Origin: Thermoplasmata archaeon
GTDB taxonomy: Archaea > Thermoplasmatota > Penumbrarchaeia > JAEHCK01
Direction of reading: 5' to 3'
Assembly (NCBI GenBank): GCA_020696345.1
Contig: JAEHCK010000009.1
Location: 1 to 64,000, forward strand
DNA: 64,000 nucleotides
Positions 1 to 64,000 of the stretch are shown piece by piece. The position numbers were made by a program, and so were the translations under genes. The notes below the pieces were generated by a model. It saw nothing but the letters and a program-made list of their open reading frames with translations, was not told the origin of the DNA and ran no database searches. The stretch's first letter is position 1, and each line of letters opens with the position of its first letter.

Positions 1-326
1 ACGACCTCATATTCTGACGCGCCGCCGCCAATATTGGAATCCAGTTCACAAATAGCCGGTGCAGATAACTCTTCTTCAGCTAGTTTTATCGACCATTTCA
101 AAGAACCGGCTTTGGCACGTGAGTTCTCGCCAGTATCAGTATTAATGGGCTCTCTTACATCTGGATCGGGTAATACCTGATCATTGGGTAATGCATCAGG
201 TTTGACATTACCGTTATCTGTCATTACAAAAGAATTCACAACACCTACAATTAATCCTGCCACTAGCAATATCACTATTCCGCAGGCTAATAATAATTTT
301 GGTTTTTCGATTTTGATAGCTACCAT
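1..326 (-). CDS. Partial membrane-anchored protein (N-terminal TM, FG-GAP-like start), runs off window start
   Basis: Manual minus-strand translation from ATG at 326: MVAIKIEKPKLLLACGIVILLVAGLIVGVVNSFVMTDNG...GSLKWSIKLAEEELSAPAICELDSNIGGGASEYEVV; hydrophobic N-terminal helix. Not in ORF track because it is open at the window edge. Confidence 0.7.
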   Translation of the reverse strand, partial: MVAIKIEKPKLLLACGIVILLVAGLIVGVVNSFVMTDNGNVKPDALPNDQVLPDPDVREPINTDTGENSRAKAGSLKWSIKLAEEELSAPAICELDSNIGGGASEYEV

Positions 327-471
327 ATTTATCACCAATCTACCATATTCCAAAATCCTTTATATAAATATATTGGTATACACCTTTAATTGATTTATAA
401 ACGTTCTGGTTTTCAAACGCTCTGATTTTCAAAATAAAAGATGATAGAATTCGAAAGCGAGATCAATATAA

Positions 472-1800
472 TTAATTTATAACCGCTTTGATCGCATCTT
501 CGAGAATATCAAAACCTCTATGCAATTGATCCTCAGGTATGTTTAGTGGTGGGATATATCTAATGCCTGATTTGCCGCAGGGTAATAATAATAACCCGCG
601 TTTATATGCCTCTTCAACAATTGCGTTTCTCTCTTGAACAGCATATTCTTTTGTCTTACGATCCTTTACCAGTTCTGTTGCTGTCATTAAACCAAGACCG
701 CGTACATCGCCAATTATTTCATATTTATCATAAAGCTCGAACAACCGTTTCATTGCCAGTTTGCCTAATTTCTCGGCATTTTCAACCAGGTTCTCACTCT
801 CTATCACATCGATAGTGGCCAGTACTGATGCGCAGCATATCAAATTGCCGCCGTAAGTATTCGAATGTGCACCAGGGTCGCCAAAATCCAGTTCGGCTTT
901 TGCTACAATCGCGCCCACCGGTACACCTGAACCCATACCCTTTGCTATGGTCATGATATCGGGAACAACACCATAGTGTTCACTAGCAAATAGTTTTCCC
1001 GTTCGACCGAAACCCGCCTGCACCTCGTCATCAACCATTAAGATGCCGTGCTTTTTCATGATCTTTTCCAGCTCCGGAATGAAGCCCTTTGGCGGCACTA
1101 TGTACCCGCCTTCGCCCTGGACACATTCATAGAATAATGCGGCAACCTCATCGGGTGGTAAAAACGAAGTGAAATACAATTCATCTAATATTTTAGCACA
1201 CCACAGATCACAATCAGGATAAGTCAATTTATACGGACAGCGATAACAATATGCGTATGGTATATGTGTGACCCCGGGTATTAGCGGCATGAACCTATTA
1301 CGCTGCACAATTTTGCTGGCAGTGAGCGAAATCGCACCCATGGTGCGGCCGTGAAACGCCCCTATAAAGGCGATAAATCGCTTACGTTGTGTCGACCAAC
1401 GGGCACATTTCATCGCAGCCTCCACGGATTCGGCCCCACTATTAACAAAAAAGACCTTTTTATCAAACTCACCAGGGGTTATCTCGGTCAATTTCTTTGC
1501 CAATTTGGATTGGGCCTCATAATAATAATCGGTACCTGCAAAGTGCATCACCTTCTCAACTTGTTCCTTGATCGCTGCAACCACCGTCGGTGGGCAATGG
1601 CCAAGATTGGTCACGCTTGCACCGCATGTAAAATCCAAATATGTGTTCCCATCCACGTCTTCCACTAGTGCACCTGAGGCGTGGTGAACTGCAATGGGCG
1701 AACACTTTGTAGCGGTCATCATGTACTTATTATCCATTTCGATTATTTTTTTTGCTTTCTCACCTGGTGGGGTAATTTTAATTTGCGGCATCTCGGACAT
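472..1800 (-). CDS. Class III PLP-dependent aminotransferase (acetylornithine/4-aminobutyrate aminotransferase family)
   Basis: MVDDEVQAGFGRTGKLFASEHYGVVPDIMTIAKGMGSGVPVGAI is the class III PLP-lysine region. ORF extends to 1836, but the ATG at 1800 is preceded by GGTGATAAC. Confidence 0.9.
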   Translation of the reverse strand: MSEMPQIKITPPGEKAKKIIEMDNKYMMTATKCSPIAVHHASGALVEDVDGNTYLDFTCGASVTNLGHCPPTVVAAIKEQVEKVMHFAGTDYYYEAQSKLAKKLTEITPGEFDKKVFFVNSGAESVEAAMKCARWSTQRKRFIAFIGAFHGRTMGAISLTASKIVQRNRFMPLIPGVTHIPYAYCYRCPYKLTYPDCDLWCAKILDELYFTSFLPPDEVAALFYECVQGEGGYIVPPKGFIPELEKIMKKHGILMVDDEVQAGFGRTGKLFASEHYGVVPDIMTIAKGMGSGVPVGAIVAKAELDFGDPGAHSNTYGGNLICCASVLATIDVIESENLVENAEKLGKLAMKRLFELYDKYEIIGDVRGLGLMTATELVKDRKTKEYAVQERNAIVEEAYKRGLLLLPCGKSGIRYIPPLNIPEDQLHRGFDILEDAIKAVIN

Positions 1801-2018
1801 GTTATCACCATGATAAAATATATTAGTATTTTCCATATACGACTTTTTATATACAAATAATAAATTAAGAACCTACATTAACAAACTCAAACGGGCAGTA
1901 ATAACTATCAAGATTAAAACTATTTCTATCGTTATTATTATTTTTGTTTCATCTCCCAATTTTCATAGTATAAAGAAATAGAGAATGGTAAGTGATTGAA
2001 TAGTGTTTGTTGAGAGAT

Positions 2019-2118
2019 AGTCCACCGGTCTGCCAGTCCACTGGTCTATCGGTCTGCCGGTCTATCAGTCAATTAGTCACAAGTTCCTAGATGCTAGTTG
2101 CTAGTTGACCAGCCGACC
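2019..2118. repeat. 8-bp phased degenerate tandem array with inverted right arm
   Basis: agtccacc|ggtctgcc|agtccact|ggtctatc|ggtctgcc|ggtctatc|agtcaatt|agtcacaa (2019-2082), then agttgacc|agccgacc (2103-2118). Confidence 0.8.
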
Positions 2119-2157
2119 ACTCGTGATCAGAACTTTTAACTTTTCAAATTTAACTTT

Positions 2158-2204
2158 AAAAAAAAAATGCGTTATTTATTAATCGTTTTGCGCAGCATTT
2201 TTTT
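2158..2204. repeat. Dispersed hairpin repeat, copy 1
   Basis: aaaaaaaaaatgcgttatttattaatcgttttgcgcagcattttttt; arms AAAAAAATGC/GCATTTTTTT. Confidence 0.75.
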
Positions 2205-2609
2205 ACGTGTTTTGGGATGATTTTGTTTTAAAATTATTAAATTATTGGATTTAAGTATCTTTAAAAATGCCGCCAACCGCGGATATAAAGGCTCAACCGA
2301 ATCGCCAAATTGTATTTTCAACATATCACCAATCTCAAGAACATTCAATTTTCCGTCGAATAACCGCCAAACTGCGGTACTATACTCATCCAGATTGATG
2401 TTAAAAGTTTGTTTGATCTTCAGTTTTTCTCCGAGTGAGCTTCCCAGCTTTGTATCAAACCTGGGTTTTAAAAGTTTTACAAGCTCTTTGTTATCTTTTT
2501 GCTGCGTCCATTTACAGTTACGAGCAGGTATCATATCTAGTAAGTTATTTTCTTTTTTTTTCTTACTTCTTTCGACCGACGCTCTTGACATAATTGAAAG
2601 TATCTCCAA
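2172..2609 (-). CDS. PqqD-like small protein
   Basis: INLDEYSTAVWRLFDGKLNVLEIGDMLKIQFGD...YPRLAAFLKILKSNNLIIL resembles the PqqD fold pattern; overlaps the OPT gene end; C-terminal codons lie in a hairpin repeat. Confidence 0.6.
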   Translation of the reverse strand: MEILSIMSRASVERSKKKKENNLLDMIPARNCKWTQQKDNKELVKLLKPRFDTKLGSSLGEKLKIKQTFNINLDEYSTAVWRLFDGKLNVLEIGDMLKIQFGDSVEPLYPRLAAFLKILKSNNLIILKQNHPKTRKKMLRKTINK

Positions 2610-4647
2610 TCATTCCTTTAATAACCAATTTAAGCTGAATAAAACTCATGGATTTCAGCATCTCTCTCAACAAGACATAAACAAGTAATATTATCAGGTA
2701 TGAAAATACCAATGCCCCTGGCCATAATGCGGCTTCACCGATCAAGGATAGGTCAATACCGCCAATGACGATCGCCGCGATCATGACCCCGAGGATCGCC
2801 TCGCCCGCGATCAACCCGGACGCGAAAAGTATACCACGATTACCGAGCATTTTCTTCAGTTTCGATATCCGGTCAGTGCATTCCTCGGAGCTGAGATCTT
2901 CCTCCTTTTTATCAATGAATTCCACCTTTTTGGTTGCAAACTCATCGGTTCCGAATTTCAATATACCCCCGATCATGATCGGTAATGTCAGAGTAAAGGG
3001 CAGATATATTCCGATGGCTACGGCCATGACCGGAAGGTCCATATATATCAATATCAACGCAATTACAACGCCTAATACGAAAAATGTCCAATTCATCTCA
3101 CCGAGGAAAATACCACGAGCAATACTGGCCATCACATATGCTTGGGGCGCCGGTAGATTTGGCGAACCAATCTCATAAACCGTATGCAGCGCCACAACAA
3201 CGAATGGAACGGTTAGAGCCGCCGCAGCCACACCAAGAAATCGAGCGATCTGGAGATTATATGGTGTTGCACCCAACAGTTGACCGGTTTTGAGCTCCTG
3301 CATGGAATCGCCGGCTATTGCGGCCGAACAGCATACTACCGCACCGACGATGATCGTGGCGGTCATACCCATGTTAGCATCCGCACCCAGAATAAGCAGT
3401 AGAATTGCGGTAAAAAGCAATGTGGCAACAGTTACACCCGAGATGGGATTGTTCGAGCTGCCAACTACGCCTGCCAGGTATGCTGCGATCGATGTAAAAA
3501 AGAATGTAAATATCAGCATCATCACCGTTGCGACAAGTGTTATTAACAAGTCATTTGTAACATAAAAATATAATAGACCCATTATAACTGCGATCACTGC
3601 AAAATACCAGTATTTGAGCTTGAGGTCATGTTCGGTCCTAATTGGTTTTGGCGCATCAGGGCCTTCGTCATCACCACTTCCAAAACCTTCCTTTAGACCT
3701 TGAACGATGGCTTTACGCATTTTTATCAAAGTATAAATTCCACCGGTTACGATCGCACCTATCCCTACATACATGGTGTACTCGAACCATATCTGGTAAA
3801 CGCCTCCAAGATATGGGCCCATTGTATCGATGTAATCGCCTGAGGTGGGCCAGCCAATAAAAACACCCACCAGTGGTATGAGTATGACCCAGCCGATCAA
3901 ACCGCCCATAAATACTAATGATGCAATTCTATGGCCAAGAATTATCCCCACACCCAAAAGAGCAGGTGATAAATTCAAACCACCAAAAAACCTGGCTCGG
4001 CCGGTTCCTGCAACGCCCTCGATCTTTTCTTTCCAGAGATTAAGCCCGAATTCCGAACTCGATAATTTGAATATACTTCCAATGATCAGTGCGGAAAAGA
4101 TGTAGAACATACCACCCGTGCTTGCCTGCTCGGAGTCGTCTTTTGGCATGATGGTTTTTAGTACCTCGGCAGAAGCTACACCCTCGGGATATGGAAGTTT
4201 AAGGTCCTCGATCATAACCTTGCGCATTGGAATTGTGAACAGAATACCAAGAAACCCGCCGAGTAAAGCCACAACGATGATGATCCCGATGTTATCCATC
4301 AGGTTTGCCCAACCCGCGGCGCCGGCAGTGTATTTACTATATAATATGAGCAATGCGGGTATTGTAAAAATAATACCGGCAGCCAATGCCTCACCGGCAA
4401 CTGCAATGGCTTTGGAAATATTGATCTCTAGAATAGTTCCGCGCATGAATTTCAGGATCGCGATTGACATGACCATTGCGGGTATTGTGGCGGAGACCGT
4501 CATACCAACATACAGACCCAGATATGCATTCGCAGCGCCCATCACTACCGCTAAAATTACGCCTATTATAATGACACGGACAGTCATTTCCGCCATGTAG
4601 TTATCTGCGGGTATGTACGGTTCGAATTCTTTGTCATTATCTACCAT
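2563..4647 (-). CDS. OPT-family oligopeptide transporter
   Basis: 694 aa, many TM helices; NAYLGLYVGMTVSATIPAMVMSIAILK and LPYPEGVASAEVLK are OPT hallmarks. Confidence 0.88.
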   Translation of the reverse strand: MVDNDKEFEPYIPADNYMAEMTVRVIIIGVILAVVMGAANAYLGLYVGMTVSATIPAMVMSIAILKFMRGTILEINISKAIAVAGEALAAGIIFTIPALLILYSKYTAGAAGWANLMDNIGIIIVVALLGGFLGILFTIPMRKVMIEDLKLPYPEGVASAEVLKTIMPKDDSEQASTGGMFYIFSALIIGSIFKLSSSEFGLNLWKEKIEGVAGTGRARFFGGLNLSPALLGVGIILGHRIASLVFMGGLIGWVILIPLVGVFIGWPTSGDYIDTMGPYLGGVYQIWFEYTMYVGIGAIVTGGIYTLIKMRKAIVQGLKEGFGSGDDEGPDAPKPIRTEHDLKLKYWYFAVIAVIMGLLYFYVTNDLLITLVATVMMLIFTFFFTSIAAYLAGVVGSSNNPISGVTVATLLFTAILLLILGADANMGMTATIIVGAVVCCSAAIAGDSMQELKTGQLLGATPYNLQIARFLGVAAAALTVPFVVVALHTVYEIGSPNLPAPQAYVMASIARGIFLGEMNWTFFVLGVVIALILIYMDLPVMAVAIGIYLPFTLTLPIMIGGILKFGTDEFATKKVEFIDKKEEDLSSEECTDRISKLKKMLGNRGILFASGLIAGEAILGVMIAAIVIGGIDLSLIGEAALWPGALVFSYLIILLVYVLLREMLKSMSFIQLKLVIKGMIGDTFNYVKSVGRKK

Positions 4648-4685
4648 TTTCGTTCTCCAAAACTCAATGTTCTTTGTGTTTATGT

Positions 4686-5291
4686 TTAATTATTCGTATG
4701 GAATTCATATTTGAAAGTAAGTGTCCAATCATTACCGTTATCTTCGATAATCAATACACCCGCATTAGGTCTACTAAGTGTCTGGTCACCACAATTACCG
4801 CAGTGGATATTGATCTTCCATTCACCAAGTGCGGAACTTTGTTCTATTCCTTCCTCGGGTACTTTTATTATCTCTATTATCTGGCCTGCGGCACCGATTG
4901 CATTGAAATCGCCAATCGAGCCAATTTCCGCATCCCAAGGTGTATATACCGTGAAGTTGAATTCGTCTGGCTGGTTCTCAAAATTACTATAATCCGGTGC
5001 TTCATCTAACCAACGTAGCTCAATAGTCACCTGTGTCACATAAGATTCCGTGATATTAAAAATCTCAATCTGGTCGCTTTGTTCTGTGCTCGAGCCCCTA
5101 CGACTCCCTTCTGATATCGTTTGTAAAGGCCAATCTCGAAAATCTTCAACACCATTTTCAACATCTTCTGTGATCTTGGGTGAGCCGCCAAGGGCTGCCC
5201 CGATCAACGCCACTAATAACATTATAATGCCAAGTGATACTATTATCCTGTCATTTCTGTGCATATTACCACTTAAACCACATGAAAACAC
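4686..5291 (-). CDS. Hypothetical membrane-anchored protein
   Basis: 201 aa, N-terminal TM helix then extracytoplasmic beta-rich segment; directly upstream of the OPT gene on the same strand. Confidence 0.6.
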   Translation of the reverse strand: MFSCGLSGNMHRNDRIIVSLGIIMLLVALIGAALGGSPKITEDVENGVEDFRDWPLQTISEGSRRGSSTEQSDQIEIFNITESYVTQVTIELRWLDEAPDYSNFENQPDEFNFTVYTPWDAEIGSIGDFNAIGAAGQIIEIIKVPEEGIEQSSALGEWKINIHCGNCGDQTLSRPNAGVLIIEDNGNDWTLTFKYEFHTNN

Positions 5292-5346
5292 ATGAAGGTG
5301 TTGGGGATATATTTGTTAAGATAATTAATTTTTCTCTGCATTAAAG

Positions 5347-5390
5347 AGAGAATTCCATCTGTCTACTGACTCGTGGTATAGGAATTCTCT
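5347..5390. terminator. Inverted repeat AGAGAATTCC...GGAATTCTCT
   Basis: 10-bp perfect arms (5347-5356 / 5381-5390) followed by T-rich tail, intergenic. Confidence 0.5.
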
Positions 5391-5664
5391 TTTATTAGTA
5401 TAACTTTCTATAGTAAGTTTGAAAGTAAAATATTGCCATAGAAAATTTGAAAATTAAGTATTATTGGAAAAATTTATTTCATTAGGTTCATGTGTATGTT
5501 AAAATTTTACGTCGCTTTTTCCATAATAATAGACTTCTAAGTATTAAAATAATAACGATAGGTGATATCAGCTATTAAAAAATGTATTACAAAGCCAATT
5601 AATAAAATTATCACTGGATTCATTTAATCATGCTCAATATTTTAAACAATTTTCCTTATTCTTA

Positions 5665-6000
5665 TTAATCAGCTTCATGTCTGATGTCCATACAAGTTTC
5701 CAAATCGTCACCAATATCCTTATCTAATTCTTTGGTTTTAATGTATAATTCTCTCAGTGCTACTATTAAACAATAATGGCTTTTTTCACGATATCCTTTA
5801 TTTAAAACCAAAGCTTTCGCACTATGGAACATTGAATAATAGGCTTGTACTGAAGCCCATTTTGAATCGTCTTTCAATAAGCTCTCATCTGCCATTTTCA
5901 GATCATACTCAGCATTTGTTATTTCTTTATCTATCATTTCTTTTGTAGGGATGATTTTAACAATTCTTCTTTGTTCTAAACATTTTTGGAATTCATTCAT
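5665..6000 (-). CDS. HEPN-domain protein (MNT/HEPN pair), possibly C-terminally shortened
   Basis: KEITNAEYDLKMADESLLKDDSKWASVQAYYSMFHSAKALVLNKGYREKSHYCLIVALRELY; ends ...DIRHEAD*, where HEPN domains usually continue. ATG at 6000 overlaps the upstream stop. Confidence 0.75.
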   Translation of the reverse strand: MNEFQKCLEQRRIVKIIPTKEMIDKEITNAEYDLKMADESLLKDDSKWASVQAYYSMFHSAKALVLNKGYREKSHYCLIVALRELYIKTKELDKDIGDDLETCMDIRHEAD

Positions 6001-6556
6001 TGGTATCACGCCAGAGTATGATCCCTTTATTGATCTCATTGTAAAATGCCGGATCTTTGTCTTTTAATTTTATAAAGTCATGGGGTAATAATGTTATTGA
6101 CTTCAGTTCTCTATCATTAATATATCTATGTTTTAATTTTTGATTGATCTCTTTAACATTCTCCGTAATTATTAAAAGATCGATATCACTCTCTATACTG
6201 TCTTCCCCAGTAGCGCAACTTCCATATAAAATTATTTTTTTACATTCAGGAAATATTTCATTTATTTCCAGATTTAATTCTTGAATATTTATAAAAACTT
6301 TAAAATATTTTATTGCTGGGTTTTTCTCCTTTATTCTATAATATAAATTCCTTCCACTTATTTGCTTATCTATCAATCCCATTTCAAATAAAGTCTTTAA
6401 CACCTTATGGCATCCACCTACACTACCGTTAATTTTTCTAGCGATCTCTCTTACATAATACTGTTTGTCTGGAGACCTTGATAAATAAGTTAAAACCATG
6501 AGGCCTAAAGGGCTTAGGTTCACTTTTTCGGACATATGTTCATTATTTCGAACCAT
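5993..6556 (-). CDS. HTH + minimal nucleotidyltransferase (MNT) fusion
   Basis: wHTH N-terminus (YYVREIARKINGSVGGCHKVLKTLFEMGLI) and nucleotidyltransferase motif LYGSCATGEDSIESDIDLLI. Confidence 0.82.
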   Translation of the reverse strand: MVRNNEHMSEKVNLSPLGLMVLTYLSRSPDKQYYVREIARKINGSVGGCHKVLKTLFEMGLIDKQISGRNLYYRIKEKNPAIKYFKVFINIQELNLEINEIFPECKKIILYGSCATGEDSIESDIDLLIITENVKEINQKLKHRYINDRELKSITLLPHDFIKLKDKDPAFYNEINKGIILWRDTNE

Positions 6557-6737
6557 GGGCCTAAATACATTTTCTCCATTATAAACCTAATGGTAAAAAA
6601 AAAATCTCCCTATGATTGTCTCTTTATATGCTGTGTTGCATAATAAAATAATATTTCTTTCTTTGAAGTCTCTTTAAGTTCAGTCCCCCGAAGGTTTTAT
6701 TAAATTTAATTTAGTTACAATAGTTTTACGAATATTG

Positions 6738-7781
6738 TCATCTTTTAATTACATTTCTCTTTTTTTGTTCTTTTTGTTCAAACACCAACCGATCGAGTAG
6801 ATCCTTTACCTCTCTATCTGGTTTCAGTTTAACTGACTTGCGCAGACAGCGTATGGCGTTATTATGAGATCTCATGTGGCTCAATACACTACCTTTTCTG
6901 CTCCAGATATCTGCCTGGTCAGAATCGAACTTCAATGCCCTATTGTAGTTATTAATGGCCTCTTCCAATTTGCCTTGTTGAACTAATACGTCCGCTTTGC
7001 CTTTGAATGCATCGACCAATTCCGGGTTCAAACCAACTGCTTTATCATAACATTTTATTGCATCGTTGAGCTTGTTCAAATGCGCCAGCAGGTCACCTTT
7101 TAAATTCCAAGCTATATCATACTCGGGGTTAAGCTTCAATGCTTTATCATAACAATTGAGTGCCGATCTAAATTTATCTTGGAACACTAATGACGAGCCC
7201 TTATTAACCCAAGCAACCTCATATTTTGGTTCTATCCGCAATGCGGTTTCATAGCATTTTACTGCATCTTCATGGCGATTCAAGTTATCTAGGGCAACAC
7301 CCTTATTATTTAGCGTGATCTCGTTAATTTGGCCGATATCAATTACTTTATTATAACACCCCAATGCCTTTTCCGGTTCCCCTAAAATATGATACAGCTC
7401 CCCTTTATCGTTCCAGACCTCGGCATACTTTGGCTGATATTTTAAAGCCTTGTCATAACATTCCAATGCTTTTTTATATTTACCCAGATACCGTAATGTA
7501 TTACCCTTATCATACCATGCCAAGTCGAACTTCGGATTAATATCAAGTGCCCGGTCATAACTCTTCAAAGCCTCTGCATGCTCTTCCAATGCGTCCAGAG
7601 TTACACCCAAGTTGTTCCACAATAACTCGTCACCCGGGTTTTGTTCAAGTGCCTTTTTAAAATATTTTTTTGCAGCCTGAAAGTCACCTTCCATATAATG
7701 ATTAATACCAATTTCACCTGGGTCATTATTTGTATTGACCTTTTCAGAATCATTGTTAATTATTTTAGGATCGGGTTTCAT
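6738..7781 (-). CDS. TPR-repeat protein
   Basis: About nine ~34-aa repeats of type A(L/I)KCYDKALKLNPEYDIAWNLKGDLL. Confidence 0.9.
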   Translation of the reverse strand: MKPDPKIINNDSEKVNTNNDPGEIGINHYMEGDFQAAKKYFKKALEQNPGDELLWNNLGVTLDALEEHAEALKSYDRALDINPKFDLAWYDKGNTLRYLGKYKKALECYDKALKYQPKYAEVWNDKGELYHILGEPEKALGCYNKVIDIGQINEITLNNKGVALDNLNRHEDAVKCYETALRIEPKYEVAWVNKGSSLVFQDKFRSALNCYDKALKLNPEYDIAWNLKGDLLAHLNKLNDAIKCYDKAVGLNPELVDAFKGKADVLVQQGKLEEAINNYNRALKFDSDQADIWSRKGSVLSHMRSHNNAIRCLRKSVKLKPDREVKDLLDRLVFEQKEQKKRNVIKR

Positions 7782-7830
7782 TATATTACTTTCCCTATGT
7801 TCAAGGCGCAGCTTGAAAAATATATCACAT

Positions 7831-8289
7831 TCAAATATAATGGTTATATATTTGTTCTTCTCGAAGGATCTTGTTCAATTCTTTATTGAATTCAGCTTCA
7901 ACATTTTTTGCATAGCTGGACCTATTTTGGCGTAATAAATCTGTCAGTTGATCGGTTGCTTGCTGCGAATATTTACCAATACCCAACGCAATTATTAGAT
8001 TCTTGGAATCCGGATACATCTCATGGATCAGCAGGTCCGTGCCGGTGCTCATCAGTTCCTCGATCTCATCGTTTAGGTTTCGTTTAACTGCTTTTCCAAC
8101 GCCAAGCGGTACCACCGGATTCTTCCATTCGGTTTTCAATTGCCATAATTTCTTGTCGTCGTGTGCGATAAATGTATTGATATGTTGATCTTTGTCTTTA
8201 CCTCGTAATATCCGCCAGTTATTCGGGTCTTTATCATATTCTATCTTGACCTCTGTCATCAACTCAGATATACGTTGCACCTTCAACAC
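7831..8289 (-). CDS. Hypothetical protein
   Basis: 152 aa ORF between colinear genes, no strong motif recognised. Confidence 0.5.
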   Translation of the reverse strand: MLKVQRISELMTEVKIEYDKDPNNWRILRGKDKDQHINTFIAHDDKKLWQLKTEWKNPVVPLGVGKAVKRNLNDEIEELMSTGTDLLIHEMYPDSKNLIIALGIGKYSQQATDQLTDLLRQNRSSYAKNVEAEFNKELNKILREEQIYNHYI

Positions 8290-8457
8290 TAGCCTCTAAA
8301 AATTATATATTGAAAGAGAAATGGCTAACATATTATATAAACAATTTTCCTGTAACGTCTATTATAAACCCAAAGGAAAAGGTAAAAGCTAAAAGTTAAA
8401 TCTTAAAAGTTAAAAGTTCTGATCACTTTTAGCTTTTTACTTTTAGCTTTTTACTTT

Positions 8458-8502
8458 AAAAAAAATGTATCAATCATTATCCTTTTTGCGAAACATTTTT
8501 TT
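8458..8502. repeat. Dispersed hairpin repeat, copy 2
   Basis: aaaaaaaatgtatcaatcattatcctttttgcgaaacattttttt; arms AAAAAAATGT/ACATTTTTTT; same core as 2158, 17877, 18829 and 58828. Confidence 0.8.
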
Positions 8503-11500
8503 ATTTTTCCTTTTGTACTTGAAATATTCTTGAGAGATCAATATGATCAATATTATCACCAAGATGACCGGACACATCAATATTACCAGAGCCGGAAGCG
8601 GATCTTCCAGTGCGCCTTTGATCTCGAACATGATCGTAACCTCATCCGATAAATTACCATCGGAAACCGTAATTGTCACATGGTGAACACCTATTTGGCC
8701 CTCTTTAGGTTTAAATCTGATATGTCCCGTGGTTGGATCTATTTCAAATAGATCAGAATCGTCGGTGAATCTTAAAGTATCATTATCATTATCCTCATCG
8801 CGTGCCGTTATCCAAACCTCAAATGTCTCACCTGTAGTAATTATAAAGTGATGATCATCCACCAGCAGTTCGGGTGGGTCATTCACATTCAAGATCTCAA
8901 ATGTTACATCACGCCAGGAACGGTTGTGCTGGTTATGGCCGTCATACACGGTAAAATTGATATTATGGGTCCCCACATCCGAATTTCCGGGAATAAATTG
9001 CAGCCTACCGGTTATTGGATCGATCTGGAACAGTTTGGTCTCTGCACCAAATCGTAGATCACCTGTATCATCATCTTTATCATAAGCAACGGCAGTGATA
9101 TCCACAAATATATCTTCCAAAACAGAAATGTGATCCACGGTAACTGTCACATTATCGCTTTGAACTACCCAATCCATGGTATCGTTGATGACCGGTGCGT
9201 CATTCACCGGTTGGACAAAAATATTAAGATCGTCGAAATCGAACGAGGTACCGTCAAACACACCAAATACCACAGCCACCGTACCATTCCAATCTGCCGG
9301 TGGGTAAAAAGACACAAGAGTGTTATTTATTGTGATATTGAAATCGGGATCACTTATACTGGAAATAAAAAACTGAAGTTCATTTGTATCCATATCCCAG
9401 GTAAATTGTGACAGGTCTAGTTCATCCAAAGCAATAGTATCCTCGTCAATTATCATATCGGGCAGGTTAATGATTATCGGGGGTGTGTTCTCTATTAACA
9501 TGGATTGGACTATATTATTTGATTCGTCGAACTCAAATATTTCCTCATATGGATCGATAAATATTATGATATTATGTGAGCCTGCCTCCAAAGTCCAATT
9601 CACGCTCAGGTTTCTATATTCACCCATGCGTAGTTTCTTGATGATCTTGGTTTGATCGATCATGTTTTCCGGAGAGATCGCATCAAAATAACAATTCACT
9701 TTCAGATCCGAGATATCTGAGGTGCCATTATTGAAGATCCTAAATGATATATTTACGGTGGCCTCTGGCGGGACAGGATTTTTATCAAAGTTCAGATCTT
9801 CTACTTTAATTGACAGATCCTCTTGACCCTCCACTCTTACCGTACCCTGATGGTACAAATAATTATGCGCAGTTACTGTTAAATGATATATGGTCGGCTC
9901 CGTTATGGTCATGTCAAACTTTGCATTTCCAAATTGATCTGTCCTGGTGACGAGATAATCGTTCTCGCCGGTCAAGCACACATCCGCATCATAAACCGGT
10001 TCGCCAGTGGTATTATCCAGCACTTTTATAGTAAATTCCGATCTTCTATATACAGGTGAGAATTTGGTATTATATTCAACTTTAAGTTTATCCGGACTTT
10101 TAGTATAAATTGGAATTTCCGGGTCGCCCAATAGATTATATGCGAACTGGTTGACACGATAAAGTTTATAATAAGTTTGCTCTGTGTGGGGATTTTCCAA
10201 ACTTGTATAATGCAGATAATAGTCAGCTTTCAGATCATATAATATCTCTCCCGGTCTGAACCGACCAGCACCGTTAAAGAATCTGTACCAGAACTCTGCA
10301 TTCAGCCACCAGTTTCCAAATGAAGATTCCTTACCATCCTCAAGAAATTCCAATCTGTACGTGTCCGCCGTTGCACCAATGAATCCGATCGCACCGCCAT
10401 CACCAGATGATATCAAATACTCAAGGTTTGAATCATCGGTCTCGGAAAAGTTGCCTGAGGTACAGGAAGAAGAATATACCAATGGTAACTTGAACCCGTT
10501 TTCCACATTTGTTGCCATGTCATGGTTGAAAAAGAAATCGAAAGAATTGCCAGTACCATCTTTGCCGTTGTAATGTAATACACCATTATCGTTGCCATGT
10601 GAGACCAAATTCACAACAGACGCACCATCATTATATGCGCTTAAAAAGTTACTGGCATTTAATGTATCATTCTTTCTGGAATAATCCCCACCCTGAATTC
10701 TGTCATAATCCAGAAATGTGACATCTTGCATCTGAGGTGGTATATAATCCCAGATCTTCCTGATCACTTCATACGCGTTATCCTTATACCAATTATACCC
10801 TTCATCAACATTTTGAGTGTAGGGATTATCTAAAATATTGGGTCTATCCATGAGTGCGCCAATGAGCATCATTTTATTGAGCCAATCGCCAATAGGTGGA
10901 TCTTTCTCATAGGTCAAGATATTATTTACGGCATTTTCTGCCTCAAGTATGTTCCCCACAGGTATTCGACCTACATATAACTCGGGCACGAAATCCTCCT
11001 CACCACTTTCACCGTATACGTAATTAGAATTATTGTCCCAGGTTGAATCCAGTGCAGAATAATAATAATCAGAATAGCAAAAGTTGTTTATATTTTCCAA
11101 CCCAGCTCCGGTGGAAGCATTATTTGTTAGAAGCAATCGCGATGGGATTATTTCCGAGTCGCCAACCAGAAGCAGCCATTTTAGATTGGGTGTATTATTG
11201 TAATAATCCCTAAGAAACATATGTATCTTGGCTGCAAGATCGTGGCCGAAATATGTCGAATTAATTCCGTTGGAGCCATCTAATACCGCTATAGAAGTAT
11301 AAACGCCCTTTTGTGTCTTCCAGGCCGCTAATGGCTCAACTATAGATAAAAACTCGGTAGGTGTAATTATCAGATACTGGGTCTTTGTATCTATCCCATC
11401 TGGGTCTGCCCTGCCGTTGTAACTGATTTGGATGATCGGCAGATCAGAGATCATCGAATAATTATTTGAGTTTGAGGCTGCTTCATTTATTCCGGCATGA

Positions 11501-11637
11501 CCGACCAATTGAAGAAAAATGGTGGTTATAAGTAAAATAGAAATTAGAAAAACACCGACCTGAAAACTTCGCTTGGTACAAGTTGCTTTAGTCTGTATAG
11601 TTGATGAATGAGCTATCGATGATAACTGTTCTACCAT
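8470..11637 (-). CDS. Secreted gingipain-like (peptidase family C25) protein with Ig/cadherin-like repeats and C-terminal TM
   Basis: YLIITPTEFLSIVEPLAAWKTQKG, LLLVGDSEIIPSR, ELYVGRIPV, candidate catalytic His in VNLVSHGN and Cys in LVYSSSCTSGNF; C-terminal TM and basic tail. ORF extends to 11769; ATG at 11637 better fits a signal peptide. Confidence 0.82.
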   Translation of the reverse strand: MVEQLSSIAHSSTIQTKATCTKRSFQVGVFLISILLITTIFLQLVGHAGINEAASNSNNYSMISDLPIIQISYNGRADPDGIDTKTQYLIITPTEFLSIVEPLAAWKTQKGVYTSIAVLDGSNGINSTYFGHDLAAKIHMFLRDYYNNTPNLKWLLLVGDSEIIPSRLLLTNNASTGAGLENINNFCYSDYYYSALDSTWDNNSNYVYGESGEEDFVPELYVGRIPVGNILEAENAVNNILTYEKDPPIGDWLNKMMLIGALMDRPNILDNPYTQNVDEGYNWYKDNAYEVIRKIWDYIPPQMQDVTFLDYDRIQGGDYSRKNDTLNASNFLSAYNDGASVVNLVSHGNDNGVLHYNGKDGTGNSFDFFFNHDMATNVENGFKLPLVYSSSCTSGNFSETDDSNLEYLISSGDGGAIGFIGATADTYRLEFLEDGKESSFGNWWLNAEFWYRFFNGAGRFRPGEILYDLKADYYLHYTSLENPHTEQTYYKLYRVNQFAYNLLGDPEIPIYTKSPDKLKVEYNTKFSPVYRRSEFTIKVLDNTTGEPVYDADVCLTGENDYLVTRTDQFGNAKFDMTITEPTIYHLTVTAHNYLYHQGTVRVEGQEDLSIKVEDLNFDKNPVPPEATVNISFRIFNNGTSDISDLKVNCYFDAISPENMIDQTKIIKKLRMGEYRNLSVNWTLEAGSHNIIIFIDPYEEIFEFDESNNIVQSMLIENTPPIIINLPDMIIDEDTIALDELDLSQFTWDMDTNELQFFISSISDPDFNITINNTLVSFYPPADWNGTVAVVFGVFDGTSFDFDDLNIFVQPVNDAPVINDTMDWVVQSDNVTVTVDHISVLEDIFVDITAVAYDKDDDTGDLRFGAETKLFQIDPITGRLQFIPGNSDVGTHNINFTVYDGHNQHNRSWRDVTFEILNVNDPPELLVDDHHFIITTGETFEVWITARDEDNDNDTLRFTDDSDLFEIDPTTGHIRFKPKEGQIGVHHVTITVSDGNLSDEVTIMFEIKGALEDPLPALVILMCPVILVIILIILISQEYFKYKRKNKKMFRKKDND

Positions 11638-11839
11638 TTGACCAAACCTTTCAATAACACCTAAATATGAACTCAGGTATATAATTGATTTTTGGTACAT
11701 ATTTCGAAAATAAGTAGAATAGGGGAACGGTAGATAAAAAAAAAAAATACCGATGCAGCAATACAACAATACTTTGAATATTACTGCAAGATCGGTATAT
11801 GTATATATTTGATATTACGGAAAAAAAGCTCAAATTCTA

Positions 11840-12055
11840 TTAATTATTCAGAATTTGAGTGATGTTCGTAACGTCTTTGTTGCCTTCGATCAACTCATAT
11901 ATCTTATCAAGCCTTATGACCATTGCAACATATTCCTGACCATCTTGGGTCTGGTAGCGCTCAGCTTTGCCGAATGCTTCAGCATTTATACTGATCTTAA
12001 GTGCTTTGCCGCTATTGCTCCGACGAACATAGCCTAACAATTCAGATTTTACCAT
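11840..12055 (-). CDS. Small conserved-looking archaeal protein
   Basis: 71 aa MVKSELLGYVRRSNSGKALKISINAEAFGKAERYQTQDGQEYVAMVIRLDKIYELIEG; preceded by GGAGGTGAAATAA. Confidence 0.7.
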   Translation of the reverse strand: MVKSELLGYVRRSNSGKALKISINAEAFGKAERYQTQDGQEYVAMVIRLDKIYELIEGNKDVTNITQILNN

Positions 12056-12245
12056 TTATTTCACCTCCGTTCGTTTTCATTTTCACGCCGCCGTAACGGA
12101 TTTCGGCGACATATCGTTGTTGTCTTTGAATATATTAGTAATTATATATTGGAGATCATTGAAAGTATTACCCGGAATTATCAACATGGGTGAAATTGAA
12201 AGTATTATTTAATTTGCCTCATTTCCAATTATTTGATAATTTGTA

Positions 12246-12400
12246 GATTTCATGATAATTTGATTGGATGGCGATTCCTTGATAATTTGAGGGGATATCG
12301 ATTACTTGATAATTTGATGGGATGTCGATTTCTTGATCAATCCAGCATCAATTCATCAAATTATCATCCCATCATTATTTTTTTGCGAAACGTTTTTTTT
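12246..12400. repeat. 27-bp phased degenerate tandem array followed by inverted arm
   Basis: gatttcatgataatttgattggatggc (12246) | gattccttgataatttgaggggatatc (12273) | gattacttgataatttgatgggatgtc (12300) | gatttcttgatcaatcc; then catcaattcatcaaattatcatcccatc, the inverse complement type. Confidence 0.8.
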
Positions 12401-12448
12401 TACCTATTAACTTATATTTTTAAAGAGATATCATGTATAGCGAATATT

Positions 12449-13024
12449 ATGAAAGCATTAGATATTGTTCAACCTACCATAAAAGAAAAATTTCAGGATC
12501 ATCCCAACTTCTACAGGGTCTACATGGAAGAGAATAAGTTAAAGATCGCATTTTCAGACATGGTAATGGCCGTCACATCCATGGCGTGGGATATTTATTT
12601 TGTTGAGATCCTGCATCGGAAGAACCCTACCGAAACCTCACTAGCGTATGCAAAAGTATGTAAAAATAGGGTGGAACTTTTTTCATTTTTAAAAAAAGCA
12701 CGCGATGCATATGAAAAACCGAATATAACAAAACCTGAAGAAAGGATCGGATTCAAGGTCGATATAAAACATATTTTGGAAGAGCGCTTTAAAGAACATC
12801 CGAAATTTGTAAAGATCTTCTCTGGTTATGAAAAATTATTTATCGTTTTTCAGGATATATTAATTCTCGTGGAACCAATTGGCGGTAGTTTCTATAATTG
12901 GGAATTGTTCGAGCGTGAAGGCGAGCTCGAGGTAAAACATAGAGCTATCGGTGTTAAGATCGGGTTTGAAAAAATTGTGGATATCCTATTTGATCTGCGA
13001 GAAAAAAGTGATAAAAGCGGTTGA
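12449..13024 (+). CDS. Uncharacterised protein with internally duplicated domain
   Basis: IKEKFQDHPNFYRVYMEENKLKIAFSDMVMAV vs LEERFKEHPKFVKIFSGYEKLFIVFQDILILV. ORF track start 12233 lies within repeats; ATG at 12449 more plausible. Confidence 0.65.
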   Translation: MKALDIVQPTIKEKFQDHPNFYRVYMEENKLKIAFSDMVMAVTSMAWDIYFVEILHRKNPTETSLAYAKVCKNRVELFSFLKKARDAYEKPNITKPEERIGFKVDIKHILEERFKEHPKFVKIFSGYEKLFIVFQDILILVEPIGGSFYNWELFEREGELEVKHRAIGVKIGFEKIVDILFDLREKSDKSG

Positions 13025-13073
13025 ATTTATCTCAATTATTAATGAATGGTGGAATAATGGGTGTTGAAGTATA

Positions 13074-13177
13074 GGTCATTCGGTCTATCGGTCAATCGGT
13101 CTATCAGTCTACTAGTCAACCAGGTGACTAACTGACCAGGTGACTAACTGACCAGCCGACTAGCCGACCAGCTGACG
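13074..13177. repeat. 8-bp phased palindromic array (13 octamers)
   Basis: ggtcattc ggtctatc ggtcaatc ggtctatc agtctact agtcaacc | aggtgact aactgacc aggtgact aactgacc agccgact agccgacc agctgacg. Confidence 0.85.
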
Positions 13178-13301
13178 AAACCTATATTAATGATGAATTA
13201 AAAATATCAGGTTATATCGGCAAAGTTTTATACATAAATTAATATGATTGGTTTAATTCACAAAATTCAAATAACTTGAATAATAATGAATATCCAAGGG
13301 T

Positions 13302-14612
13302 ATGATCATGACATTGATGAAAGATGCAAAAGCCGGTTTAACCGAAGACCTTGAAAAGATCGCAAAAATGGAGGGGGTGGACCCTGAAAAGTTGCGTAGA
13401 TCTGTCGCGGAAGGCCGTGTAGTCGTACCCTTAAACCCCATACATGCACCCAGACTAGTGGGCATAGGTTCCGGGCTAAGGGTGAAGATCAATGTGAACA
13501 TAGGCACATCACCCGACCATATCGATCAGGAAGAAGAATTGGAAAAGACCAAGATCGCAATAGAATTTGGGGCGGATACAATAATGGATCTGTCCATTGG
13601 CGGCGATATAGACCAGATAAGGCGGGCGATCCTCAAAACAATTGATGTGCCCTTGGGAACGGTCCCGATCTACCAAGCGGGCCTTGAGGTGGCCAAAACC
13701 ACAAACGGCGCTGTGGTTGATATGACTGAAGACCATATTTTCAATGCCATCGAAAAACATGCGAAAGACGGCGTGGATTTCATGACAGTGCATTGTGGAG
13801 TCACCAAAGAAAGTGTTGAACGTCTGAAACGTCAAGGTAGGGTTACTGACGTGGTCAGCCGCGGCGGGTCGTTTCTGATGGCCTGGATTCTACATAACGA
13901 CAAGGAAAATCCATTATTTGCCAATTTTGATCATTTGCTCGACCTTGCCAGAAAATACGATTTCACGCTTAGTCTTGGTGACGGTTTTCGACCGGGGTGC
14001 ATTGCTGACGCAACCGACAGACCTCAAATACAGGAATTGATCTTATTAGGTGAACTTGTTGACCGTGCACGAAATGCAGATGTACAGGTTATGGTGGAGG
14101 GGCCGGGGCATATCCCATTACACCAGATACAAACCAATGTCCAGATACAAAAAACTACTTGTCATGATGCACCGTTCTATGTTTTGGGCCCACTGGTGAC
14201 CGATGTTGCCCCAGGATACGATCATATCGTCGGTGCGATCGGCGGAGCACTTGCCGCTTATTATGGTGCGGATTTTCTATGCTATGTCACCCCCAGTGAG
14301 CATCTGGCCCTACCCACACTCGATGATGTGCGTGAGGGGACCATTGCCTCGAAGATCGCTGCACATGTTGCTGATATTACCCACGAGATCGATCTTGGGC
14401 AGGATTTAGCCGTTTCTAAAGCGCGAAAAAACTTGGATTGGGAGACACAGTTCAAAAATGTTCTCGACCCTGATAAAGCGCAAAGATATAGAACTCGACG
14501 GATGTCAACCGAAGATGGGGTATGTTCGATGTGTGGGCGCTTGTGCGCCATTAAAATGGTAAAACAATATCTTGATGATGATAAACCAATGCGCGGAAAA
14601 GATACCGAGTAA
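13302..14612 (+). CDS. thiC: Phosphomethylpyrimidine synthase ThiC
   Basis: DTIMDLSIGGDIDQIRRAIL, SLGDGFRPGCIADATDRPQIQEL, MVEGPGHIPLHQI, C-terminal CSMCGRLCAIK cluster motif. Confidence 0.95.
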   Translation: MIMTLMKDAKAGLTEDLEKIAKMEGVDPEKLRRSVAEGRVVVPLNPIHAPRLVGIGSGLRVKINVNIGTSPDHIDQEEELEKTKIAIEFGADTIMDLSIGGDIDQIRRAILKTIDVPLGTVPIYQAGLEVAKTTNGAVVDMTEDHIFNAIEKHAKDGVDFMTVHCGVTKESVERLKRQGRVTDVVSRGGSFLMAWILHNDKENPLFANFDHLLDLARKYDFTLSLGDGFRPGCIADATDRPQIQELILLGELVDRARNADVQVMVEGPGHIPLHQIQTNVQIQKTTCHDAPFYVLGPLVTDVAPGYDHIVGAIGGALAAYYGADFLCYVTPSEHLALPTLDDVREGTIASKIAAHVADITHEIDLGQDLAVSKARKNLDWETQFKNVLDPDKAQRYRTRRMSTEDGVCSMCGRLCAIKMVKQYLDDDKPMRGKDTE

Positions 14613-14701
14613 AGGATCTATATAAATAAATTATAAATAAGACAACGATTTATCGGTACTCCTCCATTAATTAGGTTAGAGCATATCGGGAGGATTATTT
14701 T

Positions 14702-15883
14702 ATGGCACTTTTAAACAATAAAGGAACCTACTTTTTCTCTTCGGAATCGGTGACCGAAGGTCATCCGGATAAGATGGCGGATACCATCTCTGATTCGATC
14801 TTGGATGCAATTATTGTAAATGATGCAAATTGTCGTGTTGCTTGTGAAACCCTGATCACAACCGGCCTCGCCATGGTAGCGGGTGAGATCACAACAAATT
14901 GTTATGTAGATATTCCAAAAATTATACGTAATACGATACGAAAGATCGGCTACGACGACCCTGCAATGGGTTTTGACTGGGAAAGCTGTGCAATAATAGT
15001 ATCAATTGACGAACAATCACCGGATATTTCGCAAGGTGTATCCGAGGGTAAAGGATTACACAAAGAACAAGGTGCTGGCGACCAAGGGATCATGTTCGGT
15101 TATGCCTCTGATGAAACACCGGAATATATGCCATTGCCAATAATTCTAGCACATAAACTTACAAAAAGATTGACCGTCGCAAGGCGTGAGGGGATCATCG
15201 ATTATATCCGCCCCGACGGCAAATCACAAGTTACGGTCGAGTATCAAAATGGCAGACCATTCCGCGTGGAGACTGTGGTAATTGCAATACAACATAAGGC
15301 AGATATCTCACATGAGCAATTGAAAAAAGACATAATCGAAAATGTTATAAAAGAGATCATTCCACCCGAATTAATTGATGATAATACTAATTATTTTGTA
15401 AATGAAACAGGTGCCTTTGTGCTGGGTGGTCCACGGGCGGATTGTGGTCTAACTGGTAGAAAGATCATAGTAGACACATATGGCGGTGTTGGTTCTCATG
15501 GCGGCGGTGCATTTTCCGGAAAGGATCCATCTAAGGTAGACCGTTCGGGCTCATATATGGCACGATATATTGCAAAAAACATAGTTGCTGCCGGACTAGC
15601 AAATGTATGTGAGATCCAGATCGCATATGCGATCGGTGTACCTGAACCTGTATCCATATTGATAAACACCAATAATACGGGTAAGATCCCCGAAGAGACC
15701 ATCTCACAATTGGTCCGTGAGCACTTCGATTTGCAACCGCACGCGATCATCGAACATTTAGATCTACAACGGCCAATTTTCGCAAAAACCGCGTCGTACG
15801 GACATTTTGGCCGCGATGACCCGGATTTCACATGGGAAAGAACCGATAAGGCAGATGCTTTGAAGAAAGCTGCAGGGTTATAA
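14702..15883 (+). CDS. metK: S-adenosylmethionine synthetase, bacterial-type
   Basis: [99 protein letters not shown] upstream. Confidence 0.96.
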
Positions 15884-16026
15884 TTAGATAATCGAGGTTG
15901 TGCGTTTTTATTTTTATTTATCTTGACATTATTAATAAAATTAACTCCAAAGGATTTATATTTCTTGAAAATTATGTGGGGTAGCTATACAACATTAAAA
16001 TTCGCATATGTCAGGTAGGCTAATTA

Positions 16027-16533
16027 ATGAAACGAATAAAAGTTATAAATGAACCTACAGATCTGGTAACAATGCTTCGGGCGCTTGACACACCAGTTAA
16101 ACGGGATGTATTCAATGCAGTAGCCAATGAATGGATCACACTTGCATCTATTCAAGATAAATTTGGAAAAGAAGGTGTGGCCGCATTGGCCTTTTTTGAG
16201 AAGATGAAATTAGTGGAGTCAATGTGGCAAACAACAGAGGATAATAGACAGGAAAAGGCATTTCATTCATATTACATGTCCTTTCACATCAATACATCGT
16301 GTCCTGTGCAAGAGATCTCCGAGATCCTTTCTGTGGCAGTCATGACCGATAAAGATTTCAACAAAATGGAAAAAAGCATAATCGACCTCATTGGTGAACA
16401 AGGCATGTTTGCGGGCGATGTATCCGAACAGAAAGAGCTGTCCATAACTATGTTGAAATCACTGGTTAAACGCTCGATCCTTTTGGATTACCGCGGCCAT
16501 CGTGTTGAGCTGACAAAAAAAGAAGAACGCTGA
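16027..16533 (+). CDS. ArsR-like HTH transcriptional regulator
   Basis: 168 aa; N-terminal LDTPVKRDVFNAVANEWITLASIQDKFGKEGVAALAFFEKMKLVES resembles a wHTH. Confidence 0.65.
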   Translation: MKRIKVINEPTDLVTMLRALDTPVKRDVFNAVANEWITLASIQDKFGKEGVAALAFFEKMKLVESMWQTTEDNRQEKAFHSYYMSFHINTSCPVQEISEILSVAVMTDKDFNKMEKSIIDLIGEQGMFAGDVSEQKELSITMLKSLVKRSILLDYRGHRVELTKKEER

Positions 16534-16628
16534 TTGATTATTTCAAATATCAATTATTTTCTTATACCTTTTATTTATTATTCTGAATGAAAGATCTTTG
16601 ATCGTACAAATTTGAGGTTGATCGATTA

Positions 16629-17141
16629 ATGATTACTGTATTACGAATAGGTCATCGGCCATATCGGGACAAACGGATCACAACACATGTCGGTTTGGTT
16701 GCACGTGCGTTTAACGCAGATAATATATTGATTGATACGAAAGATGAGAAATTGGAGAATAACATATTGAGTGTTGTGGACCGTTTTGGAGGTACCTTCC
16801 AGGTCGAAACGGGTGTAAATTGGCGGAAAATACTGCACAGCTGGAATGGAAAGATCATTCACTTGACAATGTATGGTGAACATATTGATGAGGTGTTCAA
16901 CAAGATCACAAAAGGTGTTGATCTGTTAATTGTTGTTGGCTCGGAGAAAGTACGCCGTGAGATCTATGAGATAGCGGATTACAATATCGCAATAGGTCAC
17001 CAACCACATTCTGAAGTGGCGGCATTGGCACTATTCCTGGATAGATATTTTAAGGGTAGTGAATTGAAAATCGGGTTTAATGGTAAACTTCGAATAGTAG
17101 GCAGTCAAAAGGGTAAGATAGTGATCGAGAAGAAAGCATGA
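16629..17141 (+). CDS. tRNA (cytidine(56)-2'-O)-methyltransferase, Trm56-type
   Basis: LRIGHRPYRDKRITTHVGLVARAFNAD, HLTMYGEHIDEV, DLLIVVGSEKVRREIYEIADYNIAIGHQPHSEVAALALFLDR. Confidence 0.92.
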   Translation: MITVLRIGHRPYRDKRITTHVGLVARAFNADNILIDTKDEKLENNILSVVDRFGGTFQVETGVNWRKILHSWNGKIIHLTMYGEHIDEVFNKITKGVDLLIVVGSEKVRREIYEIADYNIAIGHQPHSEVAALALFLDRYFKGSELKIGFNGKLRIVGSQKGKIVIEKKA

Positions 17142-17158
17142 AATTAGGTGGCCAATAA

Positions 17159-17695
17159 GTGAACAATAATACCCAGAGATATCCTAACCGGGAAGAATGT
17201 TTAAGGATCCTTGCAGATGCAGGTTGCGATCAACACGTGATCAAACATATATTGGCAGTAACAGATCTGGCCTTGAAGATCGCGGCACACTTCCCAAACG
17301 CTGACCGTGAATTGATCGAAGCGGGTGCACTATTACATGACCTAGGCCGCGCACGTACGCAGGGTATAGAACATGGGATAGCAGGAGGTAAACTGGCACG
17401 CCAACTCGGGTTGCCAATAACGATCATTAACATAATCGAACGGCACCTTGGTGCGGGCATTCCCGAACATGATGCGGTTTCACTTGGATTGCCGGCTAAA
17501 GATCTCATTCCAACCACATTGGAGGAGCGAATAGTAGCACATGCCGATAACCTCTTTATTTCTGATAAGCGTTGCAATATCCAAAGGTCTTTGGAGATCC
17601 TTAATAAAAAGGGGTTTACAGAGATGGCGCGGCGGGTCAAACAACTGCATTTAGCCTTGAGCCAAGAAGCGGGGATCGATATTGATGAAATTTGA
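17159..17695 (+). CDS. HD-domain protein (TIGR00295-like)
   Basis: GTG start; LLHDLGRARTQGIEHGIAGGKLARQLG, IVAHADNLF. Confidence 0.85.
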   Translation: MNNNTQRYPNREECLRILADAGCDQHVIKHILAVTDLALKIAAHFPNADRELIEAGALLHDLGRARTQGIEHGIAGGKLARQLGLPITIINIIERHLGAGIPEHDAVSLGLPAKDLIPTTLEERIVAHADNLFISDKRCNIQRSLEILNKKGFTEMARRVKQLHLALSQEAGIDIDEI

Positions 17696-17876
17696 TTTTT
17701 AAAATGTCTAACCCAAAAGAAAAGTCAAAATGTAAAAGTAATAAGTAATCAAAACTTTTGACTGGGTAAGAATTCTGAGTTATTTGTAATGCATTTTTTA
17801 AGAATTCTTAGTTACAGACAATTTTTTTTATAAAAAATTGTTGTGGTTTAAGATTTAATTTTTTAAATTTGACTTT

Positions 17877-17922
17877 AAAAAAATTGCATCAATCATTATT
17901 CTTTTTGCGAAGCAACTTTTTT
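17877..17922. repeat. Dispersed hairpin repeat, copy 4
   Basis: aaaaaaattgcatcaatcattattctttttgcgaagcaactttttt. Confidence 0.8.
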
Positions 17923-18096
17923 GTCCAGGTCAAAGACTTTACCACAACGTAAACAATACTTTGCATCAACTGGGTTAATACTCCTGCATTTAGGGCATCG
18001 AAATATTGTTCGATTCTCGGATTTATTAGATCTCGTGCTTGACTTGATAATATCCCTCCAGTCTTTGAACATTTCATTCTTTTGGCAGTTTCTCAT
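17896..18096 (-). CDS. Small zinc-ribbon protein
   Basis: IFRCPKCRSINPVDAKYCLRCGKVFDLDKK; CxxC...CxxC ribbon; C-terminus lies in the hairpin repeat. Confidence 0.6.
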   Translation of the reverse strand: MRNCQKNEMFKDWRDIIKSSTRSNKSENRTIFRCPKCRSINPVDAKYCLRCGKVFDLDKKVASQKE

Positions 18097-18721
18097 CGCT
18101 TAACCATTCTTGCCAGCCAAGATCCGGGTTCTTAATTGCAAAATCCAGGTCCTTGATCAACAATTTAGAAACTTGGATAGTAATTGTTTGTAGATCCATT
18201 ATCTTCTTCAGATCGGGATCAAATATTTTTTTCATATCATTTAACATTTTTTTACCGGACCGCGGTTTACTTGAACGCTTATTTGCATGCTCGCGAATAG
18301 TGGGTAGGTATTGATCGTATGATAGGATCCAAGCCCTATTATCGGATTTTAACAACGCTTCAAATAATTGGATCTTTACCGAATTATATTGTTTTAATCC
18401 TGGAGCAAATGAACCGTCTTTATTCATTTCACGGTCAAAGATCAGTTTGGTCTTTTTAAGATACTCAAAATATGTCGACCGATACTTGTTTGCAAGGCGC
18501 AAATAATCATGGATGGTTTTTTGAAACAGCTCCATCGAGGTTCTGTCATCTTGAAATTTACCTGCAAGATCCATGCGCGCTATTTGACTGATAGGTATGT
18601 TTAGATACAATCCTTTCAAACGTTTTATAACATCATTTACGATCGCTTTTAAGGGTATGTAGATCTCTTTCTTTTTTCGCTTGAAATCCGAATCCATAAA
18701 TATACCATTTTTGAGTTTCAA
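18074..18721 (-). CDS. Hypothetical alpha-helical protein
   Basis: 215 aa, between zinc-ribbon ORF and terpene cyclase-like gene on the same strand. Confidence 0.55.
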   Translation of the reverse strand: MKLKNGIFMDSDFKRKKKEIYIPLKAIVNDVIKRLKGLYLNIPISQIARMDLAGKFQDDRTSMELFQKTIHDYLRLANKYRSTYFEYLKKTKLIFDREMNKDGSFAPGLKQYNSVKIQLFEALLKSDNRAWILSYDQYLPTIREHANKRSSKPRSGKKMLNDMKKIFDPDLKKIMDLQTITIQVSKLLIKDLDFAIKNPDLGWQEWLSDEKLPKE

Positions 18722-18828
18722 CGCAACCAGTCGATCTAATCCAAAGGAAAAGTCAAAAGGTAAAATGCAAATTGTAAAAGTAACCAGAACTTTTAACTTT
18801 TAAGATTTAACTTTTGAAATTTGATTTT

Positions 18829-18872
18829 AAAAAAATGCGTCAATCATTATTCTTTTTACTAAGCATTTTTTT
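18829..18872. repeat. Dispersed hairpin repeat, copy 5
   Basis: aaaaaaatgcgtcaatcattattctttttactaagcattttttt. Confidence 0.8.
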
Positions 18873-20340
18873 AATTTTTTAAGCTTTTTCCTAAATACAG
18901 CGCTGCGATCACACTAGCCTTTGCAACATTCTCCGGGCAGTATAACCCTTTACCTATCCAAAGCTCGGGATAATAATTGGTTTGGAAATGTTTCTCCAGA
19001 TATCGCAATCCGTTATTTATTATCGAGCTATCGATCTTTTCAATATTCAGATGATGATGCAATAATGCCAGGACCGAATATGCGGTCTCTTCCATATTGC
19101 TTACCTTTTGTCCCCAGGAACCATCATCATTTTGTGTGTTGATCATCCATTCCAAAGCCGGCCCGGACATCGAGTCATCCAGATCACCGATCGCTTCAAG
19201 TGCAAGACCGGTACAATAATATGGCGATACATTCCATTTATCGAGCCAATACCCATCATCCTCTCGTGTTTTGTATAAGAATTTCAAGATCTTGTCGATC
19301 ACCTCATCGCGGCGTGCATAGCCTTTTATGTTATTTAACACACTCAATACTTTTATGTTCACTAATGGTGATGGTGACCGTTCCAAGGGATAACAATTGA
19401 AATATTCGTCAGATTCATATTCTTCAAATACCGAAGGATCTAATTTATGGTTGGTTTTATTGAGAATATTAAATACGGTAGTAGTATCATCCAAGTCTCG
19501 GAACGAATAAAGCTGTGACATGGATATGCCCGCTTTTGACCATAACTTACCAAGATCCTCCACCTTTTCTAGGAAATGCTTCTTGATCGGCAAGTCAGAC
19601 TTCATGAAATAGTCGATGACCCAGCCAGTTTCAAAAATATCGAATGGGTATAAGGTCATGGCCGAGCCACCATTAAAATTCAGGACAGTATTAACATAGT
19701 TAAGGGCATTTTTATCGTGCATTTTGGTTAACATGAATGCAGTTGCAGCCGGTGAATTACTGATCGACCCATTTATGTTCTGAGCTTTGAGTAATATATT
19801 TTCCGTGGCATAATCACCTAGAAATTCGAGAGAATAAGTAATTGTAGTATCATTCGAAGCGATCATCTGGGCAATCGCCATATTCATTTTTTTCTCTTTT
19901 ATCGGTTCGTAATATTTTTCGCGATATGGTAGATTAAGCCCAAGATTATTAGCCTCGTTCATCAAGGATGGAAATAATAGTTCAAAGCCAACAGTCTCCT
20001 GTGGTTCAGTGCGCAGTCGACTTATATTATACCAGATATAATCCTCACCAGATTCTATTCGATCTTTAAATTTATCAGCTTTATGTGTCTTTTTCAGTGA
20101 GACTATTGAAGCTAATGTAGAGATCAACCTGTCGTGATAATAATCAACTTCGGCGCCCCAACTGCCATCCGGATTCTGACCGGTGATCACTTCTAACAAT
20201 GATTTTGAAAATAATGGTTTTTTGGAATGTTTGTTTTCAGGAACCATTGCCGCCCAAGCGGTATCATAGGCTAGGCCACGCATATAACCGTCCTTTAATG
20301 ATCTTAGTAATTTGATCGCCTCTTGGGTTAAATTGAGCAT
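18871..20340 (-). CDS. Class II diterpene cyclase-like (copalyl diphosphate synthase family) protein
   Basis: AYDTAWAAMVP; QNPDGSWG; ETVGFELLFPSL; GSISNSPAATAFML; DLDD (residues 282-285, DxDD acid motif); DKWNVSPYYCTGLALEAI; QNDDGSWG. Combination is characteristic of class II diterpene cyclases. Confidence 0.87.
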   Translation of the reverse strand: MLNLTQEAIKLLRSLKDGYMRGLAYDTAWAAMVPENKHSKKPLFSKSLLEVITGQNPDGSWGAEVDYYHDRLISTLASIVSLKKTHKADKFKDRIESGEDYIWYNISRLRTEPQETVGFELLFPSLMNEANNLGLNLPYREKYYEPIKEKKMNMAIAQMIASNDTTITYSLEFLGDYATENILLKAQNINGSISNSPAATAFMLTKMHDKNALNYVNTVLNFNGGSAMTLYPFDIFETGWVIDYFMKSDLPIKKHFLEKVEDLGKLWSKAGISMSQLYSFRDLDDTTTVFNILNKTNHKLDPSVFEEYESDEYFNCYPLERSPSPLVNIKVLSVLNNIKGYARRDEVIDKILKFLYKTREDDGYWLDKWNVSPYYCTGLALEAIGDLDDSMSGPALEWMINTQNDDGSWGQKVSNMEETAYSVLALLHHHLNIEKIDSSIINNGLRYLEKHFQTNYYPELWIGKGLYCPENVAKASVIAALYLGKSLKN

Positions 20341-20525
20341 TATAGTAACCTCAAAGTTATATTAATTCTCATTTCAGGATTTAACTTCCCATCTGGTCTT
20401 AAATTTGCCTTTTAGGTTGCGAGCCTAACCCCTGATCCCTAATCGTTTTTTAAGAGTTTATACTTTACTATAATACAAATAATTTTGTATAATTTGTGAA
20501 AAAAAATTGACCTCGAAGTGCCCTA

Positions 20526-20870
20526 TCATGTAAGCTCAACTACCATTTTCCCCTTTCCATCAGGATAAACTACGATCTCTTTACCTTCTATAAGATTTAA
20601 AAAATGAACGATCTTTGCAGGAATACGTATCGATAGTGAATTTCCTGATCTAACAACTTTAATTTTTTGTGCCAGCCCCCAAATACCTAGCTGTTTTGCC
20701 TTTGTCTCCAATTGTTTCATGGCAGTTTCATCAATAAATGACTCGTTGCATTTATCACATACCTCAGCTTTGAATTTACCCAAAGATACCCCAAACATTT
20801 CTTCTTCTATAGTACCTTCTTTCAATTTTCCTTTTTCACATACAGGACATTTTTTCATATCTATCACCAT
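20526..20870 (-). CDS. YgiT/MqsA-like zinc finger + AbrB-like domain protein (antitoxin-like)
   Basis: MKKCPVCEKGKLKEGTIEEEMFGVSLGKFKAEVCDKCNESFIDE (CxxC..CxxC) then IKVVRSGNSLSIRIPAKIVHFLNLIEGKEIVVYPDGKGKMVVE. Confidence 0.78.
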   Translation of the reverse strand: MVIDMKKCPVCEKGKLKEGTIEEEMFGVSLGKFKAEVCDKCNESFIDETAMKQLETKAKQLGIWGLAQKIKVVRSGNSLSIRIPAKIVHFLNLIEGKEIVVYPDGKGKMVVELT

Positions 20871-20941
20871 CTGGGTGTAACCGTAATAACATAGATGTCG
20901 TTTCCAAGTTTTTTGTAAACCACTTCAAAATAAATGTACAT
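20864..20941 (-). pseudogene. C-terminal remnant of a DUF4258-like toxin
   Basis: Manual translation: MYIYFEVVYKKLGNDIYVITVTPRW*; stop overlaps the antitoxin-like start at 20870. Confidence 0.5.
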
Positions 20942-20957
20942 AAAATATATTTGATAT

Positions 20958-21385
20958 TTATTGTAATAAAATCGGAGTAAATTGATAATAACCATTTTCA
21001 TTAAAATAGGCACAGGTAATATTGTTTAATGGTAGGTTTGTGCGTTTGCTCAATGCGAACGAATATAAAATTAGTTGCATCCAGATGGCTTTATCATTGG
21101 TAATATTAGGTTTATAATCAAGAATATGTATTTGGTCTTTTCTCATTTGTAAAGAGAGATTTTAGTTTTGAATCGTTTATTAATATTTTTGATGGTTTCT
21201 AATTGTGTGTACCCTAAATTATAGGTGGATATCGCATTTAAGATAATGTGATTGGGGTATTGCGAATGTTTCAGGGGTCTCAGGGAAAAATTTCTCCTGC
21301 AGAATTTGCAACGGTAGATCTGGGTAATTCCGAATCTATTGTGCCTATTACCGTAATAGATTATTTGTCTATTTCGAGTTTTCAT
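20958..21385 (-). pseudogene. Decayed archaeal transposase: zinc-finger N-terminal and PD-(D/E)xK-like C-terminal fragments
   Basis: YRCKFCRRNFSLRPLKHSQYPNHIILNAISTYNLGYTQLETIKNINKRF (21143-21385) then QIHILDYKPNITNDKAIWMQLILYSFALSKRTNLPLNNITCAYFNENGYYQFTPILLQ (20958-21146), middle missing. Confidence 0.65.
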
Positions 21386-22074
21386 ATTAAGATGTGATTG
21401 GCATAAAAACGAATTTTAATAGATAGTACAATCGAGGTTATATATTAAATTAACAATCGAGTTTAGATATGATTTGGGATGGAACACTTGAATTTTTATA
21501 TTTTGTCAGATAGATGAGCAATCGAGTTTTAATATTGAGAAATTAGGTGTTGGACAAGATATTTTGAGAAAGTGGTAAAGGAGGAGAAAAGATGAAATAT
21601 TAAAGGATGAGTGGTCTTTTGGTAAATTAACTGGTAGTTATGTTTGGAAAATTCTGGGTTTCGTATAACGTTTTCGTTAATCGGTTCTTCGATGTGAGCC
21701 GTTGGACGTTTGATGATTTACGATACGAGACTCGACACCGTTTACCGAAACCTATATTAACAAATACTCAATGAAATCAACTCGAATAAAAATCATTTTA
21801 CTCAGTGTTTTATCTTTTTGAAATTATATAATTTATAATATTATATGATAAAAAATATAAATTATGGGAGATAATATTATATTAATCTCCATCTTAATAA
21901 AATATTGAATCCGATCTGTCAAATTAAGCATAAAACATATATAGTCAAAATGGAATTAGGGGGCGTAATAAAACCCTTTAGGGAGGAGTGTACGTGAAAG
22001 TCATTCCGAGGTGAAATTAACTTTCCGTTCTATCACTGGCTTTTTAAGGGTGAAAAAGAAAAAGGGGTATTAGA

Positions 22075-24909
22075 ATGAGTAAAAGAAAAATTGAAAGAAA
22101 GACCGTAGTAAAAATTGCTGTGTTAGTTGTTTTGGGGATACTTATTTTAGGACTGTATGTTCCATTTGTCCTTGGTTCAGACGAGGAGGGATCCTATACT
22201 ATTACCGGGAGTTATCATATCATTATTGATGACGATGACGATTCAACCATCCAGGTTTTCGGCGTATCGCATCATACAGCTGATACAATAAATAGGTTAT
22301 TAACAGTTCAAGAAGATGGCAAAGTTGGTATCGGCACAGTAACTCCTGGGTATATGTTAGATGTAAAAGCAGGCTCAAGTGTTGGGTCAGCTGCTTTTCA
22401 AGGTGGGGGGGACCCTAGTTTAACTCCTGGAGGAACTTTCACAGGAGCTTCTGCATTAACATATAGAATACAGATTGATGATGACAATGGCGACCCGGAT
22501 ACCTTTGAATGGTCAGATGATGACGGTTCAAATTGGGTCTTCACTGATGTGGCAATTACCGGATCTGCACAAGCATTGAATTATGGGGTCACAATAACTT
22601 TTGGAGATACGGATAATCATTTATTTGGTGATTATTGGACATTTTCAACAACTGTAACGAATCCATTTTCACTTCAAAATGCAGCGGGAACAGAAATATT
22701 ATATACAGGAAATGATGGCAGAATGGGTATTGGAACATTAAATCCAGGCTATACTCTGGATGTAAAAGGAAAATCAAATGTTGGGCCAGCTTTTTTTACA
22801 GGGTCTGGATTAGATGATATGTCAACTGGAGGGACTTTTATAGGAGATTCGGAAATAACTTATATAGTAGGAATTGATGGTACTGGTGGAACAGATAGGT
22901 TCAGATGGACGGATGAGGATGGTGGTGGTCCTCCCTGGAATTATGTAACGATACAAATTACTGGTTCAGCTCAAGAATTAAGCTATGGGGTCACAATAAC
23001 TTTTGGAGCTACAACGGGCCATTCTTCATCTGAAATTTGGACGTTTAAAGCTACGCCAACAAATCCTTTTTCTATTCAAAATGCAGCGGGTACAGGAATA
23101 TTGTATTCAGGAAATAATGGAAATATTGGCATTGGAACGATGAGTCCAAGTTATGTTTTGGATGTGAAAGGAATATCAACTGTAGGCCCACCCCAATTTA
23201 TGGGATCAGGATTAAATGATATGACCAATGGAGGAACTTTCACAGGAGCTTTGGCTAAAGATTATCATATAGATATTGATGCAATTGACCAAGGTATACT
23301 ACCTAATCTTTACGATACTTTCAGATGGACAGATAATTATGGCTTAACCATGACAAACAATGTTGCAATCACCGGTTCAGATCAAACATTAAGTAATGGA
23401 GTAACTATTAAATTTGCCGCCACAACAGGTCACACAAATATGGATCCATGGGATTTTTCTACCACTGTAGCAAATCCTTTTTCTGTTCAAAATGTAGAGG
23501 GGGTAAGAATATTAAGTGTAACAAATGAAAATAAGGTGGGTATTGGTACGCTGACTCCGCAGGAAAAGTTAACATTAGGTTCAGGTGATAATTTTGCTGT
23601 TGAGATGGCAGCCCCTACTTCTGTGTCTGCTGAAGCCACGACGGGGGGATCGCTTTTTTCTCCTAGCACTTATTATTTTAAAGTAGTAGCCTTAGATGGT
23701 ATAGGTACTACCATTGGTTCAAATGAAGACTCGGCATATGTAGATGGCAGTTCCGATACTGCAATAAGTGTAAGTTGGACGGCCCCACAAGGTGCAAGTA
23801 GTTTTCAAATCTATGTTGGCACATATTCGGATGGACAAGATAGATACCACACAGATCTTGATGATGCTTCACCTTTTCTCTTTACAGCTTATGGTGGAGG
23901 AGATGGATCCACACCCTCGCTAGTGCCAATAGTAACAACAGCTTATGTAAATAAAATTACAGCTTCCGGGGATAGCTGGTTCTTGGGCGGTGATGTTGGC
24001 ATCGGAACAACAAGTCCAGATAAATTACTTCATATTGGTGCTTCTGGGGGCACATCTGGAGCTATTAGATTTGAAGCTAGTGATGGAGATGAAATTGATC
24101 TTGGTATTACAACAACTGATGAATTCTATATTATAGGCGGTAATGTCGGTATTGGAACTATAGAACCGGAGGAAAAACTCCACATTGTAGGCGCTACGGC
24201 TACACATGATAATAAAGATTATTCAACTTACCTCACTACTGTAATCGAAGAGGATAATACAGGTCTACAAATTATTGGAAAGCAGGAAACAATAGGAATG
24301 GCACATATAATCTTGACAGGTACTACTAGTAGTGGTGACAATAATCATTGGATAATAAGTCATTATGGTGATGATAGTTACTTTGGCATTGGATACCGAG
24401 AAACCACTTCTAATTTTGCTCCTTATAGTGCAAATCAGGATCACTTTGTTATTGACCCAGATGGAGATGGTAGTACAGATAGAAACAGTATATCTTATGT
24501 AGGTTTTGTTGGTATTGGTGTTGACCCGGTTCCTGAAACAAACCTTGATGTGGAGGGAGGATTCGCAACGAATCTTGTGTATAAAGATGATGATTACACA
24601 GTTCATAAAGGTAATTGGTTCACTGGTCATGATTTTACAATTCTTGTCAATCCAGACTTAGATAATGATGGAGATGTAACAATAACCCTTCCAGACGATA
24701 ATGGTGCTGCACTTGAAGGTCAAATTCTTGTTATTAAGAGAGTTGACCCTTCGGGTGATCATGATGTAACAATTGATCTAATATCAGATAAAATTGATGG
24801 TTCCTATCTTGATATAGAGTTGGATCAATGGGATTCAATAATGATTCAACGTGATGGAAATGGTGATTGGTTTATTTTATCATCACATACATCTGCATCA
24901 GGTCCATAA
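22075..24909 (+). CDS. Cell-surface protein with tail-fibre-like GIGT repeats
   Basis: N-terminal TM; repeated (K)VGIGTxxPGYxLDVKG... and ITGSAQxLxYGVTITFG...NPFSxQNAAGTxILYxGN blocks of ~125 aa; later GIGTTSPDKLLHIG and GIGTIEPEEKLHIVG. Confidence 0.85.
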   Translation: MSKRKIERKTVVKIAVLVVLGILILGLYVPFVLGSDEEGSYTITGSYHIIIDDDDDSTIQVFGVSHHTADTINRLLTVQEDGKVGIGTVTPGYMLDVKAGSSVGSAAFQGGGDPSLTPGGTFTGASALTYRIQIDDDNGDPDTFEWSDDDGSNWVFTDVAITGSAQALNYGVTITFGDTDNHLFGDYWTFSTTVTNPFSLQNAAGTEILYTGNDGRMGIGTLNPGYTLDVKGKSNVGPAFFTGSGLDDMSTGGTFIGDSEITYIVGIDGTGGTDRFRWTDEDGGGPPWNYVTIQITGSAQELSYGVTITFGATTGHSSSEIWTFKATPTNPFSIQNAAGTGILYSGNNGNIGIGTMSPSYVLDVKGISTVGPPQFMGSGLNDMTNGGTFTGALAKDYHIDIDAIDQGILPNLYDTFRWTDNYGLTMTNNVAITGSDQTLSNGVTIKFAATTGHTNMDPWDFSTTVANPFSVQNVEGVRILSVTNENKVGIGTLTPQEKLTLGSGDNFAVEMAAPTSVSAEATTGGSLFSPSTYYFKVVALDGIGTTIGSNEDSAYVDGSSDTAISVSWTAPQGASSFQIYVGTYSDGQDRYHTDLDDASPFLFTAYGGGDGSTPSLVPIVTTAYVNKITASGDSWFLGGDVGIGTTSPDKLLHIGASGGTSGAIRFEASDGDEIDLGITTTDEFYIIGGNVGIGTIEPEEKLHIVGATATHDNKDYSTYLTTVIEEDNTGLQIIGKQETIGMAHIILTGTTSSGDNNHWIISHYGDDSYFGIGYRETTSNFAPYSANQDHFVIDPDGDGSTDRNSISYVGFVGIGVDPVPETNLDVEGGFATNLVYKDDDYTVHKGNWFTGHDFTILVNPDLDNDGDVTITLPDDNGAALEGQILVIKRVDPSGDHDVTIDLISDKIDGSYLDIELDQWDSIMIQRDGNGDWFILSSHTSASGP

Positions 24910-25672
24910 ATACTGAGAATTTAATATTGTATTTCCAAATAACTACAAACTTAAAACAATTTAAAACTAAAGAATTCCACCATCATTTGATGGGGGTTGA
25001 GATTCCATGTTAATCATTGAAAAATTGTAGGAATCCCAAACTTGAAAATTTGCTAATGCAAACTCTTCCGAGTGCAAAATTCTGTTTCACAGAATTTTTA
25101 CCCATCCAACAAAAATAAGTACTATTCAATGATTTAGCTTTTTTTGTGCTGGGATTTGAAATTCAGAACTTTTCATTGAATTATCACAGGAATTTCAAGT
25201 TACAACAAAAATAGGCCATAATTATTAATTAATCCTATTTTTGTACTGTTGGTTGTGATAATAACCAATACTTGCAAAATAATACAAAATAACCCATCTT
25301 GAGATTGCACGACAACTGAAGGCTTGCTTGCTGAAAAGTCGAGAGTCTGGTTGATTAATGACTGATACAATGCCGAGCGTCGAGGAGTCATTTGACTCCT
25401 GACTAATCATCGGTAACTCAGATTAGACTCTTGACTCCATAACTATCCGAAGGACTGGTGGTGCTTCCCTGCCGCTTGACAGACTGTTTTTTAATTGTAG
25501 TAGTCTGCGAATTATCATGAATAGCGAGATTATTAAAGAAGTGGATTAAATAAACAGATTGATTAACCCATCTATTAGATAAAAAGCTATTAGATTGCAA
25601 AATACTAGACAACATGCGGATTAAAAAGAATCTTTATAACCTTTGATCTTGAACATGAAGTCTTTTAGGTGT

Positions 25673-28600
25673 CTATTCATCAATAGATTTTCCATTTTTA
25701 ATAGGTTTCAGCTTCTGATGGTCTTGAGCAACTAGTTGTGGTTGTTGTTGAGGAGACTGCGGTTGTTGTTGCTGGTCTCCTATCTCTAGTTCAGGTCTTT
25801 GTGACAATTTCTGGGTATGTTTATTCGGCTGTAGTACAGTCGCGTTTTGGGGTACGGCTTCTGGTTGTTGCACTACAGGTTTAGGTTCTATTACTGTTTG
25901 CTGAGGAGGTTTACCCACTAACTCGGGTGTACTAGTGGGAGATGCTTCTATTGTTATTGGCTCGCTAGAAAGTTTAAACTGTTGCTCGCTAATCGCTGGC
26001 GGTTCTTCTAACTCTTTATCAATATCAGTAATATCTTTGTCAGGAGACCCCTCGATCTCCAATCTTAACTTTTTATAAGTTTCTTGATTAACCTCACCTC
26101 GTAAAAACCTTTCCTGTAAGAGTCCTAATTTTTGTGCCATTGAAAGCGTAGCTTGTGGTAATTGAAATTGCGTTTTTACAGGAATTAGTGCCAATGAGGG
26201 TCCTAGTACTTTTTCGCCAGGGGTTGTACCAGCTGGCTGAGCTTGTGAATTTGGTGCGGGTAGCTGTTCTGTTACTATAGGCATTGTTGGTAATGGCTTA
26301 GCTCTTTCCGTACTTGGAATTTCTCCTGGTAAGGCTATATGTCTAGGCGGTACATGCATTAATTCAGCTCTGACAGTTGGGATCTTAGCAACTTTACGCT
26401 TTTTATAAATAAATATACTCATTGCTAATAGAAGTATTATGATAACAATTACAACCAAAATTAACCAGTACCAAGCCATTTCATGTTTGGACTTTTCATT
26501 TACTTTTTTTATCTCTTGTGTAGTAGAATTATCTGTTTTTACCGTCTCGAATCCATTAGAAGCGGTGAAATAATAACTATGTATGCCTTTTGATAATGTG
26601 GTTGTAAATTTATATGTTCCATTGAATGCATTTTCGCCAGGTTGTAATTCCATAAAATAAGATTTGTTATCAATAACTACTTGAACAAATAATGGTGCCT
26701 GCCGATCAACATCATAATAACGTACTGAAAATGTAAATTCCGTTTTAATGTCACCTTCTGATGGTCCTATTGAACCATTTAATAATTCGGGGGCATTATT
26801 TTCCATTGAAACTTGTAATGTAAAATTATGATGATCCCAGCCGGATTTGCTATCTGTCACTGAAAGATTCACCAAATAAGTCCCGAAATCATTTTTAGAT
26901 GGCACACCATTTAACCAGCCAGTAGTTGTATCTATAGTTAGCCAATCATCAGCATTGGTTATTAAAGACCAAGTTAGTTTATCATCTGTTGGATCAATGT
27001 CTTCAGCTTCATAGTTCACTGAATATAATTCATCTATTACTGCATTTGTTTTATCCTCAGTGGTTATCTCAGGTGGATCATTCGTATTTACTACAGTCAA
27101 GGTGAAATTCGTATAATCGATATATTCAGTATCACTCACTGAAACATTAATCCAATAATCACCCACATCATCGTTTGCCGGTAAACCCTTGATACTTAAA
27201 GTTGTGGTATCATATATCAACCATTTTGCATTGGTTGCAAAATCCCAATTTAATTCATAAGGGGCATTATCCACATCTTCGGCTTCGTATTTTATTTCAT
27301 ATAATTCATCTTCAATAGCAGTTATATTATCAACTGTAATAATTCTCGGTGGATCGTTTACATTTACAACCGTTAATGTGAAATTTGAATGATCGACATA
27401 TTCAGTATCATCCACAGAGATATTAACCCAATATTCTCCGACATCGTCGTTTGTTGGTGTGCCATTTATGATCGCGGTTATCGGATCAAATGCTAACCAA
27501 CCTGCATCAGTGATAATTTTCCAATTTAACTCACCAGTAGTATTATCCACATCATCAGCGTCATAATCTACTTCATAGAACTCGTCTTCGGCTGCAATTG
27601 TAATATCTTCGGTTATGATCTTCGGTGGGTCATTGACACCTAAAACAGATAATGTAAAATTCGTATAATCTACATCTATTGTGTCACTGATCGTAATGTT
27701 GATCCAATACTCACCTTCATCGTCATTCGTAGGTGAACCATTAAGTATACCAGTTGTTGGATCAAATTCTAACCAATTAGCATTTGTTGAAAAAATCCAA
27801 AAGATCGGCTGACCTACATTTATTACATCAATATCTTCAAATTCATAATTGACTTCGTAATAAACATCTTCGAATGCAGTAAGATTATCTTCAGTTGTGA
27901 TATTTGGTGGGGTATTATACACCGTTGGGTTATTCACCAATGGTGTTAACCAAGTGAATGTATCATCAGAGACATAGAACTTGTATGTATGTACTCCAAT
28001 GTCTAGATTTTTAATATTATAATAGTAGTTTTTACCATCTGCATAATTTGTATCAGCTTGATCAACTTCGATCATGGAATATTCTGTACCATTGATATTT
28101 ACAGTTATTTCTGTTGGTGGGATATTATTATATTGAAAATAAGTTGATGTAAAATTGAAATTTGTAGTGGTATTACCAAAGGTTGGCGTTACATATGGTT
28201 GATTTAAAAACAATGGTGAAGGATCTTCTATCCATCTATAAAATATATCGTAGTCACCACCTGCGCTATTTGTATTATTTTGATCGTACCAGACAACATA
28301 GCTTTTTCCAAGATTTATCTCAATATCTGGTTTAATAGATGTACCAACATTATAATTATTGCCTCTTACAGGTTCTGAGATTACTTGTATTTTTCCCCAT
28401 GAATAATCAATAAATTTGCATCTATAAAATATGTCCCTATCTGAGCCTGCACCATTCGTATCATTCGCATCATGCCAAACTACATAGATCCTACCATTCT
28501 CAACAGCTAAAGCAGAATATCTAGAATCTTCAAAATTTAAATTTAAACCTTGAACAGGTTCTGAGATCACCTGAATGTTTTCCCAACGAGTTCCCGTTAG

Positions 28601-29683
28601 ATTGCATCTATAAAATATATCTGAATCTGTTCCTGCATTGTTTGTATTGTTGTCATCTTCCCAACAAACATAAATTTTATCATTTTCAACTTTTATATCC
28701 GGAAACTTAGATCTCATGATATTATTATCTTTACCAAAAATTGGTTCTGATATTACTTGTATAGGTTCCCAAAATGAACCTGTAATATTACATCTATAAA
28801 ATATATCAATATCTTGACTTATACTACTCGCTTTGTTTGTATTATTGCTATCCTGCCAGACTATATAGATTTTGCCGTTCTCAACTGCTATGGCTGAACC
28901 GATGGAACTTTCTGTATTAAGGTCATAACCAATTATAGGTTCTGAAATTACTTGTATAGGTTCCCAACCAGTTCCTGTTAAATTGCATCTATAAAATATA
29001 TCCGAATCCTCGCCTGCTCCATTTGTGTTATTATTGTCCCGCCAGGTTATATGAATTGTACTATTCCCAACAGCAATGCTAGGATTTCCAGAAGTTTCTA
29101 TATTAAAATTTTGACCAAAAATAGGTTCTGAGATCACCTGTATATCTTCCCAACTAGACCCTGTAAGATTGCATCTGAAAAATATATCCAAATCGTTACC
29201 TGCACCATTAGTATTGTTGCTACTATGCCAAACCGTATAGATTTTGCCGTTTTCAACCGCAATATCTGGAGCCACAGATGATTCTATATCACAATTTTGG
29301 CCTAGAACAGGTTCTGAGATCACTTGAATTTCTGACCAACTATTACCATCAAAATATCTATAAAATATGTCAATATCCCCACCTGCACCATTATAGTCAG
29401 TTTTATCTGCCCAAACCACATAAATCTTATCATCTTCAACTGCTATTTTTGGATTTTCAGAATTATTGATATTATTATTTAGACCGAGTATTGGTTCAGA
29501 AATTACTTCTATTTCTCCCCAATCGAAATCTCCGGTTCTGGAAATATTGTAAAATGTTGGAAATGGAGTATTACCCCCTTTATTATTAAGACTTTTTACA
29601 TTTAGACCTAGGTTCCAACCGGTAAAAAATATACTACCGAATATAATACTTATCACAATAATAAATTTGACTTTAATTCCCAA
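25673..29683 (-). CDS. Large surface protein: BNR/sialidase-like repeats, Ig/cadherin-like repeats, TM, Q/P-rich cytoplasmic tail with SHOCT-like segment
   Basis: About seven repeats IQVISEPxxGxxxxxExSxxPxIAVENGKIYVVWxDxNNTNGAGxDxDIFYRC; four repeats DDVGxYWxNISVxDTEYxDxxNFTLTVVNVNDPP; TM WYWLILVVIVIIILLLAMSIFIY; MAQKLGLLQERFLRGEVNQETYKKLRLEIEG. Confidence 0.88.
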   Translation of the reverse strand: MGIKVKFIIVISIIFGSIFFTGWNLGLNVKSLNNKGGNTPFPTFYNISRTGDFDWGEIEVISEPILGLNNNINNSENPKIAVEDDKIYVVWADKTDYNGAGGDIDIFYRYFDGNSWSEIQVISEPVLGQNCDIESSVAPDIAVENGKIYTVWHSSNNTNGAGNDLDIFFRCNLTGSSWEDIQVISEPIFGQNFNIETSGNPSIAVGNSTIHITWRDNNNTNGAGEDSDIFYRCNLTGTGWEPIQVISEPIIGYDLNTESSIGSAIAVENGKIYIVWQDSNNTNKASSISQDIDIFYRCNITGSFWEPIQVISEPIFGKDNNIMRSKFPDIKVENDKIYVCWEDDNNTNNAGTDSDIFYRCNLTGTRWENIQVISEPVQGLNLNFEDSRYSALAVENGRIYVVWHDANDTNGAGSDRDIFYRCKFIDYSWGKIQVISEPVRGNNYNVGTSIKPDIEINLGKSYVVWYDQNNTNSAGGDYDIFYRWIEDPSPLFLNQPYVTPTFGNTTTNFNFTSTYFQYNNIPPTEITVNINGTEYSMIEVDQADTNYADGKNYYYNIKNLDIGVHTYKFYVSDDTFTWLTPLVNNPTVYNTPPNITTEDNLTAFEDVYYEVNYEFEDIDVINVGQPIFWIFSTNANWLEFDPTTGILNGSPTNDDEGEYWINITISDTIDVDYTNFTLSVLGVNDPPKIITEDITIAAEDEFYEVDYDADDVDNTTGELNWKIITDAGWLAFDPITAIINGTPTNDDVGEYWVNISVDDTEYVDHSNFTLTVVNVNDPPRIITVDNITAIEDELYEIKYEAEDVDNAPYELNWDFATNAKWLIYDTTTLSIKGLPANDDVGDYWINVSVSDTEYIDYTNFTLTVVNTNDPPEITTEDKTNAVIDELYSVNYEAEDIDPTDDKLTWSLITNADDWLTIDTTTGWLNGVPSKNDFGTYLVNLSVTDSKSGWDHHNFTLQVSMENNAPELLNGSIGPSEGDIKTEFTFSVRYYDVDRQAPLFVQVVIDNKSYFMELQPGENAFNGTYKFTTTLSKGIHSYYFTASNGFETVKTDNSTTQEIKKVNEKSKHEMAWYWLILVVIVIIILLLAMSIFIYKKRKVAKIPTVRAELMHVPPRHIALPGEIPSTERAKPLPTMPIVTEQLPAPNSQAQPAGTTPGEKVLGPSLALIPVKTQFQLPQATLSMAQKLGLLQERFLRGEVNQETYKKLRLEIEGSPDKDITDIDKELEEPPAISEQQFKLSSEPITIEASPTSTPELVGKPPQQTVIEPKPVVQQPEAVPQNATVLQPNKHTQKLSQRPELEIGDQQQQPQSPQQQPQLVAQDHQKLKPIKNGKSIDE

Positions 29684-29849
29684 CTCTAATGCCCCTATGG
29701 AATATAAGATTATAATAACCTAATTGCAATAATCAATATCAATAATCATTTACAGATTTAAAAAGGTTTGTGCATTATTTAAACATCCTCAACGGGTTTT
29801 TATTCTTCGAAATTGTTAACTAATCATATCTCCAAATAGTTATGAGAGA

Positions 29850-30671
29850 TTACGCTTTCCGTCCACAATTCTTGCAATGTGGCGTATCCACAGTTTCTCC
29901 ACAATATCCACAGAAACCAGTTGTTTTTGATTTGGGCTTGGCCTTTTTTGGTGAGCTTTTCTCGACAGCTTTTACCTTTGATTTCTTTGGCTTACTTGGT
30001 TTCGACTTCTTGTTAGTAGCTTTTTTGTGTGCTTTGGTTTTTGTTTCATTAACTCTACAGGTCTTGAAATAAAGAATGATAAGTAAAATAACAAGGATTA
30101 TAATTATGAAGATCAAAGAATACAACAAAATAGATGAATAATCAGAAGTGGTTTCCTTTGATTCTTCGCAGTAGGATCTTAATTCAACGTTAATGTCCAC
30201 ATCAACAGTTTGGTTAGCATAGTAATTTGTCATAACTAATTTATATATATCATGGTCTTTCTCTGTTAAAGTAACTATTTTTCTTGTATTTGATATTTGT
30301 TTTGCTGAACCATCTAATAGAAATAGGAATTGTGCACCGCCTGAAAGCAATAGATAATTATCTTCGGTCACGAACCAGATATCGATAGGAAGACTATCTT
30401 TCACGTTTATCTCAAATACAACTTCGAGTTCTTTACCTTCCTGGAAATCAATATCGAGTGCTTTCAAGGTATTAGCAGGAATTGTCACTTTCTCTTGAAA
30501 TTCTTCTGTTTCATATTCTCTTTGTTCTGCAGCCACTTCAGAAAATACAGTGCTGATTAATAAAATTATTAGAAAAACTATACTCAAAATAACACTGCAC
30601 CGACTTACTTTTCTATCTCTCCCTGGATCCATGCTTTTCCCCCTAAAGGTCATTATACTTGAATTAACCAT
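29850..30671 (-). CDS. Membrane protein with C-terminal zinc ribbon
   Basis: Signal/TM, second TM, K-rich linker, CGYCGETVDTPHCKNCGRKA. Confidence 0.75.
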   Translation of the reverse strand: MVNSSIMTFRGKSMDPGRDRKVSRCSVILSIVFLIILLISTVFSEVAAEQREYETEEFQEKVTIPANTLKALDIDFQEGKELEVVFEINVKDSLPIDIWFVTEDNYLLLSGGAQFLFLLDGSAKQISNTRKIVTLTEKDHDIYKLVMTNYYANQTVDVDINVELRSYCEESKETTSDYSSILLYSLIFIIIILVILLIILYFKTCRVNETKTKAHKKATNKKSKPSKPKKSKVKAVEKSSPKKAKPKSKTTGFCGYCGETVDTPHCKNCGRKA

Positions 30672-31027
30672 TAAAGATAAATGGATTGTTGTTAAATTTT
30701 AAATGTATTCATAATATTTAAATTTATTTCCAATTTGGGGTTTAGCCGTTAAACGTTAGACGTATTACGATACACAATAGAATCCTTTGGATTCAATCGA
30801 GACCTCAAAATTCATTCATATCTTAATGTTTTGAATTTTGACGTCGAGCTTCGAAAACGATACCGATTGACGAAGACTGTATTTAAAAGGAAAAGTACAA
30901 AAACAAATAGAAATCTTTAAATCAATAATAGTTATATTATAATTATAATGTAGCTAAATAATAGTTATATAGTAGTTATAATATAACCATGCCCGTAATC
31001 TGACAAAAAAATTCAACACCGGGATTT

Positions 31028-31213
31028 GTGACCGCAATGCAGGGAGGAGAAAGGGAAAGAGAAAGAGACGATTTGGCAACCAGAAAGACCAAATTCGAGA
31101 TCTTCGGCGAGGAAATGATCGATAAAGAGGTTAAGCCCAGCGGCAATTCCGGTCGCGTATATCTACCACCCGACTGGGTCGGTAAACATGTGAAGATCAT
31201 CAGGGTTGATTAA
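31028..31213 (+). CDS. DUF2080-like (transposon-encoded) small protein
   Basis: EMIDKEVKPSGNSGRVYLPPDWVGKHVKIIRVD matches the DUF2080 consensus as remembered. Confidence 0.65.
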   Translation: MTAMQGGERERERDDLATRKTKFEIFGEEMIDKEVKPSGNSGRVYLPPDWVGKHVKIIRVD

Positions 31214-31214
31214 A

Positions 31215-31649
31215 ATGAACAATGTCAATATCCGCCGGCTGGAGCTGCATGATAAAAAAGCAATACTAGATATCCAGGAGACCATAACCAAGCATAAGGC
31301 GGACAAAGATTGGGAACAGCTGGTCAATGGGTATATTAAAAATTCGGGCGAGACGAGCCTTGTGGCCGAAGTAGATGGTAAGGTAGTTGGTTTCATGCTT
31401 GGTGATATAAAGGTATATGGCTTCGGCGCCCCGCGCAGTGGCTGGATCGAGGTGATCGGCGTCCATCCTCGGCACATGGGCGCGGGGATCGGTAAAGAAC
31501 TCGGTAATGAACTTATCAAGATATTCAAAGAAAAAAAGGTAAAACACATTTTCACCTCTGTCCGCTGGGACTCTGGTGACCTGCTTGCATTTTTCAAATC
31601 AATTGGCTTCGACAGAAGCGATTTCACAAACTTGGAGAAAAAGATCTGA
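31215..31649 (+). CDS. GNAT-family N-acetyltransferase
   Basis: SLVAEVDGKVVGFMLG...IEVIGVHPRHMGAGIGKELGNELI; ATG at 31215 (ORF track start 31206 is TTG). Confidence 0.88.
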   Translation: MNNVNIRRLELHDKKAILDIQETITKHKADKDWEQLVNGYIKNSGETSLVAEVDGKVVGFMLGDIKVYGFGAPRSGWIEVIGVHPRHMGAGIGKELGNELIKIFKEKKVKHIFTSVRWDSGDLLAFFKSIGFDRSDFTNLEKKI

Positions 31650-31889
31650 TAAGCAAAAAAAATCGGTTTCGTTTAAGGATTTGAGTTCATGATAATTGAA
31701 AGTCAAGAGTCTATGGAGTCGAGGGCCCTGGGAGTCATAAAATCTACACCCTGACCCCTGAGTTGTGATCCCTAAACCCTAAATTAACTCTCACACTCTT
31801 AAACCCACACACTCAAACACTCACACAAATGCTGATCAGAAATCCATTGCGAAACCAACAATAAATAAACAGAATCGGAGGAATTAAAT

Positions 31890-33038
31890 TTGATAGAAAA
31901 GTTTCAAGAGTGGTACGAGAAGAGACATGAGTATCAGAAGGAATATAAGGAACGGACCGGCCGGAAGATCGTAGGGTATTTCTGTACATATGCGCCCGAG
32001 GAGATCTTCTACGCTGCAGATGTACTACCAGTCAGGATTCTGGGCTCACACGAGCCGCAGGATGTGACAGAACCGCATATATTCGGCATGTTCTGCCCGT
32101 TCTGCCGTGATGTACTGGCACAGGGGCTAAAAAACAAGTATGACTACCTTGACGGTATCATGATCGCTCAGTCTTGTCTTCACTTGCGACAGGCATTCAC
32201 CAGTTGGGAGCTGCATAAGAACCCGGGGTGGAGTTATTATCTGCCAATGCCCAACCACGTCCAGAGCAAGCGTGCAGTCCCGTTTCTGGTGGAAGAATAC
32301 AAATTACTAATAGAAAAGCTTGAAGAATTGACCGGGAAAAAGATAACCAACGACGACCTGAAACGCGGCATCGAGATCATGAACAGAACAAGGCGTGTTA
32401 TGAAAGATATTTATGAGTTTCGAAAATCCGATAATCCACCCATCACCGGTACGGAAGCCATGTACATGGCCTGTGCACAGTTCTTCACCGATGCCCGTGA
32501 GTTCACCGAGGTGGCCGAGCAGGTTAAAGAAGAGCTGAAAACTCGAACACTTGACCGTGATCCAGGAAAACGTATCATGCTAGTCGGCAGCGAAAATGAT
32601 GATATTGAATATATCAAAATGATCGAGACAATTGGCGAGCGTGAATCGGTTGGGTGTACGGTTGTAATTGAAGAACACTGTACCACCACCAGGTCATTCT
32701 GGCAAGAAGTGGATACCGGCATCGACGACCCGTTAACGGCAATTGCTGAAAGGTATGTTAAACGCACACCATGTCCGTCCAAGGACTGGCCAAAACGGTC
32801 AAGACTGGATACGATCCTGGACTTTGCCAAGGAATATAACGTCGATGGTGCGATCGTGATCCAGCAGAAGTTCTGCGACCCGCACGAGTGCGATATACCC
32901 TTTGTTAGAAAACACCTGGAAAACAATGGCATACCCACATATTTCCTGGAGTTCGATGTTACCGTCGCCGCCGGGCCGTTCGCGATCCGCACCGAGGCGT
33001 TCTTGGAGACACTGGAAGCGGAGGACGATCTATTTTAA
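31890..33038 (+). CDS. bzdN: Benzoyl-CoA reductase subunit, BzdN/BcrC type (2-hydroxyacyl-CoA dehydratase D superfamily)
   Basis: KIVGYFCTYAPEEIFYAADVLPVRILG, FCPFCRDVLAQGL, QSCLHLRQAF, VIQQKFCDPHECDIPFVRKHLENNGIPTYFLEFDVTVAAGPFAIRTEAFLE; gene order. Confidence 0.85.
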   Translation: MIEKFQEWYEKRHEYQKEYKERTGRKIVGYFCTYAPEEIFYAADVLPVRILGSHEPQDVTEPHIFGMFCPFCRDVLAQGLKNKYDYLDGIMIAQSCLHLRQAFTSWELHKNPGWSYYLPMPNHVQSKRAVPFLVEEYKLLIEKLEELTGKKITNDDLKRGIEIMNRTRRVMKDIYEFRKSDNPPITGTEAMYMACAQFFTDAREFTEVAEQVKEELKTRTLDRDPGKRIMLVGSENDDIEYIKMIETIGERESVGCTVVIEEHCTTTRSFWQEVDTGIDDPLTAIAERYVKRTPCPSKDWPKRSRLDTILDFAKEYNVDGAIVIQQKFCDPHECDIPFVRKHLENNGIPTYFLEFDVTVAAGPFAIRTEAFLETLEAEDDLF

Positions 33039-33060
33039 TATTGAGTTGGGAGGTGTAAAA

Positions 33061-34392
33061 ATGGCAAAATATCCTACTGAACCATTGAAATGTTGGAATA
33101 AAGCAAAAGAGTTAAGACAAAAATTCTACGAGAACTTTGACAAGGCTCATGAGCGCGGCGGCCTGCGTGTTATGGGCAGTGCATGGGCATTTGATGCAAT
33201 ACCTCTTGGTCTGGGTCGAGACGTATTCTGGGTCACGGGCGAGCCCTACGGCGCGTCATGTGCATTCGACAAACCGCTCTCTGCGGAATTTTTGTCGGCA
33301 ACCGAGAATTACGGTTTCGCACGTGACCTATGCGCCTACATGAGGAACTACTGGGGTTCGATCATCACAAATAAATATGCCTTTGGCGGAGAGTTTCCAA
33401 AAGCGGATTTTGCGTATACCCAGCATATATGCTGCTCACATGCAAAATGGTACCAGAACGCCTGCGAACTCGAGGGCGGCGATGTGCCGCTGTATGCCAT
33501 CGATGTGGGTGCTGGCCCTTATACGCCATTCTCACCCAAGGTGTACGATCACCGGATCAGGTATGTTGCCGACCAGCTGCTGGATTCGATCGATTGGATG
33601 GAGAAGGTAACCGGAAGAACATATAATGATGAATTATTAATTGAAGCTGCCTGGAACGACATTAGGTCAACCCATATCTGGGCCAAAATATGTTTGCTAA
33701 ATCGAGCCATACCGGCGCCTCTGGATGAAAAGTCAATATACTCGTTATATGTCTTTGGTACATTACAAAAGTCCAATGGCGAGTTTGCCGATTTCTATGA
33801 AAAAGACCTTCTTCCCGAGGTACAGGATAGAGTGGATCGCGGGATCGCTGCGGTCGCCAATGAGCAGGCACGCGTGATGTCGGATACGCAGCCGCCCTGG
33901 GGGTTCTTGAGCATCTATCGGTACCTGGAAAAATGGGGTGTTGTCTCAGTAGGCTCACTCTATACGTTCGGTCTCGAGGGTATGTGGTTGTACGATAAGG
34001 AAAACAACGACCTACAACCGCGACCCTTACCCGAGGAGAAACCGCAGAACCGCGAAGAGGCGTGCACCATGTTGGCAGATTGGCATCTGAGCAAACCCGA
34101 GTACCAGCATTATTACAGCCCCGAGTACAAAACACAGATGATGGACGCGATCGCTAAACACTGGAAACTGAACGGGATCATACTGCACTACAACCGCGGT
34201 TGCGAGGGGCTCTCAGTGGGGATCGCCGAGAACCGGCTCGGGCTGCTGAAAAGGGGTCATAAGGTCTTGACCTATGAAGGTAACATGGGCGACGAGCGCG
34301 AATTTGACCTGACAGCGGTTCAGAACAGGTTCGATATATTTCTTGAAAGCTTAGGCCTCAAAAAATCTGCGGAGGAAGAAGCTACTGCATAA
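33061..34392 (+). CDS. bzdO: Benzoyl-CoA reductase subunit, BzdO/BcrB type
   Basis: RQKFYENFDKAHERGGLRVMGSAWAFDAIPLGLG...ADFAYTQHICCSHAKWYQNACELEGG...HYNRGCEGLSVGIAENRLGLLKRGHKVLTYEGNMGDEREFD; ATG at 33061 after GGGAGGTG. Confidence 0.85.
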   Translation: MAKYPTEPLKCWNKAKELRQKFYENFDKAHERGGLRVMGSAWAFDAIPLGLGRDVFWVTGEPYGASCAFDKPLSAEFLSATENYGFARDLCAYMRNYWGSIITNKYAFGGEFPKADFAYTQHICCSHAKWYQNACELEGGDVPLYAIDVGAGPYTPFSPKVYDHRIRYVADQLLDSIDWMEKVTGRTYNDELLIEAAWNDIRSTHIWAKICLLNRAIPAPLDEKSIYSLYVFGTLQKSNGEFADFYEKDLLPEVQDRVDRGIAAVANEQARVMSDTQPPWGFLSIYRYLEKWGVVSVGSLYTFGLEGMWLYDKENNDLQPRPLPEEKPQNREEACTMLADWHLSKPEYQHYYSPEYKTQMMDAIAKHWKLNGIILHYNRGCEGLSVGIAENRLGLLKRGHKVLTYEGNMGDEREFDLTAVQNRFDIFLESLGLKKSAEEEATA

Positions 34393-34445
34393 TTAATAAT
34401 GTGGGCATTGTAAATTGGAGATTGGAAATTTGAATAATTTTCTAG

Positions 34446-34491
34446 AGAAAAATTATTCTACATTGGAAAACTCTTCGACTTTTCCAAAGTT
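34446..34491. repeat. 46-bp hairpin repeat, exact inverted copy of 54245-54290
   Basis: agaaaaattattctacattggaaaactcttcgacttttccaaagtt; internal stem TTGGAAAA/TTTTCCAA. Confidence 0.95.
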
Positions 34492-34542
34492 GTAAAAGTG
34501 AACGGATGATAAAAATACAATGCAAGATAAGAGGAAGATAAC

Positions 34543-35316
34543 ATGATAACAATTGGAATTGATTGTGGTGCAAAGAACACAAAAACCGTTGTAATGAAAG
34601 ACAAAGAGATGATCGGTAAAGCCTCGACATTAACGGGTTTCGACCAGGTTGCCGCTATTAAGACATCATTTGAAGCCGCATTAAAAGATGCGGGTATTGA
34701 AGCGTCAGCGGTTGAAAAGATCGGGGGTACCGGTGCAGGCATAGAAGATATAACTCAGGCCGATATCAAGGTCAATGAGATCAAAGCGATTGCAAAGGCG
34801 GCAAATTACTATTACCCCTCTGCACGTACCGTGACCGATGTGGGTGCCGAGGAGGGTCGTGCCGTGAAGATCGATGATAAAGGCCACGTAGAAGATTTTG
34901 CCATTAACGAAAAATGTGCAGCCGGTGCTGGTGCATTCATCGAGGCCATGGCTCGCGCACTGGAGACCAAACTCGAGGAGATGGGGCCAATGGCCTTGAA
35001 ATCCGATAAAGAGATACCAATGAATGCCCAGTGTGCGATCTTTGCCGAATCAGAGGTTGTGGGTTTAATTCATGCAAAGACAAAAAAGCAGGATATCAGC
35101 AAAGCCATCCATGATGCAATGGCGAGTCGGATAGTCTCGATGATCAGAAGGATCGGGGTGAACAAAGACGTCGTCATGCTCGGCGGCGTCGGGTTAAACC
35201 CGGGTTTCGTCAGCTCATTGAAGAGACAATTGGAGATCGATGAGCTATTTATCCCCGAAAACCCATCATATGGCGCAGCGGTCGGTGCGGCGATGGTAGC
35301 AGCGGAGGAGGCATGA
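34543..35316 (+). CDS. bzdP: Benzoyl-CoA reductase ASKHA ATPase subunit (BzdP-like)
   Basis: ITIGIDCGAKNTKTVVM, TVTDVGAEEGRAVKI, NEKCAAGAGAFIEAMA, GGVGLNPGFVSSLKRQL. Confidence 0.83.
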   Translation: MITIGIDCGAKNTKTVVMKDKEMIGKASTLTGFDQVAAIKTSFEAALKDAGIEASAVEKIGGTGAGIEDITQADIKVNEIKAIAKAANYYYPSARTVTDVGAEEGRAVKIDDKGHVEDFAINEKCAAGAGAFIEAMARALETKLEEMGPMALKSDKEIPMNAQCAIFAESEVVGLIHAKTKKQDISKAIHDAMASRIVSMIRRIGVNKDVVMLGGVGLNPGFVSSLKRQLEIDELFIPENPSYGAAVGAAMVAAEEA

Positions 35317-36221
35317 TCATGGTAGAAGAAACAGAAAGTACCGAGAAAAAGCAAGAGTTCTGGCGCTGGACAGAGTCCAACTGGAAAAGTCCGGATATAA
35401 AATGGCAAGATGCAAAGATAATCACGGCAGGAATAGATGTAGGTTCCGTGAGTTCGCAAGCGGTGATCGCCGCAGATGGCGATATCTTTGCATACTCGAA
35501 TATGCGCACGGGCTCGGATAGCCCGGAGAGCGCAAAAAATGCGCTGAATTACGCTCTTAAAGGGACCGACATGCCCGAATCCAGGATCGATTATTGTATC
35601 GGAACAGGTTACGGAAGGGTCAATGTGCCAATGGCTGATAGAAGTATTACAGAGATCGCATGCCATGCAAGAGGTGCAAATTTCATCTATGGTAACCAGG
35701 TAAGGACAGTACTGGATGTGGGCGGGCAGGACTGTAAAGCCATCAGGTGCGACGAAAAGGGTAAGGTGATCAATTTCCTGATGAACGATAAATGCGCCGC
35801 CGGTACGGGCAGGGGCATGGAGGTGTTCGCAGACCTTTTATCCGTACCCATCGTTGATGTTGGCGAGCGCTCGTTCCAGGTTAAAAAAGAGCCTGAGCCA
35901 GTATCAAGTACCTGTGTGGTCTATGCCAAAACCGAAGCAACCGGTCTTCTGCGGAAAGGTTGGGAGGTCAACGAGGTCCTGGCAGCATATTGTTCCGCCA
36001 TGGCCGAGAGGATATATTCGTTAATAGAGCGCATTGGCATCGAGAAGGAATTTGCTATAACCGGCGGCATGGCCAAGAACCGCGGCGTTATCGACCGGCT
36101 CATGAAGATCATCAAGATCGACCCGATGAAAACAGAATGGGATACACAGATCGCCGGCGCAGTAGGCGGTGCTCTGTTTGGATATACGTTGGTGCAAAAA
36201 GGTAAAGGACGTCAGAAATAA
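35313..36221 (+). CDS. bzdQ: Benzoyl-CoA reductase ASKHA ATPase subunit (BzdQ-like)
   Basis: ITAGIDVGSVSSQAVIAADGDIFAYSNMRTG, TVLDVGGQDCKAIRCDEKGKVINFLMNDKCAAGTGRGMEVFADLL, FAITGGMAKNRGVIDRL; overlaps the previous gene by 4 bp. Confidence 0.85.
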   Translation: MIMVEETESTEKKQEFWRWTESNWKSPDIKWQDAKIITAGIDVGSVSSQAVIAADGDIFAYSNMRTGSDSPESAKNALNYALKGTDMPESRIDYCIGTGYGRVNVPMADRSITEIACHARGANFIYGNQVRTVLDVGGQDCKAIRCDEKGKVINFLMNDKCAAGTGRGMEVFADLLSVPIVDVGERSFQVKKEPEPVSSTCVVYAKTEATGLLRKGWEVNEVLAAYCSAMAERIYSLIERIGIEKEFAITGGMAKNRGVIDRLMKIIKIDPMKTEWDTQIAGAVGGALFGYTLVQKGKGRQK

Positions 36222-36243
36222 TATTGTTGAATTTATGTTGAAA

Positions 36244-36278
36244 AGTCAAGAGTCTGGAGTCGAGAGTCTATAGTCAAA
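36244..36278. repeat. 7-bp phased AGTC array (left flank)
   Basis: agtcaag|agtctgg|agtcgag|agtctat|agtcaaa. Confidence 0.8.
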
Positions 36279-36325
36279 ATAATTATAGAGTTAAATTACA
36301 AAGATTGAAAAAATGACTGATTGAA

Positions 36326-36703
36326 ATGAGTGCAATTCAAAAGTTCGAGGAAATAAAGGCTTGGCAGAAAGCAAGGGACTTGACTAATGAGATATATCAT
36401 GTTAGTAAGAAAGGGGAATTTACCAAAGATTTTACACTTCAAAATCAAATAAAAAAAGCTTCAATTTCAATTATGCTTAATATTGCTGAAGGATTTGCCA
36501 GAAAAACAGATAGGGAATTTAAACAATTTTTTGCATATGCTCATGGATCATGCGCTGAAGTTCAATCAGCTTTATATATTGCATTAGATCAAAAATATAT
36601 TTCTCAAAAACAGTTTGACATACTTTACTTAAAATCTGAAGAAGTCTCAAAAATGATCATGAATTTCTCACAATATTTATCCAAATCATTAAAAATAAAA
36701 TGA
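36326..36703 (+). CDS. Four-helix-bundle protein (23S rRNA intervening-sequence protein family)
   Basis: FEEIKAWQKARDLTNEIYHVSKKGEFTKDFTLQNQIKKASISIMLNIAEGFARKTDREFKQFFAYAHGSCAEVQSALYIALDQKYIS. Confidence 0.92.
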   Translation: MSAIQKFEEIKAWQKARDLTNEIYHVSKKGEFTKDFTLQNQIKKASISIMLNIAEGFARKTDREFKQFFAYAHGSCAEVQSALYIALDQKYISQKQFDILYLKSEEVSKMIMNFSQYLSKSLKIK

Positions 36704-36729
36704 CTCTCGACTCTTTAGACTCTCGACTA
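36702..36729. repeat. 7-bp phased GACTCTN array (right flank, inverted sense)
   Basis: gactctc|gactctt|ta|gactctc|gacta. Confidence 0.75.
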
Positions 36730-36770
36730 ATCATTAAAAATATTTATTAAATAACCAGGAAGTAATTATT

Positions 36771-37058
36771 ATGTTAGCAAACTACGGCTATAAGGATGGT
36801 TCGGGTGAATATTATATCACCATTGATTCGGATAAATGCAACGGCTGCGGCCAATGTGTTGAGGTCTGCCCCGGCAAGGTGTTGGCAGTCGGTGAGGACC
36901 AAAACGACCCACTGAGCGATGATGATGTTGCATATGTAGTTGATGAGGAACGCAAGAAAATTAAGTATACATGCGGTCCGTGCAAACCGGCCTCGAATCG
37001 ACCGGAGCTGCCATGTGTTGCTGCATGCGAACCTGAAGCGATTGTGCATTCATGGTAA
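36771..37058 (+). CDS. bzdM: Ferredoxin (BzdM-like)
   Basis: DKCNGCGQCVEVCPGKVLAVGEDQND...YTCGPCKPASNRPELPCVAACEPEAIVHSW. Confidence 0.8.
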   Translation: MLANYGYKDGSGEYYITIDSDKCNGCGQCVEVCPGKVLAVGEDQNDPLSDDDVAYVVDEERKKIKYTCGPCKPASNRPELPCVAACEPEAIVHSW

Positions 37059-37330
37059 AATCGATGAATGATCGTCGTAAAAGTCAATGGAGTCAAGAGT
37101 CTAGGGAGTCAACTTAGCATAATTATTGCTTAGGGCATTGTAAATTTCAAATTGGAGATCGAAAATTTGTAATTCAGCTCGTCAGTCAGTTGGTCAGCCT
37201 GTCTGCAGGTTGAATGGACGACTAGTTGACTATAGACCTGACCCCTAAATTGTGACACCGGACCCCTGATATTCGGACTCTCGACTCCCTGGACTCTCGA
37301 CTCTCCAGACCATAACTTGAGGGATCATAA

Positions 37331-39889
37331 ATGCAGAATAAAATAACAATTGATAGCACCGAACTCAAATCCGAGCATGATGAAACAATTTTAGATGCAG
37401 CAGACCGCGCGGGGATCTATATCCCGCGGCTGTGTTTTCGACCAGGGTTACCGCCATCACATGAGCTGAAACCATCGGAGAACGGTATATACCGCGATGG
37501 AAAGCTGATCAAAACAGATAACCAAGAACCGTTTTCCGGGTGTAAACTATGCATTGTCGAGATCGACGGCCAGCCCGGTGAGCATACTGCATGCGATACC
37601 AAGATCACAGATGGTATGGTGGTTAAGACCAATACGCCTGAGCTAAGGTCAAAGCGGCAGGAGCACCTGGTTTCAATACTAAAAGAGCACCCGCATGTGT
37701 GCCTGACCTGTGCGCAGAAAGAGGGCTGCTCGAGAACGCAGTGCTCGGCAAATGTACCCGATCCCGAGAAATGCTGCATTCAACTGGGCAACTGTGAACT
37801 TGAAAAGGTGGCCGATCATATCGGCATGAAACCGGAAACTCCGAAATATGTGCCACAAAATTTGCCAAAGGAAGATCAAGAGCCACTGTTCATTCGCGAT
37901 CATAATTATTGCATCGGCTGTCTACGCTGTGTTCGTGCATGTACAGAGCTGTCGGGCGCCGATGTGCTGGGGTTCGTGTACAAAGATGGTAAGATACTGG
38001 TGGGGTCCAAGAGCGCCCCGGGGTTCGCAGATGCGAAATCGCCCTGCCGGTTCTGCGGACTTTGTGTAGAGGTATGCCCCACAGGCGCATTGATGGATAA
38101 AGAACCGAAGTCCGGGGAGCGCAGCAGTTGGCTGGTTCCCTGCAAGAGCACATGCCCGGCCGGTGTTGATGTACCGAGATATGTACAATATATCGCTCAA
38201 GGTAAACCTGCAGAGGCAGCGGCTGTGATCCGCGAAAAAGTACCGTTCCCGGGTGTGCTTGGCCGTGTGTGTTTCCACCCGTGCGAGGATGTGTGTCGGC
38301 GCGGCGTTGTAAATGAGCCAATATCGATCTGCTCGTTGAAGAGGTTTGCCGCCGATCATGATACCGGTCTCTGGAAAGAGCGCGCAGACGAGAATACTAA
38401 AACACACAAGAAGACCGATAAAACCGTGGCGGTGATCGGCGGCGGTCCGGCGGGGCTCACGGCGGCGTATTACCTGTCGCGTAAAGGTCATTTTGTAACA
38501 CTCTACGAAGCCAAAGAGCAGGTCGGTGGTATGCTTGCCTGGGGTATACCCAAATACCGGCTGCCCGAGTCGGTGCTGAAACAGGAGCTCCAGGATATTT
38601 TAACAACAGGACTCGAGATCAAAACGAACACCACGGTAGGTAAAGATATACAATTTAATGCAATCAGAGCAAATTCCGATGCGGTGTTCATCGCGATCGG
38701 TGCATGCCAGACCAAAATGCTCGAACTTGAAGGCATTAATCTGGAAGGTGTGCACCTGGGTATGGACCTTCTGAAAGCGGTGAACCTAAGCAATCAAGAT
38801 AAGATCCAACTGGGCAAGCGCGTTGTAGTGATCGGCGGCGGTAATGTAGCGGTCGATGTTGCAATGACCGCACGCCGTGAGGGTGGTGAGGATGTGCAGC
38901 TTGTCTGCCTGGAGACACGCGATGAGATGCCGGCCTTCCACTGGGAGCTCGAAGAGGCGGTGGAAGAGGCAATTACTATCAACAATTCATGGGGCCCGAA
39001 ACGTATCCTCGGCTCTTCAGACGGCAAAGTAACTGGTATCGAGTTAAAACGGTGTACCTCGGTGTTCGATGAGCATGGAAATTTCGCACCCAGGTATAAC
39101 GAGACCGAGACGAAAACCATCGAAACAGATTGCGTAATCCTGGCCATTGGCCAGGCATCTGATCTTGATTTCCTGGAAGGCACTGAGAGCTGTGTTGAGA
39201 CCGCCCGTGGCTGCATTTTGGTTGACGAAGCCACTCTCGAAGCCACCACCGGCGTGTTTGCGGGCGGTGATGTTATCAAACAGCCCGGGTCTGTGATCAA
39301 TGCGATCGCAGCCGGACGTACAGCAGCATCGGCGATGGATAGATACATGGGCGGCGACGGCGTCATCGATGAGACATTACTACCAGTCGAGGAGATTAAC
39401 CAGAAGATCGAACCAGTCAACGGTTTCGCCGGCCAAGCGCGTGTATCTGACTCCAGGCTCGACCCTGAAAAACGACTCTGTTATGACGAGCTCTGTATGG
39501 GCCTTGACCAGACCGATGCGACTAGGGAAGCCCTGCGCTGTCTACGGTGCAGCCTGCGTCTTGAGCTGCCAGAGGTTATACTGCCGCCCGAGGATATCAT
39601 AGGGTTCAACGCCGAGAACATTTCAGCCGTCCCCGATGATCTTGAAGGCGTATTCCAGCTGCTGGATGGGGACAAGAATGTTCTGGTGATCAAAGGCACC
39701 GTAGATGTCAAGGCCGGGCTCAACGAGATGTTAGACGGGACCGAGAAAACCAAGTACTTTATGTACGAAGAGGATAAGATGTACAGTAAGCGCGAGAGCG
39801 AGCTGATCCAGGTCTACCTGCAGAAGCACGGCCAGATGCCGCCGGGTGACGGTGCGGGCGGCGGTGATGATATGGATGATCTGTTTTGA
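37331..39889 (+). CDS. bzdV: Fe-S flavoprotein NAD(P)H:ferredoxin oxidoreductase, GltD-like (BzdV-like)
   Basis: N-terminal 2Fe-2S/NuoG-like region, CIGCLRCVRAC and CRFCGLCVEVCPTGAL clusters, KTVAVIGGGPAGLTAAYYLSRKGHFVTLYEAKEQVGGMLAWGIPKYRLPESVL, VVVIGGGNVAVDVAMTARR, AGGDVIKQPGSVINAIAAGRTAA. Confidence 0.88.
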   Translation: MQNKITIDSTELKSEHDETILDAADRAGIYIPRLCFRPGLPPSHELKPSENGIYRDGKLIKTDNQEPFSGCKLCIVEIDGQPGEHTACDTKITDGMVVKTNTPELRSKRQEHLVSILKEHPHVCLTCAQKEGCSRTQCSANVPDPEKCCIQLGNCELEKVADHIGMKPETPKYVPQNLPKEDQEPLFIRDHNYCIGCLRCVRACTELSGADVLGFVYKDGKILVGSKSAPGFADAKSPCRFCGLCVEVCPTGALMDKEPKSGERSSWLVPCKSTCPAGVDVPRYVQYIAQGKPAEAAAVIREKVPFPGVLGRVCFHPCEDVCRRGVVNEPISICSLKRFAADHDTGLWKERADENTKTHKKTDKTVAVIGGGPAGLTAAYYLSRKGHFVTLYEAKEQVGGMLAWGIPKYRLPESVLKQELQDILTTGLEIKTNTTVGKDIQFNAIRANSDAVFIAIGACQTKMLELEGINLEGVHLGMDLLKAVNLSNQDKIQLGKRVVVIGGGNVAVDVAMTARREGGEDVQLVCLETRDEMPAFHWELEEAVEEAITINNSWGPKRILGSSDGKVTGIELKRCTSVFDEHGNFAPRYNETETKTIETDCVILAIGQASDLDFLEGTESCVETARGCILVDEATLEATTGVFAGGDVIKQPGSVINAIAAGRTAASAMDRYMGGDGVIDETLLPVEEINQKIEPVNGFAGQARVSDSRLDPEKRLCYDELCMGLDQTDATREALRCLRCSLRLELPEVILPPEDIIGFNAENISAVPDDLEGVFQLLDGDKNVLVIKGTVDVKAGLNEMLDGTEKTKYFMYEEDKMYSKRESELIQVYLQKHGQMPPGDGAGGGDDMDDLF

Positions 39890-40082
39890 TCGGATAGTAA
39901 TTATTGTAGATTTTATGTTTAGTGCAATAACCAAAAAACAATAACCAAATAAGCTCCAATATTCAATACTCAATTATTCAAACTAATTAGTCCAGGTTTG
40001 GTGATCTTGTGATTGGTTATTGGTGTGTGGTTATTGCAATCATCGTTGCGATTTATTAATGATGGAAGTTGGATATGTCATT

Positions 40083-40318
40083 GAGATTTCGGGATGTTCT
40101 AAATGTCGCAGAGATTTCGGGATGCACCAACGGGATAGAAAAAACAAATCAAACCTCTTGATAAAAAATCGAAATATCAACATCTTAACAAATAAGCGTA
40201 ACGTTCAACATCCTAACAATTAATCGATATATAGAACATCCCAGTAATAAAACGTTATATAGAACATCCCATTAATTAATAGAAATATAGAACATCCTAA
40301 CAATTAATCGAAATCTAG
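40083..40318. repeat. 28-bp phased degenerate array with inverted left units
   Basis: Inverted-sense units at 40083 and 40111 (gagatttcgggatg...); direct units at 40152, 40179, 40207, 40235, 40263 and 40291, e.g. aacatcctaacaattaatcgatatatag, aacatcccattaattaatagaaatatag, aacatcctaacaattaatcgaaatctag. Confidence 0.85.
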
Positions 40319-40384
40319 AACATATCAACACCCATTATTCCAGAACCACCATTAGCTCGATCTACTATTCAACCAATTAGCTTA

Positions 40385-41365
40385 TCAATTGATTAATTTT
40401 TTACTCTTCAATAATGGTCTTGGGTCAATATAATGTCGATCCATTTCCAAGAGTTCGATATCAAGTTCTAATGCCAATGCAAGTAATTCCGTGAAGTAAA
40501 ATACGGGTATGGTTTTAAACCCTGGATATAGTTTTTTGATATCCTCCTGTTTCTTATCCAGATTGTAATAGCACACCGGACAGCTTAAAGCCAGAGCTTC
40601 AGCACCATTTTTCACTGCATTATTTAATATTTTGTAAGATAGATCCAATGCAACTTCTTTATTATCGATGATCTGGTACGAGCCACAGCATTCGTTCTTG
40701 AACGGAAAATCCACAACATCAGCGCCCAAACTCGCCAGAAAATCTTCAAGTATACTTGGCTGCTCCGGATCATCGAACTGCATCACCTTGTGCGGCCGCA
40801 GTAGCTGACAGCCATAATAGGGAACGGCCTTCAGGTCCGAAAGTGGTTGTTTGACCTGTTCAGCAAGTTTATCAAAGCCATAATCGTCGCGTAATATCTC
40901 CAGGAAATGTTTGACCTTAACATTAAGCCGATAGTTCTCTTCGATGAATTCGTTGATCTTTCGCAGTGTGTGATCATCCTCGCTTAATCGTTTGTTGGTA
41001 CGTTTTAATACATTATAACAGAATGCACAGAGCGTTGTGAGGTATACCTCATCATTTTGGGATTTTGGCTTTGCTCCAGCTACAGTATCGGTCTCTATTG
41101 CTGTTTCTGTTGCATTTTGAAGTGCCGGGTCATTTTTAGCCTCTTTGGCTGCCGTGGCCAATATCCTGGTCGGTGCAACCAAGCCCATTTTATTATCGGA
41201 TGTCAGCGGGTACGCGGCTCCACAACACGTCCAACTGGAGAGTTCGATGATATCTATACCCAAAACCTTGGCGCTTTCACGAAACGTTCGGTCCAAATGC
41301 CGTGCCTTCTCGTATAATGTACAACCTGGATAATACAGTAATTTTGATATTTTTAGTTCTGTCAA
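40385..41365 (-). CDS. hdrB: Heterodisulfide reductase subunit B-like (two CCG domains)
   Basis: YYPGCTLYEKARHLDRTFRESAKVLGIDIIELSSWTCCGAAYPLT; TLCAFCYNVLKRTN; PYYGCQLLRPHKVMQFDDPEQPSILEDFLASLGADVVDFPFKNECCGSYQII; LSCPVCYYNLDKKQ. Confidence 0.92.
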   Translation of the reverse strand: MTELKISKLLYYPGCTLYEKARHLDRTFRESAKVLGIDIIELSSWTCCGAAYPLTSDNKMGLVAPTRILATAAKEAKNDPALQNATETAIETDTVAGAKPKSQNDEVYLTTLCAFCYNVLKRTNKRLSEDDHTLRKINEFIEENYRLNVKVKHFLEILRDDYGFDKLAEQVKQPLSDLKAVPYYGCQLLRPHKVMQFDDPEQPSILEDFLASLGADVVDFPFKNECCGSYQIIDNKEVALDLSYKILNNAVKNGAEALALSCPVCYYNLDKKQEDIKKLYPGFKTIPVFYFTELLALALELDIELLEMDRHYIDPRPLLKSKKLIN

Positions 41366-41538
41366 CTATTAGCCCCTCCAGAGCGTTATTAGTATGATCA
41401 TATTGTTATTACTTATTGATGATCGAGGGATTTGGGATTTGGGAGGTGAGATGTATTATCGACCGTTCCAATGGATTAGTAATATAAATCACTTGTGGAG
41501 GGGGGACCACTAAATAATCTATTGAGTTATGGGTGTTT

Positions 41539-41597
41539 AGGGAGTGTGTGAGTTTAGGGAGTGTATGGGTTTAGGGAGTGTGTGAGTTTAGGGAGTC
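41539..41597. repeat. 17-bp tandem array
   Basis: agggagtgtgtgagttt|agggagtgtatgggttt|agggagtgtgtgagttt|agggagtc. Confidence 0.9.
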
Positions 41598-41693
41598 AAA
41601 AACAGTTACTAGTTTTCAGTTTAAATTCATTTCAATGGCAACTAACGACTGATAACTGACAACTGGTTTGAGTTTGGGAGTTATTTGCATTTT

Positions 41694-41981
41694 TCACTTA
41701 GCATTTTTATTACGCAAATAAATAGAGAAACTGGTGATCATTCTTGAGATCTCTTCTGTTTGCTCAAAGATATTTGTAAATTGTTGTTGTGAAATATATT
41801 TCAGATCTAAAGCGATGTATAATGCTGATTGAACCTCAGCACATGATCCATGAGCGTAATCCAAGAATTGTCTAAACTCGCGATTTGATCTTCTTGCATA
41901 ACCTTCTGCAATATTTAACATAATAGATATGGATGCTTTTTTTGTTTGACCTTTTAAAGCAAAATCATTAGTTAAGTCCAA
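41694..41981 (-). pseudogene. N-terminally truncated four-helix-bundle (23S IVP family) gene
   Basis: LDLTNDFALKGQTKKASISIMLNIAEGYARRSNREFRQFLDYAHGSCAEVQSALYIALDLKYIS, paralogous to 36326-36703 but lacking its first ~25 residues; in-frame stop TAA just upstream. Confidence 0.75.
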
Positions 41982-42117
41982 TTGGCTTGAGACTTCGGGT
42001 TAAAATGATAAAATTTCCACCCCCCAAACACGGTTTAATTATGTAATTGATATATTTGGCAGGGGGATGTCGATTTATGAAAAAAGTATATAAGCATGGT
42101 CCCCCTTATATATTCTT

Positions 42118-43164
42118 ATGAGGAAAAAGCAATATCGTGTCGAAGTTTCTTATCCGAAAAAGGGCAAGCCAAAATATTTTTTAGTAAAGGATGTTTTATT
42201 TAAGAAAATAAAGAGAAAAGTTAAAAAATATCTAGGTGTAAAACAACCATCATTAGAAGAAATTGATAAATATAGAGAAAATTTCGCTTATGATTTAGAA
42301 ATAAAAGCTGTTTTAAAGAAAGCAGAAATTAGTAGTAATTTCTATTCATCTGAATATCTTTCAAAAGCTGAAATCAGAGATTTAGAAGAAATGAGATTTA
42401 TTTATTTAGCGACTAATAATTTAATGACAGTAAATGAATTTGAGGCATATGAAAAAGATTTTGAAATTCATTATGTTCATGGTACAACAAATTTTGAAGG
42501 CAATACATTAACATTAAGCCAAACTCATGATTTATTGAACTATGGGATAATTCCTCAAAATAAAGAATTAAGAGAAATCAATGAAGTTCAAAATTTTAAA
42601 AATGTTTTGAAATTTAGAAATAATTCCAAAGGGATGGTTGATCTAGATTTTATCAGAAATCTTCATGCGTTGATTATGAATAACATCGATTTTGAATCTG
42701 CCGGAGCATTCAGAAGAACAGATGATGTTGGAATTGATGGTTGTGATTTAAAAGTTTGTCCGGCCATTTTTATTGAGGAAGAAATAGATATATTAATTAA
42801 AAACTACTATGAAAAACTTGATAATTGCTTTAATCCTTTTGAACAAGCAATTTATTTCCATTATCAATTTGAGATGATTCATCCATTTAGTGATGGGAAT
42901 GGTCGTGTTGGAAGAGAAATTTTAAATTATATGCTTAAAAGAAATAATTATCCAAAATTATTATTTTTAGGAAAGGATAGGCAAAAATATATCAAATCCT
43001 TGAAATTGGGTAATAACGAAAAATATACAATAATGGTTCAAAAGCTTCTAAAAATAATTTTAAAACAAAGATTAGGAATTTTAAAAGAAAACTTAAAGAA
43101 ATTTGTTATACCCATTCAAAAAAGAGGACAATTAAGATTAACAGATTTCATCAACACAAAATAA
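42118..43164 (+). CDS. Fic/DOC-family protein
   Basis: HPFSDGNGRVGRE (HxFx[D/E]GNGRxxR); upstream TTNFEG matches the [S/T]xxxE[G/N] inhibitory motif. Confidence 0.92.
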   Translation: MRKKQYRVEVSYPKKGKPKYFLVKDVLFKKIKRKVKKYLGVKQPSLEEIDKYRENFAYDLEIKAVLKKAEISSNFYSSEYLSKAEIRDLEEMRFIYLATNNLMTVNEFEAYEKDFEIHYVHGTTNFEGNTLTLSQTHDLLNYGIIPQNKELREINEVQNFKNVLKFRNNSKGMVDLDFIRNLHALIMNNIDFESAGAFRRTDDVGIDGCDLKVCPAIFIEEEIDILIKNYYEKLDNCFNPFEQAIYFHYQFEMIHPFSDGNGRVGREILNYMLKRNNYPKLLFLGKDRQKYIKSLKLGNNEKYTIMVQKLLKIILKQRLGILKENLKKFVIPIQKRGQLRLTDFINTK

Positions 43165-43257
43165 TGGTTTGTAGATATATTTACCATGTTTTCCCCCCAA
43201 ACATATTCTTTCCCAAAAATATTAAATAGTTATTATAACTATATTAGTTATGATGGC

Positions 43258-43485
43258 ATGACTTATAAAACGATTAATCTAACTCCGGATACTTACGAGA
43301 AATTAATAATGTTTAAACATGGTAATATGTCATTTAATGATATTATTAATGAAATGATGGATATTATAGGTGAGGAAGATTTCTATAAACATGTTCTAAA
43401 AGAACATAAGAATAGAATGAATAAAATTAAAGCTGGAGAATTTATTGAAACTGACGATCTCGATTCTGCTCTAAATGACACCTGA
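43258..43485 (+). CDS. VapB-like antitoxin
   Basis: MTYKTINLTPDTYEKLIMFKHGNMSFNDIINEMMDIIGEE; ATG at 43258 within ORF 43186-43485. Confidence 0.65.
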   Translation: MTYKTINLTPDTYEKLIMFKHGNMSFNDIINEMMDIIGEEDFYKHVLKEHKNRMNKIKAGEFIETDDLDSALNDT

Positions 43486-43494
43486 GGTTTTAAA

Positions 43495-43653
43495 TTGTAC
43501 CGAATAATCTTGGGTAAAGATTTTCTAAAAGAACTTAAGAAAATTATTCAAAGCGGTAATAAAAGCATCAAATCCGATGTTCAATCTGCAATTAATGAAA
43601 CAGAAAAGGAAATATTCATAACAATGATCTTCAAAAGAGGAAAAGGATATTAA
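43495..43653 (+). pseudogene. Short RelE-like fragment
   Basis: Manual translation from TTG 43495: LYRIILGKDFLKELKKIIQSGNKSIKSDVQSAINETEKEIFITMIFKRGKGY*; only ~52 aa. Confidence 0.35.
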
Positions 43654-43903
43654 AACCACCCCCCACAAAGAAGTCTTTTCAGGGCAAACTCCTCCGATCT
43701 TTGATCGGAGGTCACGTTACACTCTCACCTCGTCACACAAGTGCAACTTCAGCACAGACATATAACACGCGGGTATGCAGTTCGCTTCGTTGCACTTGCT
43801 CACCCAAACCCAGCCCTCTATGCTTAAATTTTTTATAAAAACAATATATATTGCTGAAATGCTAAGAGGGATGGTTCGCATACCCGCGAGCCGTTATTCA
43901 TTA

Positions 43904-44308
43904 TTAACTTGTCAATTTTCTTAAACCGCATACTAACAGTTGCTGCGGCACATCATCGAGTTTATCTGGGTCTATCTTTTTTATCTCAACTTTATCAAAA
44001 CCTTTGCGTAAGAGTATGGTTCTCAGCGCTTCCATAATTTTGGAAAGGTCCACGCCCTTGGGGCATCTTGTAACACATGTGAAACATGAGGCGCATAACC
44101 AGATAGTATTGCCCTCTAATGCTTCTTCGTCGCCCAATTGAACCAATCTAATTATTTGGTTTGGTAATATATCCATATCACTGGCGAACGGACAGCCGGC
44201 CGAGCACTTGCCGCATTGGTAACACGCGTAAAGATTTTCACCGCTTAATTCTTCTACCTTTTGTACAAAGGCATTATTGATGTCTTCAGCTGATAATCGT
44301 TTTTTAAT
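43904..44308 (-). CDS. hdrC: Heterodisulfide reductase subunit C-like; longer than the ORF-track call, candidate ATT start
   Basis: Reading frame stays open upstream of the ATG at 44176: I-KKRLSAEDINNAFVQKVEELSGENLYACYQCGKCSAGCPFASDMDILPNQIIRLVQLGDEEALEGNTIWLCASCFTCVTRCPKGVDL. First 4Fe-4S motif lies upstream of 44176; GGAGG sits before ATAATAATT. Confidence 0.8.
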   Translation of the reverse strand: MKKRLSAEDINNAFVQKVEELSGENLYACYQCGKCSAGCPFASDMDILPNQIIRLVQLGDEEALEGNTIWLCASCFTCVTRCPKGVDLSKIMEALRTILLRKGFDKVEIKKIDPDKLDDVPQQLLVCGLRKLTS

Positions 44309-44603
44309 TATTATTCCTCCAAGGACCTTATGTTATTATTTAATGAACATATATATTCTATTATTTATTATGGTTCATCTCCTAATTTTCGCACAATGGA
44401 AATTGAATTAATTATTAAATACTTAGGGATGTGGGGTGTGGGAGGAGGGTTGTCATATTATTGTAAAGACCCTAATCCCTCAAGCAGTTATCAGCAAAAA
44501 GTCGTTGTAGCGTCCGAATCCCGAATCCCGGTGATGAATGACGTCGACAATTTGTTGATAATCACCAAGCGTCCGAATCCCGGTGATATCGGTTAAGCTC
44601 AAA

Positions 44604-45209
44604 TTAATCAATATCCAGCTTCTGCTTCACTGTAGCAATATTTGAATTTACATTCTTCTCGACTGTTTCATAAATGCTGTTCCCATGTGCATCGATGGCA
44701 ACGATCAACGGGCCAAAGCCCGATGTTTCAAGAACCCATAACGCTTCCGGCATGCCGAGCTCATACCAATGCACACCTTCCACCTTGACCACACCGCGGG
44801 CAGCCAATATTGCCGCACCACCCGTGATAGCCAAGTATACACAGCCAAATTTTTGCATGGCTTCGATCGTGGGTCGTGACATTCCACCTTTACCGATTAT
44901 TGCTCTGACGTGTAGTTTTTCAATGAACTCGGGTTCGAGCGAGTTCATTCTTGAGCTCGTGGTTGGTCCGGCCGCAACCATCTCCCAGGTGTCATCATTC
45001 AAGTGTCTCATTATGGGGCCGCAATGATATACTGCCGCGCCATTGAAATCTACTGGTAGGTCCTTACCGCTGTTCAACGCTTCCAGTATATGTAAATGCG
45101 CCTCGTCACGGGCGGTATACATTTTTCCGGTAAGCCGAACCACATTGCCCAACTTAAGCTCGCGTACAGCCGATTCGGTTAGTGGTAATGTAAGATCTAT
45201 TTCTTCCAT
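44604..45209 (-). CDS. Fumarate hydratase class I beta subunit
   Basis: GNVVRLTGKMYTARDEAHLHILE, YHCGPIMRH, AAGPTTSSRMNSLEPEFIEKLHVRAIIGKGGMS, YLAITGGAAILAARGVVKVEGVHWYELGMPEALWVLE. Confidence 0.92.
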   Translation of the reverse strand: MEEIDLTLPLTESAVRELKLGNVVRLTGKMYTARDEAHLHILEALNSGKDLPVDFNGAAVYHCGPIMRHLNDDTWEMVAAGPTTSSRMNSLEPEFIEKLHVRAIIGKGGMSRPTIEAMQKFGCVYLAITGGAAILAARGVVKVEGVHWYELGMPEALWVLETSGFGPLIVAIDAHGNSIYETVEKNVNSNIATVKQKLDID

Positions 45210-45230
45210 AGATATTCCAGCTTTATATTT

Positions 45231-46124
45231 CTAATCACCATATTCTATTGCACCATCAATAGATATCTTTGCACGGGCACGCCGGGAAGCCCAGCATTGA
45301 ATATTGATCGCCACGGGCAGGCTTGCAGTATGGCAATGTGCAAATTCGATGTTTACACCAAGTAATGTGGTCTTTCCTCCAAGACCCATTGGGCCGATCC
45401 CGATATCGTTCAAGACCTCGTATAACTCCAGTTCAAGCGCCGCAAATTGCGGGTCCGAATGCCGTTGATCGATAGGTCGTAACAACGACTCTTTTGCCAG
45501 TTTCATGGAGATATCGGCTGAACCGCCGATGCCAATACCTAAAATGATCGGTGGGCATGGTTTACCACCAGCATGTAATAATGTATCTAATACAAATTGT
45601 TTGATCCCTTTTACACCCTGTGTCGGTGTGATCATCGAAAGAGCGCTCATGTTTTCCGAACCTGCACCTTTTGGCAGGACTGCCAGTTCCAGATATTCTT
45701 TATCCGATGGTATGAAATTGATATATGGCATATGTTCGCCCGTATTATCACCAGGATTTGACCGCGTAATTGGATGAACCGTATTAGGTCGCAGCGGTAC
45801 GATCTCAGTGGCACGTGCAACCCCCGAGCCAATTGCATCCGAGATGGCGGATGGTGATAAAATAAGTCCAGCTTTGTCCAGCCAAACAAAAAATACAGGT
45901 ATGCCAGTATCCTGGCACATTGGTATATTGGACTCTTTGGCCAGATCGATATTATTTAATATGTTTTTAAGTTGAGTTTTCGGTATTTCCTCGGTTTCGG
46001 CCTTATAGGCTTTCTCTAGAGCGGTGACAATATCAATGGGTAGTCGTGTCTCGGCTCGGCGTAAAAGCTCAACAGTAGCTTTCTCAATAACGACTTCGGT
46101 AACGGTATCTGATACCAACGGCAT
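45231..46124 (-). CDS. Fumarate hydratase class I alpha subunit
   Basis: IPMCQDTGIPVFFVW, GAGSENMSALSMITPTQGVKGIKQFVLDTLLHAGGKPCPPIILGIGIGGSADISMKLAK, GLGGKTTLLGVNIEFAHCHTASLPVAINIQCWASRRA. Confidence 0.94.
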   Translation of the reverse strand: MPLVSDTVTEVVIEKATVELLRRAETRLPIDIVTALEKAYKAETEEIPKTQLKNILNNIDLAKESNIPMCQDTGIPVFFVWLDKAGLILSPSAISDAIGSGVARATEIVPLRPNTVHPITRSNPGDNTGEHMPYINFIPSDKEYLELAVLPKGAGSENMSALSMITPTQGVKGIKQFVLDTLLHAGGKPCPPIILGIGIGGSADISMKLAKESLLRPIDQRHSDPQFAALELELYEVLNDIGIGPMGLGGKTTLLGVNIEFAHCHTASLPVAINIQCWASRRARAKISIDGAIEYGD

Positions 46125-46192
46125 CCCCCTGGTGACAGGCTAAAGCATGGTTTTGTTGGCGGAAAGGTGTAAAGTGTAGTGTAAGGGAATAA

Positions 46193-46248
46193 ATGTGTAA
46201 ATGTATCGAGGTGTCAATGTGTAAAGATGTAGTGGTGCAATATTGTAA
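46193..46248. repeat. 8-bp phased degenerate array
   Basis: atgtgtaa|atgtatcg|aggtgtca|atgtgtaa|agatgtag|tggtgcaa|tattgtaa. Confidence 0.7.
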
Positions 46249-46433
46249 TAGTATTATAACACCTTTCGCAATGATGTGCTCAAGTAATATATTTACCATA
46301 CTTATAATTTCTTGTAAATTGAAAATAATTATATATACAATTACATTATTATCTATAACAGAAACAAAAATATTCTACTGGATATTGAAGACGTCTAACA
46401 GAACTTGAAATAGAGATAAAGAGATAAGATTAA

Positions 46434-49400
46434 TTGTTTGGGAGTGGTCCTTTGAAAAGAGCTATAACCTCTGTGTTGATAATTATATTGTTATGTTTGA
46501 ATTTGAGTATGATTTCGATGGCAAGTATTAATAATGAAGACGATCCCGCGCATGAGAGTGAAGATACCGATGATGCTCTCATAGCATGTCGGAATGTAAT
46601 GGTTGAGGCTGGGGAAACTAAGGTCAGCCTGGACCAACCTGTTTTTGAAAAACCCACACAGTTGACGAGCGACGGCCTTGGCATGAAAGATCTGGGCCCC
46701 TATCAACCAGACGGGATACTGAACGGTGGATCATTGCCTCCGGAACAATTGCAGGAGATCGGGGAAAACATGAGAAAATCAAATCTGGGATACCTATTCG
46801 ACCCCGAAGATCCAAAAGACCTGAAAGACCAAAAAGATACATCTGGTCAGGTCTTTCCAATTGGCAATACAAATACATTTTCAACATTGGGATCATCCGG
46901 GTTAAATGAAAAAAATGTAAAAGTCAATAACGATTTTGGCATGGATTCTCAATACCAGCCCTCGATAGCTATCGGACCAACTTCCAATAACATTTATATT
47001 GTTTGGCTGGACAATAGAATGATCAACGTCACATTTGTATATTTTGCACGATCAATGGATAATGGTACGACTTTTGAATATTACAATATTTTAAATGAAA
47101 AGGGTACTCCCGGACAACCAATGATCGCCGTGGATATAAACGATTATGTCTATGTTGTCTGGCATGATGATCGTGATTTTGACAATGATATCTGGTTTAC
47201 AAAATCTATAGATGGTGGCGAGTCCTGGGACCCTAATCTTTGCGTTAACGGATTTAGTAAACTATACAACCAGACCAACCCCACTATCGCCATAGATAAC
47301 ACGAATTCACCACCGTTGATCTGGATTGCCTGGCAGGACCCCATCGGATTTTTTGGTAGCCATGATGGGATATATATAACTCACTCTTCTGATGGTGGCA
47401 ATACATTTGTGAGTCCCAAGGGAGTGTATACTAACTCGCTCGTACGTAATGCAACCAATCCGGACATTGCAGTAGATGATATTGGTTATATATGGTTAGC
47501 ATGGAATGAACCGAAGATAAATATAACCGATGAAAATATTTATTTTACACAATCTAAAAATATACCCACTCCCGGCATAAACCCGCCATTTAAAACACCG
47601 GAGCGTGTGGATGACGCACCGGATGGTACAAACCAAACACATCCGGTCATTGCAACTTATAACCATACAAAGGCATATATCGCATGGCAGGATGCACGGT
47701 CGCAGTTAAGTGATGATATTTATTTTGCCAAATACGATCTGGCTTCCGATAATTTTACAAGTAGTTACCGAATTAATAATGACCCTGGAAATTTAACCGA
47801 CCAGATAAGACCATCAATTGCTCTGAATTACACCTCCGGGGATATTTATCTTACCTGGTTGGATGGAAGATCGGGATATTATGAAACATATTTTGCCAGT
47901 TCAACCGATGAGGGTAATAACTTTGGCAGTGAGGTACTAATCGATGACGATTTCTCGAATTTGAAGATCGATAAAACACTTTATTTACCCCTGCAAAAGG
48001 GTATAGCGGTAGATGCCTATGGTGATCTCCATGTTGTATATTCGGAAGATCGGTATGGAAATCATGATATCTTCTACCAGAGATCGACCGATCAAGGCAC
48101 AACCTGGTTTGACTCAATAATAGTAAATGAAAACAATACGGCAAGCCGGCAAAGTAATGAAAATCCTTGTCATATCGCCATCGGGTTGGATGAAGCAATT
48201 CATGTGGTCTGGGAAGATTCTTGCGCTAAAAATATGACTATTGGTAGCGATATTTATTACGCAAAATCACTTGATAATGGGTTAACATTTACACCTGGCG
48301 TCATCGTCAATTATAATAGGGTCAATTGGCAAACAAACCCATCCATTGCAATTAATGACACGGTAATCCTTGTTTCATGGACAGAATCGCCTATTGAATA
48401 CGGTCCAGGTGATATTTATTTTTCATATTCCACCGACGGTGGATTAACTTTTGAATACAATCAATCTACATATCTGAACATGAAAGTAAATGATTTCAGC
48501 ACCATGGATAACGACCATTCGGTGATAACATGTAACTCGACCGGCGGTGTGTATATTGCCTACCATGGGATGGATACCGCACCGCCGATGAGCATTGATA
48601 TCCTCGTTGCAAGGTCTTCGTACAACCCAACTATATCCGAGTTTGATGATTTCACACTAACCAAGATTAACAATGATACTTCTCCTTTTGCAATAACACA
48701 TATCAATCCAACGATAGCGATCGACCAGTCAAATGATTACGTTTATGTTGTTTGGGAAGATTATCGCAATCAATCCCGTCCAGGTGTTTCGAGCATATTT
48801 TTTGCAAGATCGATCGACAATGGCACTAGTTACCCTGGAAATATCTGGATCGATGATGATTTTAATGACCTGGATGTTAACACCACAACACATAATAACC
48901 CGGCTATTGCGTTAAATTCTAATGGTAATGTTTCCGTGGTCTGGTCGGATAATAGAACTGGGAGCTACAATATTCATTTCACACAATCTTCAGATCAAGG
49001 TATTAGCTTTGATCAGAATAAACAGATAAATACAAACATTGTTAATGATAAGATCAGACCAACTATTGGAATCTCTTTGAACCCAGACCTAAGTAGTAAG
49101 GGAAATATGTATTTAACCTGGCAGGACTCGAGAGACGGTGATTGGGACATATATATGGCAAAGTCAATGGATGAGGGTAATACCTTTTCAGCCGAAGTTA
49201 AGGTCTCGGACGATACTGGTAATTTTGACCAGACGTTTCCATCTACAGCTGTGAACGAAACTGGTTGGGTGTATGTAACATGGACCGATCTTCGCGGGTA
49301 TCACTCTGATGTTTTCAATAAACCGGATATATATATTGCACGTTTGAATAATGTTAGCAGTTCGTTCAATAAAAGTTATTGCATACATACCTTCCAGGGT

Positions 49401-52400
49401 GAGCCTGCAATTGCAGTTGATGAAAACGGTACGATCTACGCGGTTTGGACCGATTATAGATTCGGCCATTGGGATATCTTCTTTGCCAGATCATTTGTTG
49501 GCGGTCAGTATTTCGAGTCTAATGTAGTGGTCAATGAAAATAACGATAATATGCGAAGTGATCCTGATATCGCAGTAAAGAACGGTGTGATCTATGTGGT
49601 TTGGGAGGACGGAGAGTTTGGTGACGATAATAAGACCATCAAGTTCAGTAGATCAATAAATGGCGGATTGACTTTTGAAAACGAGATTGATATCGTACAA
49701 GAAGAAGGTAACCAGTTAAACCCGGCATTAGCCGTTGATAAAACAGGGATCGTGCATGTGGTCTGGCAAAATAGAATAACTGCAGGTTATGAAGAGATAA
49801 CCTATTCAAACTCTACAAATTGGAACATGAAAAAACAAGTTTTTTCTCCCAGTCTCCCAGCAAATCAATTGAATCCATGTATTGCCCTGGATGATTCGCA
49901 AAGTGTTGTTAAGATCTATATCGCTTTTGAAAATCGAACCGAAGATACCGACTGGAATGTGACATACATCAGATCGATAGACGGAGGTGCGACGTTTATA
50001 TCGACCATCACACTTTACACCGAGACCGGTAAATCAAACCAATCAAGCCCCTCTATTGATGCAGATTCAAAAGGTAAAGTTGTTGTTGTCTGGCAAGATC
50101 AAAGAAGTAATAATTGGGATATTTATTGTTCGATCTCCACCGATAGCGGCGCCACTTTCGGAAGTCAAAATATAGTGGTAAAGGTTTCATCAATGGATGA
50201 GCTCATGCCTGATGTGGCGATCGACAGGAGTAATGGTTCTAATATCGGCATAATTTTCCTAAGTAACAATAACACCACACCTGTCCCAAATAATAATGTC
50301 TATTTCACATTATTAACTAATCTTGGTACGGGGCCCAAAACGGAGGTTCGCGTTGATGACACGGAAAACCAGGTAGAAGACCAACTTGATCCCAAGCTTG
50401 GCACGGACTCTGGCGGTAGTTTTTATGGTCTTTGGCATGATCTGAGGCACGGTAATGCCGATATATACTTCAACATGACCGATCGTACATTGCCACATGC
50501 AGATGCGGGACCAAATATTTATCTGCTTCAAGGGTATTTTGCAAATTTCATCTCTAATGGATCATGGGATAATGTTGGTATTGCAAATTATTCATGGACA
50601 TTTAATTATCAAGGCACCAAAACGATATATGGATATAACGCACAATTCCAATTCAACCTGCCGGGTAATTTCCTGGTCACTTTAAAGGTGACCGATCATT
50701 CAGGCAATTTCGATATTGATACATTAATTGTATATGTTGCAGATCAACTCCCACCCAGTTTATTTGATGACAGGACCGACGCACTGGCATATACTGGGAA
50801 CAGTTTCACATTCAGAATAAATGCCACCGACACGGGACTAAATTTTGTGAATGTGGCCTATTGGTATAGCCAAACAAATCTCACAACTTGGAATTCATCT
50901 ATGTCTCCGGGTGTTGGAGATCAATATACATTATCGATCAATATTATCGATACGTTAGAATCCATCTATTATTATTTCAGCGCTAATGACACGCTGAACA
51001 ATTGGGGAAATTCCATAATCAGGAACAAACCGGTTCTGGACGACGATCTGCCAATATTTGGCCTGGATTCCACACAAGCAACTGCGTATACCGGTAACCA
51101 GTTCACCTTCGCCGTGGCGTGTTTGGATAATATAGAAGTGGACTCCGGTTTCGTTGAATTCAAGTATGGCGCCACCGGTACACAGTATAACTTTTCAATG
51201 AATAGATCGGGAGCAACGTTTACGGTAAACATCCAACATATCGAACATACTCTAAATACATTGTATTATATCTTTAACTTCAATGACACTTCTGATAACT
51301 GGAACAATACTATCCAAGCAACGGCAACTATCGTTGACGATGATAAACCAACATTTGTGATGGATCATAGCCACACAAGCGCTTATACGAACGAGACTTT
51401 TAATTTCTCGCTTATATTCGATGATAATATTGCAGAACAAAGCGCAGAGGTTGAATATCGATATGGTATAACTGGTTCATGGTCCCAATTATCGTTGACA
51501 CAGGATGGTGATCATTTTAATGGTTCGATCACGATCCAGAATTCACTGGAAGACCTGTACTATTTCTTCAATTTTACCGACACATCAAGCCTATGGAATA
51601 CCTCCACAATAACAAATGTCGATGTAATAGATCTCACACCGCCCATGGTAATAAGCGGTTCAGGCGATTTTTCGACCACTACAGGTGAACTATTTGAAAT
51701 CTATATTAAGGTCAGGGATGATGTTGAGCTTGGTCAGGTTAAGTTATATTATTCAAAAGAGACAACCACCACCTGGGAAAACTATGTAGCATCACCAAAT
51801 ATCAATGGTAAATATTCCATCACAAATGAAGATCTGGAGATCAATACAACCAAAGATACTACCAGGTTGAGATATTATTTTGAGGCCAAGGATACTTCAA
51901 ATAATCTTGTAAGTTACGGTACGAAGAACAAGCCATTTAATGTTACAGTGATCGATAATGATAAACCGGTGGCGGATGCGGGCGAAGATATCGATGCTGG
52001 ACTTAATGATATCGTTCTGTTTGATGGAACCGGATCTTATGATAACATTGCAATCGATAAATATACCTGGTCATTTGAATTTGACGATCTACCACGGACG
52101 TTGCTAGGCAGTTCACCAGATTTCGAATTCACCATTTCCGGGATCTATACCGTAACATTACAAGTTATTGATCTGGCAGGTAACTGGGATACGGATAGTG
52201 TAAAAGTAGTGATCGGTGGAATTGAACAACCGAACGTATTTTTAGATTCACCAGATAATAATGCAGGGATCAGTGATACATATGTAACCCTGACCTGGCA
52301 TACCGATTATTCCACTCCGGATCAGATTTCTTATGATATCTATTTCGGAACCGATGAGGTACCAACAAATAAACACAATACAAATCCACTTGAAGAAACA

Positions 52401-53573
52401 GAATATACGATCGAAGATTTGAGTGTTGGTTCGACTTATTATTGGCAAGTCCAGCCTTTGAAGGGTTCGATCGAGGGTGATATTTCACCGATTTGGAGTT
52501 TTACAATTGTAGAGAATGTGACATATGGTCTGGAAATCACTACAGATACCTCTTCGATCGTTATACCCGCCGGTGATTCCAAATCAGTAACATTTACCGT
52601 GAAAAATACCGGTAGTTCACAGGACACATTTGAATTGACCGTTAATAAAAATGAGTTGCCAAGCGATGCTGCCGTAGAGTTGGATACCGAAGAATTAACG
52701 ATCTCAGCCCTGGTTTCATCGAGTGTAAAGCTGACCATCACCACAACCGATGCTACCAAGATCGATGAGTATATCATTAATATAACCGGTCGTTCAAAGA
52801 ATGCGGAGGAGATCACCAAAGATTCCATTGAGTTCAATGTGATAATCATTGAAGAGGGCAGCGATGAAGATAAAGATGGATTGCCAGATGACTGGGAGTT
52901 AACATATTTCGAAAGCATCGAACAATATGATGGAGATGATGATCCCGATAATGATGGCAAATCCAATCTCGAGGAATATTTAAACGGTACAAATCCTATG
53001 ATTGATGAGACCGATAGTGATAATGACAATCTACCCGATGCATGGGAGTTGGATTATTTCGAAAGCATCGAACAATATGATGGAGATGATGACCCGGATA
53101 AAGATGAGTTAACCAATTTACAGGAATATAAAGGTGGTACAAATCCATTAGTACCCGATATATCTGACGGTTATATTAATGATCAAAGTGACGATAACTC
53201 GATGCTCATTGCCGGTTCGATAGCAGCCGTGGTAATAGTCATTGTGGTATTACTGCTATTGTTCATGATGTTGAAGAAGAAAAAAGGTGGAAAAGCCGCA
53301 GGCGAGGGCGACGAGTCGAAAACCGAGGAGCCCGAAAAGGTGCCCGGGCTGCTTACTCGGCCACAGATCCCGGCCACAGGCACAACAAGTCCAGGTCCAG
53401 TTACCGGACCAAGTTCCGGCCAACAACCGAGCACTCCCACTCCAGGCACACCTGGTTCTGGTGCGGCGCCTCCTCAAACTCAAGCTAAACCTCAAGTCCA
53501 ACAAACACAACAATTGGGGAAACCACAAGTACAGCAAACCCAATCCACAGAACCAAAGCCACCGCATCTGTAA
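46434..53573 (+). CDS. Giant surface protein (2379 aa): BNR/sialidase-like repeats, PKD-like domains, Ca-binding DxDxDG repeats, C-terminal TM and P/Q-rich tail
   Basis: Repeated (I/V)WxDxRxGxxDIYFAxSxDxGxTF; PKD-like VADAGEDIDAGLNDIVLFDGTGSYDNIAIDKYTWSFEF; DEDKDGLPDDWELTYFESIEQYDGDDDPDNDGKSNLEEYLNGTNP; TM MLIAGSIAAVVIVIVVLLLLFMML. Confidence 0.9.
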   Translation: MFGSGPLKRAITSVLIIILLCLNLSMISMASINNEDDPAHESEDTDDALIACRNVMVEAGETKVSLDQPVFEKPTQLTSDGLGMKDLGPYQPDGILNGGSLPPEQLQEIGENMRKSNLGYLFDPEDPKDLKDQKDTSGQVFPIGNTNTFSTLGSSGLNEKNVKVNNDFGMDSQYQPSIAIGPTSNNIYIVWLDNRMINVTFVYFARSMDNGTTFEYYNILNEKGTPGQPMIAVDINDYVYVVWHDDRDFDNDIWFTKSIDGGESWDPNLCVNGFSKLYNQTNPTIAIDNTNSPPLIWIAWQDPIGFFGSHDGIYITHSSDGGNTFVSPKGVYTNSLVRNATNPDIAVDDIGYIWLAWNEPKINITDENIYFTQSKNIPTPGINPPFKTPERVDDAPDGTNQTHPVIATYNHTKAYIAWQDARSQLSDDIYFAKYDLASDNFTSSYRINNDPGNLTDQIRPSIALNYTSGDIYLTWLDGRSGYYETYFASSTDEGNNFGSEVLIDDDFSNLKIDKTLYLPLQKGIAVDAYGDLHVVYSEDRYGNHDIFYQRSTDQGTTWFDSIIVNENNTASRQSNENPCHIAIGLDEAIHVVWEDSCAKNMTIGSDIYYAKSLDNGLTFTPGVIVNYNRVNWQTNPSIAINDTVILVSWTESPIEYGPGDIYFSYSTDGGLTFEYNQSTYLNMKVNDFSTMDNDHSVITCNSTGGVYIAYHGMDTAPPMSIDILVARSSYNPTISEFDDFTLTKINNDTSPFAITHINPTIAIDQSNDYVYVVWEDYRNQSRPGVSSIFFARSIDNGTSYPGNIWIDDDFNDLDVNTTTHNNPAIALNSNGNVSVVWSDNRTGSYNIHFTQSSDQGISFDQNKQINTNIVNDKIRPTIGISLNPDLSSKGNMYLTWQDSRDGDWDIYMAKSMDEGNTFSAEVKVSDDTGNFDQTFPSTAVNETGWVYVTWTDLRGYHSDVFNKPDIYIARLNNVSSSFNKSYCIHTFQGEPAIAVDENGTIYAVWTDYRFGHWDIFFARSFVGGQYFESNVVVNENNDNMRSDPDIAVKNGVIYVVWEDGEFGDDNKTIKFSRSINGGLTFENEIDIVQEEGNQLNPALAVDKTGIVHVVWQNRITAGYEEITYSNSTNWNMKKQVFSPSLPANQLNPCIALDDSQSVVKIYIAFENRTEDTDWNVTYIRSIDGGATFISTITLYTETGKSNQSSPSIDADSKGKVVVVWQDQRSNNWDIYCSISTDSGATFGSQNIVVKVSSMDELMPDVAIDRSNGSNIGIIFLSNNNTTPVPNNNVYFTLLTNLGTGPKTEVRVDDTENQVEDQLDPKLGTDSGGSFYGLWHDLRHGNADIYFNMTDRTLPHADAGPNIYLLQGYFANFISNGSWDNVGIANYSWTFNYQGTKTIYGYNAQFQFNLPGNFLVTLKVTDHSGNFDIDTLIVYVADQLPPSLFDDRTDALAYTGNSFTFRINATDTGLNFVNVAYWYSQTNLTTWNSSMSPGVGDQYTLSINIIDTLESIYYYFSANDTLNNWGNSIIRNKPVLDDDLPIFGLDSTQATAYTGNQFTFAVACLDNIEVDSGFVEFKYGATGTQYNFSMNRSGATFTVNIQHIEHTLNTLYYIFNFNDTSDNWNNTIQATATIVDDDKPTFVMDHSHTSAYTNETFNFSLIFDDNIAEQSAEVEYRYGITGSWSQLSLTQDGDHFNGSITIQNSLEDLYYFFNFTDTSSLWNTSTITNVDVIDLTPPMVISGSGDFSTTTGELFEIYIKVRDDVELGQVKLYYSKETTTTWENYVASPNINGKYSITNEDLEINTTKDTTRLRYYFEAKDTSNNLVSYGTKNKPFNVTVIDNDKPVADAGEDIDAGLNDIVLFDGTGSYDNIAIDKYTWSFEFDDLPRTLLGSSPDFEFTISGIYTVTLQVIDLAGNWDTDSVKVVIGGIEQPNVFLDSPDNNAGISDTYVTLTWHTDYSTPDQISYDIYFGTDEVPTNKHNTNPLEETEYTIEDLSVGSTYYWQVQPLKGSIEGDISPIWSFTIVENVTYGLEITTDTSSIVIPAGDSKSVTFTVKNTGSSQDTFELTVNKNELPSDAAVELDTEELTISALVSSSVKLTITTTDATKIDEYIINITGRSKNAEEITKDSIEFNVIIIEEGSDEDKDGLPDDWELTYFESIEQYDGDDDPDNDGKSNLEEYLNGTNPMIDETDSDNDNLPDAWELDYFESIEQYDGDDDPDKDELTNLQEYKGGTNPLVPDISDGYINDQSDDNSMLIAGSIAAVVIVIVVLLLLFMMLKKKKGGKAAGEGDESKTEEPEKVPGLLTRPQIPATGTTSPGPVTGPSSGQQPSTPTPGTPGSGAAPPQTQAKPQVQQTQQLGKPQVQQTQSTEPKPPHL
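52905..53092 (+). repeat. Near-exact intragenic duplication, 150-bp period
   Basis: tatttcgaaagcatcgaacaatatgatggagatgatga (38 bp) identical at 52905-52942 and 53055-53092. Confidence 0.95.
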
Positions 53574-53643
53574 AAAGAATTACAACGCAAAGCCAAATAT
53601 TTAAGAAATATAAACTCTTTATGACTTGAAATTGAAAGCCCCT

Positions 53644-53715
53644 GGGCGGGTGACAGAGCGGCGATGTGATCGACTGCAGATCGGTTTTAAGGGGGTTCGA
53701 CTCCCTCCCCGCCCA
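53644..53715 (+). tRNA. tRNA-Cys (GCA)
   Basis: GGGCGGG TG ACAGAGCGGCGATGT G ATCGA CTGCAGA TCGGT TTTAA GGGGG TTCGACT CCCTC CCCGCCC A: full cloverleaf, anticodon GCA, A at position 73. Confidence 0.93.
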
Positions 53716-54015
53716 CTGTGATTTATTATTATTGAGAACCGTGGGAAAATCCAAGTTCCAAATAAATCTCAAATTCCAAAATATTTTTCCTTACTATTTC
53801 GGTGAACGAGCAGGTTTACCCCGAGTTTTGGGATGACCGTAAAACTTTTTGTGAGGGGTCCGAGACCGTAGGTCAAGGGGAACCCGAAGGGGCGAATGAA
53901 ATGAGCTTGTGGCTTTAGCCACTATTTTTCCGTTAACGCTTTTGCACGAAGTGGAAAAGGGTTACAGCGCAGTTCACCGCCAAAAAGTTTCCGTTCGACT
54001 CCCTCCCCGCCCACT
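53695..54015. repeat. Direct duplication of tRNA-Cys 3' end
   Basis: gttcgactccctccccgcccact (23 bp) exact at 53695-53717 and 53993-54015; further matching gtgggaaaatccaa downstream of both. Confidence 0.93.
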
Positions 54016-54244
54016 TCGATCATTTTTGGTTGGGAAACGTGGGAAAATCCAAATCCCAAGCTCCAAGACATACACAAAAATTAGATGAGAAATTAATTAA
54101 GTTTCATTTTTGCTGTGGCTTAGAATTCCTTTGAAAAATAACTTATTAATATCAGAATTCTAACCCTCCCAAATAAATTCCAATGACCAAATCCCAAACA
54201 AACTTTTAACTTTTACATTTTACATTTTTAAATTTGACTTTTCC

Positions 54245-54290
54245 AACTTTGGAAAAGTCGAAGAGTTTTCCAATGTAGAATAATTTTTCT
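54245..54290. repeat. 46-bp hairpin repeat, exact inverted copy of 34446-34491
   Basis: aactttggaaaagtcgaagagttttccaatgtagaataatttttct. Confidence 0.95.
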
Positions 54291-54383
54291 CAGGAAAATT
54301 GTTCCAATTTAATATTATCTAAACAATAAAAAAATTATAAATATTACATTGAGATTCTGTTTTAAATATATTACACATCTACG

Positions 54384-55847
54384 GTGCAAAATATGGTACT
54401 CAAAGTTTACAATACCCTGACCCGACAAAAAGAAGAATTCCACCCGATGACCGGCAACAGAGTATATATGTTCGTCTGCGGGCCTACTACTTATGACCAC
54501 AGCCATCTTGGCCATGCCAGAACTTATGTGGCCTTTGATGTCATTGCCAGATATTTGAGATATCAAGGTTATGATCTATTCTATTTGATGAACATCACCG
54601 ATATTGACGATAATATAATCAAGCGTGCAAATGAGCGGGACATACCACCGGCAGAACTTGCGGAGAAATTTTTCAAGTTATTTATTAAGGACATGGATAC
54701 ACTCAATATCAACTCCGTGAACTTGTATGCAAAGGCCACCGAACATGTTCAGGAAATAATCAGTCAAATCGAAACACTGATGGAAAAGGGTTTTGCGTAT
54801 AATGTTTCCGGGAATGTATATTTCGAGGTCCGAAAATTTGGCGATTTTGGCAAGTTATCGGGTCAGGACCTGGATTCGCTTCAAGCGGGCGCCAGGATAG
54901 AGGTTGACCAAGAAAAGCGCAACCCAGAAGATTTTGTATTATGGAAATCGGAGAAGCCCGGTGAACCTACCTGGGATAGCCCCTGGGGATCTGGCCGACC
55001 AGGCTGGCACATCGAGGATACGGCTATTACCACAAAATATTTCGGCGACCAGTATGATATTCACGGCGGTGCGAGAGATCTGATCTTCCCACATCATGAA
55101 TCCGAGATCACTATTGCAGAATCCGCAACCGGAAAAAAACCTTTCGTCCGGTACTGGTTTCATTCGGGATTCCTCAATGTCGAAGGCGAAAAGATGTCAA
55201 AATCTCTCGGCAATTTCTTTACCATACAAGATGTTTTACAAAAATATAATGCTGAGATCATTCGATATTTCCTATTATACACACATTACAAGAGCCCCAT
55301 CGATTTTGCTGAAAAATATCTTAAAGAAGCAGCAGTCAGTTACGAGCGGCTGAATAAGTCATACCAGGGATTGATATCTGCCGTAGAAAATGCCCCGGAT
55401 GATACCGGGACTACGAAAGACGACCTGGAATTATTGGAAAAAGTTAAGAAATACCGCGAGGAGTTCTTATCAGCCATGGATGACGACTTTAACACACGCG
55501 AGGCCATTGCAACATTATTCGAATTCTCTCATACATTAAATAAAGCGCTTTTTGGCGCTGTTAACCCGCCAGCAAAAGATACGCTTACGCAAATTCAAAA
55601 TACCTTTCTCGAGATCACAAATATTCTCGGATTGTTCGAGCATGATGCATCGGGGAAAAAAACCGATGCTGGCGATAATATTGTCGATGAACTCATTGGC
55701 CTGTTGATCACGATCCGCGATAAGTTACGTGCTGAGAAAAATTTCAAGCTCACCGATGAGATCAGGGACACCCTAAAGTCGATAGGTGTGAAGCTCGAAG
55801 ATTCCAAGGGCGGTACATCTTGGAAGATCGTGGAAAAAAAAGAATAA
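54384..55847 (+). CDS. cysS: Cysteinyl-tRNA synthetase
   Basis: VCGPTTYDHSHLGHARTYVAFDVIARYL, MNITDIDDNIIKRA, DIHGGARDLIFPHHESEITIAE, EGEKMSKSLGNFFTIQDVL. Confidence 0.97.
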   Translation: MQNMVLKVYNTLTRQKEEFHPMTGNRVYMFVCGPTTYDHSHLGHARTYVAFDVIARYLRYQGYDLFYLMNITDIDDNIIKRANERDIPPAELAEKFFKLFIKDMDTLNINSVNLYAKATEHVQEIISQIETLMEKGFAYNVSGNVYFEVRKFGDFGKLSGQDLDSLQAGARIEVDQEKRNPEDFVLWKSEKPGEPTWDSPWGSGRPGWHIEDTAITTKYFGDQYDIHGGARDLIFPHHESEITIAESATGKKPFVRYWFHSGFLNVEGEKMSKSLGNFFTIQDVLQKYNAEIIRYFLLYTHYKSPIDFAEKYLKEAAVSYERLNKSYQGLISAVENAPDDTGTTKDDLELLEKVKKYREEFLSAMDDDFNTREAIATLFEFSHTLNKALFGAVNPPAKDTLTQIQNTFLEITNILGLFEHDASGKKTDAGDNIVDELIGLLITIRDKLRAEKNFKLTDEIRDTLKSIGVKLEDSKGGTSWKIVEKKE

Positions 55848-55849
55848 TT

Positions 55850-56923
55850 TCAAGATCTTTTTTTCTTTTGTTCCGTTTTAGGCTTTTTGTTTGATTCTGG
55901 CTTCTCTTTTTTTTCCGATTCTCCAGTATTTCGAAAGCTAAAATATCCAAAAAATAGACCCGTGACAATTAGGCAAATTACGCCCAATGATATCTGAACA
56001 TTAATGTCAGATAGGTCTATCCAGGCACCTAGACCATCTTTATTATCCTCTTCACCGTTTGGGTCTGGGTCGCCATTACCAGATTCCTTCGAAATGCCAT
56101 AATCAATTAATTTTTCGGTAAGTTCGACCGTGTTAAATAGATCTTTTTGGACCTTTTTAACGATGCCTTTTGCTTTTGTGGAATAATAATATTCAATTGT
56201 TTTTTCATTTAAATATTCAGTGGTATTACCTTTTATCATAGGCATCCACTGGCGTTCTATGATCAAAAAAGTATCGAACGTACCGGCAGGTACTTTTACA
56301 CTGATCATTCTGTCACATAAGAACGTGCTGTTGATGATCTCTTCAATACTATGTGACCCGGAATTATTGTCGGCTTTTTTATAATCAAGATCCCATTGGC
56401 GTTCTACTCTTCGCGTCCATTTGCTACCCATCGTGATATTATCGGGCTTGGTCAATTCCAAATAACTATATGTAAAATTATCATGAGTATAAGCAGTAGT
56501 ATAATTATTTCCCACATAAAATCCTAAGGTTATATCTTGTCTATATGTTATTAATTCTAAATTGTTCTTGTTGATAACTTTTTTTATATAAAAGTCATTT
56601 TCATTTGGCGATACAACAATATCCGGCCATTGTATAATTTTTCCGTCCCCTTCTAATACCAAAACCGACGTATTTTCATTTTTTACTTTAATTATATTCT
56701 CTTCTTTGAATGATATATTATATTCAAAAACATAACCGTTCATATTATCATTTATCTCATACACCCAATAAAACCCCAGATCGGGCTGCAGTGATCCACT
56801 TGTCAATGGTGCCGCTATGGCCGTATTGTAATTTGATAAAATGCCAAGATTGACAAACAATAAGGTTATGGTAATAACCAATGCCTTAATCAGGTATGAA
56901 GTTTTGTCGGTCATGTGTATCAC
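55850..56923 (-). CDS. Hypothetical membrane-anchored protein
   Basis: N-terminal signal/TM, beta-rich ectodomain, C-terminal TM INVQISLGVICLIVTGLFFGYFSF and basic tail. Confidence 0.65.
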   Translation of the reverse strand: MIHMTDKTSYLIKALVITITLLFVNLGILSNYNTAIAAPLTSGSLQPDLGFYWVYEINDNMNGYVFEYNISFKEENIIKVKNENTSVLVLEGDGKIIQWPDIVVSPNENDFYIKKVINKNNLELITYRQDITLGFYVGNNYTTAYTHDNFTYSYLELTKPDNITMGSKWTRRVERQWDLDYKKADNNSGSHSIEEIINSTFLCDRMISVKVPAGTFDTFLIIERQWMPMIKGNTTEYLNEKTIEYYYSTKAKGIVKKVQKDLFNTVELTEKLIDYGISKESGNGDPDPNGEEDNKDGLGAWIDLSDINVQISLGVICLIVTGLFFGYFSFRNTGESEKKEKPESNKKPKTEQKKKRS

Positions 56924-57025
56924 AGGTTAATTTTTTTCTAGAGTGAATTATTATATATAAAATTTAAATGATATTAATGTTGTGTAGAAATAGAAATTAA
57001 TTATTCGATAATATATAGATTTGTA

Positions 57026-57337
57026 GATTTTTTGATAATTTGATGGGATGTGAATTGACAGTAGCCGTGATGAGTTATTGATAGACAGATGCCTTGATTG
57101 ATTGTTGATTGACAGATGCCTTGATTGATTGTTGATTAATTGAAACCTAGTTTTAAAGACAAATCCTGGAATCAACTCAGCACCAACCCAGCCAGGTATC
57201 TGCTCAGCATCAACCCAGCACGGTATCTGTTCAGCATAAACTCATCCCGGTATCTGTTCAGCACAAACCCAGCACGGTATCTGTTCAACATCAACCCAGC
57301 AAATTATCATCTCATTCCCAACCCATCAAATACCCAT
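57026..57337. repeat. 27-bp phased arrays in inverted arrangement
   Basis: Left units 57026, 57077, 57104 (gttgattgacagatgccttgattgatt); right units 57176, 57203, 57230, 57257, 57284 (ctcagcatcaacccagcacggtatctg); left is reverse complement-like of right. Confidence 0.88.
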
Positions 57338-57676
57338 TTTCATAAATATATATATATCATCTATTTTTTTCACCTTGACCTTCATGCCGATCCTCAAGTC
57401 CTTTTCCGGTACCTGGCCCTGGCAAATTATCTTGGGGTTGGCCGCGATCTTTCCAATTTCATCATTTTTATCGGCAGAAACATCCAATTCCACGATCCCC
57501 AATATCAATGGAGCATCGAACCCGTCGTGTGCAACCTGAAGGACAGTATATGTCATGATATTTCCGGTATCGTTGATCTCTCGTGGTTCTGTTTTACCGG
57601 TGCAGATAATGCACCGTTGTTTTGGCGGAATAAATATCTGTCCGCACACGCACATCGACGCATTTAAGGTTCCCAT
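57326..57676 (-). CDS. DUF35 OB-fold/zinc-ribbon protein, thiolase partner
   Basis: CVCGQIFIPPKQRCIICTGKTEPREINDTGNIMTYTVLQVAHDGFDAPLILGIVELD. Confidence 0.88.
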   Translation of the reverse strand: MGTLNASMCVCGQIFIPPKQRCIICTGKTEPREINDTGNIMTYTVLQVAHDGFDAPLILGIVELDVSADKNDEIGKIAANPKIICQGQVPEKDLRIGMKVKVKKIDDIYIFMKMGI

Positions 57677-57680
57677 TATA

Positions 57681-58808
57681 CTATACCACCTCGAGTATGT
57701 TTACAAGATTATTACTGGCCAGGCCGCCGATGCTCTGGCTCAGACCAATTTTCACACCATGGACCTGGCGCCTACCTGCGTCACCGAACAGCTGCCAGAC
57801 CAGTTCTACCACCTGGGCAAGACCAGATACACCAACCGGGTGACCGCGCGCTTTCAGGCCGCCGGAAGGATTTACCGGCAGTTCGCCATCCAATTTGGTC
57901 ACACCGTTCAAAAGCGCCTTAAAACCCTGACCGGGCGCAAAGAAGCCCAGATCTTCAGTATCAATTATTTCGAAGCTGGTAAATGCATCATGCACCTCGG
58001 CAATGTCTATCTGATCCGGTTTTCTACCAGACATTTTATAGGCCATTGCAGCCGCGCGGTGTGTGGCTTCAAAGGAGGTCAAGCTATTTCTGAATTGTAC
58101 TGCAACATGCTCTGTTCCATGGCCAATACCCGTAATTCGTACGTTGGCCGGTTTCGAAGTCAAGATCATCGCGGCGGCACCATCACTTATTGGACTGCAA
58201 TCAAATAACCGTAACGGTGTTGCAATGAGCCTACTATTTCGTACGGTTTCAAGATCGATCTTCTTCTGGAAGTGAGCATAGGGATTCAATAGACCGTTAT
58301 CGTGGTTCTTCACCGCCACCAATGCCAGGTCATCCGGGGTTAAGCCGTGGTCATGCATATATCTCCGTGTCACCATGGCGGCCAGGGCGGTCATGGTACA
58401 GCCATGCCTGCGCTCGACCGGATCGATCACCTCGGACAAAATACCGGTAGTGTCTGCAGTTGATAGATGGGTCATTTTCTCACTGGCCAAGACCAGAACC
58501 CGTTCATAACACCCCGAGGCTACCGCAAGAAATCCTGCCTGGAACACGCCGGCACCGGATGATGACCCGCTTTCCACACGCAGGGCCGGCAGACCGCTTA
58601 GACCGATATGGTCTGCAATAGACGATGATAGATTACTTATATTTGTGAATTTTTCACCGCTCATGTTGCCGAAATATACTGCATCAACCTTTTCCATTAA
58701 CTCGGGCGACTGCATATTCGTTACAGCTTCAAGTGCAAGCTCAAATAACGATCCATCCCGTCTTCCAAACTTTGCCAAACCGGCAGAGGCAACATATACA
58801 TTTTTCAT
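57681..58808 (-). CDS. Thiolase-family (acetyl-CoA acetyltransferase-like) protein
   Basis: ALRVESGSSSGAGVFQAGFLAVASG, DQIDIAEVHDAFTSFEIIDTEDLGF, LPVNPSGGLKARGHPVGVSGLAQVVEL. Confidence 0.92.
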   Translation of the reverse strand: MKNVYVASAGLAKFGRRDGSLFELALEAVTNMQSPELMEKVDAVYFGNMSGEKFTNISNLSSSIADHIGLSGLPALRVESGSSSGAGVFQAGFLAVASGCYERVLVLASEKMTHLSTADTTGILSEVIDPVERRHGCTMTALAAMVTRRYMHDHGLTPDDLALVAVKNHDNGLLNPYAHFQKKIDLETVRNSRLIATPLRLFDCSPISDGAAAMILTSKPANVRITGIGHGTEHVAVQFRNSLTSFEATHRAAAMAYKMSGRKPDQIDIAEVHDAFTSFEIIDTEDLGFFAPGQGFKALLNGVTKLDGELPVNPSGGLKARGHPVGVSGLAQVVELVWQLFGDAGRRQVHGVKIGLSQSIGGLASNNLVNILEVV

Positions 58809-58827
58809 TCTATCAACTGTTCATTAT

Positions 58828-58873
58828 AAAAAAATTGCTTCGCAAAAAAGATAATGATCGAGACAATTTTTTT
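58828..58873. repeat. Dispersed hairpin repeat, copy 6 (opposite orientation)
   Basis: aaaaaaattgcttcgcaaaaaagataatgatcgagacaattttttt; reverse complement aligns with the other copies. Confidence 0.8.
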
Positions 58874-58893
58874 ATTAATTCATTTTTCATTCT

Positions 58894-59823
58894 TCATTTT
58901 TCAATTGATCTATTGAACCATGCCCAGGTTTTTTCAAGACCGGTTTTTAGATCAATTTTCACTTCCCAATCCAGTGTCTTATGTATAAGGGAGATATCCA
59001 AATATATTTTAGCAATGTCATGCTTCTGAGCATCATTGTACTGTGCTGCGATCTTTTTACCCACAATTTCGCTTATAAGTTCGAGCAATCGATCAAGTGA
59101 CACGCCTTGGCCACTACCCACGTTGAAAGTTTTTGTCTTTGATCTGGTATTCATGGCCAAAATATTAGCTTCGATCACATCGGAAATATATATGTAATCA
59201 CGGACATTACTTCCATCGCCGTATATTATTGGGGGTTCGGATCTTAACATTTGATCGAAAAATGATGCAATAACACCTTGGCCCGTTTCTTGCTTTTGGC
59301 CGGGACCATAAGGGTTTGATATTCTCAGGACGCTGTAATCCAATCCGTATTGTTCAAAATAAAATCCCAGCAAATGCTCGATCATAACCTTGGTAATTGC
59401 ATAGGGTGTGGTTGGTTGTAACCGGTTGTGTTCCGGAATGGGTAACGATTCCAGAGAACCATATATCGTACCTCCGGAGGACGGGTAAATGATCTTTTTT
59501 ATATTATTCTCTGTCGCGGCCTTGAGGATGTTCAATGTACCTTTCAGATTTTTTATTTCTTTACTCGGGTCTTGTACCGATATTCCAGGATTAGTTACGG
59601 TTATATAATGGAAAATATAGTCCACATCAGCCATTGCGGTCGATACCGTCTCGTGGTCTAGAAAATCGCCGGTTATTATAGTAGGTGTTATTTCAAGATC
59701 AGAACCCTTTGGATCATAAGGCATAATATCAAAGACCTTAACTTCATCACCATCATGTAATAATCTCTGAACAAGGTGGTCTCCGATAAATCCCAAGCCG
59801 CCGAATACCAAACAATTAGCCAT
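58894..59823 (-). CDS. NAD-dependent epimerase/dehydratase (UDP-glucose 4-epimerase-like)
   Basis: CLVFGGLGFIGDHLVQRLLHDGDEVKVFD; TTPYAITKVMIEHLL; FNVGSGQGVSLDRLLELI. Confidence 0.9.
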   Translation of the reverse strand: MANCLVFGGLGFIGDHLVQRLLHDGDEVKVFDIMPYDPKGSDLEITPTIITGDFLDHETVSTAMADVDYIFHYITVTNPGISVQDPSKEIKNLKGTLNILKAATENNIKKIIYPSSGGTIYGSLESLPIPEHNRLQPTTPYAITKVMIEHLLGFYFEQYGLDYSVLRISNPYGPGQKQETGQGVIASFFDQMLRSEPPIIYGDGSNVRDYIYISDVIEANILAMNTRSKTKTFNVGSGQGVSLDRLLELISEIVGKKIAAQYNDAQKHDIAKIYLDISLIHKTLDWEVKIDLKTGLEKTWAWFNRSIEK

Positions 59824-59836
59824 CCCACTTCTCCAT

Positions 59837-60865
59837 TTATTCTAGATCTTTCTGATTTTCTTTATAGTTCAATTTATAAAAACTCTGATAATCCTTATCT
59901 TGATATTTGATCTTCATCCACCATTCCTTATTTTCAACATACCAGTTTATTGAATCTGTTATTGCACTTTTAAAATCATATTCGGGTTTCCAGCCAAAAA
60001 TTCGTTGAATTTTATCTGTATTCACGGCATGACGCGGCACATGACCTAAACGGTCTTTCACATGGTTGATAAGGTCATTGTTTTTACCTAATGTCTCGAA
60101 GATTATTTCCGTTATCTCAAGTACACTCAATTCTTTATTTGCACCTATATTGAATATTTCACCGTCATGGCCAACGGAGTGCAGTACCATGTCGATTGCC
60201 TTGCAATGGTCAAGAACATAGATCCAATCTCTGCTATTTCTGCCACTACCATATATGGGCACCGGTATGTTTTCGATCGCATTTGTTACGAATAATGGGA
60301 TTAATTTCTCGGGATATTGATAGGGGCCGTAATTGTTTGTACAACGCGTGATAATAACCGGCAGGTCATACGTTGACCAATATGAATATGTAAGTCTATC
60401 TGCACCGGTTTTACTTGCTGCGTATGGGCTTTTCGGGTTCAGGGGCGAATCCTCGGTGGAGGGTGTGTCTCCACAATCACCGTATACCTCATCTGTGGAT
60501 ATCTGAACAAAGCGTTTCACCGGATACTGCCGCATCGCCTCCAATAATATAAATGTACCATATACATCTGTCCGTACAAACTCGTCGGTGTAATAAATGG
60601 ATCGGTCAACATGTGTCTCGGCGGCAAAGTTCACCACATAATCTGCCTTTACCATGCACTTCTCCACCACTTCACGATCACAAATATCTCCCTTCACAAA
60701 ACTGTAGTTCGGGTCATTCTCAATATCGCGTAGGTTATCGGGATTGCCAGCATAGGTCAATTTATCCAGATTTATTATTTTATAGTCCGGATGGGTTTGC
60801 ATTATGTACCGTACAAAGTTCGAACCTATGAAACCCATGCCGCCCGTTACTAATACTGTAGTCAT
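59837..60865 (-). CDS. rmlB: dTDP-glucose 4,6-dehydratase
   Basis: VLVTGGMGFIGSNFVRYIMQTHPDYKIINLDKLTYAGNPDNLRDIE; FAAETHVDRSI; STDEVYGD; SPYAASKTGADRLTYSYWSTYDLPVIITRCTNNYGPYQYPEKLIPLF. Confidence 0.95.
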   Translation of the reverse strand: MTTVLVTGGMGFIGSNFVRYIMQTHPDYKIINLDKLTYAGNPDNLRDIENDPNYSFVKGDICDREVVEKCMVKADYVVNFAAETHVDRSIYYTDEFVRTDVYGTFILLEAMRQYPVKRFVQISTDEVYGDCGDTPSTEDSPLNPKSPYAASKTGADRLTYSYWSTYDLPVIITRCTNNYGPYQYPEKLIPLFVTNAIENIPVPIYGSGRNSRDWIYVLDHCKAIDMVLHSVGHDGEIFNIGANKELSVLEITEIIFETLGKNNDLINHVKDRLGHVPRHAVNTDKIQRIFGWKPEYDFKSAITDSINWYVENKEWWMKIKYQDKDYQSFYKLNYKENQKDLE

Positions 60866-61297
60866 GAGATCACATTTATTCTTTTCACAAACCTAATCGA
60901 GGTATAAAACACTTACTGTCATATAATTATTGATCGATACTGAATCAATTATGGGTCAGGGGTTACAATTTAGGGGTCTTATGCCTGTTACACCACAGAT
61001 AATGAATAAAACCCAAATCCAAATAATACCAAAACCCAAACTAAAAATATATAATATCATATCCACTTTTGGATTTTGATCTTGGTGTTTTCTTTGGATT
61101 TTTTTCTTTTGGGTTTTTAATATCCACCATTCACCCTTTTTTCTACACCGATAATAACAGCCAGGAGCCGTTAGCCGAAACCGTCTGACGATACTAGCCT
61201 CGATACCGTTAAACGAAAGCGTTAACCGAGCACCCTTCGGTATAACATAAAAAAAACTGTCCCCTCATTCAGTAGAGAGCATACTGCAACGAGAGAT

Positions 61298-63631
61298 CTA
61301 AATGCTAATCTCTTTCAGTGTTACCTCGGCAGTGAGCCGCTCGGAATTCCATTCATAATCTTCGGCCGTATGAACTGCCAGACCTGTGAATTTACCCGAG
61401 CTGACCATTCTGATCTTGAAATAACCTCCACCACTGCCGCCAATTGTCCCGTTGAGAACTATGGTCTCGTAATTTTCACCATCGATTGTAGTTTCATCTC
61501 CCTGTTCGATAATTAACTGTAAAATAACTCCGGACTCTGACATGAACATCATAGAGTCCCCCGCAAGAAATACGCGCGGTCTTGGGAGGTTCAATGATAG
61601 TGCCTCACTGATATGTACTATTGTATCTTTTGGTTCGGGGCTATCTTCCGGGTACCCTGAACCGGAATCATGGAATTCCATATCTGCCATATTACTGATC
61701 GAGGTATATTCATAATATATGGTATTGTTCGAAAATCTATCAGGATCCACATTCCAGGTTGTGTTAACGATCGTCATTTCTATCGGGAAATTGGACTCGG
61801 CCCCGCTGTCCGGTATTGCGGAATTGCCGGTCAAAGTCAGATCATTGCGCTCGATACCGCAGGGATATGGATCGCCTGCCCGGTTTTCATGAAAACCAAA
61901 ACCCAGGAGTTCTGTTGTATACGTTGCATTACCTTCCATGGGAATAATACTGCCCGTGTTCGGATCTATTGTACTCCCTGAAAATGTACCCTTGCCAAAC
62001 ATATAATTCTCAATTACAATATCATTCTCGATGACCATGCGCACCTGTTCAATGCTCAGATTAATATTCATGTTGTCACTTCGAACGATCGTCATCGTGC
62101 CGTGACCAAGGATAGAAACGCTCTTTGATATGATCGTGGTGTCTATGATAGTTACATTTATCCATAAGGAGGTACAATTTATTGTGGCTTCGCATGCACC
62201 GGCCTCTGAGAGATCTTGTATGTAATACTCACCAGTACCATGTAGTGAGTAATAATATAGACCGCTTTTATGTATAACCTCGATATCGCCAATGCTTTTC
62301 AACTTCAATATCTCCACACCATTACGCTCACGCTCTTCCATCAGATGATCCCAATCATAGAGTGCTTCATAATCAAAGCCAGGGCCAATGAACTCATGGT
62401 TTTCGTTTATGATTTCAAGTATCCGTGCGCCTATCAATGTCTTGTAATAAAACACCTGCACATCCAGTGAATGCTTTGATATCGGTACCAACCTGGAGTT
62501 AAGTCCGAAACTGGTCTGGTTGATCATCGTAAAAACCGAACTGTTGAACTCTTCTTTATCACCTGTTGAGATATCGGTTATTACCACTTTGAGATGTGAC
62601 CTATTGATCGTATCATTTAATAGGATCAAGTAATCTAGGCCCGTAACCCAATTGAGCAAGATCTCAGCATTGACGTTATGGACAGTATAACTGTTATCAA
62701 TAACTATGTTTACCACATCAGTGGCCGTTGCTCCCAGATCATCGGTGATCCTGACCTTGGCTAAATATTCGCCTTCAACAGCATAGTTGTGGGTCACTAT
62801 CCCTGTACTGGTAGAGTTCCAATCAAAAACGTCGTCACCGTCAAAATCCCATTCATACTTGACTATTGCCCCGTCAGGATCAAAACCAGTACACTTCAGC
62901 ATTATCTGACCAGTATGTGCGGTCTGGTTTAACCCGGCATCTGCGATCGGTAAAACATTTTGAGGTTCGGTTATTGTGATCTTATGGTCCACGATGGTTT
63001 TATCACCATAATTATCGGTCACCGTCAATGTTGCATTATAAATGCCAGCGGCATCGTAGAAATGGATGGTCGGTATCATGGCTGCGGAATGCCAGTCTAT
63101 AATACTATCACCGTTAAAATCCCATTCGAAGCTTGTTAAGTATCCGTCGGTATCGAATGCTTCGATATTAAAATAAATTATTTCATATACAAAACCCACG
63201 ACATCTTCGCCTATTTCAACTATAGGTTTTCGATTTTTTACAGTAACCGTTATTGTATCTGTAGCGTTAGAGTCATCATCATCGGTAACTAAAAGTGTGA
63301 CTATGTACACACCAGGGTAATAATATGTATATTTTGGATTTGCCTCGGTACTGTGATCCTGCCCCAGGTCAATATGATCGCCAAAGTCCCATGAATAACT
63401 CACGATCGAGCCGTCAGGGTCTGAAGAATTCGTGCTATTGAACTGTATCTCTGTCATGGTCGGGATCGTTATGTCCTCGCCAGCATCAGCGTGTGGCGAA
63501 TTATTTGGTTTCTTTTTATCGCTATCATCGGAATCATCAGGATCCTCAAAACAACCCATAGTGAAGGTTAACGATGAAAGAATTAGTAAGCATATTATGA
63601 AAACGACAATTTTTCTTCGCATAGGCACCAC
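61298..63631 (-). CDS. PKD-domain lipoprotein-like surface protein
   Basis: Signal + lipobox-like LTFTMGCFED; PKD repeats PHADAGEDITIPTMTEIQFNSTNSSDPDGSIVSYSWDFGD and PIADAGLNQTAHTGQIMLKCTGFDPDGAIVKYEWDFDGD. Confidence 0.85.
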   Translation of the reverse strand: MVPMRRKIVVFIICLLILSSLTFTMGCFEDPDDSDDSDKKKPNNSPHADAGEDITIPTMTEIQFNSTNSSDPDGSIVSYSWDFGDHIDLGQDHSTEANPKYTYYYPGVYIVTLLVTDDDDSNATDTITVTVKNRKPIVEIGEDVVGFVYEIIYFNIEAFDTDGYLTSFEWDFNGDSIIDWHSAAMIPTIHFYDAAGIYNATLTVTDNYGDKTIVDHKITITEPQNVLPIADAGLNQTAHTGQIMLKCTGFDPDGAIVKYEWDFDGDDVFDWNSTSTGIVTHNYAVEGEYLAKVRITDDLGATATDVVNIVIDNSYTVHNVNAEILLNWVTGLDYLILLNDTINRSHLKVVITDISTGDKEEFNSSVFTMINQTSFGLNSRLVPISKHSLDVQVFYYKTLIGARILEIINENHEFIGPGFDYEALYDWDHLMEERERNGVEILKLKSIGDIEVIHKSGLYYYSLHGTGEYYIQDLSEAGACEATINCTSLWINVTIIDTTIISKSVSILGHGTMTIVRSDNMNINLSIEQVRMVIENDIVIENYMFGKGTFSGSTIDPNTGSIIPMEGNATYTTELLGFGFHENRAGDPYPCGIERNDLTLTGNSAIPDSGAESNFPIEMTIVNTTWNVDPDRFSNNTIYYEYTSISNMADMEFHDSGSGYPEDSPEPKDTIVHISEALSLNLPRPRVFLAGDSMMFMSESGVILQLIIEQGDETTIDGENYETIVLNGTIGGSGGGYFKIRMVSSGKFTGLAVHTAEDYEWNSERLTAEVTLKEISI

Positions 63632-63723
63632 ATATAAAGATATTATTTTTAATATAAAAAGGTTTATTAATATTTATATATATTTAATAATAAAAAGGAT
63701 ATGAACATTACTATAATACATTT

Positions 63724-64000
63724 TTAACCATTCTCCATAATTAGTTCCTTAAACTCTTGTTCCATGTCCTTAAATTTACTCATATCTCCATTCCAGTCAG
63801 CGATAATAACTCTATAATCATTATTGATCTTGTTGACAACGTTTTTCATTTTCTCCCTGAATCTGATTATATCCTCACCAGTTCCTATGACCGCAATAAA
63901 GAAATTCGGCCCGTCCTCAACTAAGATCTTGTAATCGCCATGCTCAATATTTTTTAGACCACCCCCAACTTGAAGCGTATCTTTGATAAAGGTTTTTATG
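63724..64000 (-). CDS. Partial CDS running off window end, unknown function
   Basis: Manual translation: IKTFIKDTLQVGGGLKNIEHGDYKILVEDGPNFFIAVIGTGEDIIRFREKMKNVVNKINNDYRVIIADWNGDMSKFKDMEQEFKELIMENG*. Confidence 0.65.
   Translation of the reverse strand, partial: IKTFIKDTLQVGGGLKNIEHGDYKILVEDGPNFFIAVIGTGEDIIRFREKMKNVVNKINNDYRVIIADWNGDMSKFKDMEQEFKELIMENG

What the first reader, a model, noticed from the sequence alone, without database searches (positions are those of the whole stretch)
18871..20340. Class II diterpene cyclase-like gene in an archaeal context
Seen: AYDTAWAAMVP, QNPDGSWG, ETVGFELLFP, GSISNSPAATAFML, DLDD (residues 282-285), DKWNVSPYYCTGLALEAI and a second QNDDGSWG. Established: these motifs belong to class II (protonation-initiated, DxDD) diterpene cyclases of the copalyl/tuberculosinyl diphosphate synthase type, best known from plants, fungi and actinobacteria. 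Inference: archaea make geranylgeranyl diphosphate for membrane lipids, so this could cyclise GGPP (or a lipid precursor) to a bicyclic diterpenoid or cyclised lipid chain. No class I terpene synthase (DDxxD/NSE) is visible next to it, so the product may be unusual or the partner is elsewhere.
Basis: partly seen in the sequence, partly recalled or inferred. Interest (0 to 1): 0.93.

Follow-up and report, generated by a model that had tools for sequence, protein, structure and literature searches.

The report
Archaeal tuberculosinol-type diterpene pathway
This archaeal gene encodes a ring-forming terpene enzyme related to the one the tuberculosis bacterium uses to build a virulence lipid, and the same archaeon carries a relative of the second enzyme of that two-step pathway; I found no earlier report of either in archaea, although what the pair makes is untested.

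Summary
The minus-strand ORF 18871-20340 (489 aa, P0001) is a class II (DxDD) diterpene cyclase. Sequence and fold both place it nearest M. tuberculosis Rv3377c, tuberculosinyl diphosphate synthase (6vpt: phmmer E 1.4e-60; Foldseek TM 0.88; model pLDDT 93). Its contig is archaeal.

It is not a class I synthase but a cis-prenyltransferase-fold homologue of Rv3378c (G000:C80; phmmer E about 1e-28; best fold match Rv3378c). Of 393 genomes sampled from the phylum, three have the full cyclase and the same three have the partner. In the other two (one genus, another class) the genes are adjacent. In both lineages an orthologous 7TM-DUF835 gene follows the partner.

Best reading: GGPP is cyclised to a bicyclic (halimane or clerodane-like) diphosphate, which the partner converts to an alcohol or transfers to an acceptor. 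Product and acceptor are untested, and the archaeal partners lack Rv3378c Tyr51.

By-product: Chloroflexota carry adjacent pairs up to about 52% identical to the mycobacterial ones, and the mycobacterial sequences nest among them, bearing on their unknown origin.

The parts
18871..20340 (-). Class II diterpene cyclase gene, 489 aa (P0001)
   Evidence: phmmer to Rv3377c (6vpt) E 1.4e-60; AlphaFold2 pLDDT 93.3, pTM 0.93; Foldseek best match 6vpt, TM 0.88/0.89, rmsd 2.7 A
19486..19497 (-). DLDD, residues 282-285: catalytic acid motif (D284 aligns with Rv3377c D295)
   Evidence: alignment of 39 cyclases; D282 and D284 invariant
20155..20178 (-). QNPDGSWG, residues 55-62: first QW-type repeat of the alpha/alpha barrel
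   Evidence: Q55 and G59 invariant
19234..19242 (-). DKW, residues 367-369: diphosphate-binding Lys (K383 in Tpn2) and active-site Trp (W380 in Rv3377c)
   Evidence: residue roles from PMC9814783
19351..19353 (-). Lys330, at the place of a His (H341 of Rv3377c) found in all other cyclases aligned
   Evidence: H in all 35 Chloroflexota rows, in PtmT2 and in the other archaeal cyclase
19111..19134 (-). QNDDGSWG, residues 403-410: second QW-type repeat
   Evidence: G407, W409, G410 invariant
18940..18942 (-). Tyr467 = Y479 of Rv3377c (proposed base for the halimane product); nearby Gly463 = A475 (no basic residue, against a copalyl-type stop)
   Evidence: roles from PMC9814783

Best explanation
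The gene encodes the first enzyme of a two-enzyme diterpene pathway of the tuberculosinol/kolavelool kind, in an archaeon. Step 1 (inferred from fold and residues): P0001 folds GGPP between its two alpha/alpha barrels, Asp284 protonates the terminal double bond, a decalin forms, and the cation rearranges and is quenched with the diphosphate kept, giving a bicyclic diphosphate of the halimane (tuberculosinyl) or clerodane (kolavenyl) type. Step 2 (inferred): a Rv3378c-type enzyme with a cis-prenyltransferase fold, at G000:C80, removes the diphosphate and adds water, giving a diterpene alcohol, or joins the terpenyl group to another acceptor. Shown: homology, fold, active-site residues, archaeal contigs, presence of the partner, co-occurrence of the two genes, gene adjacency in a second archaeal lineage, and purifying selection there. 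Not shown: substrate, product and acceptor.
For: Cyclase: nearest solved sequence and fold are Rv3377c, with a high-confidence model. DxDD, W365, DKW, K464 and Y467 are kept, and the residue at the A475 place is Gly, not the Asp linked to copalyl products. It groups with Rv3377c-type cyclases of Chloroflexota rather than with PtmT2 or two more distant Chloroflexota groups. Partner: the G000:C80 ORF of 331 aa hits Rv3378c at 1e-28 to 3e-28 over nearly full length, and its model matches Rv3378c best (Foldseek 1e-20, next family 6e-10). It lies with the Rv3378c family and away from the genome's own undecaprenyl diphosphate synthases. D34, R37 and R38 are conserved. Linkage: of 393 phylum genomes, G000, G045 and G050 alone have the full cyclase and alone have a strong partner hit. 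In G045 the two genes are adjacent, cyclase then partner, and Chloroflexota relatives mostly carry them adjacent. dN/dS is about 0.12 for both genes between G045 and G050. Polyprenyl (GGPP-type) and GGGP synthases are present.
Against: In the window's genome the genes lie on different contigs of a MAG with 6.2% estimated contamination, so co-residence rests on archaeal marker genes and composition. Archaeal partners lack Rv3378c Tyr51, and G000 also has Trp for Tyr90, so the second reaction may differ. P0001 has Lys330 where all other cyclases aligned have His. The G045 cyclase has Asn for Tyr479 and Glu for the Lys of DKW, so the two archaeal products may differ. Identity to characterised enzymes is only about 28-32%, too low to predict product or stereochemistry.
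Confidence: 0.8

Rival explanations
1. The cyclase makes a bicyclic prenyl diphosphate, but the Rv3378c-like protein is not its partner. The diphosphate is removed by phosphatases (for instance the HAD-type protein next to the partner gene) or used by another transferase.
For: The two genes are unlinked in G000. A HAD_2 phosphatase gene lies directly upstream of the Rv3378c-like gene. Tyr51 is absent in archaeal partners.
Against: Same three genomes out of 393 carry both; adjacency in G045 and in most Chloroflexota relatives; fold and sequence nearest Rv3378c.
Confidence: 0.1
2. It cyclises the geranylgeranyl chain of an archaeal membrane-lipid precursor.
For: Polyprenyl and GGGP synthases are present. 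Class II cyclases act at the chain end far from the head group, so a larger head group is conceivable.
Against: The diphosphate-binding Lys of DKW and an ExxxxE form of the metal motif are retained. The closest relatives act on free GGPP. A diphosphate-processing partner co-occurs. Absent from nearly all genomes sampled in the phylum, although archaea in general make such lipids.
Confidence: 0.04
3. Squalene-hopene cyclase relative or another class II cyclase outside the diterpene group.
For: The top Pfam hit is SQHop_cyclase_C, 58.5 bits.
Against: Hopene cyclase model TIGR01507 46 bits against a cut-off of 431, local match only. Foldseek ranks diterpene cyclases far above squalene cyclase (1e-28 against 7e-11).
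Confidence: 0.02
4. Bacterial contaminant contig or decaying gene.
For: MAG contamination 6.22%; no homologue in the 13 other genomes of its class; closest scores are to Chloroflexota.
Against: aTrm56 in the same contig; codon usage typical of the window; tetranucleotides match C80 and not Chloroflexota; open full-length frame; a second archaeal lineage carries the pair.
Confidence: 0.04

Closest known systems
Rv3377c of Mycobacterium tuberculosis (tuberculosinyl/halimadienyl diphosphate synthase, PDB 6vpt)
   Same: Length, two-barrel fold (TM 0.88), catalytic Asp pair, DKW, Trp473, Tyr479 and a non-basic residue at A475
   Different: 31.5% identity; DxDD instead of DxDT; Lys330 for His341; archaeal
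Rv3378c (tuberculosinyl transferase / tuberculosinol synthase, PDB 3wqk, 4cmv)
   Same: Partner at G000:C80: fold, Asp34, Arg37, Arg38, near full-length homology (phmmer E about 1e-28)
   Different: 27.7% identity; Tyr51 not conserved, Tyr90 is Trp; archaeal partners share a short insert after the Arg pair and a changed C-terminal stretch
Haur_2145 and the Herpetosiphon O-methylkolavelool gene cluster (Nakano 2015, cited in PMC9814783 and PMC8131916)
   Same: Two-enzyme logic: class II cyclase plus a cis-prenyltransferase-type enzyme; Chloroflexota
   Different: Bacterial, clerodane product, methylated; its sequence was not compared directly here
PtmT2 (ent-CPP synthase, 5bp8) and Tpn2 (7xkx)
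   Same: Bacterial class II two-barrel fold
   Different: More distant; PtmT2 has Asp at the place of P0001 Gly463
Archaeal cis-prenyltransferase MM_0014 (PMC8131916)
   Same: Archaeal enzyme of the same fold class as the partner, able to O-prenylate
   Different: Its original activity is C-prenylation of IPP (ordinary chain elongation); that paper names only tuberculosinol synthase and kolavelool synthase as hydrolysing members of the cis-prenyltransferase family

Membership tests
Class II (DxDD) diterpene cyclase, Rv3377c type | DxDD acid motif at the catalytic column | tested here: met
   D282, D284, D285
Class II (DxDD) diterpene cyclase, Rv3377c type | Two-barrel (beta-gamma) all-helical fold without a class I alpha domain | tested here: met
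   489 aa; model pLDDT 93.3; Foldseek 6vpt TM 0.88/0.89; no DDxxD on reading the sequence
Class II (DxDD) diterpene cyclase, Rv3377c type | Diphosphate-binding Lys of DKW and acidic metal-binding motif (DxxxxE) | tested here: met
   K368; motif in conservative form, E115xxxxE120
Class II (DxDD) diterpene cyclase, Rv3377c type | Tyr479 base with non-basic residue at 475 | tested here: met
   Y467, G463. Not sufficient: Tpn2 has both and makes no halimane (PMC9814783)
Class II (DxDD) diterpene cyclase, Rv3377c type | His at position 341 of Rv3377c | tested here: not met
   Lys330. Seen as invariant in the alignment made here, not a published defining criterion that I could cite, so not treated as disqualifying
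Class II (DxDD) diterpene cyclase, Rv3377c type | GGPP to tuberculosinyl diphosphate | not testable with these tools
   needs enzyme assay
Rv3378c-type terpenyl transferase (partner, G000:C80) | cis-prenyltransferase fold, closer to Rv3378c than to UPPS | tested here: met
   genuine UPPS genes are separate
Rv3378c-type terpenyl transferase (partner, G000:C80) | Asp34, Arg37, Arg38 | tested here: met
   D41, R44, R45
Rv3378c-type terpenyl transferase (partner, G000:C80) | Tyr51 and Tyr90 (the residues mutated in the substrate-complex crystals 3wqn, 4kt8) | tested here: not met
   No Tyr at 51 in either archaeal lineage; Trp103 for Tyr90 in G000, Tyr in G045; alignment around 51 is uncertain. 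I therefore call it a homologue, not a confirmed tuberculosinyl transferase
Rv3378c-type terpenyl transferase (partner, G000:C80) | Transfer to adenosine or water | not testable with these tools
   needs enzyme assay
Squalene-hopene cyclase | Full-length match to TIGR01507 above cut-off | tested here: not met
   46 bits against 431

The most novel reading that the evidence does not exclude
Archaea make a secreted or membrane-held terpenyl conjugate (terpene nucleoside or ether) by this pathway, and the conserved 7TM-DUF835 protein encoded next to the partner senses it or controls it, so the pathway is a chemical signalling or interaction system older than its use in tuberculosis.
Probability: 0.1. 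Interest if true: 0.95.

Novelty: new variant of a known kind. Interest (0 to 1): 0.8.

Why it matters
Archaea use GGPP for membranes, and I found no report of an archaeal class II diterpene cyclase or Rv3378c-type enzyme in the papers searched. If right, archaea make bicyclic diterpenoids by the logic used for a tuberculosis virulence lipid. The comparison also offers a lead on an open question: a 2024 study (PMC11476799) found no orthologues of Rv3377c/Rv3378c outside mycobacteria and argued for a plasmid of plant-associated bacteria. Chloroflexota carry the pair at up to about 52% (cyclase) and 49% (partner) identity, and the mycobacterial sequences nest among them.

Tried and rejected
Class I terpene synthase search (PF19086) in the three archaeal genomes found nothing, but no control genome rang either, so absence is not shown. 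HAD phosphatase as a conserved third member: it sits upstream of the partner in G000, as HAD gene Rv3376 sits by the mycobacterial genes, but G000's HAD had no relative among the ORFs of the Chloroflexota loci and none is directly beside the pair in G045, so I treat it as a parallel only. One origin for the two archaeal cyclases: not resolved (AU p 0.32). For the partners, unrooted data unite the archaea (100/99), but with distant UPPS outgroups they fall one after another at the base (one-clade AU p 0.24); long branches make both placements weak. Operon partners of the cyclase in the window: neighbours at 18074-18721 (no family) and 20526-20870 (MazE-like) gave no functional link. Papers on the Rv3377c and Rv3378c crystal structures are not held.

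Full report
What is in the window. The minus-strand ORF at 18871-20340 encodes 489 aa without a break. Pfam and NCBIfam see mainly a local squalene/hopene-type stretch, but phmmer against solved structures gives 6vpt at E 1.4e-60 over residues 20-483, then plant copalyl diphosphate synthases. 6vpt is Rv3377c of M. tuberculosis (PMC9814783). An AlphaFold2 model built only from fetched homologues has mean pLDDT 93.3 and pTM 0.93. Foldseek ranks 6vpt first (E 1e-28, TM 0.88/0.89, rmsd 2.7 A), then PtmT2, plant ent-CPS and Tpn2, with squalene-hopene cyclase far below.

Active site. In an alignment of 39 cyclases, P0001 keeps D282, D284, D285, T286, W365, D367, K368, W369, W461, K464 and Y467; G463 stands where Rv3377c has A475 and PtmT2 has the Asp tied to copalyl products (residue roles from PMC9814783). 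The metal motif appears as ExxxxE (115-120). One odd residue is Lys330, where every other sequence aligned has His. A second DLDD at 386-389 is not in the catalytic column. These features argue for a rearranged halimane or clerodane-like product over copalyl, but Tpn2 has the same Tyr and no basic residue at the other position and makes a clerodane, so the product cannot be read off.

Archaeal context. The window carries aTrm56. The cyclase has codon usage typical of the window. The contig with the partner carries archaeal AlaRS at 1178 bits and methanogenesis marker 16, and its tetranucleotide signature matches the window as well as the window's halves match each other, unlike Chloroflexota contigs. 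A GGGP synthase-type gene and two polyprenyl synthases are present.

The partner. Only G000, G045 and G050 of 393 sampled phylum genomes have a full cyclase (it is split over two contigs in G050). In G045 the next gene, 29 bases on, is a Rv3378c homologue. Searching with it, strong hits occur in the same three genomes only; the one in G000 is at C80:25388-26299. That 331-aa protein matches Rv3378c at 1e-28 to 3e-28, and its model (pLDDT 76) matches Rv3378c best in fold. The genomes' ordinary undecaprenyl diphosphate synthases are separate genes. Asp34, Arg37 and Arg38 are kept; Tyr51 is not, and Tyr90 is Trp in G000. dN/dS between G045 and G050 is about 0.12 for both genes, so both are under purifying selection.

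Neighbours. In both archaeal lineages the partner gene is followed by a protein with a 7TM region and two DUF835 domains. The two are full-length best matches between the genomes, ahead of all other DUF835 proteins. With about 13 DUF835 loci in G000 and 8 in G045, shared adjacency by chance is of the order of 1e-5 on a rough count of one gene per kilobase (my estimate). In G000 a HAD_2 phosphatase lies directly upstream of the partner. In Chloroflexota the pair is mostly followed by a PAS-histidine kinase and a response regulator, with a FemAB-like and an ICMT-type methyltransferase gene often upstream. A membrane sensor next to the pathway in both settings is suggestive, no more.

Wider family. 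The scan of 85,462 species genomes with partner patterns returned 17 loci: two archaeal MAG contigs (those of G045 and G050, titled Euryarchaeota archaeon CSMAG_327 and CSMAG_707), one fragment of Mycobacterium angelicum, and the rest Chloroflexota/Anaerolineae MAGs. Records of the window's own genome may be left out of that scan, and the patterns limit its reach. Trees: mycobacterial Rv3377c is sister to a Chloroflexota cyclase (100/98, 52% identity) and Rv3378c lies among Chloroflexota partners (99/94). PMC11476799 reported no orthologues outside mycobacteria. The archaeal cyclases fall inside the Rv3377c-type clade, order unresolved; the archaeal partners fall outside all bacterial ones, which speaks against a recent transfer from the Chloroflexota sampled.

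Verdict. Real, archaeal, a class II diterpene cyclase, most likely step one of a tuberculosinol/kolavelool-like two-step pathway whose second enzyme has diverged. The enzymes' kinds are known; their presence in archaea and the changed second active site appear new, within the limits of an open-access paper library.

Noticed in passing
L035:7992-10393, L072 (Chloroflexota), others L022-L069: Chloroflexota carry adjacent partner-cyclase pairs, up to 52% identical to M. tuberculosis Rv3377c and 49% to Rv3378c; the mycobacterial sequences nest among them. Bears on the unknown origin of the mycobacterial genes.
   Followed up: partly
L017:11382-13418 and L018:12311-14398: Orthologous 7TM-DUF835-DUF835 protein directly downstream of the Rv3378c-like gene in two archaeal classes.
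   Followed up: partly
L017:9655-10356 (G000:C80): HAD_2 phosphatase gene directly upstream of the archaeal Rv3378c-like gene, echoing the HAD gene Rv3376 beside the mycobacterial pair; relatedness to Rv3376 not tested.
   Followed up: partly
L022:10421-12494 and equivalents in about ten Chloroflexota loci: PAS-histidine kinase plus response regulator follow the cyclase; FemAB-like and ICMT-type methyltransferase genes often precede the pair.
   Followed up: partly
archaeal and mycobacterial partners against Chloroflexota partners: Position 34 of Rv3378c is Asp in archaea and Mycobacterium but Asn in all Chloroflexota partners with a letter there.
   Followed up: no
window 31890-39889 (+): 2-hydroxyglutaryl-CoA dehydratase-type subunits, BcrAD activators and an NAD(P)/FeS oxidoreductase in a stretch of higher G+C (0.49-0.53 against about 0.39).
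   Followed up: no
window 42118-43164 (+): Fic-domain gene with strikingly low G+C (0.26).
   Followed up: no
window 22075-24909 (+): 944-aa repetitive surface-type protein with weak similarity to phage tail fibres.
   Followed up: no
window 14702-15883 (+): MetK of the TIGR01034 type, which I recall as the bacterial form, in an archaeal genome, next to a ThiC-like gene.
   Followed up: no
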